From a virus: DNA of 46,125 bases. Shown piece by piece: positions 1-46,125 of this stretch. The notes under the pieces were generated by a model. It was not told where the DNA came from, ran no database searches, and saw only the letters and a program-made list of their open reading frames with translations. The position numbers and the translations under genes are program-made. The DNA lies in IMG/VR virus record IMGVR_UViG_3300010379_000870, positions 1-46,125 of that record. One strand, written 5' to 3'. Numbering within the stretch: position 1 is the first letter of the stretch; every line of letters starts with the position of its first letter.

Positions 1-42
1 CGTCGAGCTACCCCAACGGCTCAGTCCCGATCGCCTTTTGTA

Positions 43-2190
43 GTGGAAAGTAAGACCCCCCGCGCGCGAATTCCGCGTGAGGGGTCGCTGGGCATTCTTC
101 GGACTGCGCAAGATAGGCTAAACCTCACGTGGATTCTGAGCAGGATCCGGCGAACGGCGGTCCAGGGCGAAGCCGGCATTAGCGACGGCGCGCTGCTGGA
201 GCGCTTTGCCGCGACCGGCGACCAGGCTGCGTTCGAGCTGCTCGTCTGGCGGCATCAACGACTCGTATTCGGCGTCTGCCGGCGCATTTTGCATGATTTC
301 CACGATGCCGAGGATGCCCTGCAAGCCACCTTCCTGATCCTCGCCCGCAAGAGCCAGAGCATCAGCAAGCATCAGGCCCTTGCTGGCTGGCTGTACCGGG
401 TCGCCTATCGCGTGGCCCTGTCGGCCCGGCCCGCGCGCGAGCGCGGAGAGGCGCAGCCGCTCGAGGCCGTGGAAGAGGTTCCCGCTCCTGCCAGTCAAGA
501 GGTGGGCGTGGAGCAGCAAGAGGTGCGCGCCTTCGTGGACGAAGAAGTGAGCCGGCTGCCGGAGAAACTGCGCACCGCAACGGTCCTCTGCTACCTCGAA
601 GGCAAGACCGTGGACGAAACTGCTCGCCAGCTCGGTTGCCCGCGCGGCACCGTGGCGAGCCGGCTGGCGCGGGCACGTGAACGCCTCCGCGTACGCTTGA
701 CGCAGCGCGGCCTGATGTTGAGCGCGGCTGCCGTCGTGGCTGCTCTTGGCGAGGCTGGCTCGTTCGCGAGGGCATCCGACAGCCTGGTCTCTCAGATCGT
801 GCGCGCCGCGAGTCCGGCCGGCCAAGGTCCAGGGCCGGCCGGCGTTTCCGCCCGAGTCTCGAAATTGACCGAGGAGGTTTTGAGGATCATGTTCATGCAG
901 AAAATCACCAAAGCGGCCGTGGTCTTGATTGCCTTCGCCGCGACATTTCTTCTGGGGAGCGGCGTAGCGCTGCGCATCTACGCCGGCGGCATGGAGCAAC
1001 CAGCGGCCGTGGCCGACGATCCGCCGCAGGCTCAGCCTGCGAAGGATCAGGCGAAGGAGCCTGCGCCGGGACCGTTGCCGGTCATCGTCCAGAAACCAGT
1101 CTGGCGCGAGTTCACGCCGTTTCAGGATTTCACGGGCAGATTAGGGCTGCGTTCGCAAGTGGATGTCCGCTCGCCCGTGGCAGGCGTAGTCAAGAATGTC
1201 TTCGTCAAACCGAACGCCACGGTCCGCAAAGGCGACCGGCTGTTCGAAATTACACGCATGAAAGATCTAAATGTGTTGCTTCAGGCCGAGGATGTTCTTG
1301 CAAAAGAAGAGCGGAAGCATCAACTAGCCACGAGTAAATGGCGCGATGCCCAAAAAGCTTACGAAGCAGGCAAGATTAGTGCTCAGGACTTGGCTCAAGC
1401 CGCCACGGAAAACAAGCTCGCTGAGGCAGCGGAGGAGAAGGCGCGCATATCTATCGGCCAAGCCCAGCTCAAGATGGCGCCGATCAAGGTCGTCTCGCCG
1501 CTAGACGGTCAGGTAGTCCGTTTGAATTGTAGCACCGGCACGGGGGTCGACGAGGATTCCTTGCAAAGCTATGTCTTTGTGCAGATCGCAACCGTCGACA
1601 CGATCACCTTCAGTTTCCACATGGACGAGCGCACTTACCTGCAATATCGCCGGCTGCTTGCCAAGGGTGAGGTAAAGGGCGTGGGCACCACAGTCAAAAC
1701 ACAGTTAGCGGACGAAGAAGGCTACCCAGGCAAAGCGGTCATCACCGGCTACGACTCACAAGTCAATGCCCAGACTGACACGATTGGCATTCATTGCACC
1801 TTGCCGGACCCTGAGCATATCTTGCTGCCCGGCATGTTTGTGCGCGTGCGCATGCCGGTAGGCAAGGCTTCCAAGGTGCTGGAGATTCCGGAGGAGTGCC
1901 TTCATAGCGATCAAGCCATGTCTCCTGGCAGCCAACTCAGCCTTCCAGGAGGCAATAAAGCAATGAACCCGGGTATGGGCATGCCGGGCGGAACGGGCGG
2001 AAATCCAGTGTCGCACTGGGTCTGGGTCGTGAACGATATGAACAATGTGGAGCGGCGCGACGTCGAACTAGGCACAATGGATGGCGACATGCGCGTGATC
2101 AAGAAGGGCCTGAGCCCCGAAGACCGCGTTATCGTCCTTTTGCCCAAGGCGCTGCGCGCAGGCGAGCGGGTCGATCCGCAGACGAAGTAG
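43..2190 (+). CDS. ECF sigma factor fused to a membrane-anchored HlyD/RND-type periplasmic adaptor
   Basis: Residues about 45-125 match sigma-70 region 2 (DAEDALQATFL core) and about 165-220 match region 4 with its helix-turn-helix (DETARQLGCPRGTVASRLAR). A hydrophobic segment lies at about 288-312. The part after residue 340 is a membrane fusion protein: lipoyl-like half motif (VRSPVAGVVKNVFVKP), an alpha-helical hairpin and a beta-barrel. The sigma domain would be cytoplasmic and the adaptor would lie across the membrane. ECF sigma factors with C-terminal membrane and sensor-like extensions are typical of Planctomycetes; pairing with an efflux adaptor suggests coupling of envelope state to transcription (inference). 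The GTG start is tentative: the frame is open to the window edge. An in-frame ATG at 889 is preceded by GGAGG and GAGG, so separate translation of the adaptor is possible. Confidence 0.85.
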   Translation: MESKTPRARIPREGSLGILRTAQDRLNLTWILSRIRRTAVQGEAGISDGALLERFAATGDQAAFELLVWRHQRLVFGVCRRILHDFHDAEDALQATFLILARKSQSISKHQALAGWLYRVAYRVALSARPARERGEAQPLEAVEEVPAPASQEVGVEQQEVRAFVDEEVSRLPEKLRTATVLCYLEGKTVDETARQLGCPRGTVASRLARARERLRVRLTQRGLMLSAAAVVAALGEAGSFARASDSLVSQIVRAASPAGQGPGPAGVSARVSKLTEEVLRIMFMQKITKAAVVLIAFAATFLLGSGVALRIYAGGMEQPAAVADDPPQAQPAKDQAKEPAPGPLPVIVQKPVWREFTPFQDFTGRLGLRSQVDVRSPVAGVVKNVFVKPNATVRKGDRLFEITRMKDLNVLLQAEDVLAKEERKHQLATSKWRDAQKAYEAGKISAQDLAQAATENKLAEAAEEKARISIGQAQLKMAPIKVVSPLDGQVVRLNCSTGTGVDEDSLQSYVFVQIATVDTITFSFHMDERTYLQYRRLLAKGEVKGVGTTVKTQLADEEGYPGKAVITGYDSQVNAQTDTIGIHCTLPDPEHILLPGMFVRVRMPVGKASKVLEIPEECLHSDQAMSPGSQLSLPGGNKAMNPGMGMPGGTGGNPVSHWVWVVNDMNNVERRDVELGTMDGDMRVIKKGLSPEDRVIVLLPKALRAGERVDPQTK

Positions 2191-2283
2191 GGCTGAGGGA
2201 ATAGGGGCCAGGGGCGAGTGACATGGTGATGTCACAAATCGGGGAGCCACGCTCCGTTTCAAATCACGGGGCAAGTCTTCCAT

Positions 2284-2340
2284 ACTAGCCCGAAGCGTAA
2301 GCGAGGTAACCAGATTGCCTCGCTGACGCTTCGGGACAGT
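2284..2340. repeat. Imperfect inverted repeat of a dispersed family
   Basis: Arms 2284-2306 and 2318-2340 are near complements built on CGAAGCGTAAGCGAGG. A further copy in the opposite sense lies at 17263-17293, inside the prophage. It may form a hairpin downstream of the sigma/adaptor gene and could serve as a terminator. The rest of the 225-base gap shows no gene. Confidence 0.75.
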
Positions 2341-2415
2341 ATGCGCGCTCGAAGGTCTCCGACGTCGCCGCTCTAGCCCTCTGTTTCTCCAGGTTTTCTC
2401 CCGTAAAACAACTCG

Positions 2416-3099
2416 ATGCTTCTCCTGAAGTTGTCGTTACGACTCGCGTTCGGGCTGGTCTTCGTCGGTAGCCTGCTCTTCCTTCCGGCCGGCACGCTCG
2501 ATTGGTGGCGCGCCTGGGTCTACCTGGGTGCGATGCTCTTGCTCATGCTGGTGGGCAGCGCCTGGTTTTACGCGTACAGCCCAGGCCTCCTCGAAGAAAG
2601 GCTCGGCGCGCCCGTGCAGCGCGCGCAGCCGTTGGCGGACAAGATTGTTTTGCTTTTCTATTTCACCTTCTACATGGCCTGGCTGGCCTTCATCCCACTC
2701 GACGCATTCCGCTGGCACCTGCTGGAGAAGCCCGGCGAAACGGTCTCCGCGCTTGGGCTGGTGCTGTACTTTTTGGGGATGGGCCTCGTCTTCCTGGCCC
2801 TCAAAGAAAACGCCTTCGCCGCTCCCGTGGTCAAGCATCAAGAAACCAGAGGGCACAAGGTAATCGACAGCGGCGTCTACGGCGTGGTCCGTCATCCGAT
2901 GTATGCAGCATTCCCACCCATCATGGTAGGCACATCGCTCTGGCTGCAATCGTACGCCGCGATCGCGATGGCGGCGTTGCCATTCGGAGCGATAACCGTG
3001 CGCATTCTCCTCGAGGAAGCATTCCTGCGCCGCGAGCTGCCGGGGTATGAGGAGTACATGCGCCGCGTGAAGTGGCGGGTGCTGCCGGGGGTTTGGTGA
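2416..3099 (+). CDS. Isoprenylcysteine carboxyl methyltransferase-like membrane protein
   Basis: A 227-residue polytopic protein with about five hydrophobic segments. The C-terminal half has the hallmark of the ICMT/PEMT-type methyltransferase family: VYGVVRHPMYAAF near residue 157 followed by a hydrophobic helix and EEAFLRRELPGYEEYMRRV, which form the S-adenosylmethionine and substrate pocket in that family. In bacteria, members methylate small lipophilic substrates or have unknown targets; the substrate cannot be read from sequence. Length is normal for the family. It is a stand-alone gene between the sigma/adaptor fusion and the prophage edge, and probably the last clear host gene on this side. 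Confidence 0.85.
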   Translation: MLLLKLSLRLAFGLVFVGSLLFLPAGTLDWWRAWVYLGAMLLLMLVGSAWFYAYSPGLLEERLGAPVQRAQPLADKIVLLFYFTFYMAWLAFIPLDAFRWHLLEKPGETVSALGLVLYFLGMGLVFLALKENAFAAPVVKHQETRGHKVIDSGVYGVVRHPMYAAFPPIMVGTSLWLQSYAAIAMAALPFGAITVRILLEEAFLRRELPGYEEYMRRVKWRVLPGVW

Positions 3100-3203
3100 G
3101 GGGGAAAATTGGCGACTGGGCGGAGCGCCCCAGCGCGTTCCTTCTCGCTTTCGCATACTAGCTGTTTCTCAGTTGAGTTGGTACGTCAGTGAGATCACGC
3201 CGA

Positions 3204-3223
3204 GCGCCTTCTTTTGAAGGCGC
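3204..3223 (+). terminator. Short perfect hairpin after the methyltransferase gene
   Basis: Perfect 8-bp arms (GCGCCTTC and its complement) with a TTTT loop. There is no T-run after the stem, so an intrinsic terminator is only a suggestion. Nothing else was recognised in 3100-3290. Confidence 0.3.
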
Positions 3224-3299
3224 GTCGCTACACTTTCGCATGCACTCGCGGTAGCCCATCGAGTGTTTCCAGCAGCGGCCGCGATTTTTATTCTTGATA

Positions 3300-3311
3300 A
3301 TGTACGTACAT
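3300..3311. promoter_or_regulatory. Palindromic operator candidate upstream of the RHH/kinase operon
   Basis: ATGTACGTACAT is a perfect 12-base palindrome about 60 bases before the first gene of the operon. A second palindrome, TGTGCGCACA, lies at 3355-3364 just before the start codon. Ribbon-helix-helix proteins commonly bind short inverted repeats in their own promoters, so autoregulation by the first gene is a plausible inference. Confidence 0.35.
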
Positions 3312-3337
3312 GATAGTGGATGTGAAATGGCGATCCG

Positions 3338-3366
3338 TTGACTTTTTATTAAAATGTGCGCACAAT
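3338..3366 (+). promoter_or_regulatory. Sigma70-like promoter for the RHH/RuvC-like/kinase operon
   Basis: TTGACT at 3338-3343 and CACAAT at 3361-3366 are separated by 17 bases. The palindrome TGTGCGCACA (3355-3364) overlaps the -10 element. The predicted start of transcription falls at or next to the ATG at 3373, so the first message could be leaderless. Confidence 0.4.
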
Positions 3367-3372
3367 ATCAGA

Positions 3373-3567
3373 ATGGAAGACAAAAGAGAACCGGGACGGC
3401 CGCCAGTCGGCGAAAAAGCCCAGAATGCTAGGCTATACGTTCGTGCCGTCGATTCAGAAAAAGAGCTGCTCGAAGATGCCGCACGTCAAGCGGGCATGAC
3501 ACTTTCCGACTGGATTCGCGACCGCCTTACTAAAGCTGCTCGTCGCGAACTGAAACGCTATACGTGA
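3373..3567 (+). CDS. Ribbon-helix-helix (CopG/DUF1778-like) DNA-binding protein
   Basis: A 64-residue basic protein. The pattern is a basic N-terminus (GRPPVGEKAQNARLYVRAV), a beta strand, then two helices with the turn QAGMTLSDWIRDRL, as in small CopG/Arc-type repressors and antitoxins. The frame extends upstream to an ATG at 3310, but the 3373 ATG fits the promoter position and the conserved fold. It is the first gene of an operon: 16 bases separate it from the RuvC-like gene. Likely role: dimeric DNA-binding regulator of the operon, or antitoxin-like partner (inference). Confidence 0.6.
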   Translation: MEDKREPGRPPVGEKAQNARLYVRAVDSEKELLEDAARQAGMTLSDWIRDRLTKAARRELKRYT

Positions 3568-3583
3568 CTGGAGGAACCGCCCC

Positions 3584-4063
3584 ATGCGCGCAATCGGTTT
3601 TCGGGCCGAACCGACCGTCGTCCACTTTGCCATCGTCGAGGGCACAAGAGATCGCCCAGTGGTGTTGACTAGGAATAAGTTCGCTGCGCCCAAGACTTAC
3701 GACGATGCCGACCAACTCGTTTGGTATCGAGAGAAAGTGCGTGGAATTATTCAGAACCACAGCGCGGACGTTGCTGGCGTTCGTTTCCCAGAAGCGAGAT
3801 CTCAGTCGGCTGGGACTTCGAGCGCTATGCGTCGCCTGCGGATCGAGGGCGTAGTAATGGAGGCCGCGCGGTCACTGGCCATCCCAATCAAAGCTGCTGG
3901 TGGACTTCAGCATATTCGGGCGAAATTGGGGATGTCTCATTCTCCAAAGGAATACATGGCTGGTGACAGGGAAGTCCGCGGCGTTCAGCTCTCGGACCAC
4001 CCAAAGCAGATGCAGGAGGCAATTCTGATTGCAACAGCAGCTCTCGACGGAGACAGCAAATGA
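3584..4063 (+). CDS. RNase H-fold, RuvC-like protein of unknown function
   Basis: A 159-residue protein resembling RuvC/RNase H-fold domains: a first strand (RAIGFRAEP) with a possible acidic residue E9, a second strand ending in E70 (VAGVRFPE), and a final helix QEAILIATAAL that resembles the closing DALA-type motif with E145. The classical first aspartate is not present, so nuclease activity is uncertain. The RBS GGAG lies upstream, and the stop codon overlaps the kinase start (ATGA). The strict coupling to an RHH protein and a kinase suggests a single functional unit. The fold assignment is by eye. Confidence 0.5.
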   Translation: MRAIGFRAEPTVVHFAIVEGTRDRPVVLTRNKFAAPKTYDDADQLVWYREKVRGIIQNHSADVAGVRFPEARSQSAGTSSAMRRLRIEGVVMEAARSLAIPIKAAGGLQHIRAKLGMSHSPKEYMAGDREVRGVQLSDHPKQMQEAILIATAALDGDSK

Positions 4064-5133
4064 GCACGATTGCCATCTGCAATTTTCAGTACTTCAAGAT
4101 CAAAGAGATCGGCCGCGGTAATTTTGGAGTAGTTCACCTAATCGACGATCCGCAACTTGCTGGCCAGTTCGCGGCAAAAGAAATACCGTGCGCAAGCTTT
4201 CCGAACGGCGCCTTCGAGACTTACTATGCGGAAGCCCAAGCGATGCATGCTTCTGCTTGCCCCCACGTCGTCAAGATTCGCGCCGCTGGAAGAAACACAG
4301 ACTATATCACTCTTATAATGGAGCACTACAAGAACGGATCGCTCGAAGGCAGAATTCGGTTTAACCCACTATCACCCCTTGATTCGATCCACGTCGGTCA
4401 AGATATGCTGATTGGTCTGGCCGCAATTCATCGCAGCCAGATCACTCACTTCGACATCAAGCCTTCCAATGTCCTTTTTGACGATCAGGGGCGTGCCCTG
4501 GTTGCCGACTTCGGACAAGCGCGCAGAATTGGGAAGAATGGCTTCGCCAATGCGCCAGGGATGTACCAGTGGGGGCGACCACCGGAAGCAGTAAGCGCAT
4601 TCGCAGGTAACCAACTTTCAGACGTGTACCAAGTCGGGTTGACCTTATACCGAGCTGTGAATGGGGAGGCGTTTTACAAAGAGCAGGCCACTCGTTATCC
4701 AGTGAATACAGCAGAAGGCCAGGCAAAGCTTGAACGTGCAATCATAACGGGCAAATTCCCCCAAAGGAACGCATTCCAGCCGCATGTGCCGGACGGCTTA
4801 CGACGCGTCATCCGCAAGGCATTACGAGTCGATCCGGCTAGAAGATACCAAAACGCTGACGATTTCGACGCTGCCCTTGGAAAGGTAAATCCTGCGCTAA
4901 ACTGGATTATGACAAGAAAGCAGGATGGCAATACACGATGGGAGGCTAGCCGGGACCGGCATGCCTCGCTTATCGTCGATCTTCTTCAAGAAGCTGGTAG
5001 TTATGAAGTCGAAGTCCGCAGTGTCTCAGGCGGTTGCACCAGGAAGAAGCAAGAAGGGTCGCTTTGGAGAAAAGGCATGTCCGCTGACGAGGCGGACTTG
5101 CATCTTCAAGAACTTTTCACTTCCTTGCCTTAA
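4060..5133 (+). CDS. Hanks-type serine/threonine protein kinase with a C-terminal extension
   Basis: A 357-residue cytosolic kinase with all core motifs: glycine loop GRGNFGVV (18-25), ATP lysine K40, catalytic loop HFDIKPSNVLF with D132, K134 and N137 (HFD replaces HRD), DFG at 150-152, an APE-like PPE at 174-176, and D188 in SDVYQVG. The kinase core ends near residue 280. About 75 further residues form a small alpha/beta-looking domain without recognised homology. There is no transmembrane segment or PASTA/WD40 sensor, unlike most planctomycete kinases. It overlaps the RuvC-like gene by 4 bases. The GC content looks lower than the terminase region. HRD-to-HFD replacement removes the arginine that usually contacts a phosphorylated activation loop, suggesting control by a partner rather than by loop phosphorylation (inference). 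Confidence 0.85.
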   Translation: MSTIAICNFQYFKIKEIGRGNFGVVHLIDDPQLAGQFAAKEIPCASFPNGAFETYYAEAQAMHASACPHVVKIRAAGRNTDYITLIMEHYKNGSLEGRIRFNPLSPLDSIHVGQDMLIGLAAIHRSQITHFDIKPSNVLFDDQGRALVADFGQARRIGKNGFANAPGMYQWGRPPEAVSAFAGNQLSDVYQVGLTLYRAVNGEAFYKEQATRYPVNTAEGQAKLERAIITGKFPQRNAFQPHVPDGLRRVIRKALRVDPARRYQNADDFDAALGKVNPALNWIMTRKQDGNTRWEASRDRHASLIVDLLQEAGSYEVEVRSVSGGCTRKKQEGSLWRKGMSADEADLHLQELFTSLP

Positions 5134-5308
5134 TCGGCTGCGTATATGTACCAGTGGACTGCCAGCGGGTGCCCTTGTTGGCCAGTTTCACCGCATCGAT
5201 TCGCTCATCCACACAATGTTTACAGTATGGATTTTGAGCGTAGCCAGCTTCAGAGACAGCCATCTCGCGGCGGCAATACAAACAGCGGCGAACGATTTCA
5301 AATAACAT
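5117..5308 (-). CDS. Small zinc-ribbon protein
   Basis: A 63-residue protein with CLYC near the N-terminus and CKHC about 21 residues later, a C-x2-C / C-x2-C zinc ribbon. The ATG at 5308 is preferred over one 12 bases upstream because GGAGG (complement of 5314-5318) sits 5 bases before it. It converges on the kinase gene and overlaps its 3' end by 17 bases. It is the first minus-strand gene at this edge of the prophage. Function unknown. Confidence 0.55.
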   Translation of the reverse strand: MLFEIVRRCLYCRREMAVSEAGYAQNPYCKHCVDERIDAVKLANKGTRWQSTGTYTQPIKARK

Positions 5309-5774
5309 GGCAACCTCCACGCCCAGCCGTCCTTAACTTGGCGTGACAGAAAGGCGACTCGCTCCAAAATTCCGCAGCACCAGCTGACAAAAAGCCCCCC
5401 CAGAAGTGCCCGGCGGAGCTTCAGATAGGATTATCGTCAAGTAGCCCAGCTGAAAATCACCATTGCCCTTGACAAATCATAACGGTCAGCTGCCAAAAAT
5501 CAACCCCAAAACTGAACCAGTGTTCACGAAATAGAAAAGCTAGGCGTTACAACCATTACGCTGGGATCAGCTTGACTTGACGCAATTCGGGCACAATGAA
5601 TTTGGGCGTCTTGGCGCTTCCCATGCCAAATTGTGTTTTCTACCCTTCTTGTAACTTGTCAAACTGTACCACTAGCGATAGAGCATAGGCGAGCTTAGTG
5701 AAACTCATCATCAGCAGATAGACCGCGTCAAGCACATTTTGTAGCAGCCCTGCCACTGCCACATCGCGTTCCCA
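5309..5774. other. Gene-poor stretch at the left edge of the prophage
   Basis: No convincing gene. It is richer in A/T than its neighbours and contains several stray TTGACA/TTGACT boxes. On the minus strand a 22-codon ORF (5556-5624) reads MGSAKTPKFIVPELRQVKLI plus two residues and follows, in the same frame, another short ORF that ends at a TAG. This could be a remnant of a longer gene. An attachment site might lie here but cannot be identified without the right end. Confidence 0.4.
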
Positions 5775-7328
5775 TCATTTTCGCCCACCTCTCCCATTCC
5801 ACAACTCCACCGCCAACCTCCGCGCCATCTCCAACGCATCCGGCCCATCATCGTGATCGCCTGCAGGGAAGTCGCGCAACTGCTGCACCAGCAGCATCGT
5901 GCCTGGCGAGCGTGCTTTGAACCGCAGCCGTTTCTGCGCCAACGCTGGCCCCAGGCGCCGGATGCGCACCAGCTTGTTCGTCGTGTTGTTTACGCCGTAG
6001 ATCGGCATCGCTATTTTCTCAAGCGTTCCAACGCGTTTGAAATCGGGACGAAAGAGCTCTTGAAACTGGTTGACCTCGATGCCGAAGCCGTCAGGTTTCC
6101 ACTGGCGGACGTGTTCCACGCCGTCGGCGACGATTTGCGGCATGGGGCGGCGTTGCAGATCGGCTTCGCAGTATTCGTAGCCCTGGGCGTCCCGGCCGTA
6201 GCGGACGTAGGCGGAGTAGTCGCCCGTGTTGGCGTCCTTGCCTTTGCTCGGGTCCAGCGCCAGCGTGCGGATTTCCAGGCCCTCGGGCCAGGCGTCGAAC
6301 CAGAAGCCGGGATAATCGAAGTAGCTGGCCGTCCATTCGCATAGCTCGGGGTTCACCGGGTCGGATTGCTTTTCGCTGGCGAAGGCGGCCGGGCCTATGG
6401 ACGCGCGCAGGCACATCAGCGAGTACAGGTCCTCCAGCTCGGCCCATAAAACCTGGGCGCCAGCGTCCATCTCGGCCTTGTGCTGCTCGTAGAACGTGCG
6501 GGCAGCCTGTTCGTGCTCGGCGTCCTCATAGTTCTGGTAGAGCAGCTCCCACTCGGCCCACAGGTCCATGCGCGTAGGCCAGGCTTGCACCGACTGGAAG
6601 ATGCGCGAGCGCCAGCCGGGCGAGCGGCGCAGCTTGAGCACCAGGCAGTCGCGGTGCAGCGTCGTGCCGAGCACCAGAATGTTCGTGCCGGGGGTACCCG
6701 CATTCATGAGGGCCTTGGTGAACCAGTTCCACGATTTGTCGCGGAGCAGGGCACTGGTCATGTGCTCTTCGTTTTCGGGATCGTCCACGATGATAAGGCT
6801 GGGCCGATCCGCGCGATTGCGCCGGCCACGGATGCGCGAGCCGGTGCCAAGCGCCTCGATGACGACGCCGTTGCGCAAGCGGATGCGCTCCTGTCGCCAA
6901 ATATCGCCGGGAGCCGCGACGTGAGAGTAAGCGCGGCCCAGGGCCATATTATCTTGCAGCTCATTGCGGATCGCCTCCAGCCAGATCCACGCCTGGCCCG
7001 TTGTATCGCTGACGATCTGGATGTAAGGCTCCAGGCCATGCACGGCGCAGTAAAGCGGATAGGCGAAGCTCGACCAGGTGCTCTTGGCGCAGCCACGCGG
7101 CGCGATCACATCGAGCCGCGTGCCCCGGCGCGTGTGCAGCGTATCCAGCTCGCCCGCCAGCCAGCAATGAAAGGCAGAAGGCGGACGATAGAAGTAAGCC
7201 GGCAGGTAGGTCGTGCACCAGTCCGCGAGCGGCGGCGGAGCGAGACGCCTACTCAGCGCACCTGCACGATCGAGCTTCCGCCATCGATGCCGCAAGCGAC
7301 GAACCTCGACGCGAAGGTCGTGGAGCAT
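5775..7328 (-). CDS. terL: Phage terminase large subunit
   Basis: A 517-residue packaging motor. Walker A APRGCAKST (76-84), Walker B SLIIVDDPENEE (177-188) and a coupling motif LVLGTTLH (219-226) form the ATPase. The C-terminal RNase H-like nuclease shows TLALDPSKGKDANTGDYSAY and a final acidic cluster DDGPDALEMA. It cuts and translocates phage DNA into proheads with the small subunit and portal. The frame is open to 7514, but those 62 residues are a translated palindromic repeat. The ATG at 7328 has GAGGGA upstream and begins the phage-like sequence. It is the last gene of the minus-strand transcript. Confidence 0.92.
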   Translation of the reverse strand: MLHDLRVEVRRLRHRWRKLDRAGALSRRLAPPPLADWCTTYLPAYFYRPPSAFHCWLAGELDTLHTRRGTRLDVIAPRGCAKSTWSSFAYPLYCAVHGLEPYIQIVSDTTGQAWIWLEAIRNELQDNMALGRAYSHVAAPGDIWRQERIRLRNGVVIEALGTGSRIRGRRNRADRPSLIIVDDPENEEHMTSALLRDKSWNWFTKALMNAGTPGTNILVLGTTLHRDCLVLKLRRSPGWRSRIFQSVQAWPTRMDLWAEWELLYQNYEDAEHEQAARTFYEQHKAEMDAGAQVLWAELEDLYSLMCLRASIGPAAFASEKQSDPVNPELCEWTASYFDYPGFWFDAWPEGLEIRTLALDPSKGKDANTGDYSAYVRYGRDAQGYEYCEADLQRRPMPQIVADGVEHVRQWKPDGFGIEVNQFQELFRPDFKRVGTLEKIAMPIYGVNNTTNKLVRIRRLGPALAQKRLRFKARSPGTMLLVQQLRDFPAGDHDDGPDALEMARRLAVELWNGRGGRK

Positions 7329-7369
7329 GTGGGCTTCCCTCAAGAATCTGGTCGTAAGCAGCGAATTTT

Positions 7370-7460
7370 CGTTTAACCGCGAGCCAGCGGCGAGCGCGTG
7401 TGCAGAAGGGAAAGAGTGTCCTGTCTGTACACGCGCTCGCCGCTGGCTCGCGGTTAAACG
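7370..7460. repeat. Long palindromic repeat element (36-base arms)
   Basis: Arms 7370-7405 and 7425-7460 are complementary at 35 of 36 positions, with a 19-base loop. The core is TTTAACCGCGAGCCAGCGG. The same unit occurs at 13497-13531, 13592-13627 and, inverted, 13647-13682. It lies between terminase small and large subunit genes and would fold into a strong hairpin in the message. Positions 7520-7560 hold a second repeat type built on CGCCCCTAGCCCC-like words. Confidence 0.9.
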
Positions 7461-7556
7461 AGCCGCCGCACGAAGTGGGGGAGGAGCGAGAAGAACATCG
7501 CTTGCGCACCTCACGTTTTCCCAACTTTCTCGCCCCTCGCCCCTACTCCCCAGCCC

Positions 7557-8021
7557 CTATTCCCTAATCCCTCTCATCTCCCGGCGTAGGACGGCGAGTT
7601 CCCGCGCGAGGGCGGCGATCTTTTCGCTCTCTTTTCTGCCCCAGCGGTCCGCGTGTTTGCGTTCAGCGTGCCAGGCGGCGGCGGTCCAGTCGGCGCGGGC
7701 GAATTTCTCCACCACTTCCTTGGTGCCGTCGCGCTTGGTGCGCGTCACGCGCTCAAGCACCTGGCCGCCGAGCATCGCCTGGCGAATGATCGCCAGGTCC
7801 TGAACCTCGGCGTCCGACTCGGCCTTCAGGATTGCTTCGCGGAAGAGACGGTATTGGCCGGTCCTGGCACGCCGGCCGCGGGCTAGCCAACGATAGTAGG
7901 TCGTTTTCGAAATCCCGGCGGACTGGGCAGCCACTGCGGGATCATTGCCGGCGGCAATGCGCTTGGTGATCTCCGCGAGCAATTGCGACGTCAGTTTGGT
8001 GCGCCGGCCGTGGCTTGGCAT
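7557..8021 (-). CDS. Terminase small subunit-like helix-turn-helix protein
   Basis: A 154-residue protein. An N-terminal helix-turn-helix (VAAQSAGISKTTYYRWLARG, about 28-47) resembles the DNA-recognition domain of phage terminase small subunits. A helical oligomerisation-like middle follows, then a basic RKHADRWGRKE stretch and a C-terminal helix. RBS AGGA lies 6-7 bases upstream of ATG. Its position directly before the large subunit supports a role in recognising the packaging site. The assignment rests on domain type and context. Confidence 0.75.
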   Translation of the reverse strand: MPSHGRRTKLTSQLLAEITKRIAAGNDPAVAAQSAGISKTTYYRWLARGRRARTGQYRLFREAILKAESDAEVQDLAIIRQAMLGGQVLERVTRTKRDGTKEVVEKFARADWTAAAWHAERKHADRWGRKESEKIAALARELAVLRREMRGIRE

Positions 8022-8032
8022 TTTGTCTTCCT

Positions 8033-8110
8033 AGGGCGTAGCGGTTACACAACCTAGCGCAGGGTGCGCTGCGCGACCGATAGGTCCAATAGGACCCAGG
8101 GGACCTATTT
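8033..8110. repeat. Dispersed repeat GCGTAGCGGTTACACAAC
   Basis: The motif at about 8036-8053, followed by a GCGCAGGGTGCGCTGCGCGA word, recurs at 17025-17042 with CCAGGGTCGCGGCAGCGCA after it. A short palindrome based on AGGTCC/GGACCT follows at 8081-8107. It fills the gap between the ABC/GNAT gene and the terminase small subunit gene. Confidence 0.65.
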
Positions 8111-8118
8111 CGTCTTTT

Positions 8119-9228
8119 TCAGGAACGAAGGATGCCCCACGCCATCGCGTCGTCGCGGTTAGCGGGCCCAATGTACTCGTAACTGTGACTGATGCGCTTC
8201 GTGCTGCGCGTCCGCTGCATCAGTTTCGAGTGCGAGCGTGCCGCCAAGGAAGGCCGGCGGATCATGCGCCACAACGGCGAGCGTGCCCGGTGCTGCGCAT
8301 AGCCCGGATGGCTGGTCGTGCTGCGGTACGGTTTGCCCGTCGCCTTGAAGACGCCGGCAACATATTCAGCGAGAGCGCTGCCTATGCCAACGCCCTGGAA
8401 ATCGGGCAGGCAAACCGTGCGATGCTCGCGCCAGCCTGGGCTGTGCGGGTGCGGGAAAGGCAACACGGCGCAAAAGGCCGCGGGCGCGCCGCGAACCAAC
8501 GCCACGAAACATTTGGCGGCCGGGTGCAGTGCGCCGCTCAGATAATGATGGTCCTTGAAAAGCGGCCACGCCTGACGACGCACGCGGGCGATTTCCAGCT
8601 CGATGGCGGGACGACGCCGAAGACGCCTCCGTTCCATGGCGCCGGTGTGCGGCTGGAACACCCAATCGGGATCGAGCCAGTCGATGACATCGTAATGGCA
8701 GGTGACGGCCACAAACTTCTGGTTGCGGCGGCGTATCGCTCTGGCCAGTGCCGCGGAGCCAATCTGGGCGACCGTGCGATCGATCACGGACGTGAACTCG
8801 TCCACGACCGCCAGCCTTGGTTTCTCGGCCAGCGTTCGCGCCATGGTCGCGCGGAATTGTTCGCCTTTGGAGAGCACGCGGTACGGCCTGACCCACGACG
8901 GCGGCGAGCTGAAGCCGACCGAGCTGAGCAGCTCGACAATCTCCTTGATGCCCAGGGCAGCGGGAAAACCGTCGAGAAGCGAAGCGTCGGCCGGCCAATC
9001 CCAGCCGGAGACGATGGCGTCGCCAAAAACTTCGCGCGCGATCGTGGTCTTGCCGGAGCCGCTGGGGCCGACGATCAGGCCGATGTTCCAGGAATCGGGC
9101 AGGTCGAAGTCCACCTCCCAGCGTTGCCCGCTGCGCTGGCTGGGCGGCAAGTCGAACAGGCCTTCCATCTTCAAAACCCGTGGCGTGCGCTGCACCGGGC
9201 ATTCCCTCACGATAGTAACGCGCGGCAT
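8119..9228 (-). CDS. ABC-type ATPase fused to a GNAT acetyltransferase-like domain (COG2401-like)
   Basis: A 369-residue protein. Residues about 20-200 are an ABC nucleotide-binding domain: Walker A GPSGSGKT (54-61), signature-like LSKGEQ (119-124), Walker B RLAVVDEF (138-145) and switch H178. Residues about 205-330 look like a GNAT fold, with the acetyl-CoA loop QGVGIG (278-283) after a strand TVCLPDF. No membrane segment, so not a transporter. The order ABC then acetyltransferase matches COG2401. GGAGGG lies upstream of ATG at 9228, and the start overlaps the ParB-like gene by 22 bases. Location between ParB and terminase suggests a DNA-directed role, possibly base modification in the manner of Mu Mom, another GNAT-fold protein (inference). 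Confidence 0.75.
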   Translation of the reverse strand: MPRVTIVRECPVQRTPRVLKMEGLFDLPPSQRSGQRWEVDFDLPDSWNIGLIVGPSGSGKTTIAREVFGDAIVSGWDWPADASLLDGFPAALGIKEIVELLSSVGFSSPPSWVRPYRVLSKGEQFRATMARTLAEKPRLAVVDEFTSVIDRTVAQIGSAALARAIRRRNQKFVAVTCHYDVIDWLDPDWVFQPHTGAMERRRLRRRPAIELEIARVRRQAWPLFKDHHYLSGALHPAAKCFVALVRGAPAAFCAVLPFPHPHSPGWREHRTVCLPDFQGVGIGSALAEYVAGVFKATGKPYRSTTSHPGYAQHRARSPLWRMIRRPSLAARSHSKLMQRTRSTKRISHSYEYIGPANRDDAMAWGILRS

Positions 9229-9758
9229 GTCAGGCCCTCCGCTTGGAGCCGCAGCAAGAGCTCGTCCTGGTGCTGCTCCGAGTTGCACTCGATCAGGATG
9301 CAGAATTGTTCGGGGATAACGTCGGCAACGGTTTTTGGTTCCAGCGGGAGCAGGCCATGCTGCTCGGCGAGGCCGGTGAGCATCTCTTGCAAGGCGGCAT
9401 CACCTGTGTCGATATCGTGCAGAAGGGCGTCCAGCTTGTCGCGGTCGGTGCCGGCGAGCGCGGCAAGCGGGTCGATGGTGGCCAGCAGCTTGGCAGCCTC
9501 GGCTTCGTCCACGTCGAGGATCAGAACCGGGACGAGAGCGTCGGGCGTAGTCTCGGCGCGCAGGTGGCCGTCGATCAACATGAGTTGGCCGCCAGCGATT
9601 TCGCGGGCGAGCAGGGCGTCGGCAAAGCCCACTTCCGCGAGCATGGCACGCAGGGCATCTTGCTGTGCCTGCGGATGTGTCCGCCAGTTCTTGGGGTCGG
9701 GCAGCAAATCGGCCGCACGCACGCGGCGCAGCTCGCGAATGCGGTCGCGAATCGTCAT
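9207..9758 (-). CDS. ParB/sulfiredoxin-like nuclease-fold protein
   Basis: A 183-residue protein starting MTIRDRIRELRRV after AAGGAGA. Motifs of the ParB N-terminal domain are present: VRAADLLPDPKNWRTHP, then REIAGGQLMLIDGHLRAE (GxxxLIDGHxR box) and VPVLILDVDEAEA. The C-terminal 60 residues lack a clear HTH. Phage ParB-like proteins act in DNA binding, partition or as cofactors of DNA-modification genes. It overlaps the HTH/receiver-like gene by ATGA and the ABC/GNAT gene by 22 bases. A longer in-frame extension upstream to 10622 is antisense or out-of-frame shadow of neighbours and was not used. Confidence 0.85.
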   Translation of the reverse strand: MTIRDRIRELRRVRAADLLPDPKNWRTHPQAQQDALRAMLAEVGFADALLAREIAGGQLMLIDGHLRAETTPDALVPVLILDVDEAEAAKLLATIDPLAALAGTDRDKLDALLHDIDTGDAALQEMLTGLAEQHGLLPLEPKTVADVIPEQFCILIECNSEQHQDELLLRLQAEGLTCRALLS

Positions 9759-10318
9759 GATGATTTCTCCTTGAGGCACGCCCAGATGGCGCTGGCCACG
9801 TTGTGCATGTCGACGGGCTTCTGCCAGCACAGGGTAAATCCTGCGGGCGGAACGTGGGCGTCCTCGTTGGCGAGAAGCGCGAGGAGCGTGTCGGGCGCCT
9901 CCGTGGCCAGCAACCCGGCCAGCTCGCGGACATGCTGCATGCCCAGGCCGGCGTCGATGATGGCGGCATGGAAGAAATGGTGCGCGATCACCAGGCCGCA
10001 CTGGATTGGGTTGACTGCCACGGTGACTTCCAGCCGGGCGGCTGACAACGGCATGACAAGATTGGAGTTGTCGCTTGCCAGCAGCACGCTGGGCGACAGG
10101 GGAATCAGACCCTGGCGGCGGGCATGGTGCGCGAGGGCTTCGCAGTCGAGGCGGTGGGCGCGGGCGAACTGCAACGCATCGCGGACAGAGATGCGCCGAT
10201 CCCGGCTGCCCGGCAAACGGTACGCGGGCAGTGCGAGCTTGTCGATCCAGGCAATCACCGTTTTGGACGTGACGCCCATGAGTTTGGCAAGTTGTCCAGT
10301 CGTCAAGGCGGCGCTCAT
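9755..10318 (-). CDS. MerR/excisionase-type HTH protein with a receiver-like domain
   Basis: A 187-residue protein. The N-terminal 70 residues are a MerR-like helix-turn-helix and wing: LTTGQLAKLMGVTSKTVIAW then LPGSRDRRISVRDALQFAR. Residues about 75-165 have alternating strands and helices like a response-regulator receiver (VLLASDN..., ...AAIIDAGLGM... at the position of the phospho-accepting Asp, TLLALLANED, then CWQKPVD with the conserved lysine position). RBS AGGAGG precedes ATG. It heads the ParB, ABC/GNAT, terminase cluster and may regulate it. Confidence 0.65.
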   Translation of the reverse strand: MSAALTTGQLAKLMGVTSKTVIAWIDKLALPAYRLPGSRDRRISVRDALQFARAHRLDCEALAHHARRQGLIPLSPSVLLASDNSNLVMPLSAARLEVTVAVNPIQCGLVIAHHFFHAAIIDAGLGMQHVRELAGLLATEAPDTLLALLANEDAHVPPAGFTLCWQKPVDMHNVASAIWACLKEKSS

Positions 10319-10383
10319 GTGTGAGGTTTCCTCCTGAATGTTGAGTTGCGATTCTGCCAGCCGGCGGCCGCGGGCAGGCTTCT

Positions 10384-10411
10384 CCCCTCTCCCGGAGTAC
10401 CGGGAGAGGGG
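10384..10411. repeat. Perfect 12-bp inverted repeat
   Basis: CCCCTCTCCCGG and its complement flank AGTA. It belongs to the same type as the larger element at 12984-13092. It may act as a terminator or be a mobile palindrome. Confidence 0.8.
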
Positions 10412-10426
10412 AGTGCGCGCTTGGGT

Positions 10427-10602
10427 GCCATGTTTTCGCGGCCCAAGTTGTTACCGAACCCACCCATAGCGCACCTGTGGGGCCGCGAAAGCATGTCGTT
10501 CCCCAACGCAGTGGAGCCATTCGCCGACTGCTCCATGCTTTCGGGCGTTGGCTCTTGGCAGTCTCCGGCAGTAAGCTGGGCCCGAAAGCATGGCACCCAG
10601 TA
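10427..10602. repeat. Nested inverted repeats in the 10319-10632 gap
   Basis: GGTGCCATGTTTTCGCGGCC near 10428 is complementary to a GGGCCCGAAAGCATGGCACC word ending near 10601. Two inner words (GGGGCCGCGAAAGCATG near 10481 and CCATGCTTTCGGGC near 10534) pair likewise. The gap shows no gene; apparent ORFs here are translations of the repeats. It separates the ParB/terminase cluster from the replication cluster and may hold its promoter. Confidence 0.65.
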
Positions 10603-10632
10603 CCAGCCTGCGGCAAAATCACTCACGATCCC

Positions 10633-11316
10633 TTAGCCTGTCAGCCCAAACTGCACGCGTAGTTGATCCAGCGTCGCATCGAGGCGCGTTGCGTCCGAGC
10701 GGTGCTGGTCTTCGCGTATCTTGATGCGTGCCAGGCGTACTTCTTCCTGCTCTCGTCGCGCGATCTGCCCTTGCCAGAACGGATTGAGGGCCTGGTAGTG
10801 CTCCAACGACATCATGCGCTGTTGCTTGCCGTCCCGATCCATCAAGACGGTGCGTTCGCCGAACCAGTGGCCCAGGGCACAGGAACAGAGGACGGCTTGC
10901 GTGTAATAGCTGGCGCCGCCGCGGGCCACCTGAATGGGCCGCCAAACGTTGTCCACCACGGACAGCAAGTGCGGCACGACCACCCGGCCCGAGCCGCCGC
11001 AGCGCGTGCAGGCGCCCTGGTCGCCGTGGTGCTGCTCCTGGTAGTTGGCCTCCACCTCCCGGCGATAGTTCACCGAGCGGGCCAGTCGGATATGCCGTTC
11101 GATGGCCGTCAGGTGCGCGACCACTCGGCCAACGAAGGAAGTGGTAAGGTCGCCGGGATTGGCGATCAGGGAGTCGGTGGCGGCGTTCAGCTCGTGGGCC
11201 GTGTAGCCCAAAGCCAGGTAGCGATCGCACCAGGACATCATCGCATCGCAATCCTGGTTCGAGAGTCCGAAGGCCTGAACGTGCCGAGCGACCCAGCTTT
11301 CATACCAGTCAGGCAT
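10633..11316 (-). CDS. Phage protein with a zinc-finger-like cysteine motif
   Basis: A 227-residue protein not recognised by name. It has an N-terminal helical part, a zinc-binding motif CTRCGGSG (103-110) paired with VLCSCALG about 40 residues later, and a C-terminal charged helix. The pattern CxxCGGxG is DnaJ-like. The start overlaps the replication protein stop by 8 bases, so the two are translationally coupled and it probably serves DNA replication, perhaps as a helicase-loader-type accessory (inference). Confidence 0.65.
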   Translation of the reverse strand: MPDWYESWVARHVQAFGLSNQDCDAMMSWCDRYLALGYTAHELNAATDSLIANPGDLTTSFVGRVVAHLTAIERHIRLARSVNYRREVEANYQEQHHGDQGACTRCGGSGRVVVPHLLSVVDNVWRPIQVARGGASYYTQAVLCSCALGHWFGERTVLMDRDGKQQRMMSLEHYQALNPFWQGQIARREQEEVRLARIKIREDQHRSDATRLDATLDQLRVQFGLTG

Positions 11317-12082
11317 GGCGGAACCTCGCGGTTTTGACGCGCTGCACTCGTTGCCACGCGGTTTCGTATTTGAGGGCGGTGACGTTTTGCTGTTGCATCA
11401 GCCGCTCCTTGAACTGCCAGAAGTGCTCGCCGCGATCCCGGCCGCCATCCTCGACGGTCTTCAGGAGCTCCCGCGGCTCGAAGCCCAGGCGGAGCAGCTC
11501 GCGGAATTCCGCGGCCTTGTCGTTCTCGTCGTCGGCCGGCAAGCGGTTCTTGCGGCGCGTGAGGTAAGAGCACCAGGTTTTCGCCAATTCCTCCGCCGAA
11601 GGCGGCGCAGGAATGGGATGCATGCATTCTTCGACAACACCGGCGCGGTCCTTTCCTTTCCCTTCCCCTTCCTGTTCCCTTCCCTTCCCTTCCTCTAATG
11701 CTTGCACGTGCATGCGCGTGCGTGCTTCTTCCTCCGCGACCTCGGTAGGCGAGGGGGGCAGTTTAGAAAGAGGCTCGCGATTATTGATGCGCTGATGATC
11801 CGCCCAGCTAGGAATCCGGCCATAGACCTTGCCATCGACCTCGTACCGCTCCAGGAACCCCGCCTGGGCGAGTGTGTCGAGGACGAGCGAAAAATCGACC
11901 CGGTCGTACGGCAAGATGCTGATCTTCAATTCTTCAGGCCGCCATTTGAATCGCCCGGAGCGGTCGGCTTCTAGCCAAAGCCCCTCGAAGGCAAGCCGAA
12001 CAGGCAGCTTGGTCGTCTCTTCGAGCTGGAAGAGTCCAAAGTGTTTGAAGAACTCGGGTTTAACGGTACGGATACGGCTCAT
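11309..12082 (-). CDS. Phage replication (replisome organiser-like) protein
   Basis: A 257-residue protein. The N-terminus MSRIRTVKPEFFKHFGLFQL, with a winged-helix-like ARLAFEGLWLEADRSGRF-type stretch and VLDTLAQAGFLERYEV..., is the usual start of phage replication initiator/organiser proteins. A linker rich in E, G and K (about 125-150) separates a C-terminal helical domain (YLTRRKNRLPADDENDKAAE), which resembles DnaT/DnaD-type C-terminal regions. RBS GAGGAC precedes the ATG. It probably opens or marks the phage origin and recruits the host helicase. Confidence 0.7.
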   Translation of the reverse strand: MSRIRTVKPEFFKHFGLFQLEETTKLPVRLAFEGLWLEADRSGRFKWRPEELKISILPYDRVDFSLVLDTLAQAGFLERYEVDGKVYGRIPSWADHQRINNREPLSKLPPSPTEVAEEEARTRMHVQALEEGKGREQEGEGKGKDRAGVVEECMHPIPAPPSAEELAKTWCSYLTRRKNRLPADDENDKAAEFRELLRLGFEPRELLKTVEDGGRDRGEHFWQFKERLMQQQNVTALKYETAWQRVQRVKTARFRHA

Positions 12083-12109
12083 GATTTTGGTCCTCGGTCA
12101 GGTGAGAGT

Positions 12110-12460
12110 TCATGTGGTTGCGGCCCGGCGCTCCACGATGCGACGCGCTCGGCAGACGAAGCAGGGCTCGCTTGCCGGGCATGTATGCCCATTGCTCAAT
12201 GTCCGTTTTGCATAGTCCACAAGCGCTGCCAGGTCCTGACGCGCTTGGCGAAGTTCGATCCACTGGCCGCCGGAATCGTGCAGCAGCTCCACGTGCATTT
12301 GCCAGTAGTGCAGGGCTTCTTGCTCCGAACGCCTCAGAGCTTGGTCCTTGCGTTCACAGGCTTCGCTGAGGTAGGCACAGCGGACACGCAATTCGCGCAG
12401 CTCGATCACCTCCGCCTGGGCGCTGCGTTCGCCAGGCGTGGTCTCCAGCAGTGGATTCAT
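12110..12460 (-). CDS. Small coiled-coil phage protein with C-terminal Cys pair
   Basis: A 116-residue protein. Heptad-like helix from about 15 to 85 (VIELRELRVRCAYLSEACER), then HTCPASEPCFVCRAR, which holds three cysteines near the C-terminus. GGAGG precedes the ATG, and the start overlaps the previous gene by ATGA. It lies just upstream of the replication protein. Not recognised. Confidence 0.6.
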   Translation of the reverse strand: MNPLLETTPGERSAQAEVIELRELRVRCAYLSEACERKDQALRRSEQEALHYWQMHVELLHDSGGQWIELRQARQDLAALVDYAKRTLSNGHTCPASEPCFVCRARRIVERRAATT

Positions 12461-12915
12461 CCTTCGCCTCCCAGATCGACAATCTGCTCCTCGAGCACCG
12501 CCCTGTCGGCCTCGGCCAGGTTGCTGGTGCAGGCGCCGGCCCTGGCGTCGCGCACCAGGCGAACCGCGTCGGCCAGGCTGCCGGCACGCACCCAGTCCCG
12601 GCCGTCCCATACCTGGGCGACAACGGTGCGCCGGCCCAGGAAGTCCTCCGTGACCTGCACGCTGGCATCGGGATTGGTGACGTCGAGTGCCTTGAGGTGG
12701 CGCAGCGCTTGCGAGAACGTCATGGGGCCGCGCACGGAAGCGCCGTGGCACTCGGGACAAAGGACCTCCTCGGGCCCATTAGGCTGCCGGCCTGCAGCCT
12801 TGACCACAGCCGCGGGCGTGTTGTTCTCGCCAAGAGCGATCTCGAAACGCGCATTCCACTCGACCCACTCTGGCGAGGGAATGAAACCACGGTCTTCACA
12901 TTGGGAACAATGCAT
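12457..12915 (-). CDS. Zinc-ribbon phage protein
   Basis: A 152-residue protein starting MHCSQCEDRGFIPSPEW, with a second pair LCPECHGASVRG about 40 residues later: a two-pair zinc site. The remaining part has a WDGRDWVRAGSLADAVRLVR motif. The longer frame to 13056 reads through a repeat, so the ATG at 12915 (AAAGG upstream) is chosen. Function unknown, probably nucleic-acid binding. Confidence 0.65.
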   Translation of the reverse strand: MHCSQCEDRGFIPSPEWVEWNARFEIALGENNTPAAVVKAAGRQPNGPEEVLCPECHGASVRGPMTFSQALRHLKALDVTNPDASVQVTEDFLGRRTVVAQVWDGRDWVRAGSLADAVRLVRDARAGACTSNLAEADRAVLEEQIVDLGGEG

Positions 12916-12983
12916 GGGGGGCCTTTCGTTGGAAGGATTGCGAATTTCAACAATGAACGAAGGACTAAGAGCCTTTCGGATAG

Positions 12984-13092
12984 CCCCTCTCCCCCGTACT
13001 CGGGGGAGAGGGGCTGGGGTGAGGGGGCAGGACTTTCCCAGGCAAAACCCCCTCACCCCCGGCCCCTCTCCCCCGAGTACAGGGGAGAGGGG
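12984..13092. repeat. Double palindrome rich in C and G runs
   Basis: First hairpin: CCCCTCTCCCCCG (12984-12996), TACT, complement at 13001-13013. A second related hairpin lies at about 13063-13092, and the two units are inverted copies of each other around position 13038. Such GAGGGGCTGGGGTGAGG-type elements look dispersed; related shorter units are at 10384-10411. No gene lies in 12916-13111. Confidence 0.85.
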
Positions 13093-13111
13093 AGGCCCCG
13101 TCGGATAATGT

Positions 13112-13318
13112 CTAGGGACTGGCCGCCGGCACGCGCGGCACGCTGCAGCCCACGACCTTGAGCTTGATGGTCCAGCGCGCGCAGCAGTCCTCGCAGCGCA
13201 GGTCGAGGTGGGCGACCATGCCTTCTTCGCGCCACCAGCGCACTTCGAGCGCAGGCTTTTCGCTCAGGCACACGGGGCAGCTTTCGCAGCCATCCACATA
13301 TGGAGGGAGCGTGGTCAT
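13112..13318 (-). CDS. Small zinc-finger protein
   Basis: A 68-residue protein starting MTTLPPYVDGCESCPVCLSE, with a second pair LRCEDCCARW. This gives a four-cysteine zinc ribbon. AAGGA is 8-9 bases before the ATG at 13318, favouring it over the ATG two codons upstream. Not recognised further. Confidence 0.55.
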   Translation of the reverse strand: MTTLPPYVDGCESCPVCLSEKPALEVRWWREEGMVAHLDLRCEDCCARWTIKLKVVGCSVPRVPAASP

Positions 13319-13496
13319 GAGCATGGTCCTTCGACACAGGTCCGCGCTGGACCATGGACAACGGGTTACGAATAAAAGTCCTTGGCCCTTGGCATTGTGC
13401 GTGTCAGGCTGTCAGGTTCGCCACCAGTCCAGTCGGACAGGCAGGCCTTGTCAGGTAGTCAACGAATGAGAAATGATCGCGCTATCGTGGAGAATT

Positions 13497-13682
13497 CGTT
13501 TAACCGCGAGCCAGCGGCGAGCGCGTGTACATAAGGCAAACAGCCTCCCCATGGTCAGGGAGCGAAACCAATCGCGCAGGTAGTGAGAATTCGTTTAACC
13601 GCGAGCCCACGGCGAGCGCGTGTACAGAAGGGAACCAGCGTCCCGATTGTTCACGCGCTCGCCGCTGGCTCGCGGTTAAACG
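13497..13682. repeat. Three copies of the long palindromic repeat unit
   Basis: Units at 13497-13531 (+), 13592-13627 (+) and 13647-13682 (inverted). The last two form a hairpin equivalent to 7370-7460. Both plus units are preceded by AGAATTCG. Small differences (GCCCACGG for GCCAGCGG) show divergence. The 13319-13751 gap has no other recognisable feature. Confidence 0.9.
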
Positions 13683-13751
13683 AAAATTGGCTGTGAGGAC
13701 GCGTAAGGCGTTCCCAAAATGATCAGAGAGCGGATGCCACGAGAAAACGGG

Positions 13752-14168
13752 CTAGGGCGCTCCCTGAACCGCCGGCGCCCGGCAATACCCCTGCGCGGTG
13801 ACCACAAGGCAGCCACGGCGAACCAGGCCGGAAAGGATGGCGCGGAAATAGCTGTTGAAACGGTAGCCAGCTTTGTTGGCGAGCGTTCGCGCCGTGAGCG
13901 TGTTGTCGCGCAGGGCCTCGAGGATATCGCGCTCGATGGGGCTCAGCGTCTCGCTAGGATTCTCGGGCGGGCAAGCAGTTGCCCCGGCCGGCTTGTCAAG
14001 CGTGGTTGGTGCCTGGCCGCGTGGGCCGGCGTAAACGTAGACAGCGAAGTCGCAATTCTCGGCGCTTTCATAAAGGCCCTGCGGCAACCGTTGACCGGAG
14101 TCGATTAGGGTGAGGAGAATTTCGGTGGCCTTGGAGCCGAGCAGCTTGCGCAGGTCGGACGATGACAT
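13752..14168 (-). CDS. Small protein with a C-terminal winged helix-turn-helix
   Basis: A 138-residue protein beginning MSSSDLRKLLGSKATEILL. The C-terminal third reads LSPIERDILEALRDNTLTAR, then TLANKAGYRFNSYFRAILSGL and VRRGCLVVTAQGY, a winged helix-turn-helix. Likely a phage regulator. Its first codons are inside a 40-base direct repeat whose other copy (15774-15813) starts the same reading frame on the far side of the ATPase gene. A sigma70-like promoter lies at 14257-14284. Confidence 0.6.
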   Translation of the reverse strand: MSSSDLRKLLGSKATEILLTLIDSGQRLPQGLYESAENCDFAVYVYAGPRGQAPTTLDKPAGATACPPENPSETLSPIERDILEALRDNTLTARTLANKAGYRFNSYFRAILSGLVRRGCLVVTAQGYCRAPAVQGAP

Positions 14169-14188
14169 GGCGAGCATTCCCTGGAAAG
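14149..14188. repeat. Direct repeat, left copy, bounding the ATPase segment
   Basis: Matches 15774-15813 at 38 of 40 positions, with 28 identical bases in a row at 14149-14176. It covers the start codon of the 13752-14168 gene. The two copies are 1625 bases apart. Confidence 0.9.
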
Positions 14189-14256
14189 AAGCGACGCATC
14201 CATGACCGCCTGCTTCCAATCACGCCAGCTGCGGCCGACGCGGGCAGACTTGGGGC

Positions 14257-14284
14257 AGTATAATGTACATGCGTACAGATTCAA
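14257..14284 (-). promoter_or_regulatory. Promoter with inverted repeat in the spacer
   Basis: On the minus strand, TTGAAT (14279-14284), a 16-base spacer and TATACT (14257-14262). The spacer contains TGTAC and GTACA arms separated by four bases (14264-14277), a likely operator. It would drive the winged-HTH gene starting at 14168, with a leader of about 80 bases. Confidence 0.55.
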
Positions 14285-14355
14285 GGGGAGTAGGAAGGAA
14301 TTGTCCTGGCCCTCAATACAAGTGCCCAGAGGGAGTTCTGCTGAACAATTACGTC

Positions 14356-15567
14356 CTATTCCTCCTCCTGCAACTGGCGCGAAATGAAGCGCCCTAGTAA
14401 TGGAACAGCGAATGAATATTTCCCATGCCGGTTTTTGTAAACGAGTCCCGCATCGCACAAGTTGACTAGCATCTGGCTGATATGACTCGGACTGAATGGC
14501 TTACCCGGCAAGTCGCGGGATTTCTCGGCTATTTCTTGAACTGTGAATTCTCGGTCTGCTGTTTCCAGATGTGCAATCACTGTCAGCAACTCCCTTTGCC
14601 GGTCGGTTGCACGCGCCCAGCGGCCAGCGAAGAAATCACTGTCGAGTTTCCGCGTGATGTCGGCTATTGGTACGGCGGCTCGTTGGCCGGCATCTACTTT
14701 TTGAACAAAAACGTCATACACTTCTCGACAAATGAACTGGATGAAATAGGGGTAGCCTCCTGATTCGGAGATTATCAACTGCACGGAACTGTCACTGATG
14801 TTGACCGGGCACTTGCTATCCTGGATAGGTTTCTGGATGGCATCCTTGCTGTCCGCTTCTTTGAGACGGTCCACGGGGACAACTCTGAACATCCGCTCCG
14901 CGAAGGTTCGCGCCTCCACGAGTTTCGGGAAAAGAGTTGGCAGGCCAACGAGGACAAGCATGAACGGTATCTCTTTCTTCTGAATAGATTGAAAGAGGTC
15001 CAGCAGCAGCGACAACGGGAACTCTTTTTCTGCGGCGTGATCCGACAAATTCTGTGCTTCATCGTAGGCGAAGATCACTCCACGTGAGCCACGCTGCTTC
15101 AAGCACTGCCATACTAGCTCTAGGACGGTCTTGAGCTTGTCGGAGACCAGGCCAGGAGTTTTCTTATACAACTCACTCATTAGCTCGAAATTCATCGTCC
15201 TGGCCTTCTGTGTTCTCTCCGATTGGAAGCCGATTCTTGCAATCTCGTCTGTTCCAACCACGATCCCTGACGTGACTACCGCGAGGTCCGTAATCAACCT
15301 TATCGCGATTCGCTCCTCGCTGATGCTTGTTGATTCAGACAAATCCGTGCCTACCCAAAGCCAACCTTCCTTGATTGCTAGCGGTTTGAAGGTGTCAAGC
15401 AGCACAGTCTTTCCTGTCCCCCGCAGCCCGGTCAGAACCAGATTCTCCATGATGATGTTCTGAGTGAGCAGCCTCAAGAATTCTTTAGTCTCTTGCGTCC
15501 GGCCTGCGAGGTATGGCGGTCTATGGCCGGCGCCAGGGCGAAATGGGTTTGTAAATCTGCTGGCCAT
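14356..15567 (-). CDS. AAA+ (ORC1/AAA_16-like) ATPase with C-terminal winged-helix region
   Basis: A 403-residue cytosolic ATPase. Walker A GLRGTGKT (47-54), Walker B RGVIFAYDEAQNL (161-173, acidic D168 E169) and a sensor-1-like FMLVLVGLPTL follow the order of ORC1-like archaeal/bacterial ATPases. The last 90 residues (RQRELLTVIAHL..., FTVQEIAEKS..., FSPSHISQMLVNLCDAGLV) look like a winged helix. GGAG precedes the ATG. Lower GC than neighbours. It is probably acquired cargo, as it is bounded by direct repeats; a sensing or defence role is possible but unproven. Confidence 0.8.
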   Translation of the reverse strand: MASRFTNPFRPGAGHRPPYLAGRTQETKEFLRLLTQNIIMENLVLTGLRGTGKTVLLDTFKPLAIKEGWLWVGTDLSESTSISEERIAIRLITDLAVVTSGIVVGTDEIARIGFQSERTQKARTMNFELMSELYKKTPGLVSDKLKTVLELVWQCLKQRGSRGVIFAYDEAQNLSDHAAEKEFPLSLLLDLFQSIQKKEIPFMLVLVGLPTLFPKLVEARTFAERMFRVVPVDRLKEADSKDAIQKPIQDSKCPVNISDSSVQLIISESGGYPYFIQFICREVYDVFVQKVDAGQRAAVPIADITRKLDSDFFAGRWARATDRQRELLTVIAHLETADREFTVQEIAEKSRDLPGKPFSPSHISQMLVNLCDAGLVYKNRHGKYSFAVPLLGRFISRQLQEEE

Positions 15568-15612
15568 ATTGCATCTCCGTGAGCACTGTCACTAAATAAA
15601 GGCTCCAGACTA

Positions 15613-15640
15613 ACTTTATGGCACTGGCTAATTTGGTCAA
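15613..15640 (-). promoter_or_regulatory. Sigma70-like promoter of the AAA+ ATPase gene
   Basis: On the minus strand, TTGACC (15635-15640), 16-base spacer, TAAAGT (15613-15618). Predicted start near 15606 leaves about 40 bases of leader. A GTGA...TCAC imperfect palindrome lies at about 15580-15593, between the start site and the ribosome-binding site. Confidence 0.5.
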
Positions 15641-15773
15641 GAGCAGAAATGAAGATGGCCGGTGCCAGCCCGGCCATCGGTCACGGCAGGAACGATGACG
15701 GGGCCCCAGCCACACGGCACTCCCCCAAACTTCTCAGGAGTTGTGGCCTGGTCTACTGACCATGCCACCCGCC

Positions 15774-15813
15774 CGCAGGTCGGACGATGACATGGCGAGC
15801 AATCCCAGGAAAG
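15774..15813. repeat. Direct repeat, right copy
   Basis: Partner of 14149-14188. Read on the minus strand it gives a start codon and seven codons identical to the winged-HTH gene (MSSSDLR), after which the frame diverges and stops within about a dozen codons. It is a 5' stub of that gene. Confidence 0.9.
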
Positions 15814-15835
15814 CCCTGTCTACCATGCCGACATC

Positions 15836-16129
15836 TCATCTGTGCCGTTCCACTCTGGTACGACGCCTTGCCCATGCTTTGAGCACGAGGCTGAAGCCAA
15901 ACCCAGCCGGTGCGCAAACTAGCAAGAACAATACGGCCCAGCCGAGGCCCCACAGTAAACCTTGCCATGACTCGAATCGACGGATGTTCTTGTAGAGAAT
16001 GGCCATCGGCGCGAGGAGCGACAGGAAAAGACCGAGGTAGTAAGCGGCATCACCGAGATCCCAGATCATGCCCCAAAACCGGTTCGCGCGATAAACCCGA
16101 TCTCGTTGTTCGGGAATACCATTCGGCAT
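15836..16129 (-). CDS. Small membrane protein with two transmembrane segments
   Basis: A 97-residue protein starting MPNGIPEQRDRVY. Hydrophobic helices at about 23-46 (AAYYLGLFLSLLAPMAILY) and 59-82 (LLWGLGWAVLFLLVCAPAGF) with a basic tail ARRRTRVERHR. GAAGG lies 11 bases before the ATG; an alternative GTG is 12 bases upstream. It could be a phage membrane or holin-like protein, but there is no specific match. Confidence 0.55.
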   Translation of the reverse strand: MPNGIPEQRDRVYRANRFWGMIWDLGDAAYYLGLFLSLLAPMAILYKNIRRFESWQGLLWGLGWAVLFLLVCAPAGFGFSLVLKAWARRRTRVERHR

Positions 16130-16234
16130 ACGGACTCTCACCTTCAGATAATCCCCCTGCCACTACGCCATTCTACCCTCCCACGACTGGTTTGCCTGGA
16201 AGATCCGGAACTCATCCTCTCGCGCTTTTATTCC

Positions 16235-16954
16235 TCACGGCAGCTCCCCAAACTTCTCGCGCAAGCTCAGCGTGCCCGCGGGCGCCCGGCTCTGCACCGT
16301 TGCCGGCGCCAGGGCCTGCCCACGCAAGGCCGACAAGTAGAGTCGTGGAGCGATCTCGCGGAAGAAGGGCTCCGCGTCGGCGAGCGCCTGGTTGTAGGCC
16401 GCATTGACCTCGGCCAGCAGCTCGGTGCGTTTGGCTTCTAGGGCGTTCCAAAGAGCCTGCTGGGCGTCGCCCTGGGCGGCGGCGATGAGGCGCTGGATCG
16501 TTTGCGCGCGGTTGGCCAGCAGCTCGACGTTGATCTTGGCCTTGGCATATTCCTTTTCCGCGGGGGCGGGGTCCTTGCCGGCTTCGAGGGCGGCGCTTGC
16601 CTTGTGCAGACCGGTCTGGGCGAGCGCCTCTGCAGCCGATAGCTCCGCTTGCAACGCCTCCAGGTCGTGACGCAACCGTTCCAGCTTTTGATACTCGGCC
16701 GCTTCGACAAAATTGTTACGCACGGCCGCCAATGTTTGCTCGTCGCGTTCGAGGGCTTCCTTCTCGGCATCGTGCAGCCGATCGGGGTAATGGTCGGCGA
16801 CGGCCTCAATCTCCAACGTGAAGGGCTCGAGGAACGCGCGCGCCGCCTGCTGGCCGCGGGACAGCCGGCGGCGGTCGCGTGGGATCAGCTTGGTGAGTCG
16901 CGGCGTAGGAAACACCGCGGCAGTCGGTTCGATGGCTTGCAAAGTTTCGTACAT
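16235..16954 (-). CDS. Coiled-coil phage protein of unknown function
   Basis: A 239-residue protein starting MYETLQAIEPTAAVFPTPRL after AAGGA six bases upstream. Residues about 50-190 are dominated by Ala, Glu, Gln and Leu in helical coiled-coil pattern (AEYQKLERLRHDLEALQAEL). The C-terminus LSLREKFGELP is conserved-looking. The earlier in-frame start is unlikely because the RBS fits 16954. It lies after the tail genes in transcription order. Confidence 0.6.
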   Translation of the reverse strand: MYETLQAIEPTAAVFPTPRLTKLIPRDRRRLSRGQQAARAFLEPFTLEIEAVADHYPDRLHDAEKEALERDEQTLAAVRNNFVEAAEYQKLERLRHDLEALQAELSAAEALAQTGLHKASAALEAGKDPAPAEKEYAKAKINVELLANRAQTIQRLIAAAQGDAQQALWNALEAKRTELLAEVNAAYNQALADAEPFFREIAPRLYLSALRGQALAPATVQSRAPAGTLSLREKFGELP

Positions 16955-17343
16955 GAAGAATCCTTTCGTAGATGACGGTGAGCAATCTGGCAGCAAGGTC
17001 GTCTATGGGACTTTCTTCCTACCGCGTAGCGGTTACACAACATAGCCCAGGGTCGCGGCAGCGCACCCTGGGAAGGAAAAGGGCATCCGATTTCCAACCC
17101 TGCAAGGGTTGCACAATACGATGCCCGCTTGTGCAACCCCTTGCGGGGTAGACCCTCGTGACTGCGTGTTTACCCAGGGTGCGCTCCGCGACCCTGGGCT
17201 AAGTTGTTTAACGCTTTCAGCGTAGGCCACCGACAAGTTGCCATGCGTATGCAGATACCTCTGGTTACCTCGCTTACGCTTCGGCCTAGTATGAATGGGC
17301 CGCAGCGATAGCACCCAAGTGCAATCTCCTGCCGCCGAATCCT
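16955..17343. repeat. Gap filled with dispersed repeats
   Basis: No gene seen. Contains GCGTAGCGGTTACACAAC (about 17025-17042, also at 8036), two CCAGGGT-type words in opposite sense (17047-17072 and 17178-17202), an inverted pair CCTGCAAGGGTTGCACAA / TTGTGCAACCCCTTGCGGGG (about 17099-17150), and the 17263-17293 copy of the 2284 repeat. Such mosaics are typical of planctomycete intergenic DNA. Confidence 0.7.
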
Positions 17344-17883
17344 TTAGCTTTGGAAATAGGCCAACCGTTGGCTGCTGCTCATGCGCGCGAGCTTGCGCAA
17401 GCCGAGCGGCCGGGCTGGGACGCGACGCTGCTCCTGCACGGAAACTAGCGCTCCCGGTCGTGGACCTCGGTCTTGCAGCCAGGCGACAGTTGCTTCCTGG
17501 GCGGCATCTTCCTTTTTCGCCAGATCGCCCAGCAGGGCCGCGATCTCCTGAAACGTCTCCTTGTCGGCGTCGTTGAGGGCTTGTCCCTTCTTCCAGGCGC
17601 CGAGCGTGCCGGTGAGCCGTTTGAGCAGTTGCCGAGCCCACTCCGCCAGTTCCGGGGGCGGGTTGAACTCATCGACCGACGCATCCGAAGGCTCGAAGCT
17701 GTCAGCAGCCGGCGTCTCTTCGCTGCTGGGTTCATCGTCATCTTCGAGCACGCGCCGCAGCTTGCCATGGCGCTTGTGCCGGGGCATGGCCTCGGGCGGT
17801 GAAGAGACGGACTCAAGAAGATCGACGCGCTGTTGGCCGCCGCTGCACAAGGGCAGCGTATTTCGGAGTTCGACAGTGTGCAT
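17344..17883 (-). CDS. Acidic phage protein of unknown function
   Basis: A 179-residue protein starting MHTVELRNTLPLCSGGQQRV after GGAGG. A highly acidic linker (EDDDEPSSEETPA..., about 43-70) separates an N-terminal basic patch from a helical C-terminal part (ELAEWARQLLKRLTGTLGAW..., DADKETFQEIAALLGDLAKK). The repeat sense and coiled helices suggest a structural or chaperone role. Not recognised. Confidence 0.6.
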   Translation of the reverse strand: MHTVELRNTLPLCSGGQQRVDLLESVSSPPEAMPRHKRHGKLRRVLEDDDEPSSEETPAADSFEPSDASVDEFNPPPELAEWARQLLKRLTGTLGAWKKGQALNDADKETFQEIAALLGDLAKKEDAAQEATVAWLQDRGPRPGALVSVQEQRRVPARPLGLRKLARMSSSQRLAYFQS

Positions 17884-17974
17884 GGTTGCCTCCTTGCATG
17901 AGTTGATTGGGCTCCCTGTATTGCGCCTGGCAGCAACGGTTTTTCCTTGTCGGAGCAGTAATAATGGCACGCTC

Positions 17975-18031
17975 CACTAACCCGACGCGTTAAGGGCTAC
18001 GTACATCCCTCGCTAACGCGTCGGGTTAGTG
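17975..18031. repeat. Perfect 18-bp inverted repeat
   Basis: Arms 17975-17992 and 18014-18031 built on CACTAACCCGACGCGTTA, loop of 21 bases. A strong hairpin between two minus-strand genes; possible terminator for the tail genes. The AACCCGACGCGTTAG word looks like a planctomycete dispersed repeat. Confidence 0.85.
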
Positions 18032-18091
18032 AGCGTCCCAAAGTTGTCGGATGCTCCCTGAAAAACCATATGGTGCTAGTCCTGATGGTCT

Positions 18092-18640
18092 TTACGTGTG
18101 GCCTGTGGGGTCCGGTGTGAGTGATTCATTACTTACTGAGTCGATGAGGTTCTCCGCGCGTCGAATCGCCTCATCAACCAATCCCGGAATCGGATCCAGG
18201 GGATTCAGCGAGAGCGCGAGTCCCGTTGTCAGGGCTTTGACTGCACCAATAACGAGGCTGCTCAGTCCCCATTGTGTTTGCCCGTCGCGAATCCAGCCAA
18301 TGATTTCAGCCCGATGCTCGCGGCAGCCGGCCACGCCCCAGGCGTCCATTTGCGCAGCTTTGGAGTTGCAGGAGCAGCCCGCCGTTGTCGTGATGCCGAG
18401 AGACTTCAGCAGCGCTTTCAATTCTGTGCCTGGACCACTCAGTGCGATTTGTGGTGCGGCCGGCAGCGGGACGGCCACGGGCCTGCGTGTGGAGGTGGAA
18501 GAACTCCAAATGCGTCGGCAGCGCTTGGGGTCTCTGTGCCATTGCCAGCAAGCGGAGCACTGGTGTTCTGCCCCGCGAAATGGGCCATCGAATGGTGCTC
18601 CTCGCTCGCATGCTCCATAAGGTCTTGGATCCTTGCTCAT
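18092..18640 (-). CDS. Cys-containing phage protein, probably tail-associated
   Basis: A 182-residue protein starting MSKDPRPYGACERGAPFDGP. It has an N-terminal C..C..C cluster (HQCSACWQW, KRC) and a conserved-looking block TTTAGCSCNSKAAQMDAWGV then GCREHRAEIIGWIRD, which I have the impression is common in phage tail-region proteins of this type. A C-terminal Ala/Leu-rich helix may be membrane-active. It overlaps the upstream Cys-rich gene by ATGA. Function unknown. Confidence 0.65.
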   Translation of the reverse strand: MSKDPRPYGACERGAPFDGPFRGAEHQCSACWQWHRDPKRCRRIWSSSTSTRRPVAVPLPAAPQIALSGPGTELKALLKSLGITTTAGCSCNSKAAQMDAWGVAGCREHRAEIIGWIRDGQTQWGLSSLVIGAVKALTTGLALSLNPLDPIPGLVDEAIRRAENLIDSVSNESLTPDPTGHT

Positions 18641-19770
18641 GTGTGTGCCAGATAATCCGTACATTGACATTGAGAACAAAATGGACCAGCCGCCAGGCCG
18701 TCGCAGCCTGGGCAGCCCAAACCTTGGACACAAGTTGCTGACCCGCCCGAAGGTCTGCAAGCGTACCATTGCTCGCCAGCGCAGCAGTCCGCGTCCGTGA
18801 TCGTGCCACCCCAACCAACTCCCGGCAGAGCCTCGCATCGTCCGCCGCCCACGCCGAACGAAAGCGACATGCCGCCCGGCATGCCTGGACAGATGAAGTC
18901 TGTGATGCAGGCGACGCTCCACGCCCAATTGCCACAGCGATACTGGTCGCCGCCGCACGGAAAGAGGAACCACAGGACATAACTATTCGATGCGCAAACC
19001 TCTCCAGAAAAGTTCGCAGCCTCGTCCAGGATCACGTACACCGTGAATCCCAGAATGGATTGGAAGCAGCCTGCCCAAACGCACGGGTTGTCACCAAAAG
19101 GAAGGTTTATCCCGCCCGTCAGCAGGCATGGCGGATTGGTCGTGAGCCCTATGGGCAGGTACTGATTCGTGGTCCGCGTCAATTGGACGACCCCGCTATC
19201 CGTGCCATCCAGGTTCAGGCAGACTGTTTTCGGTAATGGGCAACCGCAAACTGTGTGGCCGCATAGGAACTGCAAGCAAGGATTCAGGCATGTCGGCACC
19301 AAGCCATAGACCGGGAGCGTCGGCAAACCGCAGTTGTCTCCGGAGTCGTAGCCGATGAGGCGCGCCTTGTAGACGGCTATTTGGTCATCTGCCTTCCCTT
19401 GCACATCTACGCCAAAAACCGGCAGACCCTCATCGTACCCCACCAGGCGGGCGCTGGCCCTTTGCGTCGTTGCCACAATTCCTCCGGATGCGCAATCCAG
19501 CACAAAAACCGGCCGCACTTCGCTGTTCGCGTCCGCATCACTCTGGTCATAGCCGACGAGCCGGCCCAGCATCCGCCAGCTCTCACCCTCTGTGCAGTGC
19601 GGGCAATTGGGATAATTCCCCAGAAAATCCCAGCACTGCTGTTCGGCGTTGGCACCGTTGAATGTGCCGATCAGCGTGCCTTCCGGGCAACCGGGATTCT
19701 TATCCAACGGCGTGCAGATACACGGGGCGGGAAAGGTCACGGGACAGCAATTCCAGGCGTACCAGGTCAT
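18637..19770 (-). CDS. Very cysteine-rich tail-tip-region protein
   Basis: A 377-residue protein starting MTWYAWNCCPVTF with about 34 cysteines, roughly 9 percent, in CxxC, CxC and CC arrangements. An RL(V/I)GYD motif occurs three times in the N-terminal 160 residues (GRLVGYD, ARLVGYD, ARLIGYD). The C-terminus is CxxC-dense like a knotted or zinc-binding module. GAAGGA precedes the ATG. Both ends overlap neighbours by ATGA. Position after distal tail genes suggests a tail-tip or secreted adhesin that is disulphide-bonded (inference). Confidence 0.65.
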   Translation of the reverse strand: MTWYAWNCCPVTFPAPCICTPLDKNPGCPEGTLIGTFNGANAEQQCWDFLGNYPNCPHCTEGESWRMLGRLVGYDQSDADANSEVRPVFVLDCASGGIVATTQRASARLVGYDEGLPVFGVDVQGKADDQIAVYKARLIGYDSGDNCGLPTLPVYGLVPTCLNPCLQFLCGHTVCGCPLPKTVCLNLDGTDSGVVQLTRTTNQYLPIGLTTNPPCLLTGGINLPFGDNPCVWAGCFQSILGFTVYVILDEAANFSGEVCASNSYVLWFLFPCGGDQYRCGNWAWSVACITDFICPGMPGGMSLSFGVGGGRCEALPGVGWGGTITDADCCAGEQWYACRPSGGSATCVQGLGCPGCDGLAAGPFCSQCQCTDYLAHT

Positions 19771-20906
19771 GAATTGATGTCCTTCACCCAGACCGGGTAG
19801 CTGTCCACCCAAACGCGGTTGACGGAATCCCACACTTCGATGACAGCGGGGTAATAGCCATTGCCCGTTAGCGTCGTACTCGTCAGGCGAACAAACTGAA
19901 ACACCTCGTGATGCACGGCCGTATTTCCAGGACCAGGCTGCAGAAAAGCATAGTCGTCGAAAACAAGCTGCTGCGCTTGCGGCACCACATCAGGCAACAG
20001 GTGATAGACCTTTGTCCCTTCCCCATGCACCGCGGCCGTCGTTCCATTGACGCCACGCTCAACATACCAAGTCTGCGTTCCAGCCCCGTCGTAGACGAGC
20101 ATTTGCTCGTTGTCGACCAGAATGTAGAAGCGCCCGAATGGCGGGAAATTTGTCGGCGCAGCAACCGTTATCAAGGTGTCTGGAATGCCAGCGGGATTTG
20201 TGAGAATGGTCTGTACGGCCGGCCTAAGTTGGCAGACGTTGCAATAATTCTCATGACCGGCAGCCGTGGTTCCGCTTACGCCTCTGGTCACGCTCCAGAT
20301 AGTGCTGCCGGGTGGACCCGCAGTCACAGTCAACTGCTCGGCCTCGATGGTGATGGTGAATGGCGGAGCGGGAAATAATGCGGCATCACGAACGGTGATA
20401 GTCGAATCCCCCGGGCCCATCGCGAATAGCAGGATCGTGCAGTAACGGGTGTCTTGATCTCCGGCCGTGCTGCCTCCCGCTGGAACTGTTACAAACATCG
20501 GCCGCGTTTGATTATTGATCGTGACTCCGCCCGCAGCTCGACATTCATACGGTAGGCCTTGCGCCAGTGTCGCCCCGGTTGGTGAAAGTAGCCACGCCGG
20601 AGGCAAAGTTATCGGCGGGTTGGTCGCGTTGGGCCGCAAGTCGCAATTGCCATCAATAAATCTCAGCCAAGTCGAGTCGTAGAAGTTTCCTTCCGCTACC
20701 GTGAACGGCGTCCCGTTGTTGACGATCAGGATCTCCATGCTGTGCGGCTCGTCCTGCGAGAACGATGTGCCGCCAGGGGTCTGAAGCATCGATACGCTGC
20801 CACCTGGGAGCCCACGATCCTGCGCCTCTACTCGATCTGCCAACTGCATCAAGCGGCTCAGGCTCAACTGGCCAGATGCGTTGAGGGGATTAAGTTCTCC
20901 TGGCAT
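19767..20906 (-). CDS. Phage tail protein with two tandem beta modules
   Basis: A 379-residue protein. Two similar blocks of about 60 residues end in WSVTRGVSGTTAAGH and WYVERGVNGTTAAVH, each preceded by a short strand with E-Q (IEAEQLTV and VDNEQMLV). The V.RGV.GTTAA.H motif is frequent in phage tail and baseplate proteins. The N-terminus (SGQLSLSRLMQLADRVEAQD) is helical. It is translationally coupled to the Cys-rich gene, and lies between the distal tail gene and the tip genes. Likely part of the tail tip or fibre base. Confidence 0.65.
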   Translation of the reverse strand: MPGELNPLNASGQLSLSRLMQLADRVEAQDRGLPGGSVSMLQTPGGTSFSQDEPHSMEILIVNNGTPFTVAEGNFYDSTWLRFIDGNCDLRPNATNPPITLPPAWLLSPTGATLAQGLPYECRAAGGVTINNQTRPMFVTVPAGGSTAGDQDTRYCTILLFAMGPGDSTITVRDAALFPAPPFTITIEAEQLTVTAGPPGSTIWSVTRGVSGTTAAGHENYCNVCQLRPAVQTILTNPAGIPDTLITVAAPTNFPPFGRFYILVDNEQMLVYDGAGTQTWYVERGVNGTTAAVHGEGTKVYHLLPDVVPQAQQLVFDDYAFLQPGPGNTAVHHEVFQFVRLTSTTLTGNGYYPAVIEVWDSVNRVWVDSYPVWVKDINS

Positions 20907-20912
20907 TGGACC

Positions 20913-22210
20913 TCAATGATAGTTAATCGGCGGATTCGGTTGCGTGAAGAGTTGGTTGAAGTCTGCCGACTGATAAAGATTCTGGGCAGCGCCGCCTCCT
21001 TGTGGCGTCGCAGAGGCTGCGTAATAATTCCCGTCCGAGGCCGGGAAGTTATTCCAGCCCTGTGATCCCGTTGGTCCTACCGCTGGGTTGTAACCGAACT
21101 TGAACGCGATATCGTGCGTGCGACGTCCGGTTGTTCCTCGATATTCCGTGATGACTGGAGGAAAACAGAGGAGAGTTGCGGGAGGATACCCACCGAAGTC
21201 ATTTGTTCCTTGCACTACCGGGGGACTCGTGAAGCCGTTTGCTTTCGTCAATTCCCCCACGGTGTAGGGAGTAGTAATAAAAACGTTACTCAGAATAACC
21301 GGCTGATCGAACGGGCCAGCGTTAATCTTGCCCTGACAGTTGGCAATAGCCTTGATCGGAATGTCGGGAACGTCGTGCCAGGTGTACGTCAATTCCCAAT
21401 ATGGCACCATGAGATTTACAGAGGACTGCGGAACCGTCTTCGCATTAGGAGGTCCGAACGGTCCTTCTATGAATTTGAAAACCCAGCCAGGCAAGGGCAG
21501 GCTCTTCAAGCTCATGTTTTTCAATCTGGTGACATTGCGAAGCAATTCCCAAGGACCTCCTGCTGGTAATGCCTGCAAATCCGTATCCGGTCGCACCTCA
21601 TAATCGAGTGCTCGATACACCACCTGCAGCTTGCACGAGAGCCCATCTTTTCCTGACGCAGCATCGCAAAAGGCAATCATGTTGAAATGATTGGCCAAAC
21701 CGTCGGTTGCGTACTGGTTCTGATAATGGATACCTACGCCCTGCACGCGGCGCACTTCCACCGCGTATAACCATGCGTATTCCGGATGCTGCACGGGCGG
21801 TACGCGGGTCAGTCCGGAGAGCGGTGGTTGCGTCGGCGCGTTCACGCTGTAGCCGAGCGCCCATTGAATGAAGGCTTGTCGAGCCGTCCAAGGCCCTGAA
21901 ACGTGCGCGTTACTTCCTGATTTTTCAGGCCCCAGTTTTCCGAGTAATCCTCGATCTCGACCCATCCGGGAGGGCAAGCCGCGGCCTTCGCCGGCAGGTT
22001 GCTTATCGGGTCCGGCGTATCAAGGAAAATGTTGGAGTCGTTCGTGGCTAGTTCCGGAGAGCTCCGGTAAGCGGCGTTGACTTGGCTGATCGGCGTACCG
22101 TCAGTCAACACCGGTAATTCCGGGACTTTGATTAGCTGTCCCCGGGTCGCCTTCGGCAGCTGCCAAGGTAGGCCAGTTCTCGGGTCAGTGTCTCTTGGCG
22201 GGAATGGCAT
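20913..22210 (-). pseudogene. Distal tail gene split by a -1 frameshift
   Basis: Two frames form one protein of about 432 residues. The first frame (start ATG 22210) reads to VTRTFQG near 21896, then continues uselessly to a stop at 21842. The other frame resumes with GPWTARQAFIQWALGYSVNA and runs to 20913. The joint is at GGG 21894-21896, where one G appears missing. There is no canonical slippery heptamer in frame, so a 1-base deletion in a G run, or a base-call error, is more likely than programmed shifting. Content (PELPVLTDGTPISQVN..., TLLCFPPVITEYRG) fits a distal-tail structural protein. TAATG couples it to the tape measure gene. Confidence 0.7.
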
Positions 22211-23874
22211 TAGGCTACCACCATTGGTTGCAGGTTGCTGATGTTGGTGTCGATGTTGTCCAGGCTGATTTGCATCGCCTGCTGAGCTATAAGCTGATCT
22301 TTTTGAACATCCTCTGGGAAGCCTTGCTTCACGCTCTCCTGAGCGATGCGGAACCAGGCTGCCTCAGGGGCCTCGAATCCGCCGATGGCAGGGGCGAGAG
22401 AGCCGCGATTCTCTGGCTTTTTATTTGCATCGGTAGGTTGCTGAAGTGTTCCGGTCTTGAACATCCGATACCACCAAATCTGATCCCAATCGACGTGGTA
22501 CCAGGGCTGGCCGCTGCTTCCGTTCCAGGTGCGCTTGTCCATGAGATCCCGAAGCGATTTGACGATCTCGTTGATTAGAGCAATAACCTCCTTTATGTCG
22601 TTTATCGTATCCTTCATCATTTCCTGGAGGTCTTTTTTGCCGAAAAGCTGGCTGATAACATCACCTAGTTCCTTCAGGTTTTGCAAAAGCACTTTCGTTG
22701 CCTCTGCCATTGAAAGTAGCGCATTGCGCCCTTCTTCCGTACCTACCAACAGGGCTGTCAAGGCCCCTACTCCAGCCGTAATGAGCGCCACAACATTCAG
22801 CCCTGGCGTTACCGCCGTGAGCAAGCCCATAGCCACCGCGGCGCTCCTAACCAAGGGAATGAGGAGCTGTATTCCGCCGATGATCCGGGGAAGGACCATC
22901 GCCACAGCCAATCCGGCGGCCGCCGCTTCGACCCAACGCACAATGTTATCCCGCTGCGCGGCAGTCAGATTGTGCAACCACTGCACCGCACGTTCGAGAA
23001 TGTTGATGAACTTCTCTATTTCCGGCCGGAACAACCCCGCAATTGCCAGGCTGATCTGCTTCATGCGGAAGGCGATTTGATCGCCTACGTTGCTTGAGGC
23101 GATGCCTGCATCCACGAAGCCCATAACCGTGCCCGTGAGCGTAGCAAAGCCGGTAGCCGCGAGCGTGGAAAACCTGTGCACAGATTCACGAGCCTTCTCC
23201 AGTCCCTTCTGTACCCCTACCAGGCCAACCTCGAAGTCGAGGCACTTGCGAAAGGCTGCCGTCGCCGCATCGTTGTAGCCGCGCATCGTGGCTATCTCGG
23301 CGACAAGCGAATCATTGGCCTTCTGGATTGCCGGTGTCATCTCCTTGGCCATGATCTGGGACAGCACTCGGCCCGTGGCATTAACCCGGCTCTCGATCGC
23401 GCCGCCGACTCGCTCCGCTGCCGACCTCAGAGGGTTGAGCGTCTCCGTGAGCGCCTGAACGCCCTCAATGGCAGGATCGGTATCGAAGGCTTCCTTGATC
23501 CCAGCCGAATTGAACTTTTGAAAAGGAGTCAGCGTTGGCGCTTTGGTTCCGCTCAGCCATTCCCAAAGCTTGACTAGTTGCTCTTCTTCCTTGGCCTTTT
23601 GATCTTTGATCCCGCCAAACAACCAATGGCCAAGCTCGTTCTCGCCGATTTTCGGAAGCGCGTTCGCGGCGCCCGCCCCGGCGAGGTTCTTGGCTGGCTC
23701 GCTAATGGCCGTGGCTGTCTTCTCCATCGTCTTGGCGATGGCATCGCCTGTTGCGTTCGCCGCTTCGCCGACAGCCTCCACGGACTTCTGTACGCCTTCA
23801 TTCGCCGCTTTCACGGTGTCGACACCGGTAGCAGAGAAGCGAACGAGCAGGTCTGCCAGGATCTTGGAGATCAT
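22210..23874 (-). CDS. Tail tape measure protein
   Basis: A 554-residue, mainly helical, Ala-rich protein. The N-terminus is amphipathic (DLLVRFSATGVDTVKAANEG). The central part contains long hydrophobic stretches (AAAAGLAVAMVLPRIIGGIQ, VVALITAGVGALTALLVG) typical of tape measures, which thread the tail tube and help DNA entry. Its position straight after the G/GT chaperones fixes the identity. At about 0.15 nm per residue, tail length would be near 80 nm, which suits a siphovirus. ATG overlaps the GT stop (ATGA); AAGGAAAA is upstream. Confidence 0.8.
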   Translation of the reverse strand: MISKILADLLVRFSATGVDTVKAANEGVQKSVEAVGEAANATGDAIAKTMEKTATAISEPAKNLAGAGAANALPKIGENELGHWLFGGIKDQKAKEEEQLVKLWEWLSGTKAPTLTPFQKFNSAGIKEAFDTDPAIEGVQALTETLNPLRSAAERVGGAIESRVNATGRVLSQIMAKEMTPAIQKANDSLVAEIATMRGYNDAATAAFRKCLDFEVGLVGVQKGLEKARESVHRFSTLAATGFATLTGTVMGFVDAGIASSNVGDQIAFRMKQISLAIAGLFRPEIEKFINILERAVQWLHNLTAAQRDNIVRWVEAAAAGLAVAMVLPRIIGGIQLLIPLVRSAAVAMGLLTAVTPGLNVVALITAGVGALTALLVGTEEGRNALLSMAEATKVLLQNLKELGDVISQLFGKKDLQEMMKDTINDIKEVIALINEIVKSLRDLMDKRTWNGSSGQPWYHVDWDQIWWYRMFKTGTLQQPTDANKKPENRGSLAPAIGGFEAPEAAWFRIAQESVKQGFPEDVQKDQLIAQQAMQISLDNIDTNISNLQPMVVA

Positions 23875-24571
23875 CAGGCTTTTCCTTGCCTAATAAGGTC
23901 GAGACGTTGCCGCGGAGTCAGTGATCTCCACCGCTGCATGTGGGCTTGCGTTTCAAAGCTGTGCAGCGCCTGGTAGCCGGACGGGGGATGCGGCTTGTCG
24001 AAATCATTGTCGAGTGCAACCGCCGTCTCGGAGGGCGTCATGTTCAGGAACTTGTCAACCGTGTCGTACCCGGTTCCCGAGTGGATGACGCGGGCCACTA
24101 TGTGGTCATAGTCAATGCGCCAGGCCGCCGGCCCTCCTACCTGGAGTCCGCCGGCCCTTCCGCGTTTCCCTGGTAGCTTCCCTGAGCCACAGCCAGCGTG
24201 TCCGGATTCGCACCTACCGCCATCCACACGTCGAACGCCTGATCGAGGGTCACGTCGGGGTGACTCTCCAGCAGCATCAGTTGCCCGAATACGGCAATAC
24301 CCTCCTCCCGAGCCATGTACTTCTTCGCTAGAGGGCATTGAAGCGAGAAGCACTTCAGGTCTTCTTCCGTCTCCCTGGCTTCCTTGAGCAAGGCAAGCTG
24401 TTCCTCCTTGGCAAACAGATCGAAGTACTTATTGTCGATCTTGGCGAAAGGGTCGCCGACTAGATCGGAAACGTACTTCTTGAACTTCTGGATGATGCCC
24501 CAGGTAAGCCGACTGATCGTCCACTGCTTGCCGTTGAGTGGGACCGTTTGCGTTCTGCCGAATTCAAGCAC
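23874..24571 (-). CDS. GT-type tail assembly chaperone made by -1 frameshifting
   Basis: Translation begins at GTG 24571, follows the G frame for 136 codons, slips back one base at GGGAAAC (24164-24170), and continues in the second frame for 96 residues to 23874 (about 232 residues). The T part reads WRIDYDHIVARVIHSGTGYD, TPSETAVALDNDF and LTPRQRLDLIRQGKA. In lambda and many siphophages such a minor fusion product helps assemble the tail around the tape measure protein. The T frame ends with ATGA overlapping the tape measure start. Confidence 0.8.
24137..24571 (-). CDS. G-type tail assembly chaperone
   Basis: A 144-residue protein starting at GTG after AAAGGAG. It lies between the tail tube and tape measure genes and shares its first 136 codons with the frameshift product. 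Sequence features: KQWTISRLTWGIIQKFKKYV, HPDVTLDQAFDVWMAVG. Without a slip, translation ends at 24137, so this is the major product. Confidence 0.8.
   Translation of the reverse strand: MLEFGRTQTVPLNGKQWTISRLTWGIIQKFKKYVSDLVGDPFAKIDNKYFDLFAKEEQLALLKEARETEEDLKCFSLQCPLAKKYMAREEGIAVFGQLMLLESHPDVTLDQAFDVWMAVGANPDTLAVAQGSYQGNAEGPADSR
24164..24170 (-). promoter_or_regulatory. Slippery heptamer for programmed -1 frameshift
   Basis: Minus-strand GGGAAAC lies in the zero frame as G GGA AAC (codons 135 and 136 of the G gene), matching X XXY YYZ. After the slip the next codon starts at 24164, exactly in the T frame. The closest known parallel is lambda G/GT, where the site is GGGAAAG. Confidence 0.85.
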
Positions 24572-24581
24572 AGCAACTCCT

Positions 24582-25046
24582 TTACAATGCGGGGTAGATG
24601 ATCAGCAAAGGCGGACTTCCGGTCCCCGCGAGCCCGAGAATCACGTTCATCTTTGCGTCGAACGAGTATTTGACTTGCGACTGAACAGCCACTTCGTAAT
24701 GCACCTTCTCGATGCTCATCGGGATTTCCACAAAGCGTGGCGTTCCCAGCAGTGGCGACGACAGAAAATAGGTTAGGAACCCGCCCTGCCCGTTGCGGAT
24801 GCCGTAGTAGTCGTAAGGCGTGTTATCAATGTCCAAGTCGGCATTGATCGTTCCAGAAGCATCCTGCTTACCGGCGATGCGACCCGTGCCGGCGCCATTC
24901 AGGCCGGTGTGGGTCACATCAAAAAGCAAGCTGGAAATATCTACGTTATGGGACGTGACGTTCAGAAAGAAGGCGGTTGCGAAGCCGCTGCCTGTAAAGG
25001 GCGACCAGGCAACCGGGCACAGATCCCCGCGCTGGAAATTATTCAT
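24582..25046 (-). CDS. Major tail tube protein
   Basis: A 154-residue beta-rich protein starting MNNFQRGDLCPVAWSPFTGS after GGGAGG. The pattern ISSLLFDVTHTGLNGAGTGR, GTINADLDIDNTPY and VAVQSQVKYSFDAKMNVIL is consistent with the tube fold. It is called from its place just before G/GT and its size, which is common for this protein. Forms the tube through which DNA passes. Confidence 0.7.
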   Translation of the reverse strand: MNNFQRGDLCPVAWSPFTGSGFATAFFLNVTSHNVDISSLLFDVTHTGLNGAGTGRIAGKQDASGTINADLDIDNTPYDYYGIRNGQGGFLTYFLSSPLLGTPRFVEIPMSIEKVHYEVAVQSQVKYSFDAKMNVILGLAGTGSPPLLIIYPAL

Positions 25047-25092
25047 CGACGAACCTCCCTGTTAAAGTGCGGGAATCCTTCCCAAACGCATC

Positions 25093-25332
25093 TTAGAGTT
25101 TCTCCACTACCTCGATGGGAGTATGACACTGCTGACAAATATGTCCGCCGAAAGCCGACAGGCCAAAGAGCATGCCACACTTGGGACAGTGGGCCCTCAC
25201 ATGCTCTCGGCCGTTCTGTTTGGCCGGCGTGCCGACAACTTTCGCGGCATTGAGCGACTTGAAAAGCTCTTTGCGTTTCTGGAGCGCATCTTCCGGAGAT
25301 ACGCCCGGAGCAGTCAATACCGTGCTTTCCAT
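25093..25332 (-). CDS. Small zinc-ribbon protein
   Basis: A 79-residue protein. C-terminal half has HCPKCGMLFGLSAFGGHICQ and QCHTP, a C-x2-C / C-x2-C zinc ribbon. The N-terminal part is a charged helix (SPEDALQKRKELFKSLNAAK). RBS AAAGGA precedes the ATG. It is inserted between the tail terminator-like gene and the tail tube gene. Role unknown. Confidence 0.65.
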   Translation of the reverse strand: MESTVLTAPGVSPEDALQKRKELFKSLNAAKVVGTPAKQNGREHVRAHCPKCGMLFGLSAFGGHICQQCHTPIEVVEKL

Positions 25333-25345
25333 AGCGATATCCTTT

Positions 25346-25864
25346 CTAGTCCGTTCGCACAGACCAAACTTCGCCCTTGACGTTCGCTACCCAAATATCC
25401 TGACCAGCCTTCGCCGTGGGGTCCCTGGCGATGTCGCCATCGTTTTGAGGCCACCAACGACAGAACCTGGCTCCCGAGGGCATGGTCAGCGTGTAAGGCT
25501 GCCCTGGGATGCCAAGTTTCAGATTGAACATCGACAGCACCGCCAACTTCGCCGCGGCGATCACGCTGATGGGACCCACAGGAAGTCCGGCTTGCGCCTG
25601 GACTGCCGGAGCCAGCGGAGCCATCGACCCGGCAATCTTGATCGTCACGTTTCGATAATCGTAGTACACGCCTCCCGTTATGCGCTGGTTGTCTTTGCCC
25701 TTCGTGATCTCCAAAGTCGCGTAAGGCATCGCGATGACAGCCTTGCTGTCGGTCTTCCGGACCGTGTCCCACGTCGGCGGAAGCGGGAACAGCACGGAGA
25801 GGGACGGCGCTGCTTTCCAAAGGTTGATCACGGCATCGGCCGTATCACGATCTGCGTCGGTCAC
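25346..25864 (-). CDS. Tail terminator or completion-like protein
   Basis: A 172-residue alpha/beta protein, starting VTDADRDTADAVINLWKAAP (GTG) with GGA six bases before. A GTG further upstream at 25888 would lengthen the overlap with the CsrA-like gene. The helix followed by strands (YATLEITKGKD, VYYDYRNVTIKIAGS) is compatible with tail terminator folds. Its position between a gp10-like protein and the tail tube is where siphoviruses encode that protein. The call relies mostly on order. Confidence 0.55.
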   Translation of the reverse strand: MTDADRDTADAVINLWKAAPSLSVLFPLPPTWDTVRKTDSKAVIAMPYATLEITKGKDNQRITGGVYYDYRNVTIKIAGSMAPLAPAVQAQAGLPVGPISVIAAAKLAVLSMFNLKLGIPGQPYTLTMPSGARFCRWWPQNDGDIARDPTAKAGQDIWVANVKGEVWSVRTD

Positions 25865-26015
25865 GATCTTTCCTTTCGAGAGGCTCACCGTTTTGAATCA
25901 ACGTCCCTTCCGGTGCTTCGATTACCAGGACCGTGTTATGCGCCTCCTCCCAACTGATCCCGACGCGACAATCCCCTATCATGACCGTTTGGCCAGGTTT
26001 CAGCTTTTTTGCCAT
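25845..26015 (-). CDS. Small CsrA-like protein
   Basis: A 56-residue protein starting MAKKLKPGQTVMIGDCRVGI. The run KPGQTVMIGD followed by VLVIEAPEGTLI resembles the strands of CsrA (REGETIMIGD..., VRIGIEAP...). The RNA-binding HREE segment is replaced by GEPLERK, so RNA binding is not assured. Two starts are possible: ATG 26015 (AAGGA nine bases upstream) and ATG 26039 (AGAAGGA seven bases upstream, overlapping the previous gene). It overlaps the following gene by 20 bases. Confidence 0.5.
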   Translation of the reverse strand: MAKKLKPGQTVMIGDCRVGISWEEAHNTVLVIEAPEGTLIQNGEPLERKDRDRRRS

Positions 26016-26028
26016 TCTGCCCCGTCCT

Positions 26029-26559
26029 TCACGCAACATGTTCGGTTCCTTCTGCTGCGATCATTTCAAGAGCGGCCAGATTCTTCTCGATTGCCACGTC
26101 CATCCAGGGGCGGGGCTTGATTTGCCCTTGCTCCACGCTATGGCGCCACAGGAAAGCGTCGGCTGCTTTCGAGAAGAACCGCAATGCGTTCGAGCCGGAT
26201 GGCTGGATGATCTTTCCGCCTTCAACCCCGGTCTGAAGGGCCAGCATGTGTTTGCCGTTCTCGTTCACGCCGCCGTACAGCGCCATGTTGTCCTTGTCTT
26301 CCTCGAAAGTAATCTGATCCCGGCCCGAACCGCTGATCGCCCGGGGTGCCTCGCCGGCCTTACTGGGGTTCAGGTAGACCGGCTCCGTGATGCACGCTCC
26401 ATGCAGCTTGTACTTCATGTCCTCGCCGGCATTCGAGATGCCTACCAGGTCCTTGGCCTTCTCGACCCAGAACTTGGCCACCTGCACGAGGTTTGCATAG
26501 GCCGTCTCGAAGACCGCTTGCAACACCTCATCATGGCACTCCACCTTGCCTTCGATCAT
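26029..26559 (-). CDS. HK97 gp10-like head-tail completion protein
   Basis: A 176-residue protein. An N-terminal helix with VLQAVFETAYANLVQVAKFW and the C-terminal RPWMDVAIEKNLAALEMIAA (arginine-proline-aromatic then helix) is typical of the gp10/neck-protein family. The position after the head-closure candidate agrees. Overlaps previous stop by ATGA. It probably joins head and tail. Confidence 0.65.
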   Translation of the reverse strand: MIEGKVECHDEVLQAVFETAYANLVQVAKFWVEKAKDLVGISNAGEDMKYKLHGACITEPVYLNPSKAGEAPRAISGSGRDQITFEEDKDNMALYGGVNENGKHMLALQTGVEGGKIIQPSGSNALRFFSKAADAFLWRHSVEQGQIKPRPWMDVAIEKNLAALEMIAAEGTEHVA

Positions 26560-27245
26560 GGGCGCAACCTCGCTTCGATCACGGGAAGTTGATCAATTAG
26601 CTGGGCATCGTGGTACGTCACCATGTCCAGGTACTGGGGAGCCAGCGAGCCGCGCGGCGTCCATTTGATCCGGTCTTCCGCGACGTTCACGGCCAGTTGC
26701 ATGGACACATAAACTGCATAGGAGCCCTCCACGGCATGGATAAGGCGCTGGTCCGTTATGGCTTCGTTCAGGACCTGCACGCGGCAGGGGAGGTTCGCGT
26801 ACGGCGTCTGCCCGCCAACCGGCGGGAACGTCTTAACGACCGCCCCGGTGTCGTCAGTTGACAGAGTTGCCCGTTCGATGTTCACCAGATCCTGGAGATC
26901 GTAGGCAATAATCGGGTCACGGCAGATCGTCTGCCAGACCTGGAAACCGTTCGCGTCTTTGCATTGACCGTTGACCTGGAGGACCGTGTAGGCCGTATTC
27001 GAGCCGTCCGTGATCACGTCGGCCGGCTTCGGGACGGTCCCGGCCGGCAACTGGGCGTTCGGAATGAGGAACGTCAGGTCGAGTCCCGTGTACGCCCCAC
27101 CCGACTTGGCGATCTCCTTATTGCTGAGTTGACCGCGTAAGACGATCCCGAGCGTGCAGGTCATGTTGCCCTTGCGCGTGGATTGGAGTGTCACGGACTC
27201 CACGTTATCCCAACAAAGATAGTCATTGCTCAGGTCAAGCTGCAC
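26556..27245 (-). CDS. Head closure or neck protein
   Basis: A 229-residue protein with GTG start (GAGGG upstream). Beta-rich pattern: VESVTLQSTRKGNMTCTLGI, DLTFLIPNAQLP, YTVLQVNGQCKDANGFQVW. Such short-strand modules with a measured-position clause (ADVITDGSNTAYTVLQV) recall head-tail joining proteins. It is coupled to the gp10-like gene. The call depends on order. Confidence 0.5.
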   Translation of the reverse strand: MQLDLSNDYLCWDNVESVTLQSTRKGNMTCTLGIVLRGQLSNKEIAKSGGAYTGLDLTFLIPNAQLPAGTVPKPADVITDGSNTAYTVLQVNGQCKDANGFQVWQTICRDPIIAYDLQDLVNIERATLSTDDTGAVVKTFPPVGGQTPYANLPCRVQVLNEAITDQRLIHAVEGSYAVYVSMQLAVNVAEDRIKWTPRGSLAPQYLDMVTYHDAQLIDQLPVIEARLRP

Positions 27246-27321
27246 GACTGCCCTCTCTTAAGGGAGTAGACAGTAGACAGTAGGCAGTAAGCGCAATTCC
27301 CAACTGCCTGCTTTCTGCTGT
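27246..27321. repeat. Short inverted repeat of CAGTAGGCAGT type
   Basis: GTAGACAGTAGACAGTAGGC near 27267-27287 is partly complementary to ACTGCCTGCTTTCTGCTG near 27302-27319. It fills the gap between two phage genes, so it may modulate read-through. Confidence 0.55.
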
Positions 27322-27741
27322 TCACACAAACGTCTGCAATGTTGAAATCTTGAAACTCACGTTGAATGCTTCCCCGGTGACTGGGGTGAATCGCGCGTCA
27401 GCTTGGAATATGTCACCGCTGTTCGCAAAGCACGACGCGGGCACTACGAAGTTGAAGTTGTAGCCCCACAGGCCGTCTGGGCCGGGATTTGCCTGGCTGT
27501 CCTGCGTCCACGGCAACACCTGTTGCAAGCCGTTAGAGATCACCGAGCTGATGCTCGGGTTGTACGTGTTAACAGGCCCGGAGCCCGTGGCCAGAACCTG
27601 CGTCAGATCGGTCACAACAACCTGGACGGCGCTTATCGTCGCCTGCGTGATCAACACGCCGCCCTGACCGACGATGCGCGCCATGAGCAGTACGCCGGAA
27701 TGACCGGGGACAGCCTGGGTTGTGATCAGCGGCAGCGTCAT
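27322..27741 (-). CDS. Phage structural protein, unassigned
   Basis: A 139-residue beta-rich protein starting MTLPLITTQAVPGHSGVLLM. Features: VQVVVTDLTQVLATGSG, DGLWGYNFNFVVPASCFANS, VTGEAFNVSFKISTLQTF, a sandwich-like pattern. Translationally coupled (ATGA) to the large repeat gene. Perhaps a decoration or fibre-base protein. Confidence 0.55.
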   Translation of the reverse strand: MTLPLITTQAVPGHSGVLLMARIVGQGGVLITQATISAVQVVVTDLTQVLATGSGPVNTYNPSISSVISNGLQQVLPWTQDSQANPGPDGLWGYNFNFVVPASCFANSGDIFQADARFTPVTGEAFNVSFKISTLQTFV

Positions 27742-30323
27742 AAGTTCACCGCTTGTCCTTGCATCGCACCCGCCACGAATATTTGCCCAGCAACCGCAAA
27801 GTATGGCCCGGCCACAATGATCACGTTAGCGCCTTGCCAGGATGGGGATACGTTGCCATCCGTGATTGCGGCGGCACAGATCCTGATCGTTGACCACAGC
27901 CCGGACGGAACCTGTTCTTGGCCCTGCCAGGCACCGTAGGGCGCGGCATCGGTGGTCCAGGCGAGGACCGGCTCCGAGCCGCCTTGGCGGCTGATCTGGC
28001 GCTGCCTAGGCCCCGGCTGAGGATCGATAGCCCATGCGTGTACGATTGCCACGTCGCCGACAAGGAGGACTGGCCCAATAGTCCCGGTATCGGCCCGGCG
28101 CGGCGGAGGGAACAGGGGAACAAGAGTTTGTCCCTCCCATACCCGCGCCTGGGTCGGGTCGAGAGTCCAAACGGCCATTCCCGCGGTATCCTGCTGTGTA
28201 AACGACTTGGCAATCTGCATCCGTACCGGTAAGCCGAGCGCTTGTGATTCCCACGCCTGGAGGGTACTTACGTCTTCCACGAACGGCGTCAGCTTGATTT
28301 CAAAATCGCCCGGGGCGATCGGGCGACGTTGGCGTACCGGGTATTGCGAAGCCACATCGAAGGGCAGCATCGGCGGTACTTGCGCGGGAGCGTAAGCCTC
28401 AAGTGCTGCCGACCATGTCTGCTGCACTTCGCGCCGCTGCGTACCCGGTGCCTGCGCTTGCCCTTGCCAGACCACGAACAGGTTGAAGTCCTGATCGGGA
28501 GGCAAAATGGGTTGGGCTAGTGGCGTACCCAACGCAACCACGCGGCGGGCCGGAACAGTAGGCGATGGTTGGTCCCAGTGGAATTCGGTCAGATCGATAG
28601 TAAATTGCAGCGTACTCACCGTCTCCGGGCCCGGCGTTCGATAGGGCAGCCTCGGTAACGGTCCCACAGCCGGCGTGTTCCACGTCTGGACGGTGCTGAT
28701 GGTTTCCTCGAAGGGCACGATACGTTCGACCACATCCGTCATTAGCACCGGCCTGCGCTGACGCACAGGGGATTGTGCGGCCACGTCGAACGCCATCATG
28801 GGCGGCAGTTGAGCAGGGGCCGTGATGCTCAATTCGTGCTGATGTGACGGCTGCGGATTCAGGCGTAGCGGTCTGATCGGCTGCGTCTGCTGCACGTTCC
28901 AAACCTGTAGCACATCTTCCAGGACCTCGACAAGTACGGTCGGCGTGCGGTCCATGCCGCCAGCAATGATTGGCCTGAACCAAGCCCGTCGCGACGGGCC
29001 TGGCTGCTGCACGTCGTAAGCGTGGTTCGTTTCAAAAAGCACGGTCGTTGCGGCTACGGCCACGAAGGAGTCCATGGAGTAGCGGCGGTTCGATTGCCGT
29101 TGCGATGCGAAAACCGGCATCGGGTAGGACGGCACGTCGAGCGGAGGCACGTTCTGGGCAGCATCGCCGGGATAGGGAAACGTTACGTGGATCTCGGGAC
29201 CGCTACGAAGGTAGGTTTGCCGTGGCGCACGCTCATAGGTTCCGCGCCAGAAGGATTCGGCCTGCGTCGGCCCCGACCAGTCGGGATAAATCGGCCAGAC
29301 CGTAGTAGCGTCAGGTCGAACCGGGACGAACGCCCGACTTGTCGGCTTCTCAGGAGGCACTTGTGTCCAGCCTGGAGTGAGAGGCAGCACCGGCAAGATC
29401 GCTTGCGCCGTCGGATCGGCGTGGAACATATCTGGACGCGTCGGCCTACTCATCATGCGGAAGGATTCATAAGGATATTCGACCGGCTGATGGTCGAACT
29501 CCACAGGATTGGCTAGCGGCTTGAACGGGTCCGTCAGGAACCAGGCCTGCGTAGGGTCCATATATGCTTGCGCGTTGCAGACGGTTGCTTGTTCTCTGCG
29601 CATCTGCTGCCAGCTCGGTTCGGGGATCTCAGGTTGAGGTAAGAAGAATCCCTGGCTGAGATCGTATGCGCCTTGAAATGCAAGGGTCACACCAGAAGGC
29701 GTCGCGATAAACGACTGTGCACTGGACGTTGTTGCGCCTTCGCTGGTAATTGCCGTCGTTCCTGAATCGTACACGTTGGTGGCTGGAGAAGTGGAAGCGT
29801 CGTGAAGCCAGATTCCCAATTCAAAGACCAAATAATCACCCGCCACTGCTGTGGCAGATGCGCCAGACAACGAGTTCGACCAGTTAGTAAGTTCGAAAGT
29901 TGTGCCAGCCAGTCCGTTAAAGGCTTGAAGAGCAATGATCGCAGCACGTATAGCGCCGGTACTGCCGTTAACCAGGTAAAGAGCTATCGAGTTTTCCCAT
30001 TTGTTAGTAACGCCAGCCCCTGCAAACGATCCCGCAACGCCAATACTCCAATTCCCCGAAGGAATGGTTTGCGCTGTAAGAGGGTTGGAGATGTACTGCT
30101 GGTGAGCAAGGTACGCTGAGCCAGTTGTCGTAGTCCACGTTCCGCCAACGAAGTTCTGACTCGATCCCGAACTGGTGCTGAGGTAAGCGGCGAAAGACGA
30201 TCCGTAATTTGAGTTGGACTGATTGTATGAGCCCAAATAGCCAGATGGGTACGTGCTGATAGGCGGGCTAACATTGCTGCTGGCCGGCTGATTTGATCGA
30301 AGGTAAAGGGTCGTTGAGGACAC
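27738..30323 (-). CDS. Large repeat-containing structural protein
   Basis: An 861-residue protein. Residues about 1-230 are Ser/Thr/Asn-rich and beta-sheet-like (TIPSGNWSIGVAGSFAG, YLVFELGIWLHDASTSP), resembling a lectin/jelly-roll domain. The remainder consists of degenerate repeats; the clearest two begin PPMMAFDVAAQSPVRQRRPV and PPMLPFDVASQYPVRQRRPI and each contains a VSTLQ/ISTVQ-W motif about 30 residues later. Pro, Trp and Arg recur as in fibre shafts. GTG start; 3 bases after previous stop. Possible head fibre or host-binding fibre; not confirmed. Confidence 0.6.
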   Translation of the reverse strand: MSSTTLYLRSNQPASSNVSPPISTYPSGYLGSYNQSNSNYGSSFAAYLSTSSGSSQNFVGGTWTTTTGSAYLAHQQYISNPLTAQTIPSGNWSIGVAGSFAGAGVTNKWENSIALYLVNGSTGAIRAAIIALQAFNGLAGTTFELTNWSNSLSGASATAVAGDYLVFELGIWLHDASTSPATNVYDSGTTAITSEGATTSSAQSFIATPSGVTLAFQGAYDLSQGFFLPQPEIPEPSWQQMRREQATVCNAQAYMDPTQAWFLTDPFKPLANPVEFDHQPVEYPYESFRMMSRPTRPDMFHADPTAQAILPVLPLTPGWTQVPPEKPTSRAFVPVRPDATTVWPIYPDWSGPTQAESFWRGTYERAPRQTYLRSGPEIHVTFPYPGDAAQNVPPLDVPSYPMPVFASQRQSNRRYSMDSFVAVAATTVLFETNHAYDVQQPGPSRRAWFRPIIAGGMDRTPTVLVEVLEDVLQVWNVQQTQPIRPLRLNPQPSHQHELSITAPAQLPPMMAFDVAAQSPVRQRRPVLMTDVVERIVPFEETISTVQTWNTPAVGPLPRLPYRTPGPETVSTLQFTIDLTEFHWDQPSPTVPARRVVALGTPLAQPILPPDQDFNLFVVWQGQAQAPGTQRREVQQTWSAALEAYAPAQVPPMLPFDVASQYPVRQRRPIAPGDFEIKLTPFVEDVSTLQAWESQALGLPVRMQIAKSFTQQDTAGMAVWTLDPTQARVWEGQTLVPLFPPPRRADTGTIGPVLLVGDVAIVHAWAIDPQPGPRQRQISRQGGSEPVLAWTTDAAPYGAWQGQEQVPSGLWSTIRICAAAITDGNVSPSWQGANVIIVAGPYFAVAGQIFVAGAMQGQAVNL

Positions 30324-30326
30324 GAA

Positions 30327-30686
30327 TCACCCCAGAATCACGCCGCCCGGACTTAGCGCTTTCGGCATCGCCGCCCAAATCGGCATCGAAAGCCTGTCGC
30401 GGCCCGCTTCCATGTTTTCGATCTGACGTTCCATCGGGACGCACGCATCACATGCTTGCTGTCCACAGGTAAACCCGCTGCAACGCATGCACCAACCACG
30501 CCGGCGGCCGCTCCCCTTGACCCATAACCAGTGCCCGCCGCAGTGGCAGCACATGACCATTTCGCGTTCGACAACGCGGTCGCTGTCAATGGACGTGGAG
30601 ATCAAGACGGAGCCGGTCGCTCCACGCGGCTTGCACGCGGGCACGCCGATCAAGCTGTCTCGGTAGTCTTCGATGGTGCCGATCAT
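30327..30686 (-). CDS. Zinc-binding phage protein
   Basis: A 119-residue protein starting MIGTIEDYRDSLIGVPACKP. Cysteines: MCCHCGGHWLW, WCMRCSGFTC and ACDACVPME form two or more zinc sites. The ATG at 30686 overlaps the upstream stop by ATGA, and is preferred over the ATG 39 bases upstream. The pattern, CxxCGxxW...CxxCxGxxC, is like phage zinc-ribbon proteins of unknown role. Confidence 0.65.
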   Translation of the reverse strand: MIGTIEDYRDSLIGVPACKPRGATGSVLISTSIDSDRVVEREMVMCCHCGGHWLWVKGSGRRRGWCMRCSGFTCGQQACDACVPMERQIENMEAGRDRLSMPIWAAMPKALSPGGVILG

Positions 30687-31273
30687 ACGAGGTTGTATTC
30701 GCCAAGAGTTTCTTCCGCGGGCCAAGCCAGGATGCCGCCCAGGCCCACGAAATCGTCCAATGCTGCCCGCTTGTTTTTGCCTGAACCGTGAATGCCACCA
30801 TGTACCAGGTGCCAGATGCCCGTTTGCTTATCCTCCAACAGCCCGACGGGATTGACGATCAGCTCGCGCTGCCAGCGCTCAAAGACCACCGGTCGCCACT
30901 TCAGCAAGCAATCGTGGCAGCACAGGCGCACGCCCGGCTTCTCTTCCGTGCCTGCAACGTCTTCGTCGGTGAGACGGATCGCGTGCAGCACGCCGTTTTC
31001 GCCAGGGTCTTGATCCTCGCGGGCGTAATTGTCGCAGAGTGCACAGTACATGCGACTGAGCGGGCTGTGGATGGACCGCTCGGGCATGCGCAGCGTCTGC
31101 CAGCGCTCCGGCGCGATGATTTTCAGGCAGTCATTGCAGACTTGATATCCGCCCGCAGGCGGAGAAATGAATCCCACCCACAGGACGTTCTCCTGACCAT
31201 GCGGAATTTGCACGTCCACGCCGGGGTCGTGCGCCCGAAATGCCAGTTTGCAAGATGGACAGATACGCGCCAT
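30683..31273 (-). CDS. Zinc-ribbon phage protein
   Basis: A 196-residue protein starting MARICPSCKLAFRAHDPGVD. Four Cys pairs are visible: CPSC, VCNDC, YCALCDN and LCCHDC. A GGA-type RBS precedes the start. It could be a structural zinc protein or nucleic-acid binder. The following gene is coupled to it. No family was recognised. Confidence 0.6.
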   Translation of the reverse strand: MARICPSCKLAFRAHDPGVDVQIPHGQENVLWVGFISPPAGGYQVCNDCLKIIAPERWQTLRMPERSIHSPLSRMYCALCDNYAREDQDPGENGVLHAIRLTDEDVAGTEEKPGVRLCCHDCLLKWRPVVFERWQRELIVNPVGLLEDKQTGIWHLVHGGIHGSGKNKRAALDDFVGLGGILAWPAEETLGEYNLV

Positions 31274-31280
31274 GGTTCCT

Positions 31281-31395
31281 CAAGTGGGGTTAGGGGCTAG
31301 AGACTAGGGGCTAGGGCGCAAGGGGGGCTCTGTGGCCTTTTATTGCGCCATCAACGAGCGAAGCTCTTCGACTCTCTCGCCCCTAGCCCCTATTC
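31281..31395. repeat. Inverted repeat of GGGGCTAGGG words
   Basis: GGGTTAGGGGCTAGAGACTA near 31288 and CGCCCCTAGCCCCTATTCCC near 31378 are imperfect complements. Related words occur at about 2195-2215 and 7528-7565. No gene lies in 31274-31403. Confidence 0.6.
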
Positions 31396-31403
31396 CCTCC
31401 TCT

Positions 31404-31868
31404 CTACTCTCCAAAGTGCAAGGTCATGTTGATATTGCCGGTGAACGAAGCGTTCGTGGCCCACATTCCAATACCGTTATTGGCTGTTGCGGGCGTAATC
31501 ATCGGGCCGTTCGGATCGGCGATCCAGCGATGCGTCGCACGCTGGTTCAAGGCGACGTAGAACAGGATCGTGTTCGACGTGTAGGTGGGGTCCGTGGAAT
31601 TGTTCTGCACCGAGGTGCTGGTCGGGTTAGTCGGGTCGCCCGGGTCGAGCGCGGTGGGGCTCGTGGTGCTGCCGCCGGTGCCGGCCGCCGTGTACCTCTG
31701 CGCTTCCCAGAGGATCGCGTTATCCGCGGGCGTAGCCGAGCTGCCAATGATGATGTCATACCAGAACGGGCGCACCGCCGTAGTCGCCGTGACGCCGATA
31801 ATGGTTTGCGGGGCCGTAGCCGCGCAAGCCCGTTGACCCCAGATGCTGTAACGTCGTCCTAAAGCCAT
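31404..31868 (-). CDS. Phage decoration or structural protein, unassigned
   Basis: A 154-residue beta-rich protein starting MALGRRYSIWGQRACAATAP. Composition is rich in Ala, Thr, Asn and Pro. A central loop (TSPTALDPGDPTNPTSTSVQ) resembles linker sequence of surface spikes. RBS GGAAGGTGA. Its position between capsid and zinc proteins suggests a capsid-decorating role, unconfirmed. Confidence 0.55.
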   Translation of the reverse strand: MALGRRYSIWGQRACAATAPQTIIGVTATTAVRPFWYDIIIGSSATPADNAILWEAQRYTAAGTGGSTTSPTALDPGDPTNPTSTSVQNNSTDPTYTSNTILFYVALNQRATHRWIADPNGPMITPATANNGIGMWATNASFTGNINMTLHFGE

Positions 31869-31894
31869 GAGTCACCTTCCTTGGTATGGTCCGC

Positions 31895-32230
31895 TTATTG
31901 CGGAGCGAGTAGGTAATTGACGTAGCCGCTGACTTGGGTGTTGGCCCCGAGATTCAGCACTAAGCTGTTTCCCGCTGTCGTTTCGAAGTGCCCCACCGTC
32001 AGCCCCCCTGCCTGGGGAGGAACCCAGCCAGGGTAAAGGCCCGATGTGCTTACGCTCATCGGTCCGGTCAAGGCGGTCGAGCCGTCCTTCCAGGTGCACG
32101 CCACCGCTGCCGTTGGCTGCAGCACGAAATTCAAGACGCGGATAACCTTGCCGGCCACACCCGTCACGATGACATTGTCGCCGGAGGTTGCTACATTTAC
32201 GACCGCGGATGTCAATGATTGATTAGCCAC
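31895..32230 (-). CDS. Phage decoration or head-fibre-like protein
   Basis: A 111-residue protein, GTG start preferred over a TTG one codon earlier because GAGG lies five bases before it. Strand-rich: SAVVNVATSGDNVIVTG, GKVIRVLNFVLQPTAA, SLVLNLGANTQVSGYVNYL. The pattern is common among small phage structural proteins following the major capsid protein. Overlaps the previous stop by 8 bases. Confidence 0.55.
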   Translation of the reverse strand: MANQSLTSAVVNVATSGDNVIVTGVAGKVIRVLNFVLQPTAAVACTWKDGSTALTGPMSVSTSGLYPGWVPPQAGGLTVGHFETTAGNSLVLNLGANTQVSGYVNYLLAPQ

Positions 32231-32510
32231 CAATGCCTCGCGTTACGAGCTGAAAAGGACCGCCTTCGTCCTGGATACGCTGCCGCAGCGTATCCATCGA
32301 ATCGATGATGAATTTCTGATATCCGACCCAGTCGTAGTTCTTGCCGTCCGCACTGTAGGTCGGCTTGGGCGTGACCACGCCGGCATTCGTCGCCGCCAGC
32401 ACGACCGCCTCGATGTTCGCCTGACTTGGGTTGGCGATGACCTGCGTGAGCGCCACCAGGACCAGGCTGTAGTTCGTGTACGCGGTGGTGAGATTGTCAA
32501 CGATTGCCAT
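32223..32510 (-). CDS. Small helical phage protein
   Basis: A 95-residue protein (MAIVDNLTTAYTNYSLVLVA...). A helical N-terminal half with QVIANPSQANIEAVVLAATN, then a domain ending PTYSADGKNYDWVGYQKFII and DSMDTLRQRIQDEGG. Follows the capsid gene. Role unknown. Confidence 0.55.
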   Translation of the reverse strand: MAIVDNLTTAYTNYSLVLVALTQVIANPSQANIEAVVLAATNAGVVTPKPTYSADGKNYDWVGYQKFIIDSMDTLRQRIQDEGGPFQLVTRGIGG

Positions 32511-32590
32511 CTGCTGTGCCCTTAGTGGTCAGCGACCCTATCGTTGTTCCCGTCGCTCCCGCTTCGGGGGCGAGAGAGCGAAGCTGGCCA

Positions 32591-33961
32591 TTAGTTCGTA
32601 TTGTTCACTACATGCCACGGGCTCCAGACGCTGGGGATGCCGCGCTCGTTGGCGCCGTAGGTGGCCACGATGCCCTTGTCGAGGAGTTCGTATTGGCCGC
32701 CGCTGAACTGCCACGTTGTCAGCGGCCAATTCTGCATGTATTTAAACGGCCTGCCTTTTTCGAAGTGCCACCAGTAGAGGTTGGCGTTGGATTGCGACAG
32801 GTTCAGGCCGGTGGCATCGGTGCAGCGTTGTTCGATAAGCGGCGACCAGTAAACCTCGATCTCGTTGCCGTAGGGAGCGCCCGGCGTGTCGCGGACCTGC
32901 AATGTGGGTGCTGTCGCCTGGGTCGTGCCGCCGGTCGTGCGTACCTCGGTGCGGGCCGCCCCGAGGATCAACTTGGCCGTGTTCAACTTGGCCGGGTTGA
33001 CCACGATGACGTTGGGGTTGGTCAGCACGCGCGTTCCCGTCTCCGGGTCCTGCATGCGGGCGAACAGCAGCCAGCTCGACTCGATGTTCGTCCAGTCATT
33101 GAGCGCGTTTGACTGCTGATTGACGAGCGTGCTCTTGCCTATTGCCTGGCTCGTGGAGTACGCGTTGTAGGTCGTGCCGCCGTAATTGAACGCGCTTACG
33201 CCGCTGCTCTGGCTGGTGACGCCGATGAAGCAGTCGATCACGTCCAGTTCCTTGCGGTAGCCGAGCCATTCGCCGACGCTGGCCGCCATCTCGAGGATGT
33301 TTCCGGTCAGGTCGTAGAAAACGGTTTCCTTGTACACGTCGACCGCGAGCGAGTTCTCGCGTGTGGCGGGCGTGGTCACGTACCGCTCGGCGAACTGGGC
33401 ACGGGCGTGCGGTTCGCCGGGAACCCTGCGGATGGCGTGGTCGCCGATGCGTGCCGCGTTGAAGACTTTTTGGCCGTTGAGCTTGGTCGGCATCGCCGGC
33501 ATTAGCGCCTCGGCCAGAAACATCGGGCTCTGGAAGTTTTCCAGGATCTTCACCTCGATCAAGCCGCCGACCACGGAAGTGAAGGCGTTGATGTCTAGGA
33601 ACGCTGTCGGATCGACGCCGACGCCGGTCGCCTCGAGCAGAGCACGCCGGTCGCCAGGATACTGCTGCTCCACGAGCATGCGGTGCTGCAGGGCACCGGA
33701 CATGCTGCCCTGATTGGCCGGATCGAAGAAAAAGCGCCAGTTGGCCCCGACAATGGCCTCGGCCAGCTCGGCGACGCTGAACTGCTCGGCCTTGATCTGC
33801 CGGTCCCGGAGCATGCGGTTGCCGGCCGGGTCTTTGTGATCGTTGCCGTGTTCGTCGCAGAGGCCGAGCCAGTGCCTGCACTCGTTGACGAACTCGATTC
33901 GCCCAGCCGCACTGGCCCCACGGCGTGATTCATAGAGCTGACGTGTTTTGAATAGGTTCAT
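32591..33961 (-). CDS. Major capsid protein (HK97-like fold)
   Basis: A 456-residue protein starting MNLFKTRQLYESRRGASAAG after GGACGCTTCC. Length, location after the protease/scaffold gene, and blocks such as AFLDINAFTSVVGGLIEVKI, FYDLTGNILEMAASVGEWLG, RVLTNPNVIVVNPAKLNTAK and a C-terminal AT-rich strand GIVATYGANERG fit the capsid subunit of tailed phages. The 40-residue upstream extension in the frame is translated repeat. The subunits form the icosahedral shell. Confidence 0.8.
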   Translation of the reverse strand: MNLFKTRQLYESRRGASAAGRIEFVNECRHWLGLCDEHGNDHKDPAGNRMLRDRQIKAEQFSVAELAEAIVGANWRFFFDPANQGSMSGALQHRMLVEQQYPGDRRALLEATGVGVDPTAFLDINAFTSVVGGLIEVKILENFQSPMFLAEALMPAMPTKLNGQKVFNAARIGDHAIRRVPGEPHARAQFAERYVTTPATRENSLAVDVYKETVFYDLTGNILEMAASVGEWLGYRKELDVIDCFIGVTSQSSGVSAFNYGGTTYNAYSTSQAIGKSTLVNQQSNALNDWTNIESSWLLFARMQDPETGTRVLTNPNVIVVNPAKLNTAKLILGAARTEVRTTGGTTQATAPTLQVRDTPGAPYGNEIEVYWSPLIEQRCTDATGLNLSQSNANLYWWHFEKGRPFKYMQNWPLTTWQFSGGQYELLDKGIVATYGANERGIPSVWSPWHVVNNTN

Positions 33962-33979
33962 GGAAGCGTCCTTGCAGTA

Positions 33980-34092
33980 GTGGTGAGTGAGTGGTGGCGA
34001 GTGAGTAGTGGGTAGTGGCGAGTGGTTAGTGCATAGAGGGTAGGGTTCGTAAGAATGGTCTCGCCACTCACCACACGCCACTACCCACTACC
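33980..34092. repeat. Inverted GAGTGGTGGCGAGTG repeat
   Basis: GT-rich words at 33980-34025 are complementary to CA-rich words at 34062-34092. It fills the gap between the capsid gene and the previous gene. The 27246 and 31281 elements are analogous but use different words. Confidence 0.7.
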
Positions 34093-34096
34093 ATTG

Positions 34097-34900
34097 CTAC
34101 GCACTGACTGTGCCGTACCACACGGTCCCGTCGCACCAGAAGATGCCGCTCTTGTTCTGGGGCACGACGCCGTTGCCGTTGATAGAGCCGCCGGCCGAGC
34201 CCTGGAAGGTGACGCTGTTGGCGCCTGCCGACAGGTTCGTGAAGCGAAATTCCAGTCCAGACGATTGCGCCTCGACCGGAAGCTTTACGGTGCGGGCCGC
34301 CGTGGGCACCATCGACAGAATGGGCGTGTACGATGGGTCGAGCGTCTGGTTGCCGTCCGAGAGGGCGGTTACGCCGGTCCCCTGCCGGCCGCCCAGGCCG
34401 AAGCGATTCAGGTCGCCAAGTGGGTCGCCTTTTCCCCAGAGCCTGCAAAGAACTTGCGTGACCGCGCTCGGTTCCCGGCGAAACACCTGCCCAATCGCCA
34501 GGTTGTCGGAGGAGACCTTGACGACCTGCTGATCTTGCAGCGCCGTCGCGCCACTATTGCGGACTACGCCGACGAGGTCGCCGACTTCCCAGGTAGCACT
34601 GGCGCAATCCGCGAGGTAGAGGCAATTGGATGCTGCTTCAACGTAATCGATGGGCCAGACGCTGGTATTTTGCGCAGTGATGCGCCCGCTGACCGCAACG
34701 CCCAGAAAGAGCGGCTTGACGGCAGCCTGATCGAGCACCTGGCTGCCCAGGAGCGTTTTGCTCGACAACGGCTGCGCGACGCTGCCGGTCCAGTACAGCA
34801 GGTCGCCCGCCTCGATTTGCAGACTGGCGGGCGGGAGATATTTGCTGAAAGTAAATCCGGGAGGGTATTGAAACCGATATCCGCCGGGTGTCGTAGACAT
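34097..34900 (-). CDS. Phage head protein, decoration-like
   Basis: A 267-residue protein starting MSTTPGGYRFQYPPGFTFSK after AGGA. Beta-rich with ASLQIEAGDLLYWTGSVAQP, WEVGDLVGVVRNSGATALQD and a closing GIFWCDGTVWYG. The AGDLLYW / VGDLVGV spacing is typical of phage capsid-decoration (parallel beta) proteins, which bind mature heads. Located between scaffold and capsid genes. Confidence 0.55.
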   Translation of the reverse strand: MSTTPGGYRFQYPPGFTFSKYLPPASLQIEAGDLLYWTGSVAQPLSSKTLLGSQVLDQAAVKPLFLGVAVSGRITAQNTSVWPIDYVEAASNCLYLADCASATWEVGDLVGVVRNSGATALQDQQVVKVSSDNLAIGQVFRREPSAVTQVLCRLWGKGDPLGDLNRFGLGGRQGTGVTALSDGNQTLDPSYTPILSMVPTAARTVKLPVEAQSSGLEFRFTNLSAGANSVTFQGSAGGSINGNGVVPQNKSGIFWCDGTVWYGTVSA

Positions 34901-34980
34901 GCGAAAACGTCCTTGTTAGGGGAGTGGTATTTACCTTTCGGGGATCGTGTCACAACAATGCCTAGGAACGCGGTGCGCGT

Positions 34981-36150
34981 TCAGTTCATCAGCCACCGCA
35001 GCCGACTCTTGGCGTCTCGGGGAATCGTGGCGTGGATTGATTCTTGAAGTGACCGCGGCGGGCCAAGTTGGCTGCGTGCCTGCCTGGTGGTCCTTGGTCG
35101 CCTGCGCAGTTGCTTCAGATAATCCAGGTGGCGTGCAATCCTGTCTTCGTCCTGAATTGCATTCAGCGTCTCGAGCAGCTCGTCCGTGCATGGGATATTT
35201 CGAGCTTCGCAGAGCTGCTGAATCGTCCGGTCGAGCCTCAGGTCGGCCATTTCATCTTCGAGTTCATAGCGGCCTTCGTCCGTGAAGTCGGTGCGGTCTT
35301 TGTCGCCTCGATCGGCTCGGTCATCGTCGCGCTCGACGTCGGCCTTGTCGTCGTGCACTTGGCCTTCTTCCTCGTCCTCCTCGTCTTCCGCGAGCTGCTT
35401 GCGCGCGGGCTTGGGATTGAGGATATCCATGATTCGGCTCACCTTGTGGTGGCGTTCGTGAGGATCCATGTCCTCCTTGAGGCAAGCCTCCACCGCGTGC
35501 AGCAAATGGTCCTGGTGTGTAGGTTGCTTATCGTCGTCGTCGCCCTTTTGGGACTTCAGGAGCTTTTTCAGAACGTGGCGTTGGCCGGACGTAAGCAGTT
35601 TTGATTCAAGAATCGTGCGAATGCGTTCGCTACGGGTAAGCATCTTGCTCTCCCAAAGGTTTTTCACGGTGGCCGGTTCACTGACCAGGTCGACGGACCG
35701 GACCTCGACAATTCGATGGATGACAAACGTGCCATCGATGCTCTCGCCTTCGCCCTTGGCATTGTGCGACATGCCGAAGACACCGAGGCCGCGCTCCACG
35801 TCTTCACAGACGCGCTCTGCCAGCGGATGCGATCGGAAGAAATGCAGGTCGCCATAGACGCCGTCTGGCTCCCAGCGCACGGCCCGCAGTCGGCCGAAGG
35901 CGTCCTCATCGTCGCGCGGCAGGGCGCGCTTGTCGGGATGATCGAGGAAGACCTTGCAGCCCTCGTAGAGTGGCACCGCCAGTTGTCCTGCTTCGGGCAG
36001 GTAGCGCCGCCCATTGTCCGAGTCCCAGCCCAGGACCTTAACGCCGAAGATGATGCCAGCAGCGCGATCGACTTCGAGAGGGCCCGGGGCCCGGGTGAAG
36101 TCTTCTTGAAGGACATGCGTTTGTCTCAGGTGATCGTCCGTGATCGTCAT
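34981..36150 (-). CDS. Prohead protease fused with scaffold-like acidic region
   Basis: A 389-residue protein starting MTITDDHLRQTHVLQEDFTR. The N-terminal about 165 residues match prohead core protease features: KVFLDHPDKR (H71), GVFGMSHNAKGEG (S128 and H129) and VEVRSVDLVSEPA. A helical stretch is followed by a strongly acidic run (about 250-300, EDEEDEEEGQVHDDKADVER) characteristic of scaffolding. In phage it processes the prohead scaffold. The region upstream of the ATG at 36150 has an in-frame TTG at 36210, but the ATG is preferred. Confidence 0.75.
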   Translation of the reverse strand: MTITDDHLRQTHVLQEDFTRAPGPLEVDRAAGIIFGVKVLGWDSDNGRRYLPEAGQLAVPLYEGCKVFLDHPDKRALPRDDEDAFGRLRAVRWEPDGVYGDLHFFRSHPLAERVCEDVERGLGVFGMSHNAKGEGESIDGTFVIHRIVEVRSVDLVSEPATVKNLWESKMLTRSERIRTILESKLLTSGQRHVLKKLLKSQKGDDDDKQPTHQDHLLHAVEACLKEDMDPHERHHKVSRIMDILNPKPARKQLAEDEEDEEEGQVHDDKADVERDDDRADRGDKDRTDFTDEGRYELEDEMADLRLDRTIQQLCEARNIPCTDELLETLNAIQDEDRIARHLDYLKQLRRRPRTTRQARSQLGPPRSLQESIHATIPRDAKSRLRWLMN

Positions 36151-36424
36151 GGTTCCATTCAAGCCTCGACCGCGCTCGTTTCGCAAGAGACGTAGGTAAA
36201 AAAGTGACAAAAAAGATACGGCAGTGACGGGATTAACCGCCCGAGGCAGGAAAGGCAGCGGATATGGGTGCGATGCTTACGGGGGCCGCGGGCAAGCGAG
36301 AGAACGCTTGGCCCCTGGGAGGCGCGTAAGCTGTCGTGCCCCCACGATGGAGGTCATGGCACATGGTGCCATGCCAGCCGGCGCCTCAGAGAAGGAGAGG
36401 AAGAAGTCGTAGTCAGCTCCGATT
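36151..36424. promoter_or_regulatory. Gap between the protease and the WD40 gene, with a palindrome
   Basis: A CATGGCAC / GTGCCATG inverted repeat with a 3-base loop lies at 36355-36373, a candidate operator or mRNA hairpin. The promoter of the minus-strand head genes probably lies here, but no confident -35/-10 pair was read. No gene seen. Confidence 0.4.
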
Positions 36425-38290
36425 CTAACATCCGGCGCGCTCGTTCAACGCGGAGTAATTCCAGATTTGCAATAGAGCCGGCTTATGCTTGCTTATGCTT
36501 CTTTCCGCAAAACCGGGTTTGCAGATACAGCATAACCCAGTGCAGTCACAGCTGAGGTGCAAACTGAGGATAGCGGGCGCGCCTGAGATTCCCAGCAGGG
36601 TTCCGCACCGCCCGTCCGCTAGGTTCACGAAGCCGATTGTGCCAGCGAGTCCCGCGTACAAGAGGCGATTGCCAACCCGATCGTAGGCCAGGGCGTACAC
36701 ATCATTCTTTCCACCAACCTCGCGGCCGTCCATGACGCTGGCCGGCTCCGGAGCCGTGGCGTAAATGGGGGAAGGGTTGTCTTCCGCGGAGTTGGAGATG
36801 CTGGCCCAATCCAAAACCCGGACACCTTGATCCGTACCGCAGAAAAGCCAGCGCCCGTCGGGGCTGAATTCCGCCACGGCGAGATGATCTGATCCCTGGA
36901 TATGTTGGTCGGGAGTGCCAAAGGATTGCTGGAGTTGTTCGATTTGGCGTTGCATGCTTTCGACCATGCTTTTCTGGTCGCCAGCGGCCTCTAGGCCCGG
37001 GGCCATTCCCTTGATTAGTATCTGCAGGGCCTCGGGATCAGGATGCTGCAATGCATCGATGATCTTCCTGATGGCTGCTCCAATCATCGTTGTGTGATCT
37101 AACCGCTGGCCGAGGTACACGAACTTGACGAACCTTCCTGAGTCGAGGTCATAAACCCCCAACTTGGTCTGGAGATTGATGACGAGCCAAGAGCCAGTCG
37201 GATTAACTGTTGCGTTCCTCGCGGAGCCAGGCACCAGGCTAATCGTGCGTTGCGAGCCCTCGCGCAGTGAGGTAACTGTCAACTTGTCAATGGTCAGGCT
37301 GAGCACGTCAGTCGGTGTCAATCCGACCCACCGGAGATGGGTCGTGTGCGGCACGGTCGCCACACGAGTCCTTGTATCGAGATCCCACACCTCGGTGCGC
37401 CCGCCCTCCCCGGCCAGCAAGAGGTTTCCCCGCGAATTCTCACATCGCAAGAGATATGCACAACTCTCGAACTCTATTCCAGTCGGGGACGGCCCCCGCG
37501 ACCAAGGAGGAACATAACGTTGGAGCGGGCATCGTTCTTGAGCGGAACTCTTCGTCAAGCAAACCAGAAAGCCCGGTTCGCGGCTGTCGGCACAGGCGGC
37601 CGGCATGGATCCTCCCCACTCGTCACCGGCCGATTCCTCCAGGAGAAGCACGCCGGACTCCCTCAGTTCTCGCATTTCTCGGACAGCGGCCACTTCCATT
37701 TGTTTCAGCTGGTTCTTCTCCGCTGTCATGTCAGGAACGTGAATGAACCGCTCCCAACCATCTATCCCCTCCGTCTCGTCCTCCATGAGATATTCATAGC
37801 TGGTCAATGCATTCGGCAATTCCAAGAGACCTGCAAAGCTTTGGAGAACTTCCGAGGCGAACGTAGGGCGGGCGTGAGATTCAGGATGCAGTAATTCCTC
37901 CAGCCGCCTTAGCTGTTTCTCCGCCAAGAGTTCGCGAAAGCTCGCGGGTTCACCGCGCAGGCGGGCTTTTTTTGCCGCAGAAGCTTTCCGGAAATAATCG
38001 GGATTGGAATCATATTGATCGACCAGTTTGCCCGCGCGGTAGTAGAAGTAGCAGAAAATATCATCGTCGTGGACAAGAACATGCAGGACATCCGTCGCCC
38101 AGCGTTTGGCGATCGCCCTGGAGACTCTGTCGTCCTGGCCGTGATGTTCCGGGTAAACGGCAATCCACGTTTGCAATGGGGGCGCCAACAGGAAACGCCA
38201 TTCCTTCTTTGCCGACAGATCCTGCAGGATCTTTTGAACGGCTCGCTCGTCTTCACCCCTCAAATAAACCGCGCCACAGAAATTTCCCAT
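36425..38290 (-). CDS. WD40/beta-propeller protein with an N-terminal uncharacterised domain
   Basis: A 621-residue protein starting MGNFCGAVYLRGEDERAVQK; the frame is open to 38446 but similar proteins start with MG-F and GGG lies upstream. Residues about 1-110 form an alpha/beta domain (HVLVHDDDIFCYFYYRAGKL then DQYDSNPDYF). The C-terminal 350 residues contain WD-repeat strands: GGRTEVWDLDTRTRVATVPH, TKLGVYDLDSGRFVKFVYLG, DGRWLFCGTDQGVRVLDW. Lower GC than neighbours. It interrupts the divergence point of the phage transcripts, so it looks like added cargo. Role unknown. Confidence 0.65.
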   Translation of the reverse strand: MGNFCGAVYLRGEDERAVQKILQDLSAKKEWRFLLAPPLQTWIAVYPEHHGQDDRVSRAIAKRWATDVLHVLVHDDDIFCYFYYRAGKLVDQYDSNPDYFRKASAAKKARLRGEPASFRELLAEKQLRRLEELLHPESHARPTFASEVLQSFAGLLELPNALTSYEYLMEDETEGIDGWERFIHVPDMTAEKNQLKQMEVAAVREMRELRESGVLLLEESAGDEWGGSMPAACADSREPGFLVCLTKSSAQERCPLQRYVPPWSRGPSPTGIEFESCAYLLRCENSRGNLLLAGEGGRTEVWDLDTRTRVATVPHTTHLRWVGLTPTDVLSLTIDKLTVTSLREGSQRTISLVPGSARNATVNPTGSWLVINLQTKLGVYDLDSGRFVKFVYLGQRLDHTTMIGAAIRKIIDALQHPDPEALQILIKGMAPGLEAAGDQKSMVESMQRQIEQLQQSFGTPDQHIQGSDHLAVAEFSPDGRWLFCGTDQGVRVLDWASISNSAEDNPSPIYATAPEPASVMDGREVGGKNDVYALAYDRVGNRLLYAGLAGTIGFVNLADGRCGTLLGISGAPAILSLHLSCDCTGLCCICKPGFAERSISKHKPALLQIWNYSALNERAGC

Positions 38291-38579
38291 GATTGGACCC
38301 CGCCAGGCTCTGGAACACAAACCCCCGAAGACAATAGTACGCGGTGGAACACCCGCAAGTATACTGAGCGACCCTTCCACCAGGCCGGCATTCCTACTCA
38401 CGGCGTTTATCCAATCGGCGCGACCACTTTTTTCGAAACATATCACACTACGGCTCTGGCAGAAGTCGCCCTTTGCGGGCTAGTTTGGTAGCGAAGAGAA
38501 CACACGGCGGCCGGGTGGCCACGAAGGCCAAGCAAGGATGCAACCCGGCCCGCCTCTTACGACCCGAGAGAAGAACACC

Positions 38580-38837
38580 ATGGCAGCGGTCAACGGCGAC
38601 AACGGTGTAACCAATCCTTCTCAAATCGGCATGCGCATCGCCATCGGCATCATCACCGGGGCGTTCCTTGCCGGCGGCGGCGGGTTGGTGCACACGGTCC
38701 TCGGTCATGCAGAACTTCTGGCCGCCCTCAAAGTGCATATCGAAACCCAAAAGTTGCAGCTTGATCGCATGGACGGCAACATCGACCGCCTCACCAACAA
38801 AATCGACAAGCTCCTGGACAACAAGGAAGCACGGTAG
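38580..38837 (+). CDS. Small membrane protein with C-terminal coiled coil, holin-like
   Basis: An 85-residue protein starting MAAVNGDNGVTNPSQIGMRI; hydrophobic segment at about 17-42 (IAIGIITGAFLAGGGGLVHT), then an amphipathic helix (LQLDRMDGNIDRLTNKIDKL). A GAGAAG-type RBS is upstream. One transmembrane segment plus a coil resembles small holin or lysis-regulator proteins, but that is not established. First gene of the plus-strand set. Confidence 0.55.
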   Translation: MAAVNGDNGVTNPSQIGMRIAIGIITGAFLAGGGGLVHTVLGHAELLAALKVHIETQKLQLDRMDGNIDRLTNKIDKLLDNKEAR

Positions 38838-38846
38838 GAGAAACCC

Positions 38847-39143
38847 ATGCCAGACGAGCAACCTAACCCGACCGCCCCGACTCCTGATGCCGCCCCAGAG
38901 AAGCCGGGCTGGCAGACGACAGAATTCTGGTTGACGCTCTTCGTCGCCATCCCCAACGCGCTGCACACCGCCGGTTTGCTGGCCGCTGGCGACACCGGTT
39001 TGCTCTCCGATAATTTCTCGAAGATGGCCGCGGGCATCGTCGCGGCCATCACTTTGTGGAAATACTGCCACGGCCGAACCAGCCTGAAACTCGGCGGCCC
39101 CACGGCCGCAACGGCGCCGAAATTCCCCGAGACTCCCTGGTGA
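38847..39143 (+). CDS. Small membrane protein, holin-like
   Basis: A 98-residue protein with RBS TAGGAG. A proline-rich N-terminus (MPDEQPNPTAPTPDAAPEKP) is followed by a hydrophobic region (FWLTLFVAIPNALHTAGLLA) and another shorter one near 60 (MAAGIVAAITLWKY). This layout is common for phage holins. It overlaps the next gene by GTGA. Confidence 0.55.
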   Translation: MPDEQPNPTAPTPDAAPEKPGWQTTEFWLTLFVAIPNALHTAGLLAAGDTGLLSDNFSKMAAGIVAAITLWKYCHGRTSLKLGGPTAATAPKFPETPW

Positions 39144-39310
39144 GCTACCTCGCCGCGTTCACGCTCCTGCTGGCCATTGCGCTGGCACTGGAAGTGGCCC
39201 TGGTAATTGAACGCCTGCAGCCGCGCTGCCGAACGTGTGGCCTGCGCCTGCGACCAGGCCTGTGGGACGAACCGGCCTGGGTGTGTCGCAGATGTGAAGC
39301 AAAGGACTGA
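39140..39310 (+). CDS. Membrane-anchored mini zinc ribbon
   Basis: A 56-residue protein from GTG 39140, which overlaps the preceding stop. An N-terminal membrane helix (SYLAAFTLLLAIALALEVAL) is followed by RCRTCGLRLRPGLWDEPAWV and CRRC, a zinc ribbon. The longer frame starting at 39056 would be out of step with the preceding gene. Unknown function. Confidence 0.55.
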   Translation: MSYLAAFTLLLAIALALEVALVIERLQPRCRTCGLRLRPGLWDEPAWVCRRCEAKD

Positions 39311-39374
39311 TGCACGACGGCCTCGCTCCACCGCAAAGGGGGGGCTTGATCCTGGGACCAGTAGGTACTTAGCG

Positions 39375-39657
39375 ATGCGCTACTTCGATCGCACCGGCCG
39401 GCCCATCTCCAAAGAACAATGGGCCGCGAAATTTCGCGATCGCAAGTACGCCATCATTCGCCGACACGCCGGCGGTCTGCATCGTCACCAGTTGGGTCGG
39501 ACTCCTCGGCGATCCGGAAACGCGCTCATTGTTATTCCTGGTGCAACGTCAGCGGAAGCATGTCGGCCGGCCATGGGAGACGCTTAACGAAACCTGGCAC
39601 GCCACGGAGAAAGAGGCGCGTGCGGAACACGACCTGTTGGAGAGGGCGAGCCTATGA
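39375..39657 (+). pseudogene. Phage gene split by a +1 frameshift
   Basis: The first frame starts ATG 39375 (MRYFDRTGRPISKEQWAAKF) and runs to about DRKYAII near 39458. The sense then moves to the +1 frame: ADTPAVCIVTSWVGLLGDPE, TRSLLFLVQ, then TWHATEKEARAEHDLLERAS, ending TGA 39655-39657. That stop overlaps the ATG of the next gene (ATGA), as expected of a coupled gene pair. One base near 39459 appears extra, or lies in error. Intact length would be about 93 residues. Its normal function is unknown. Confidence 0.65.
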
Positions 39658-40799
39658 AATACACCACAGTCTTCCTCGTACTGTTCGCCTTGCCCGCGCT
39701 GGCACCAGCCCAGTGTCCGGGCGGGCACTGCGCGCCGTGGGGCCAACCGCCCTCGGTGCAGTTCGCACCGCCCGCCGTCAGCGAATACAACCCATGGCCC
39801 CTCGCCCCTCGCCCCTCTCCTCAAATCCCTCGTGTCGATCCGCGCTGCGTTGCTTGCAGCGTGCGCATTGAGAACTATCGTGGCAATCTCGTGGAATCGG
39901 GCAGCGGCACCGTCATTGCCAGGGAAGGATCGTATGGCTGCGTGATCACCTGCAAACATCTCTTCTCGGACGGCGTCGGACAGCTGATAGTCACCTTTCC
40001 GGACGGTCAACGCCTGCAAGCATCGTATCTCGGCAGCGACAGCCAAGCCGACCTCGCAGCGGTCGCCATCCAGGCCGGCGCAAGCATACCCATGACAAGC
40101 GTCGCGGACAGCCCGATTGCGCGCGGCGAACAGGTGTACCAAGTCGGCTATCCGCATGGTCACGGGCCGGTGCCGCGGGGCGGGCAAGCGCTTGGCCTCG
40201 TCGGCCGAACCGGCAGCGCCGCGGTGCTCGGCCTCAGTTTCCCGGTCCAGCAAGGCGACAGCGGCAGCGGCGTCTTCCGCGCAGCCGACGGGGCGCTCGT
40301 CGGCGTGCTCTGGGGCAGCGATGGCCGCACCTCCAGCGTGACCGGCGTTGCCGATATTCAGCGCTTTCTCGATGAGAAATGCTTTCGTTGGTTTCCGCGT
40401 CTGCGGCGACCTCAGCAACCGTCATCTCCCGTTTCTCCTTCCACTCCTCCTTCCGCTCCTGGGCCGGTGGGACCAACTCCTCCTGTTCTTCCCCCCTCTG
40501 GTCCGTCACCAACACCGGCTCAGGAGTTCTCTTCCGCGCTGGCCGCCCTGGACAAGGTCAGCAAGCAGCTGGACGCCCTGCAAACGCAGGTGAACGATTT
40601 GAAGAATCGCCCCTCAGCCAAGGACGGCAAGGTCGGCGTGGTGGGTCCCGCTGGTCCCGCGGGCCCACCCGGTCCTTCCGGCAACACGGCGGACCTGAAC
40701 CCGCTCCTGAAACGCATCGAAGCACTCGAACAACAATCAGCAGCAAACGCGGGCAAGATCCAGCGGATACGGATTGTCCCCGCAACCAATAACCCCTAG
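39654..40799 (+). CDS. Secreted trypsin-like serine protease with Pro-rich linker and collagen-like tail
   Basis: A 381-residue protein. Signal peptide at 1-19 (VFLVLFALPALAPAQ), likely cut after APA. The protease domain (about 65-245) carries a catalytic triad: H102 in VITCKHLF, D133 in QADLAAVAI, S203 in QQGDSGSGVF. A proline-rich linker (about 250-290), a helical coil, a short GPAGPAGPPGPSG collagen-like block (331-343) and a second coil follow. Positions 39796-39831 of the DNA carry a CCCCTCG repeat translated as PLAPRPSPQIPR. It probably acts outside the cytoplasm; target unknown. Confidence 0.75.
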   Translation: MKYTTVFLVLFALPALAPAQCPGGHCAPWGQPPSVQFAPPAVSEYNPWPLAPRPSPQIPRVDPRCVACSVRIENYRGNLVESGSGTVIAREGSYGCVITCKHLFSDGVGQLIVTFPDGQRLQASYLGSDSQADLAAVAIQAGASIPMTSVADSPIARGEQVYQVGYPHGHGPVPRGGQALGLVGRTGSAAVLGLSFPVQQGDSGSGVFRAADGALVGVLWGSDGRTSSVTGVADIQRFLDEKCFRWFPRLRRPQQPSSPVSPSTPPSAPGPVGPTPPVLPPSGPSPTPAQEFSSALAALDKVSKQLDALQTQVNDLKNRPSAKDGKVGVVGPAGPAGPPGPSGNTADLNPLLKRIEALEQQSAANAGKIQRIRIVPATNNP

Positions 40800-40817
40800 C
40801 AGAGGAGTTTGTTTCCC

Positions 40818-41174
40818 ATGCCCGACACGACGGCAACCGGCGGCGCCACTCCCACGGTCACGGTGAGCGGCACTAGCAGCGGGTTCGACCCGCAGATGGT
40901 CTTCACCGGCGCCATGGCCCGCCTCAACGAAATCGGCAACCTATCCATTCAGCAAGCCACGGAGAACAGCGGCCGGCTCTCGGCCATGTTCGGAGTCCGT
41001 GCCGCACAATCCAACCCTGTGGAAGCCGCGAGCATTCAAACGCTCAAGGCCGCTGGTCAGCCGGAGAATGCCGGCGCCGGCGCCATCTCTTCGTTGGCCA
41101 GCGTTTTGTCCATGGCCCTGATGAACCTGGCCCATGTGACGCCTGCAACGCAAACGCCGCCCACCCAGAAGTAG
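40818..41174 (+). CDS. Small phage protein, unassigned
   Basis: A 118-residue protein starting MPDTTATGGATPTVTVSGTS after GGAG (10-base spacing). Helical middle (MVFTGAMARLNEIGNLSIQQ) and a Thr/Pro-rich tail. An upstream in-frame ATG at 40809 lacks a good RBS. No recognised family. Confidence 0.5.
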   Translation: MPDTTATGGATPTVTVSGTSSGFDPQMVFTGAMARLNEIGNLSIQQATENSGRLSAMFGVRAAQSNPVEAASIQTLKAAGQPENAGAGAISSLASVLSMALMNLAHVTPATQTPPTQK

Positions 41175-41312
41175 ACAAGTCGAAGGCGTGGCCTCGGGCC
41201 TCGGTGTCCGGAACCAAAGTACCCAGGTTTCGGCCCGAGGCCCCGGGGTTCTTTCCGTGTCCCGCGCCTCTCGATCCCCCGACCCCGCCCCCGTCCTCTC
41301 TTGGAGGGCCGC

Positions 41313-41804
41313 ATGGCCGCGCTGAACTTCAAAGAGCGCCTGTTCCTCTGGTTGGCCAACATGGTGCAGACGGAAACCGCGCTCGACAACGCGCTGCAAA
41401 CCTTTCATCTCGCGTGCGACAAGGAGTTAGCCACCATGGCGGCTTACCGATCGATGGGTATGGATCCCAGTGCCGCACCCAAGTTCGGTTGGCCGCTCAT
41501 GGACCGGCAAGGCATCCACATGAACATGATCGACAAGGGCGGCGGCGCTGCCAAGCTCACCCTGGCAGTCGTCCTCGGCGCCGCCCTTGTCGTTGGCGGG
41601 ACCTGGGCCAGCCTCGCGCTTTACAAGCCCTTGCCTGATCCCCGACCTGGCGTTTCCGATTCCCGACCACCGAGCCCCGAGCCTCGGCCGCCCGCCACCG
41701 AGCCCCGAGCCCCGGCGACCAAGGGCCACGATGTTCTTCTCGAACAATCCAGCGACGGCGGCAAAACCTGGCACGAAATCCAGCGGGAGCACATCCAACC
41801 ATGA
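41313..41804 (+). CDS. Protein with one membrane segment and a repeat-encoded linker
   Basis: A 163-residue protein starting MAALNFKERLFLWLANMVQT after GGAGG. The N-terminal 90 residues are helical, a membrane helix (AKLTLAVVLGAALVVGGTWA) follows at about 80-100, then a Pro/Arg-rich run (PDPRPGVSDSRPPSPEPRPP) from a CCCCGAGCC-type DNA repeat, and a C-terminal GHDVLLEQSSDGGKTWHEIQ motif resembling BNR/Asp-box turns. Role unknown. Confidence 0.55.
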   Translation: MAALNFKERLFLWLANMVQTETALDNALQTFHLACDKELATMAAYRSMGMDPSAAPKFGWPLMDRQGIHMNMIDKGGGAAKLTLAVVLGAALVVGGTWASLALYKPLPDPRPGVSDSRPPSPEPRPPATEPRAPATKGHDVLLEQSSDGGKTWHEIQREHIQP

Positions 41805-42019
41805 ATCAACGCGGCAACCTGATTACCTGGCTTGTCATCCTCTTTTTCACGGTCGTCATGATCGCCTACGACGCGCTCGCGTACGCACTGTGGGGCGTGG
41901 ACGCAACGATCAGCCGGCGTGTGCTGTTCGCCTCGCAGGGAACACCGCTCATTGCCTTTGCCGTGGGCGTCCTGTGCGGCCATTTGTTTTGGCCTCAACG
42001 ACCCGGCAGCGAGGAGTAA
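41801..42019 (+). CDS. Small membrane protein with two transmembrane segments, holin-like
   Basis: A 72-residue protein: MNQRGNLITWLVILFFTVVM, then ALWGVD..., FASQGTPLIAFAVGVLCGHL. Two hydrophobic helices at 7-25 and 45-64. Overlaps the previous gene by ATGA. Fits a holin or lysis accessory protein by size and topology only. Confidence 0.5.
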   Translation: MNQRGNLITWLVILFFTVVMIAYDALAYALWGVDATISRRVLFASQGTPLIAFAVGVLCGHLFWPQRPGSEE

Positions 42020-42025
42020 CTATCC

Positions 42026-43372
42026 ATGAGTGAGATTACTTCCAAGGTCACGATTGGCGCTCAGCAATTTGACCTATTCGACCCACCGGTTTCGACTTCT
42101 CCGGCAAAACCCGGCGCCTCCACACAGTGGCTTGCCGACATTGCGCCGGTAGTCCAGCCAACGGACTTCACGCTCGCTGGCGGCCAGCTGCTGCCCAAGT
42201 TGGCGACCGAAGTCAACCCCTACGGCGGTTTGGCTTACGACCCGACCTCGAACACACTGTTCACGATCGGCCGCCTCGGCAACAACATCCTCCAGGTTAG
42301 CAACGTCCTTGCGGCCGGGAGCGATCCACTCAAGTTTCCCCGTGCTGCCCTGGTCAAGAATTTTGGCACCGCAATCTATGGCGGTTTGCGCACCGTCGAT
42401 CCCAATAACGGCACACCGACTACAGAAGGACTGTTTTGGGATAACGGCACGCTCTACGCCCTCTACGGCGGCAACTACGCCGTGTCGCCCAAGGCCGACC
42501 CTTGCCTGGTGGCGATCGATTTTGCGGGTAGTGGCCAAGTCGCTCGTGGACCTTACCGCCTGGATGTCAGTTCGCAACTGGCGCGCGAATGGGCGTACAA
42601 GCTGCCCGCGTCGTTCGCCCAGAAGTACACTGCCGGCCGTACACTCTGCCTTGGCGCCGGCGTGACATCTGGGGCGAGCCACTGCAGCTTCGGGCCGAAT
42701 GCACTTGCAGTCGATACTCCGGCACCCGGAGCGCCGCTAACGCTCACCTCCAAGACATTGCTCGACTACCCCGAGTCCTCGACCGATCGTACCAATCCTT
42801 ACGGCACCCGGCTGCCGCGGCCGGGAGACTACACGATTTACAGTGGAACTGGCGGAAAGACCTTATCTCCCTGTCCTGCCGGCACGCTTCAATTTGGTCC
42901 AGTGTCTGCGGAGGGCCTCGGCGTTTGGGGCTCTGCGGACTATGCACGCGCCGGTTGCTTTATCGATTTGCCGGACAAGCAAGGTTTGCTTGTCTTCGCC
43001 AGCCAGGGCTACGGCGCTTTTTGGTACGGCAACGGCAAGGAACAGCTCGCCGCCGGCGGCACACTCCAGGCTGATTGCAACGTCGGCTCCAAGGGTCAAC
43101 ACGCGCAGCACTGCCGGGACGTGGTCTACGTCTACGGTTTGGCAACGCTCGCGGCCGTGGCCACCGGCCAACTTCAACCCTGGCAGGCCCGGCCCGACAG
43201 CACGTTCAGCCTCGGCAGCCAATTTCCATCCATGGCCTGGAATTGCGGCCACCTGATCACTGGGGCGGTCTTCCGCCCAGCCACGCGGGACGTGCTGATC
43301 CTGGCGCAGGGCGCGGAATTTCTGGGACCTGGCGACAGCAACCCCATTATCTACCGCCTCGAGATTGCCTGA
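42026..43372 (+). CDS. Beta-propeller-like structural protein
   Basis: A 448-residue protein starting MSEITSKVTIGAQQFDLFDP after GAGGAG. Repeated strand blocks with G-Y/D sense (GGLAYDPTSNTLFTIGRLGN, EGLFWDNGTLYALYGGNY, DLPDKQGLLVFASQGYGAFW) resemble propeller blades. No signal peptide. It lies in the plus-strand set near the portal gene. Possibilities are a tail-fibre or receptor-binding protein, or a cargo enzyme. Confidence 0.5.
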   Translation: MSEITSKVTIGAQQFDLFDPPVSTSPAKPGASTQWLADIAPVVQPTDFTLAGGQLLPKLATEVNPYGGLAYDPTSNTLFTIGRLGNNILQVSNVLAAGSDPLKFPRAALVKNFGTAIYGGLRTVDPNNGTPTTEGLFWDNGTLYALYGGNYAVSPKADPCLVAIDFAGSGQVARGPYRLDVSSQLAREWAYKLPASFAQKYTAGRTLCLGAGVTSGASHCSFGPNALAVDTPAPGAPLTLTSKTLLDYPESSTDRTNPYGTRLPRPGDYTIYSGTGGKTLSPCPAGTLQFGPVSAEGLGVWGSADYARAGCFIDLPDKQGLLVFASQGYGAFWYGNGKEQLAAGGTLQADCNVGSKGQHAQHCRDVVYVYGLATLAAVATGQLQPWQARPDSTFSLGSQFPSMAWNCGHLITGAVFRPATRDVLILAQGAEFLGPGDSNPIIYRLEIA

Positions 43373-43469
43373 ACGAACCCGCCTGGCCACTCGCGCCCGC
43401 AATCTTGCCGCACGAGCAAACCCACGCTTGCCCCAGCCGCCAGACGGCAAGCCCTGACCCCGAGTTCGA

Positions 43470-43688
43470 ATGACTGACATGGACGACTATTGCCCCATCT
43501 GTGGAGAGCATCTCGGCCGCGACGTGGAGCACCACCCGTATCTTTGGGCGCGGCACCGGTGCGATCCTGTCCGGCTCGCGGCCAGGGACCGAATTCATCG
43601 CGCGGCCCCGATCGAACCAGGTCGTTTTGAAGGCCACACGTTTGCGGAGCGCCTGGCAGACGGTTTTGCCCTGACGCAGCTCCGCTAA
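43470..43688 (+). CDS. Small zinc-ribbon protein
   Basis: A 72-residue protein starting MTDMDDYCPICGEHLGRDVE; CPIC is matched by later HRCD. A second ATG nine bases downstream is possible, neither has a strong RBS. Typical of the many zinc-ribbon genes in this element. Unknown role. Confidence 0.5.
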   Translation: MTDMDDYCPICGEHLGRDVEHHPYLWARHRCDPVRLAARDRIHRAAPIEPGRFEGHTFAERLADGFALTQLR

Positions 43689-43710
43689 CCCATTTGAAAG
43701 GATTCTTCCC

Positions 43711-44016
43711 ATGCAAAAGCATCGAACATTGTTTGTTGTTCTGGCCATCGTGGCCTTGTTCCTGCTGGCCTTGCCCGCCCTGGCTGGTCCGCCATGCCCA
43801 TCGTGCCAGGACGGCCAATGTCCGATTGTGCAAGGCATGCAGGCGCCGCCCCCTTCTCCCTCCTGTGGTTGCTGCGAGCCCAAGGACTGCACTTGCAATG
43901 GCCCCTGTCCCTGTTACGCCTGCCAGCGCCCGCGCTTCGACCTCTCCTTCTATTTCAGTCCGCGCCACGAACGGCGTTACGCCACCGGCCCCCGCCTCGT
44001 TCGCCGCTGGCGCTAA
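43711..44016 (+). CDS. Secreted Cys-rich protein
   Basis: A 101-residue protein starting MQKHRTLFVVLAIVALFLLA after AAGGA. Signal peptide with cleavage near PALA-GPP. The mature N-terminal region has ten cysteines in CPSC, GQC, CGCC, DCTC, PCPC, YAC arrangements, and the C-terminus is basic (RHERRYATGPRLVRRWR). Unassigned. A lead candidate for periplasmic or outer-surface action. Confidence 0.6.
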   Translation: MQKHRTLFVVLAIVALFLLALPALAGPPCPSCQDGQCPIVQGMQAPPPSPSCGCCEPKDCTCNGPCPCYACQRPRFDLSFYFSPRHERRYATGPRLVRRWR

Positions 44017-44056
44017 GTGACAGATTTTCCCTGCAACCTCCTGGAGCCGCACCCCT

Positions 44057-44180
44057 GTGGCACAAGCTGACAGCTTGTGCCACGACCCGGTGCAGCGCTC
44101 GGCGTAGGTCAGCGCTCGGCGCAGGTCTCCGACCTCGCCGCTCACCGGCACCGCGCTGGGCGTAGGTCTCTGACCTCGCC
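44057..44180. repeat. Palindrome and GTAGGTC repeats
   Basis: Perfect 13-bp arms GTGGCACAAGCTG (44057-44069) and complement (44071-44083) about one base. Then GCGTAGGTC- and GCGCAGGTCTCCGACCTCGC-type words repeat at 44100-44180; a similar AGGTCTCCGACGTCGCCGC word is at 2352-2371. No gene in 44017-44197. Confidence 0.8.
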
Positions 44181-44197
44181 ACCCCCCGAGTACCACC

Positions 44198-44686
44198 ATG
44201 TCCCTCCTCGCCTACTTGCTGATCATCCTCCCCATGGACCTGCCGCTCCCCAGGCAGGTCCCCACCGATCTCTTCGCCGCGCTAATCCGCACGGCGCAAA
44301 TCCTGGAGCTGGCCGGAGACGTGGAAAGGTGGCGGCGCGACGATTACCGCGCGGAAGTGCACTGGTGCCGGGCCGCGTATCGCGAGCTGCGCGACGCCCC
44401 GCCTCTCACCGACACTGCCCTCCTCCCTCCTCAGGCCACCTGCGAGGCTCTGGCCCGATTCGCCGAGGCCGAGGCTGGCTGGCTCCGCGAACGCCGTCAG
44501 CTTCAGTTACACCACGCGGAGCAGATCACCGGCTTGCTGGAGCAAGCAAACGCCAGCGCCCGCTTCTGGCGCCTGGCCACCACCGCGACGGATGGCAGCG
44601 CCTGGGTCCGCCAGCGCCGCACCGCACTCGCGGAAATCCGGCAATTGCTGACAGACGACCGTTACTACGCCGCAGCCTGGCCATGA
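44198..44686 (+). CDS. Phage protein, unassigned, next to the portal gene
   Basis: A 162-residue, mainly helical protein. Features: LFAALIRTAQILELAGDVER, RAAYRELRDAPP, ASARFWRLATTA. The hydrophobic N-terminus (LAYLLIILPMDLPL) could be a membrane anchor. No clear RBS. Unknown role; its position suggests a head or packaging accessory. Confidence 0.5.
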   Translation: MSLLAYLLIILPMDLPLPRQVPTDLFAALIRTAQILELAGDVERWRRDDYRAEVHWCRAAYRELRDAPPLTDTALLPPQATCEALARFAEAEAGWLRERRQLQLHHAEQITGLLEQANASARFWRLATTATDGSAWVRQRRTALAEIRQLLTDDRYYAAAWP

Positions 44687-44796
44687 CAGGCGCGGCTCCG
44701 CTTCCTCCATGAAAAGTTCGCGCGTCATGGCGTCCCACGACAGCATCGTCGTTCGAAGAAAGTTGGGTCGGCAACACTGACAAGGAGATACCTCGC

Positions 44797-46125
44797 ATGG
44801 ACGCGAACCCCAACGGCCCGGCCGACAAGTCTCTGAGCCTTCGAGAAATCCGCGAGCAGAAACGCCTCATTCGCGCCAAGCTCGAGCTGCATCAGCTCAA
44901 GAACGCCGAGCGCGTCCTTGAAGCCTCCGCCAACTGGGATTACTGGCTCAGCTCGTATGTCGATCTCCTCGACCGCTACCGCGACGGCGGCCGGCTCGCT
45001 TATCCCATCAGCCAACCCACGGACCGCCGTTACGGCCAGAACTGGCCCTTCTGGAACACGGAATCCCAGCTCTCGCTGCTTCGCGCCCAGGCACGCCTGC
45101 TGTGCACGATGAATGGCTACGCCATTGGCCTCTTGAGCGGCTTGCAAGCCTATGTCATCGGCGACGGTTTCCAGTATCGCGTCGTCGACCGCAAGAGCCA
45201 GGGCGACACCAAGAAGAGCGCCAAGCCCTCATCATTCGCCCTCAAGGTCCAGGAGATCATGGACGAGTTCTGCGACGTCAATGCCTGGTCCGAATGGGAA
45301 CGCGAACTCTTTTGGCGATCGCGCGAAGACGGCGAGTTCTTCCTCCGTTTCTACCCCGACAACGACAACCGCTGCATGACCGTCCGCTGCGTCGAGCCCG
45401 AGCAGGTCTCGATGACCGGTGTGCCGGAGGCAACGCAGGAGCACTGGTCGTTCGGCATCCACACCGACCCGGAGGATGTGCAAACGGTCTACGGTTACAA
45501 CGTCCTCTACATGGCCGACCCTTCCAACCACGACAACCAAATCCGCGAGGAAGTGCCCATCGAGGAAATGCTGCACTTCAAGATTAATGTCAAGCGCACG
45601 GTGAAGCGCGGCCTGAGCGACTTCGCATTTAGCACGCACGATGCGTTCACGGTAGCCGAAAAGCTGCGCAACAACATGGCCGAGGGCGCCGCCGTGCAGT
45701 CAGCCCTCGCCTATATCCGCCAGCACGAATCGGCGACGCAGGCACAGATCCAGAACTTCCTGAATACGCAGCAGATCGACTTCACGCGCGCCAACCCGCT
45801 CACGGGTCAACAGATCAACTACAAGCAATTCGAGCCCGGCACCATCGCCGACATCCCACGCGGCATGCAATACGTGCAGCCGCCGGGAGCTGGCAACGCC
45901 TCGGGTTTCATCGACATCCTGCATGCAACGCTACGAGGCGCCGGCTGCCGCTGGAACGCCCCCGAATGGCTCGCCACCGGCAGCGGCGCCGACATGGCCG
46001 CATACACCGCCAGCCTGACCGCGCATGCCCCGTTCGTACGCAGCGCCACGCAAAAGCAGAACGCCTACAAGAAGGTGTTTACGCAAGTCCTGTGGGAAGC
46101 AATCGAGTACGCCATCGACTACGGC
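44797..46125 (+). CDS. Phage portal protein, incomplete at the window end
   Basis: 443 codons to the window edge with no stop. Starts MDANPNGPADKSLSLREIRE after AAGGAGAT. Blocks SQLSLLRAQARLLCTMNGYA, YVIGDGFQYRVVDRKS, CRWNAPEWLATGSGADMAAY, EEMLHFKINVKRTVKRGLSD and KLRNNMAEGAAVQSALAYIR fit phage portal proteins (lambda/HK97-type). It forms the ring at the head vertex to which the terminase docks. It is divergent from, and about 37 kb distant from, the terminase gene. Confidence 0.8.
   Translation, partial: MDANPNGPADKSLSLREIREQKRLIRAKLELHQLKNAERVLEASANWDYWLSSYVDLLDRYRDGGRLAYPISQPTDRRYGQNWPFWNTESQLSLLRAQARLLCTMNGYAIGLLSGLQAYVIGDGFQYRVVDRKSQGDTKKSAKPSSFALKVQEIMDEFCDVNAWSEWERELFWRSREDGEFFLRFYPDNDNRCMTVRCVEPEQVSMTGVPEATQEHWSFGIHTDPEDVQTVYGYNVLYMADPSNHDNQIREEVPIEEMLHFKINVKRTVKRGLSDFAFSTHDAFTVAEKLRNNMAEGAAVQSALAYIRQHESATQAQIQNFLNTQQIDFTRANPLTGQQINYKQFEPGTIADIPRGMQYVQPPGAGNASGFIDILHATLRGAGCRWNAPEWLATGSGADMAAYTASLTAHAPFVRSATQKQNAYKKVFTQVLWEAIEYAIDYG

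Follow-up and report, generated by a model that had tools for sequence, protein, structure and literature searches.

A candidate abortive-infection module that pairs an Stk-type kinase with a catalytically dead RuvC-like protein

A stretch of viral DNA (a virus record of 46,125 bases, analyzed at its full length and referred to here as the window) encodes a RuvC-like protein that has lost its catalytic residues and, directly behind it, an Stk-type Hanks kinase. The two genes form a conserved unit that occurs in phages, plasmids and defence islands of at least three phyla. Many bacteria and phages carry the two genes together, and these are therefore very probably parts of a single anti-phage machine, with the kinase as its only previously known component; a role in anti-phage defence or exclusion in the broad sense is what we infer with good confidence. 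The specific reading that we favor, with a probability of roughly 0.55, is abortive infection by a mobile module carried on prophages, whose kinase would be gated by a nuclease-dead paralogue of RuvC translated immediately ahead of it. Before infection, a complex with the RuvC-like protein, or some other control by it, would keep the kinase inactive. The RuvC-like protein, which keeps a junction-binding fold, would most likely sense the development of a foreign phage, through branched replication or recombination DNA or through a phage protein. Once released, the kinase would phosphorylate cell proteins and stop growth before the phage matures. This reading draws on gene order, linkage, fold, residue losses and intact kinase residues as observed here, and on the literature for abortive infection in the case of phage 933W.

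Three co-directed reading frames on the + strand (3373–5133) encode, in this order, an RHH protein, the RuvC-like protein and the kinase. The features of the locus, in window coordinates, are as follows:

3300–3311, no strand: palindrome ATGTACGTACAT, exact; candidate operator 1, upstream of the −35 element
3338–3366, + strand: promoter-like site TTGACT-17-CACAAT from a consensus scan; predicted transcript start at ATG 3373
3355–3364, no strand: palindrome TGTGCGCACA, perfect; candidate operator 2, overlapping the −10 element
3373–3567, + strand: RHH (NikA/CopG-like) DNA-binding protein, 64 aa from ATG 3373 (Pfam NikA-like)
3584–4063, + strand: RuvC-like gene, catalytically dead, 159 aa (phrog_3875, AF2, Foldseek, residue mapping)
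4060–5133, + strand: Stk-type Hanks kinase, 357 aa (Pkinase, phrog_2361, invariant catalytic columns, AF2)
4903–5130, + strand: C-terminal domain of the kinase, residues 282–357 (alignment, AF2 secondary structure)
5117–5320, − strand: convergent zinc-ribbon-like protein, 67 aa, CxxC...YCKHC; overlaps the 3' end of the kinase gene

The first two genes are separated by exactly 16 nt, the stop codon of the RuvC-like gene and the start codon of the kinase gene overlap by exactly 4 nt (ATGA), and a GGAGG motif (3570–3574) lies ten bases 5' of the RuvC-like start. A first-pass annotation had described a tight operon with this gap and overlap, lower in GC and placed at the edge of a prophage, and the ORF map reproduces the spacing to the base. 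GC content at 3–5.5 kb is 52–56%, versus mostly 58–66% nearby, which suggests recent acquisition of the segment. Bacterial-type genes, among which we count the sigma-70/HlyD fusion ORF described below and a PEMT/ICMT-type methyltransferase gene (2416–3099), flank the three-gene set on one side, and opposite-strand terminase genes on the other.

Several further features of the window were recorded. A single ORF at 43–2190 (+) combines sigma-70 (ECF-type) regions with an HlyD-type membrane-fusion domain, and is bacterial rather than phage in character. Adjoining the terminase genes, the ORF at 8119–9288 (−) joins an ABC-type ATPase and a GNAT acetyltransferase in one protein, which matches phrog_11143 (function not assigned) at 5e-107. 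Repeats of 66–109 nt that are 79–88% alike occur in three copies (7353–7461, 13490–13683), and further repeats of 40 nt at 8026/17014 and 14149/15774. REP-like, GC-rich palindromic repeats of 31 nt (CCCCTCTCCC...GGGAGAGGGG) are likewise present in three copies (12983–13092, 10381–10411). Close to the right end, an ORF for a trypsin-like protease (39654–40799, +) may be a host or morphogenesis gene.

The RuvC-like protein alone has no match in Pfam, and PADLOC gave none for it; it matches phrog_3875, described as 'RuvC-like', at 3.4e-12. The 12 best matches of its AF2 model (pLDDT 92.1, pTM 0.88) in a Foldseek search of the PDB are all RuvC, with E-values down to 1.8e-10, and the top matches include the proteins of D. 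radiodurans, T. thermophilus, P. aeruginosa and E. coli. The relation is visible by fold comparison only: a profile of the family found nothing among the sequences of solved structures. The hhalign comparison of the family with a single RuvC is weak, and gives a P-value of 6.6e-4 with four RuvCs. Mapping of the catalytic positions onto three RuvC sequences showed that the position of D7 is Arg in 64/64 family members, that of E66 is Arg in 62/64 (Lys or Cys in the other two), that of D141 is Glu in 61/63, and that of D138 is variable. The window protein has R7, R67 and E145 at the D7, E66 and D141 sites. The fold of the RuvC resolvase is thus present, whereas the catalytic acids D7, E66, D138 and D141 are not kept. 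Seven residues (G5, R7, P36, L45, E70, R84 and I87) are identical in 62/62 members.

Both the RuvC fold and the replacement of the canonical first aspartate had been proposed in the first-pass annotation, which nevertheless called the protein nuclease-like. That label is misleading: a second catalytic acid, E66, is also Arg across the family, which makes it improbable that the kinase controls a nuclease. An active RuvC-like nuclease switched by phosphorylation, as envisaged there, could draw on the fold and on E145, which keeps an acid near one catalytic site, but two of the three core catalytic acids are Arg in essentially the whole family. We therefore consider an active nuclease very improbable, and the protein is almost certainly no nuclease. 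The conserved substitutions at D7, E66 and D141 indicate a retained non-catalytic role. As judged from the alignment, the active site is rewritten in one consistent way, in a protein that is constrained and is not a resolvase; it may bind DNA or the kinase.

The kinase matches Pfam Pkinase (2e-35) and phrog_2361 (8.3e-49). Its catalytic residues are intact (K40, E58, HFD 130–132, K134, N137 and D150FG), and the columns of K40, E58, H130, D132, K134, N137, D150 and G152 are invariant in the alignment. HFD in place of HRD is common to nearly all members of the family. At the C-terminus, the 75 additional residues make up a small domain conserved in the family, with five strands and one helix in the AF2 model (pLDDT 84.8 overall, lower in this domain at about 57–82), in which W282 is invariant and W294 nearly so. 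The earlier description of a soluble kinase with HFD instead of HRD and about 75 additional residues was thus accurate.

The pairing of the two genes emerged from searches in both directions. The kinase family phrog_2361 led to loci in SPbeta-like phages, Mesorhizobium, Providencia, E. coli, Klebsiella, Novosphingobium and Sinorhizobium. In all of these except Sinorhizobium, a gene for a protein of 134–167 aa lies beside the kinase gene and overlaps it, with the exception of Novosphingobium, where the two are 32 nt apart as annotated. The RuvC-like protein of the window is homologous to this neighbor (pairwise E-values of 9e-8 for Mesorhizobium and 1e-5 for an SPbeta-like phage). In the reverse search, the query was an alignment of the RuvC-like protein alone, with which viral contigs and some 85,000 species genomes were scanned. 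The 83 distinct loci recovered come from Proteobacteria, one cyanobacterium and phages, and an Stk-type kinase is the next gene on the same strand in 83/83, mostly with an overlap of 1–17 nt; the kinase frame is broken in three of them (L055, L063 and L069). Pairwise distances of the RuvC-like proteins and of the kinases correlate at 0.93 over 60 distinct loci (0/2000 permutations), and by this measure the two proteins share one history. The co-occurrence of three families proposed at the outset thus stands for the RuvC-like/kinase pair and fails for the RHH protein, which was found with the pair in no other locus.

No RuvC-like neighbor was found beside the gut-phage, Streptomyces and Thermomicrobium kinases examined; since such partnerless kinases exist, the linkage characterizes the Stk-type family and does not extend to phage kinases in general. 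Members are rare: they occur in 3/291 genomes sampled for the cyanobacterial phylum set and, as clear cases, in 2/398 for the Pseudomonadota set, and each figure includes the genome used as the center. Weak profile matches in Pseudomonadota ORFs of about 700 aa were judged unrelated and discarded. When viral contigs were scanned with each of the four window proteins (RuvC-like, kinase, RHH and zinc-ribbon) in turn, or with an alignment of the window RuvC-like protein and that of the cyanobacterial locus L097, nothing was returned, and tblastn searches of phages and plasmids with the RuvC-like protein were equally empty, so the window's own branch is rare in these collections. Its RuvC-like protein and kinase are only about 22–35% identical to the Stk branch.

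A defence setting had been suggested for the locus. The best characterized relative is the abortive-infection kinase Stk, and some relatives lie in restriction-modification (RM) operons or beside DarTG. The neighbors, which were picked by eye and carry no enrichment statistic, include type I RM genes, whose operon encloses the pair in Novosphingobium and in one small-genome bacterium from the cyanobacterial phylum set; at other loci, the pair adjoins DarT/DarG or follows a dGTPase gene. At L109:6025–7503 and L007:4492–6032, pairs of a divergent branch, whose kinases have HND instead of HFD, lie inside type I RM operons. In lambdoid phages, the pair is found in the immunity region, between cI and the phage early genes.

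These positions between cI and early genes and inside RM operons, together with that behind an RHH gene in the window, would also suit a regulatory switch, in which the RuvC-like protein senses DNA damage or junctions and the kinase phosphorylates a repressor (the RHH protein here, CI-type or RM genes elsewhere), so as to control lysogeny or a defence operon, much as CapK/CapS or KKP do. CapK/CapS shows that such logic exists, but CapK resembles the anti-sigma-factor (GHKL) kinases and is unrelated. Moreover, no repressor partner is conserved across the loci, and stk transcription in phage phi24B is unaltered on induction, staying at the level of the lysogen (PMC4651098). We regard a switch of this type as improbable.

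Abortive infection by the kinase gated by its RuvC-like partner, the reading that we favor, takes its functional precedent from Stk of phage 933W, which is co-transcribed with cI and aborts superinfection by HK97 (PMC3564112, which cites Friedman et al. 2011). Stk has little or no activity before infection (PMC3681748), and this off-state needs an explanation. In the immunity region of phi24B, annotated as '933W-like', a RuvC-like ORF (1484–1945, 7e-64) overlaps stk (1939–2985), and a small basic ORF of 54 codons lies downstream. The deposited phi24B record annotates cI and stk only, besides cro and the operators; the RuvC-like gene between cI and stk (L128:1484–1945) is unannotated. In RefSeq versions of other such lambdoid phages, the gene upstream of stk is called 'RuvC-like Holliday junction resolvase'. 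The statement of the first-pass annotation that the components had not been described together therefore needs qualification: we found no paper that treats the RuvC-like gene and stk as one system, but the two already stand side by side in the automatic annotation of some lambdoid phages.

At nearly all loci, the kinase stop codon coincides with, or lies only a few bases from, the start of a gene for a strongly basic protein of 50–65 aa. The median net charge of these proteins is +7, an Arg close to their N-terminus is conserved, and the C-terminus bears an aromatic/hydrophobic motif. An example is L005:5990–6154, with equivalents in about 80 loci; they belong to phrog_4063 in lambdoid phages and otherwise to no family. 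Some carry a conserved Tyr and are possible substrates or inhibitors of the kinase. No such gene was found downstream of the window kinase, where only an unrelated ORF 12 nt on and the convergent gene are present, and this copy may therefore lack a part or be regulated in another way. Window-type loci, of which there are two cases only, may have as their third component the zinc-ribbon protein encoded by the convergent gene. The second case is the only close relative of the window RuvC-like protein, the cyanobacterial L097 (42% identical over the N-terminal two thirds), where a zinc-ribbon homologue (38% identical) occupies the same convergent position, overlapping the 3' end. L097 (1495–2139) is a deletion remnant, in which the N-terminus of the RuvC-like protein is fused in frame to the C-terminal domain of the kinase; it adjoins a Tn7-like tnsB/tniQ remnant, read from the sequence, and type I RM genes.

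A tentative extension of the favored reading is a widespread three-component antiphage system, in which a RuvC resolvase, turned into a non-cutting reader by the exchange of catalytic acids for arginine, would recognize the branched DNA or a recombination protein of the incoming phage and switch the kinase on, Stk of 933W would be the kinase subunit, known for long but described incompletely, and the third component (a small basic, RHH or zinc-ribbon protein) would be interchangeable. The missing third gene, the remnant state of L097 as the nearest relative, and the low GC as a sign of recent acquisition could instead indicate that the window carries decayed or chance accessory cargo with no present function in this phage. 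Against this, all three frames are intact, and the catalytic residues of the kinase and the family-invariant residues of the RuvC-like protein are kept; we think it quite improbable that the genes are mere cargo.

The RHH protein, proposed earlier as a CopG-like DNA binder, matches Pfam NikA-like at 1.3e-6, above the cut-off, and TacA1 exactly at the cut-off; the families matched include antitoxin and mobilization families. An alternative start at ATG 3310 would give 85 aa (3310–3567). However, the −35/−10 pair ends seven bases upstream of ATG 3373 and ATG 3310 precedes the promoter, so ATG 3373 is probably the start and the mRNA is predicted to be leaderless, beginning at this codon. The promoter call is weak on its own, because the region has 5 promoter-like sites versus 1.3 expected. 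Folding of the promoter region is no better than that of shuffles. The two palindromes noted earlier in the promoter are indeed both perfect. ATGTACGTACAT occurs once in the window, even allowing 2 mismatches, and TGTGCGCACA has a single perfect copy there. Their extended similarity makes both degenerate copies of one site, the second inverted relative to the first. This similarity is equaled in 10/5000 shuffles, yet 62/9195 window positions of the same geometry reach the score, and the palindromes are only moderately improbable. We lean slightly toward autorepression, in which the RHH protein would bind the two candidate operators and repress its own operon. No RHH relative was found beside other loci of the pair or in viral contigs, and the gene is private to the window among everything examined; it was rejected as part of the conserved system.

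An RHH-first operon with operator-like palindromes and short overlapping genes is also what a toxin-antitoxin system could look like, with the kinase as toxin, the RuvC-like protein as antitoxin and the RHH protein as autorepressor, maintaining the element with no sensing of phage. The tripartite HipBST is an analogous case of a kinase toxin whose small antitoxin is a separate protein, KKP is based on toxin-antitoxin components, and the RHH protein matches antitoxin and mobilization families as noted. The RHH gene is, however, not conserved with the pair, the kinase is of the Hanks type and not HipA, and the relative whose function is known acts when another phage infects. A module may serve both addiction and defence, but we judge a pure toxin-antitoxin function rather unlikely.

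If the kinase is gated by its RuvC-like partner, as we favor, a gap in the understanding of Stk could be filled. We found no explanation in the sources consulted for how Stk stays inactive and is switched on by an infecting phage, and a conserved, overlapping partner with a disarmed junction-binding fold is a concrete candidate for this switch. The analysis also defines a module of phages, plasmids and defence islands, and corrects an annotation, since phage records name the partner 'Holliday junction resolvase' although all proteins examined have lost catalytic acids. More broadly, it points to a reuse of DNA-repair folds in sensing infection.

Among known proteins, the RuvC Holliday junction resolvase resembles the window protein in fold (TM about 0.7), in length and in being alignable over its full length, and differs in its catalytic residues (D7 and E66 are Arg in the RuvC-like family, D138 is unconserved and D141 is Glu); since these residues were checked and are missing, we do not file the protein as a resolvase. 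PD-T4-6 and the MADS kinase MAD6 match the window kinase through the Hanks-type domain in their PADLOC models (E-values down to 2.5e-38), over the kinase domain only; to our knowledge, a RuvC-like partner is not part of either system. HipBST likewise encodes a DNA-binding protein, a small partner and a kinase in one operon, but HipT is a HipA-family kinase, HipB is an HTH protein, and no relation in sequence was found to the window proteins, which gave no HipA or HipB matches (the kinase matches Pkinase and the regulator RHH families). KKP (kinase-kinase-phosphatase) is, like the window module, a prophage-borne kinase defence module; it consists of two kinases and a phosphatase, with no RuvC-like protein mentioned. 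The closest counterpart is Stk of 933W, which is homologous to the window kinase from end to end, C-terminal domain included, at about 29% identity over 87% of the query. Stk-type modules, as seen in phi24B, have an overlapping RuvC-like gene (phrog_3875) upstream, as in the window. In lambdoid phages, the module follows cI and a DUF3024 gene and is itself followed by a basic gene of 54 aa, whereas in the window an RHH gene precedes the pair and a convergent zinc-ribbon gene follows it. Tyrosine phosphorylation and abortion of a superinfecting phage are features of 933W Stk from the literature. By its kinase and its partner, and with the small-gene feature absent, the window module belongs to the Stk module family.
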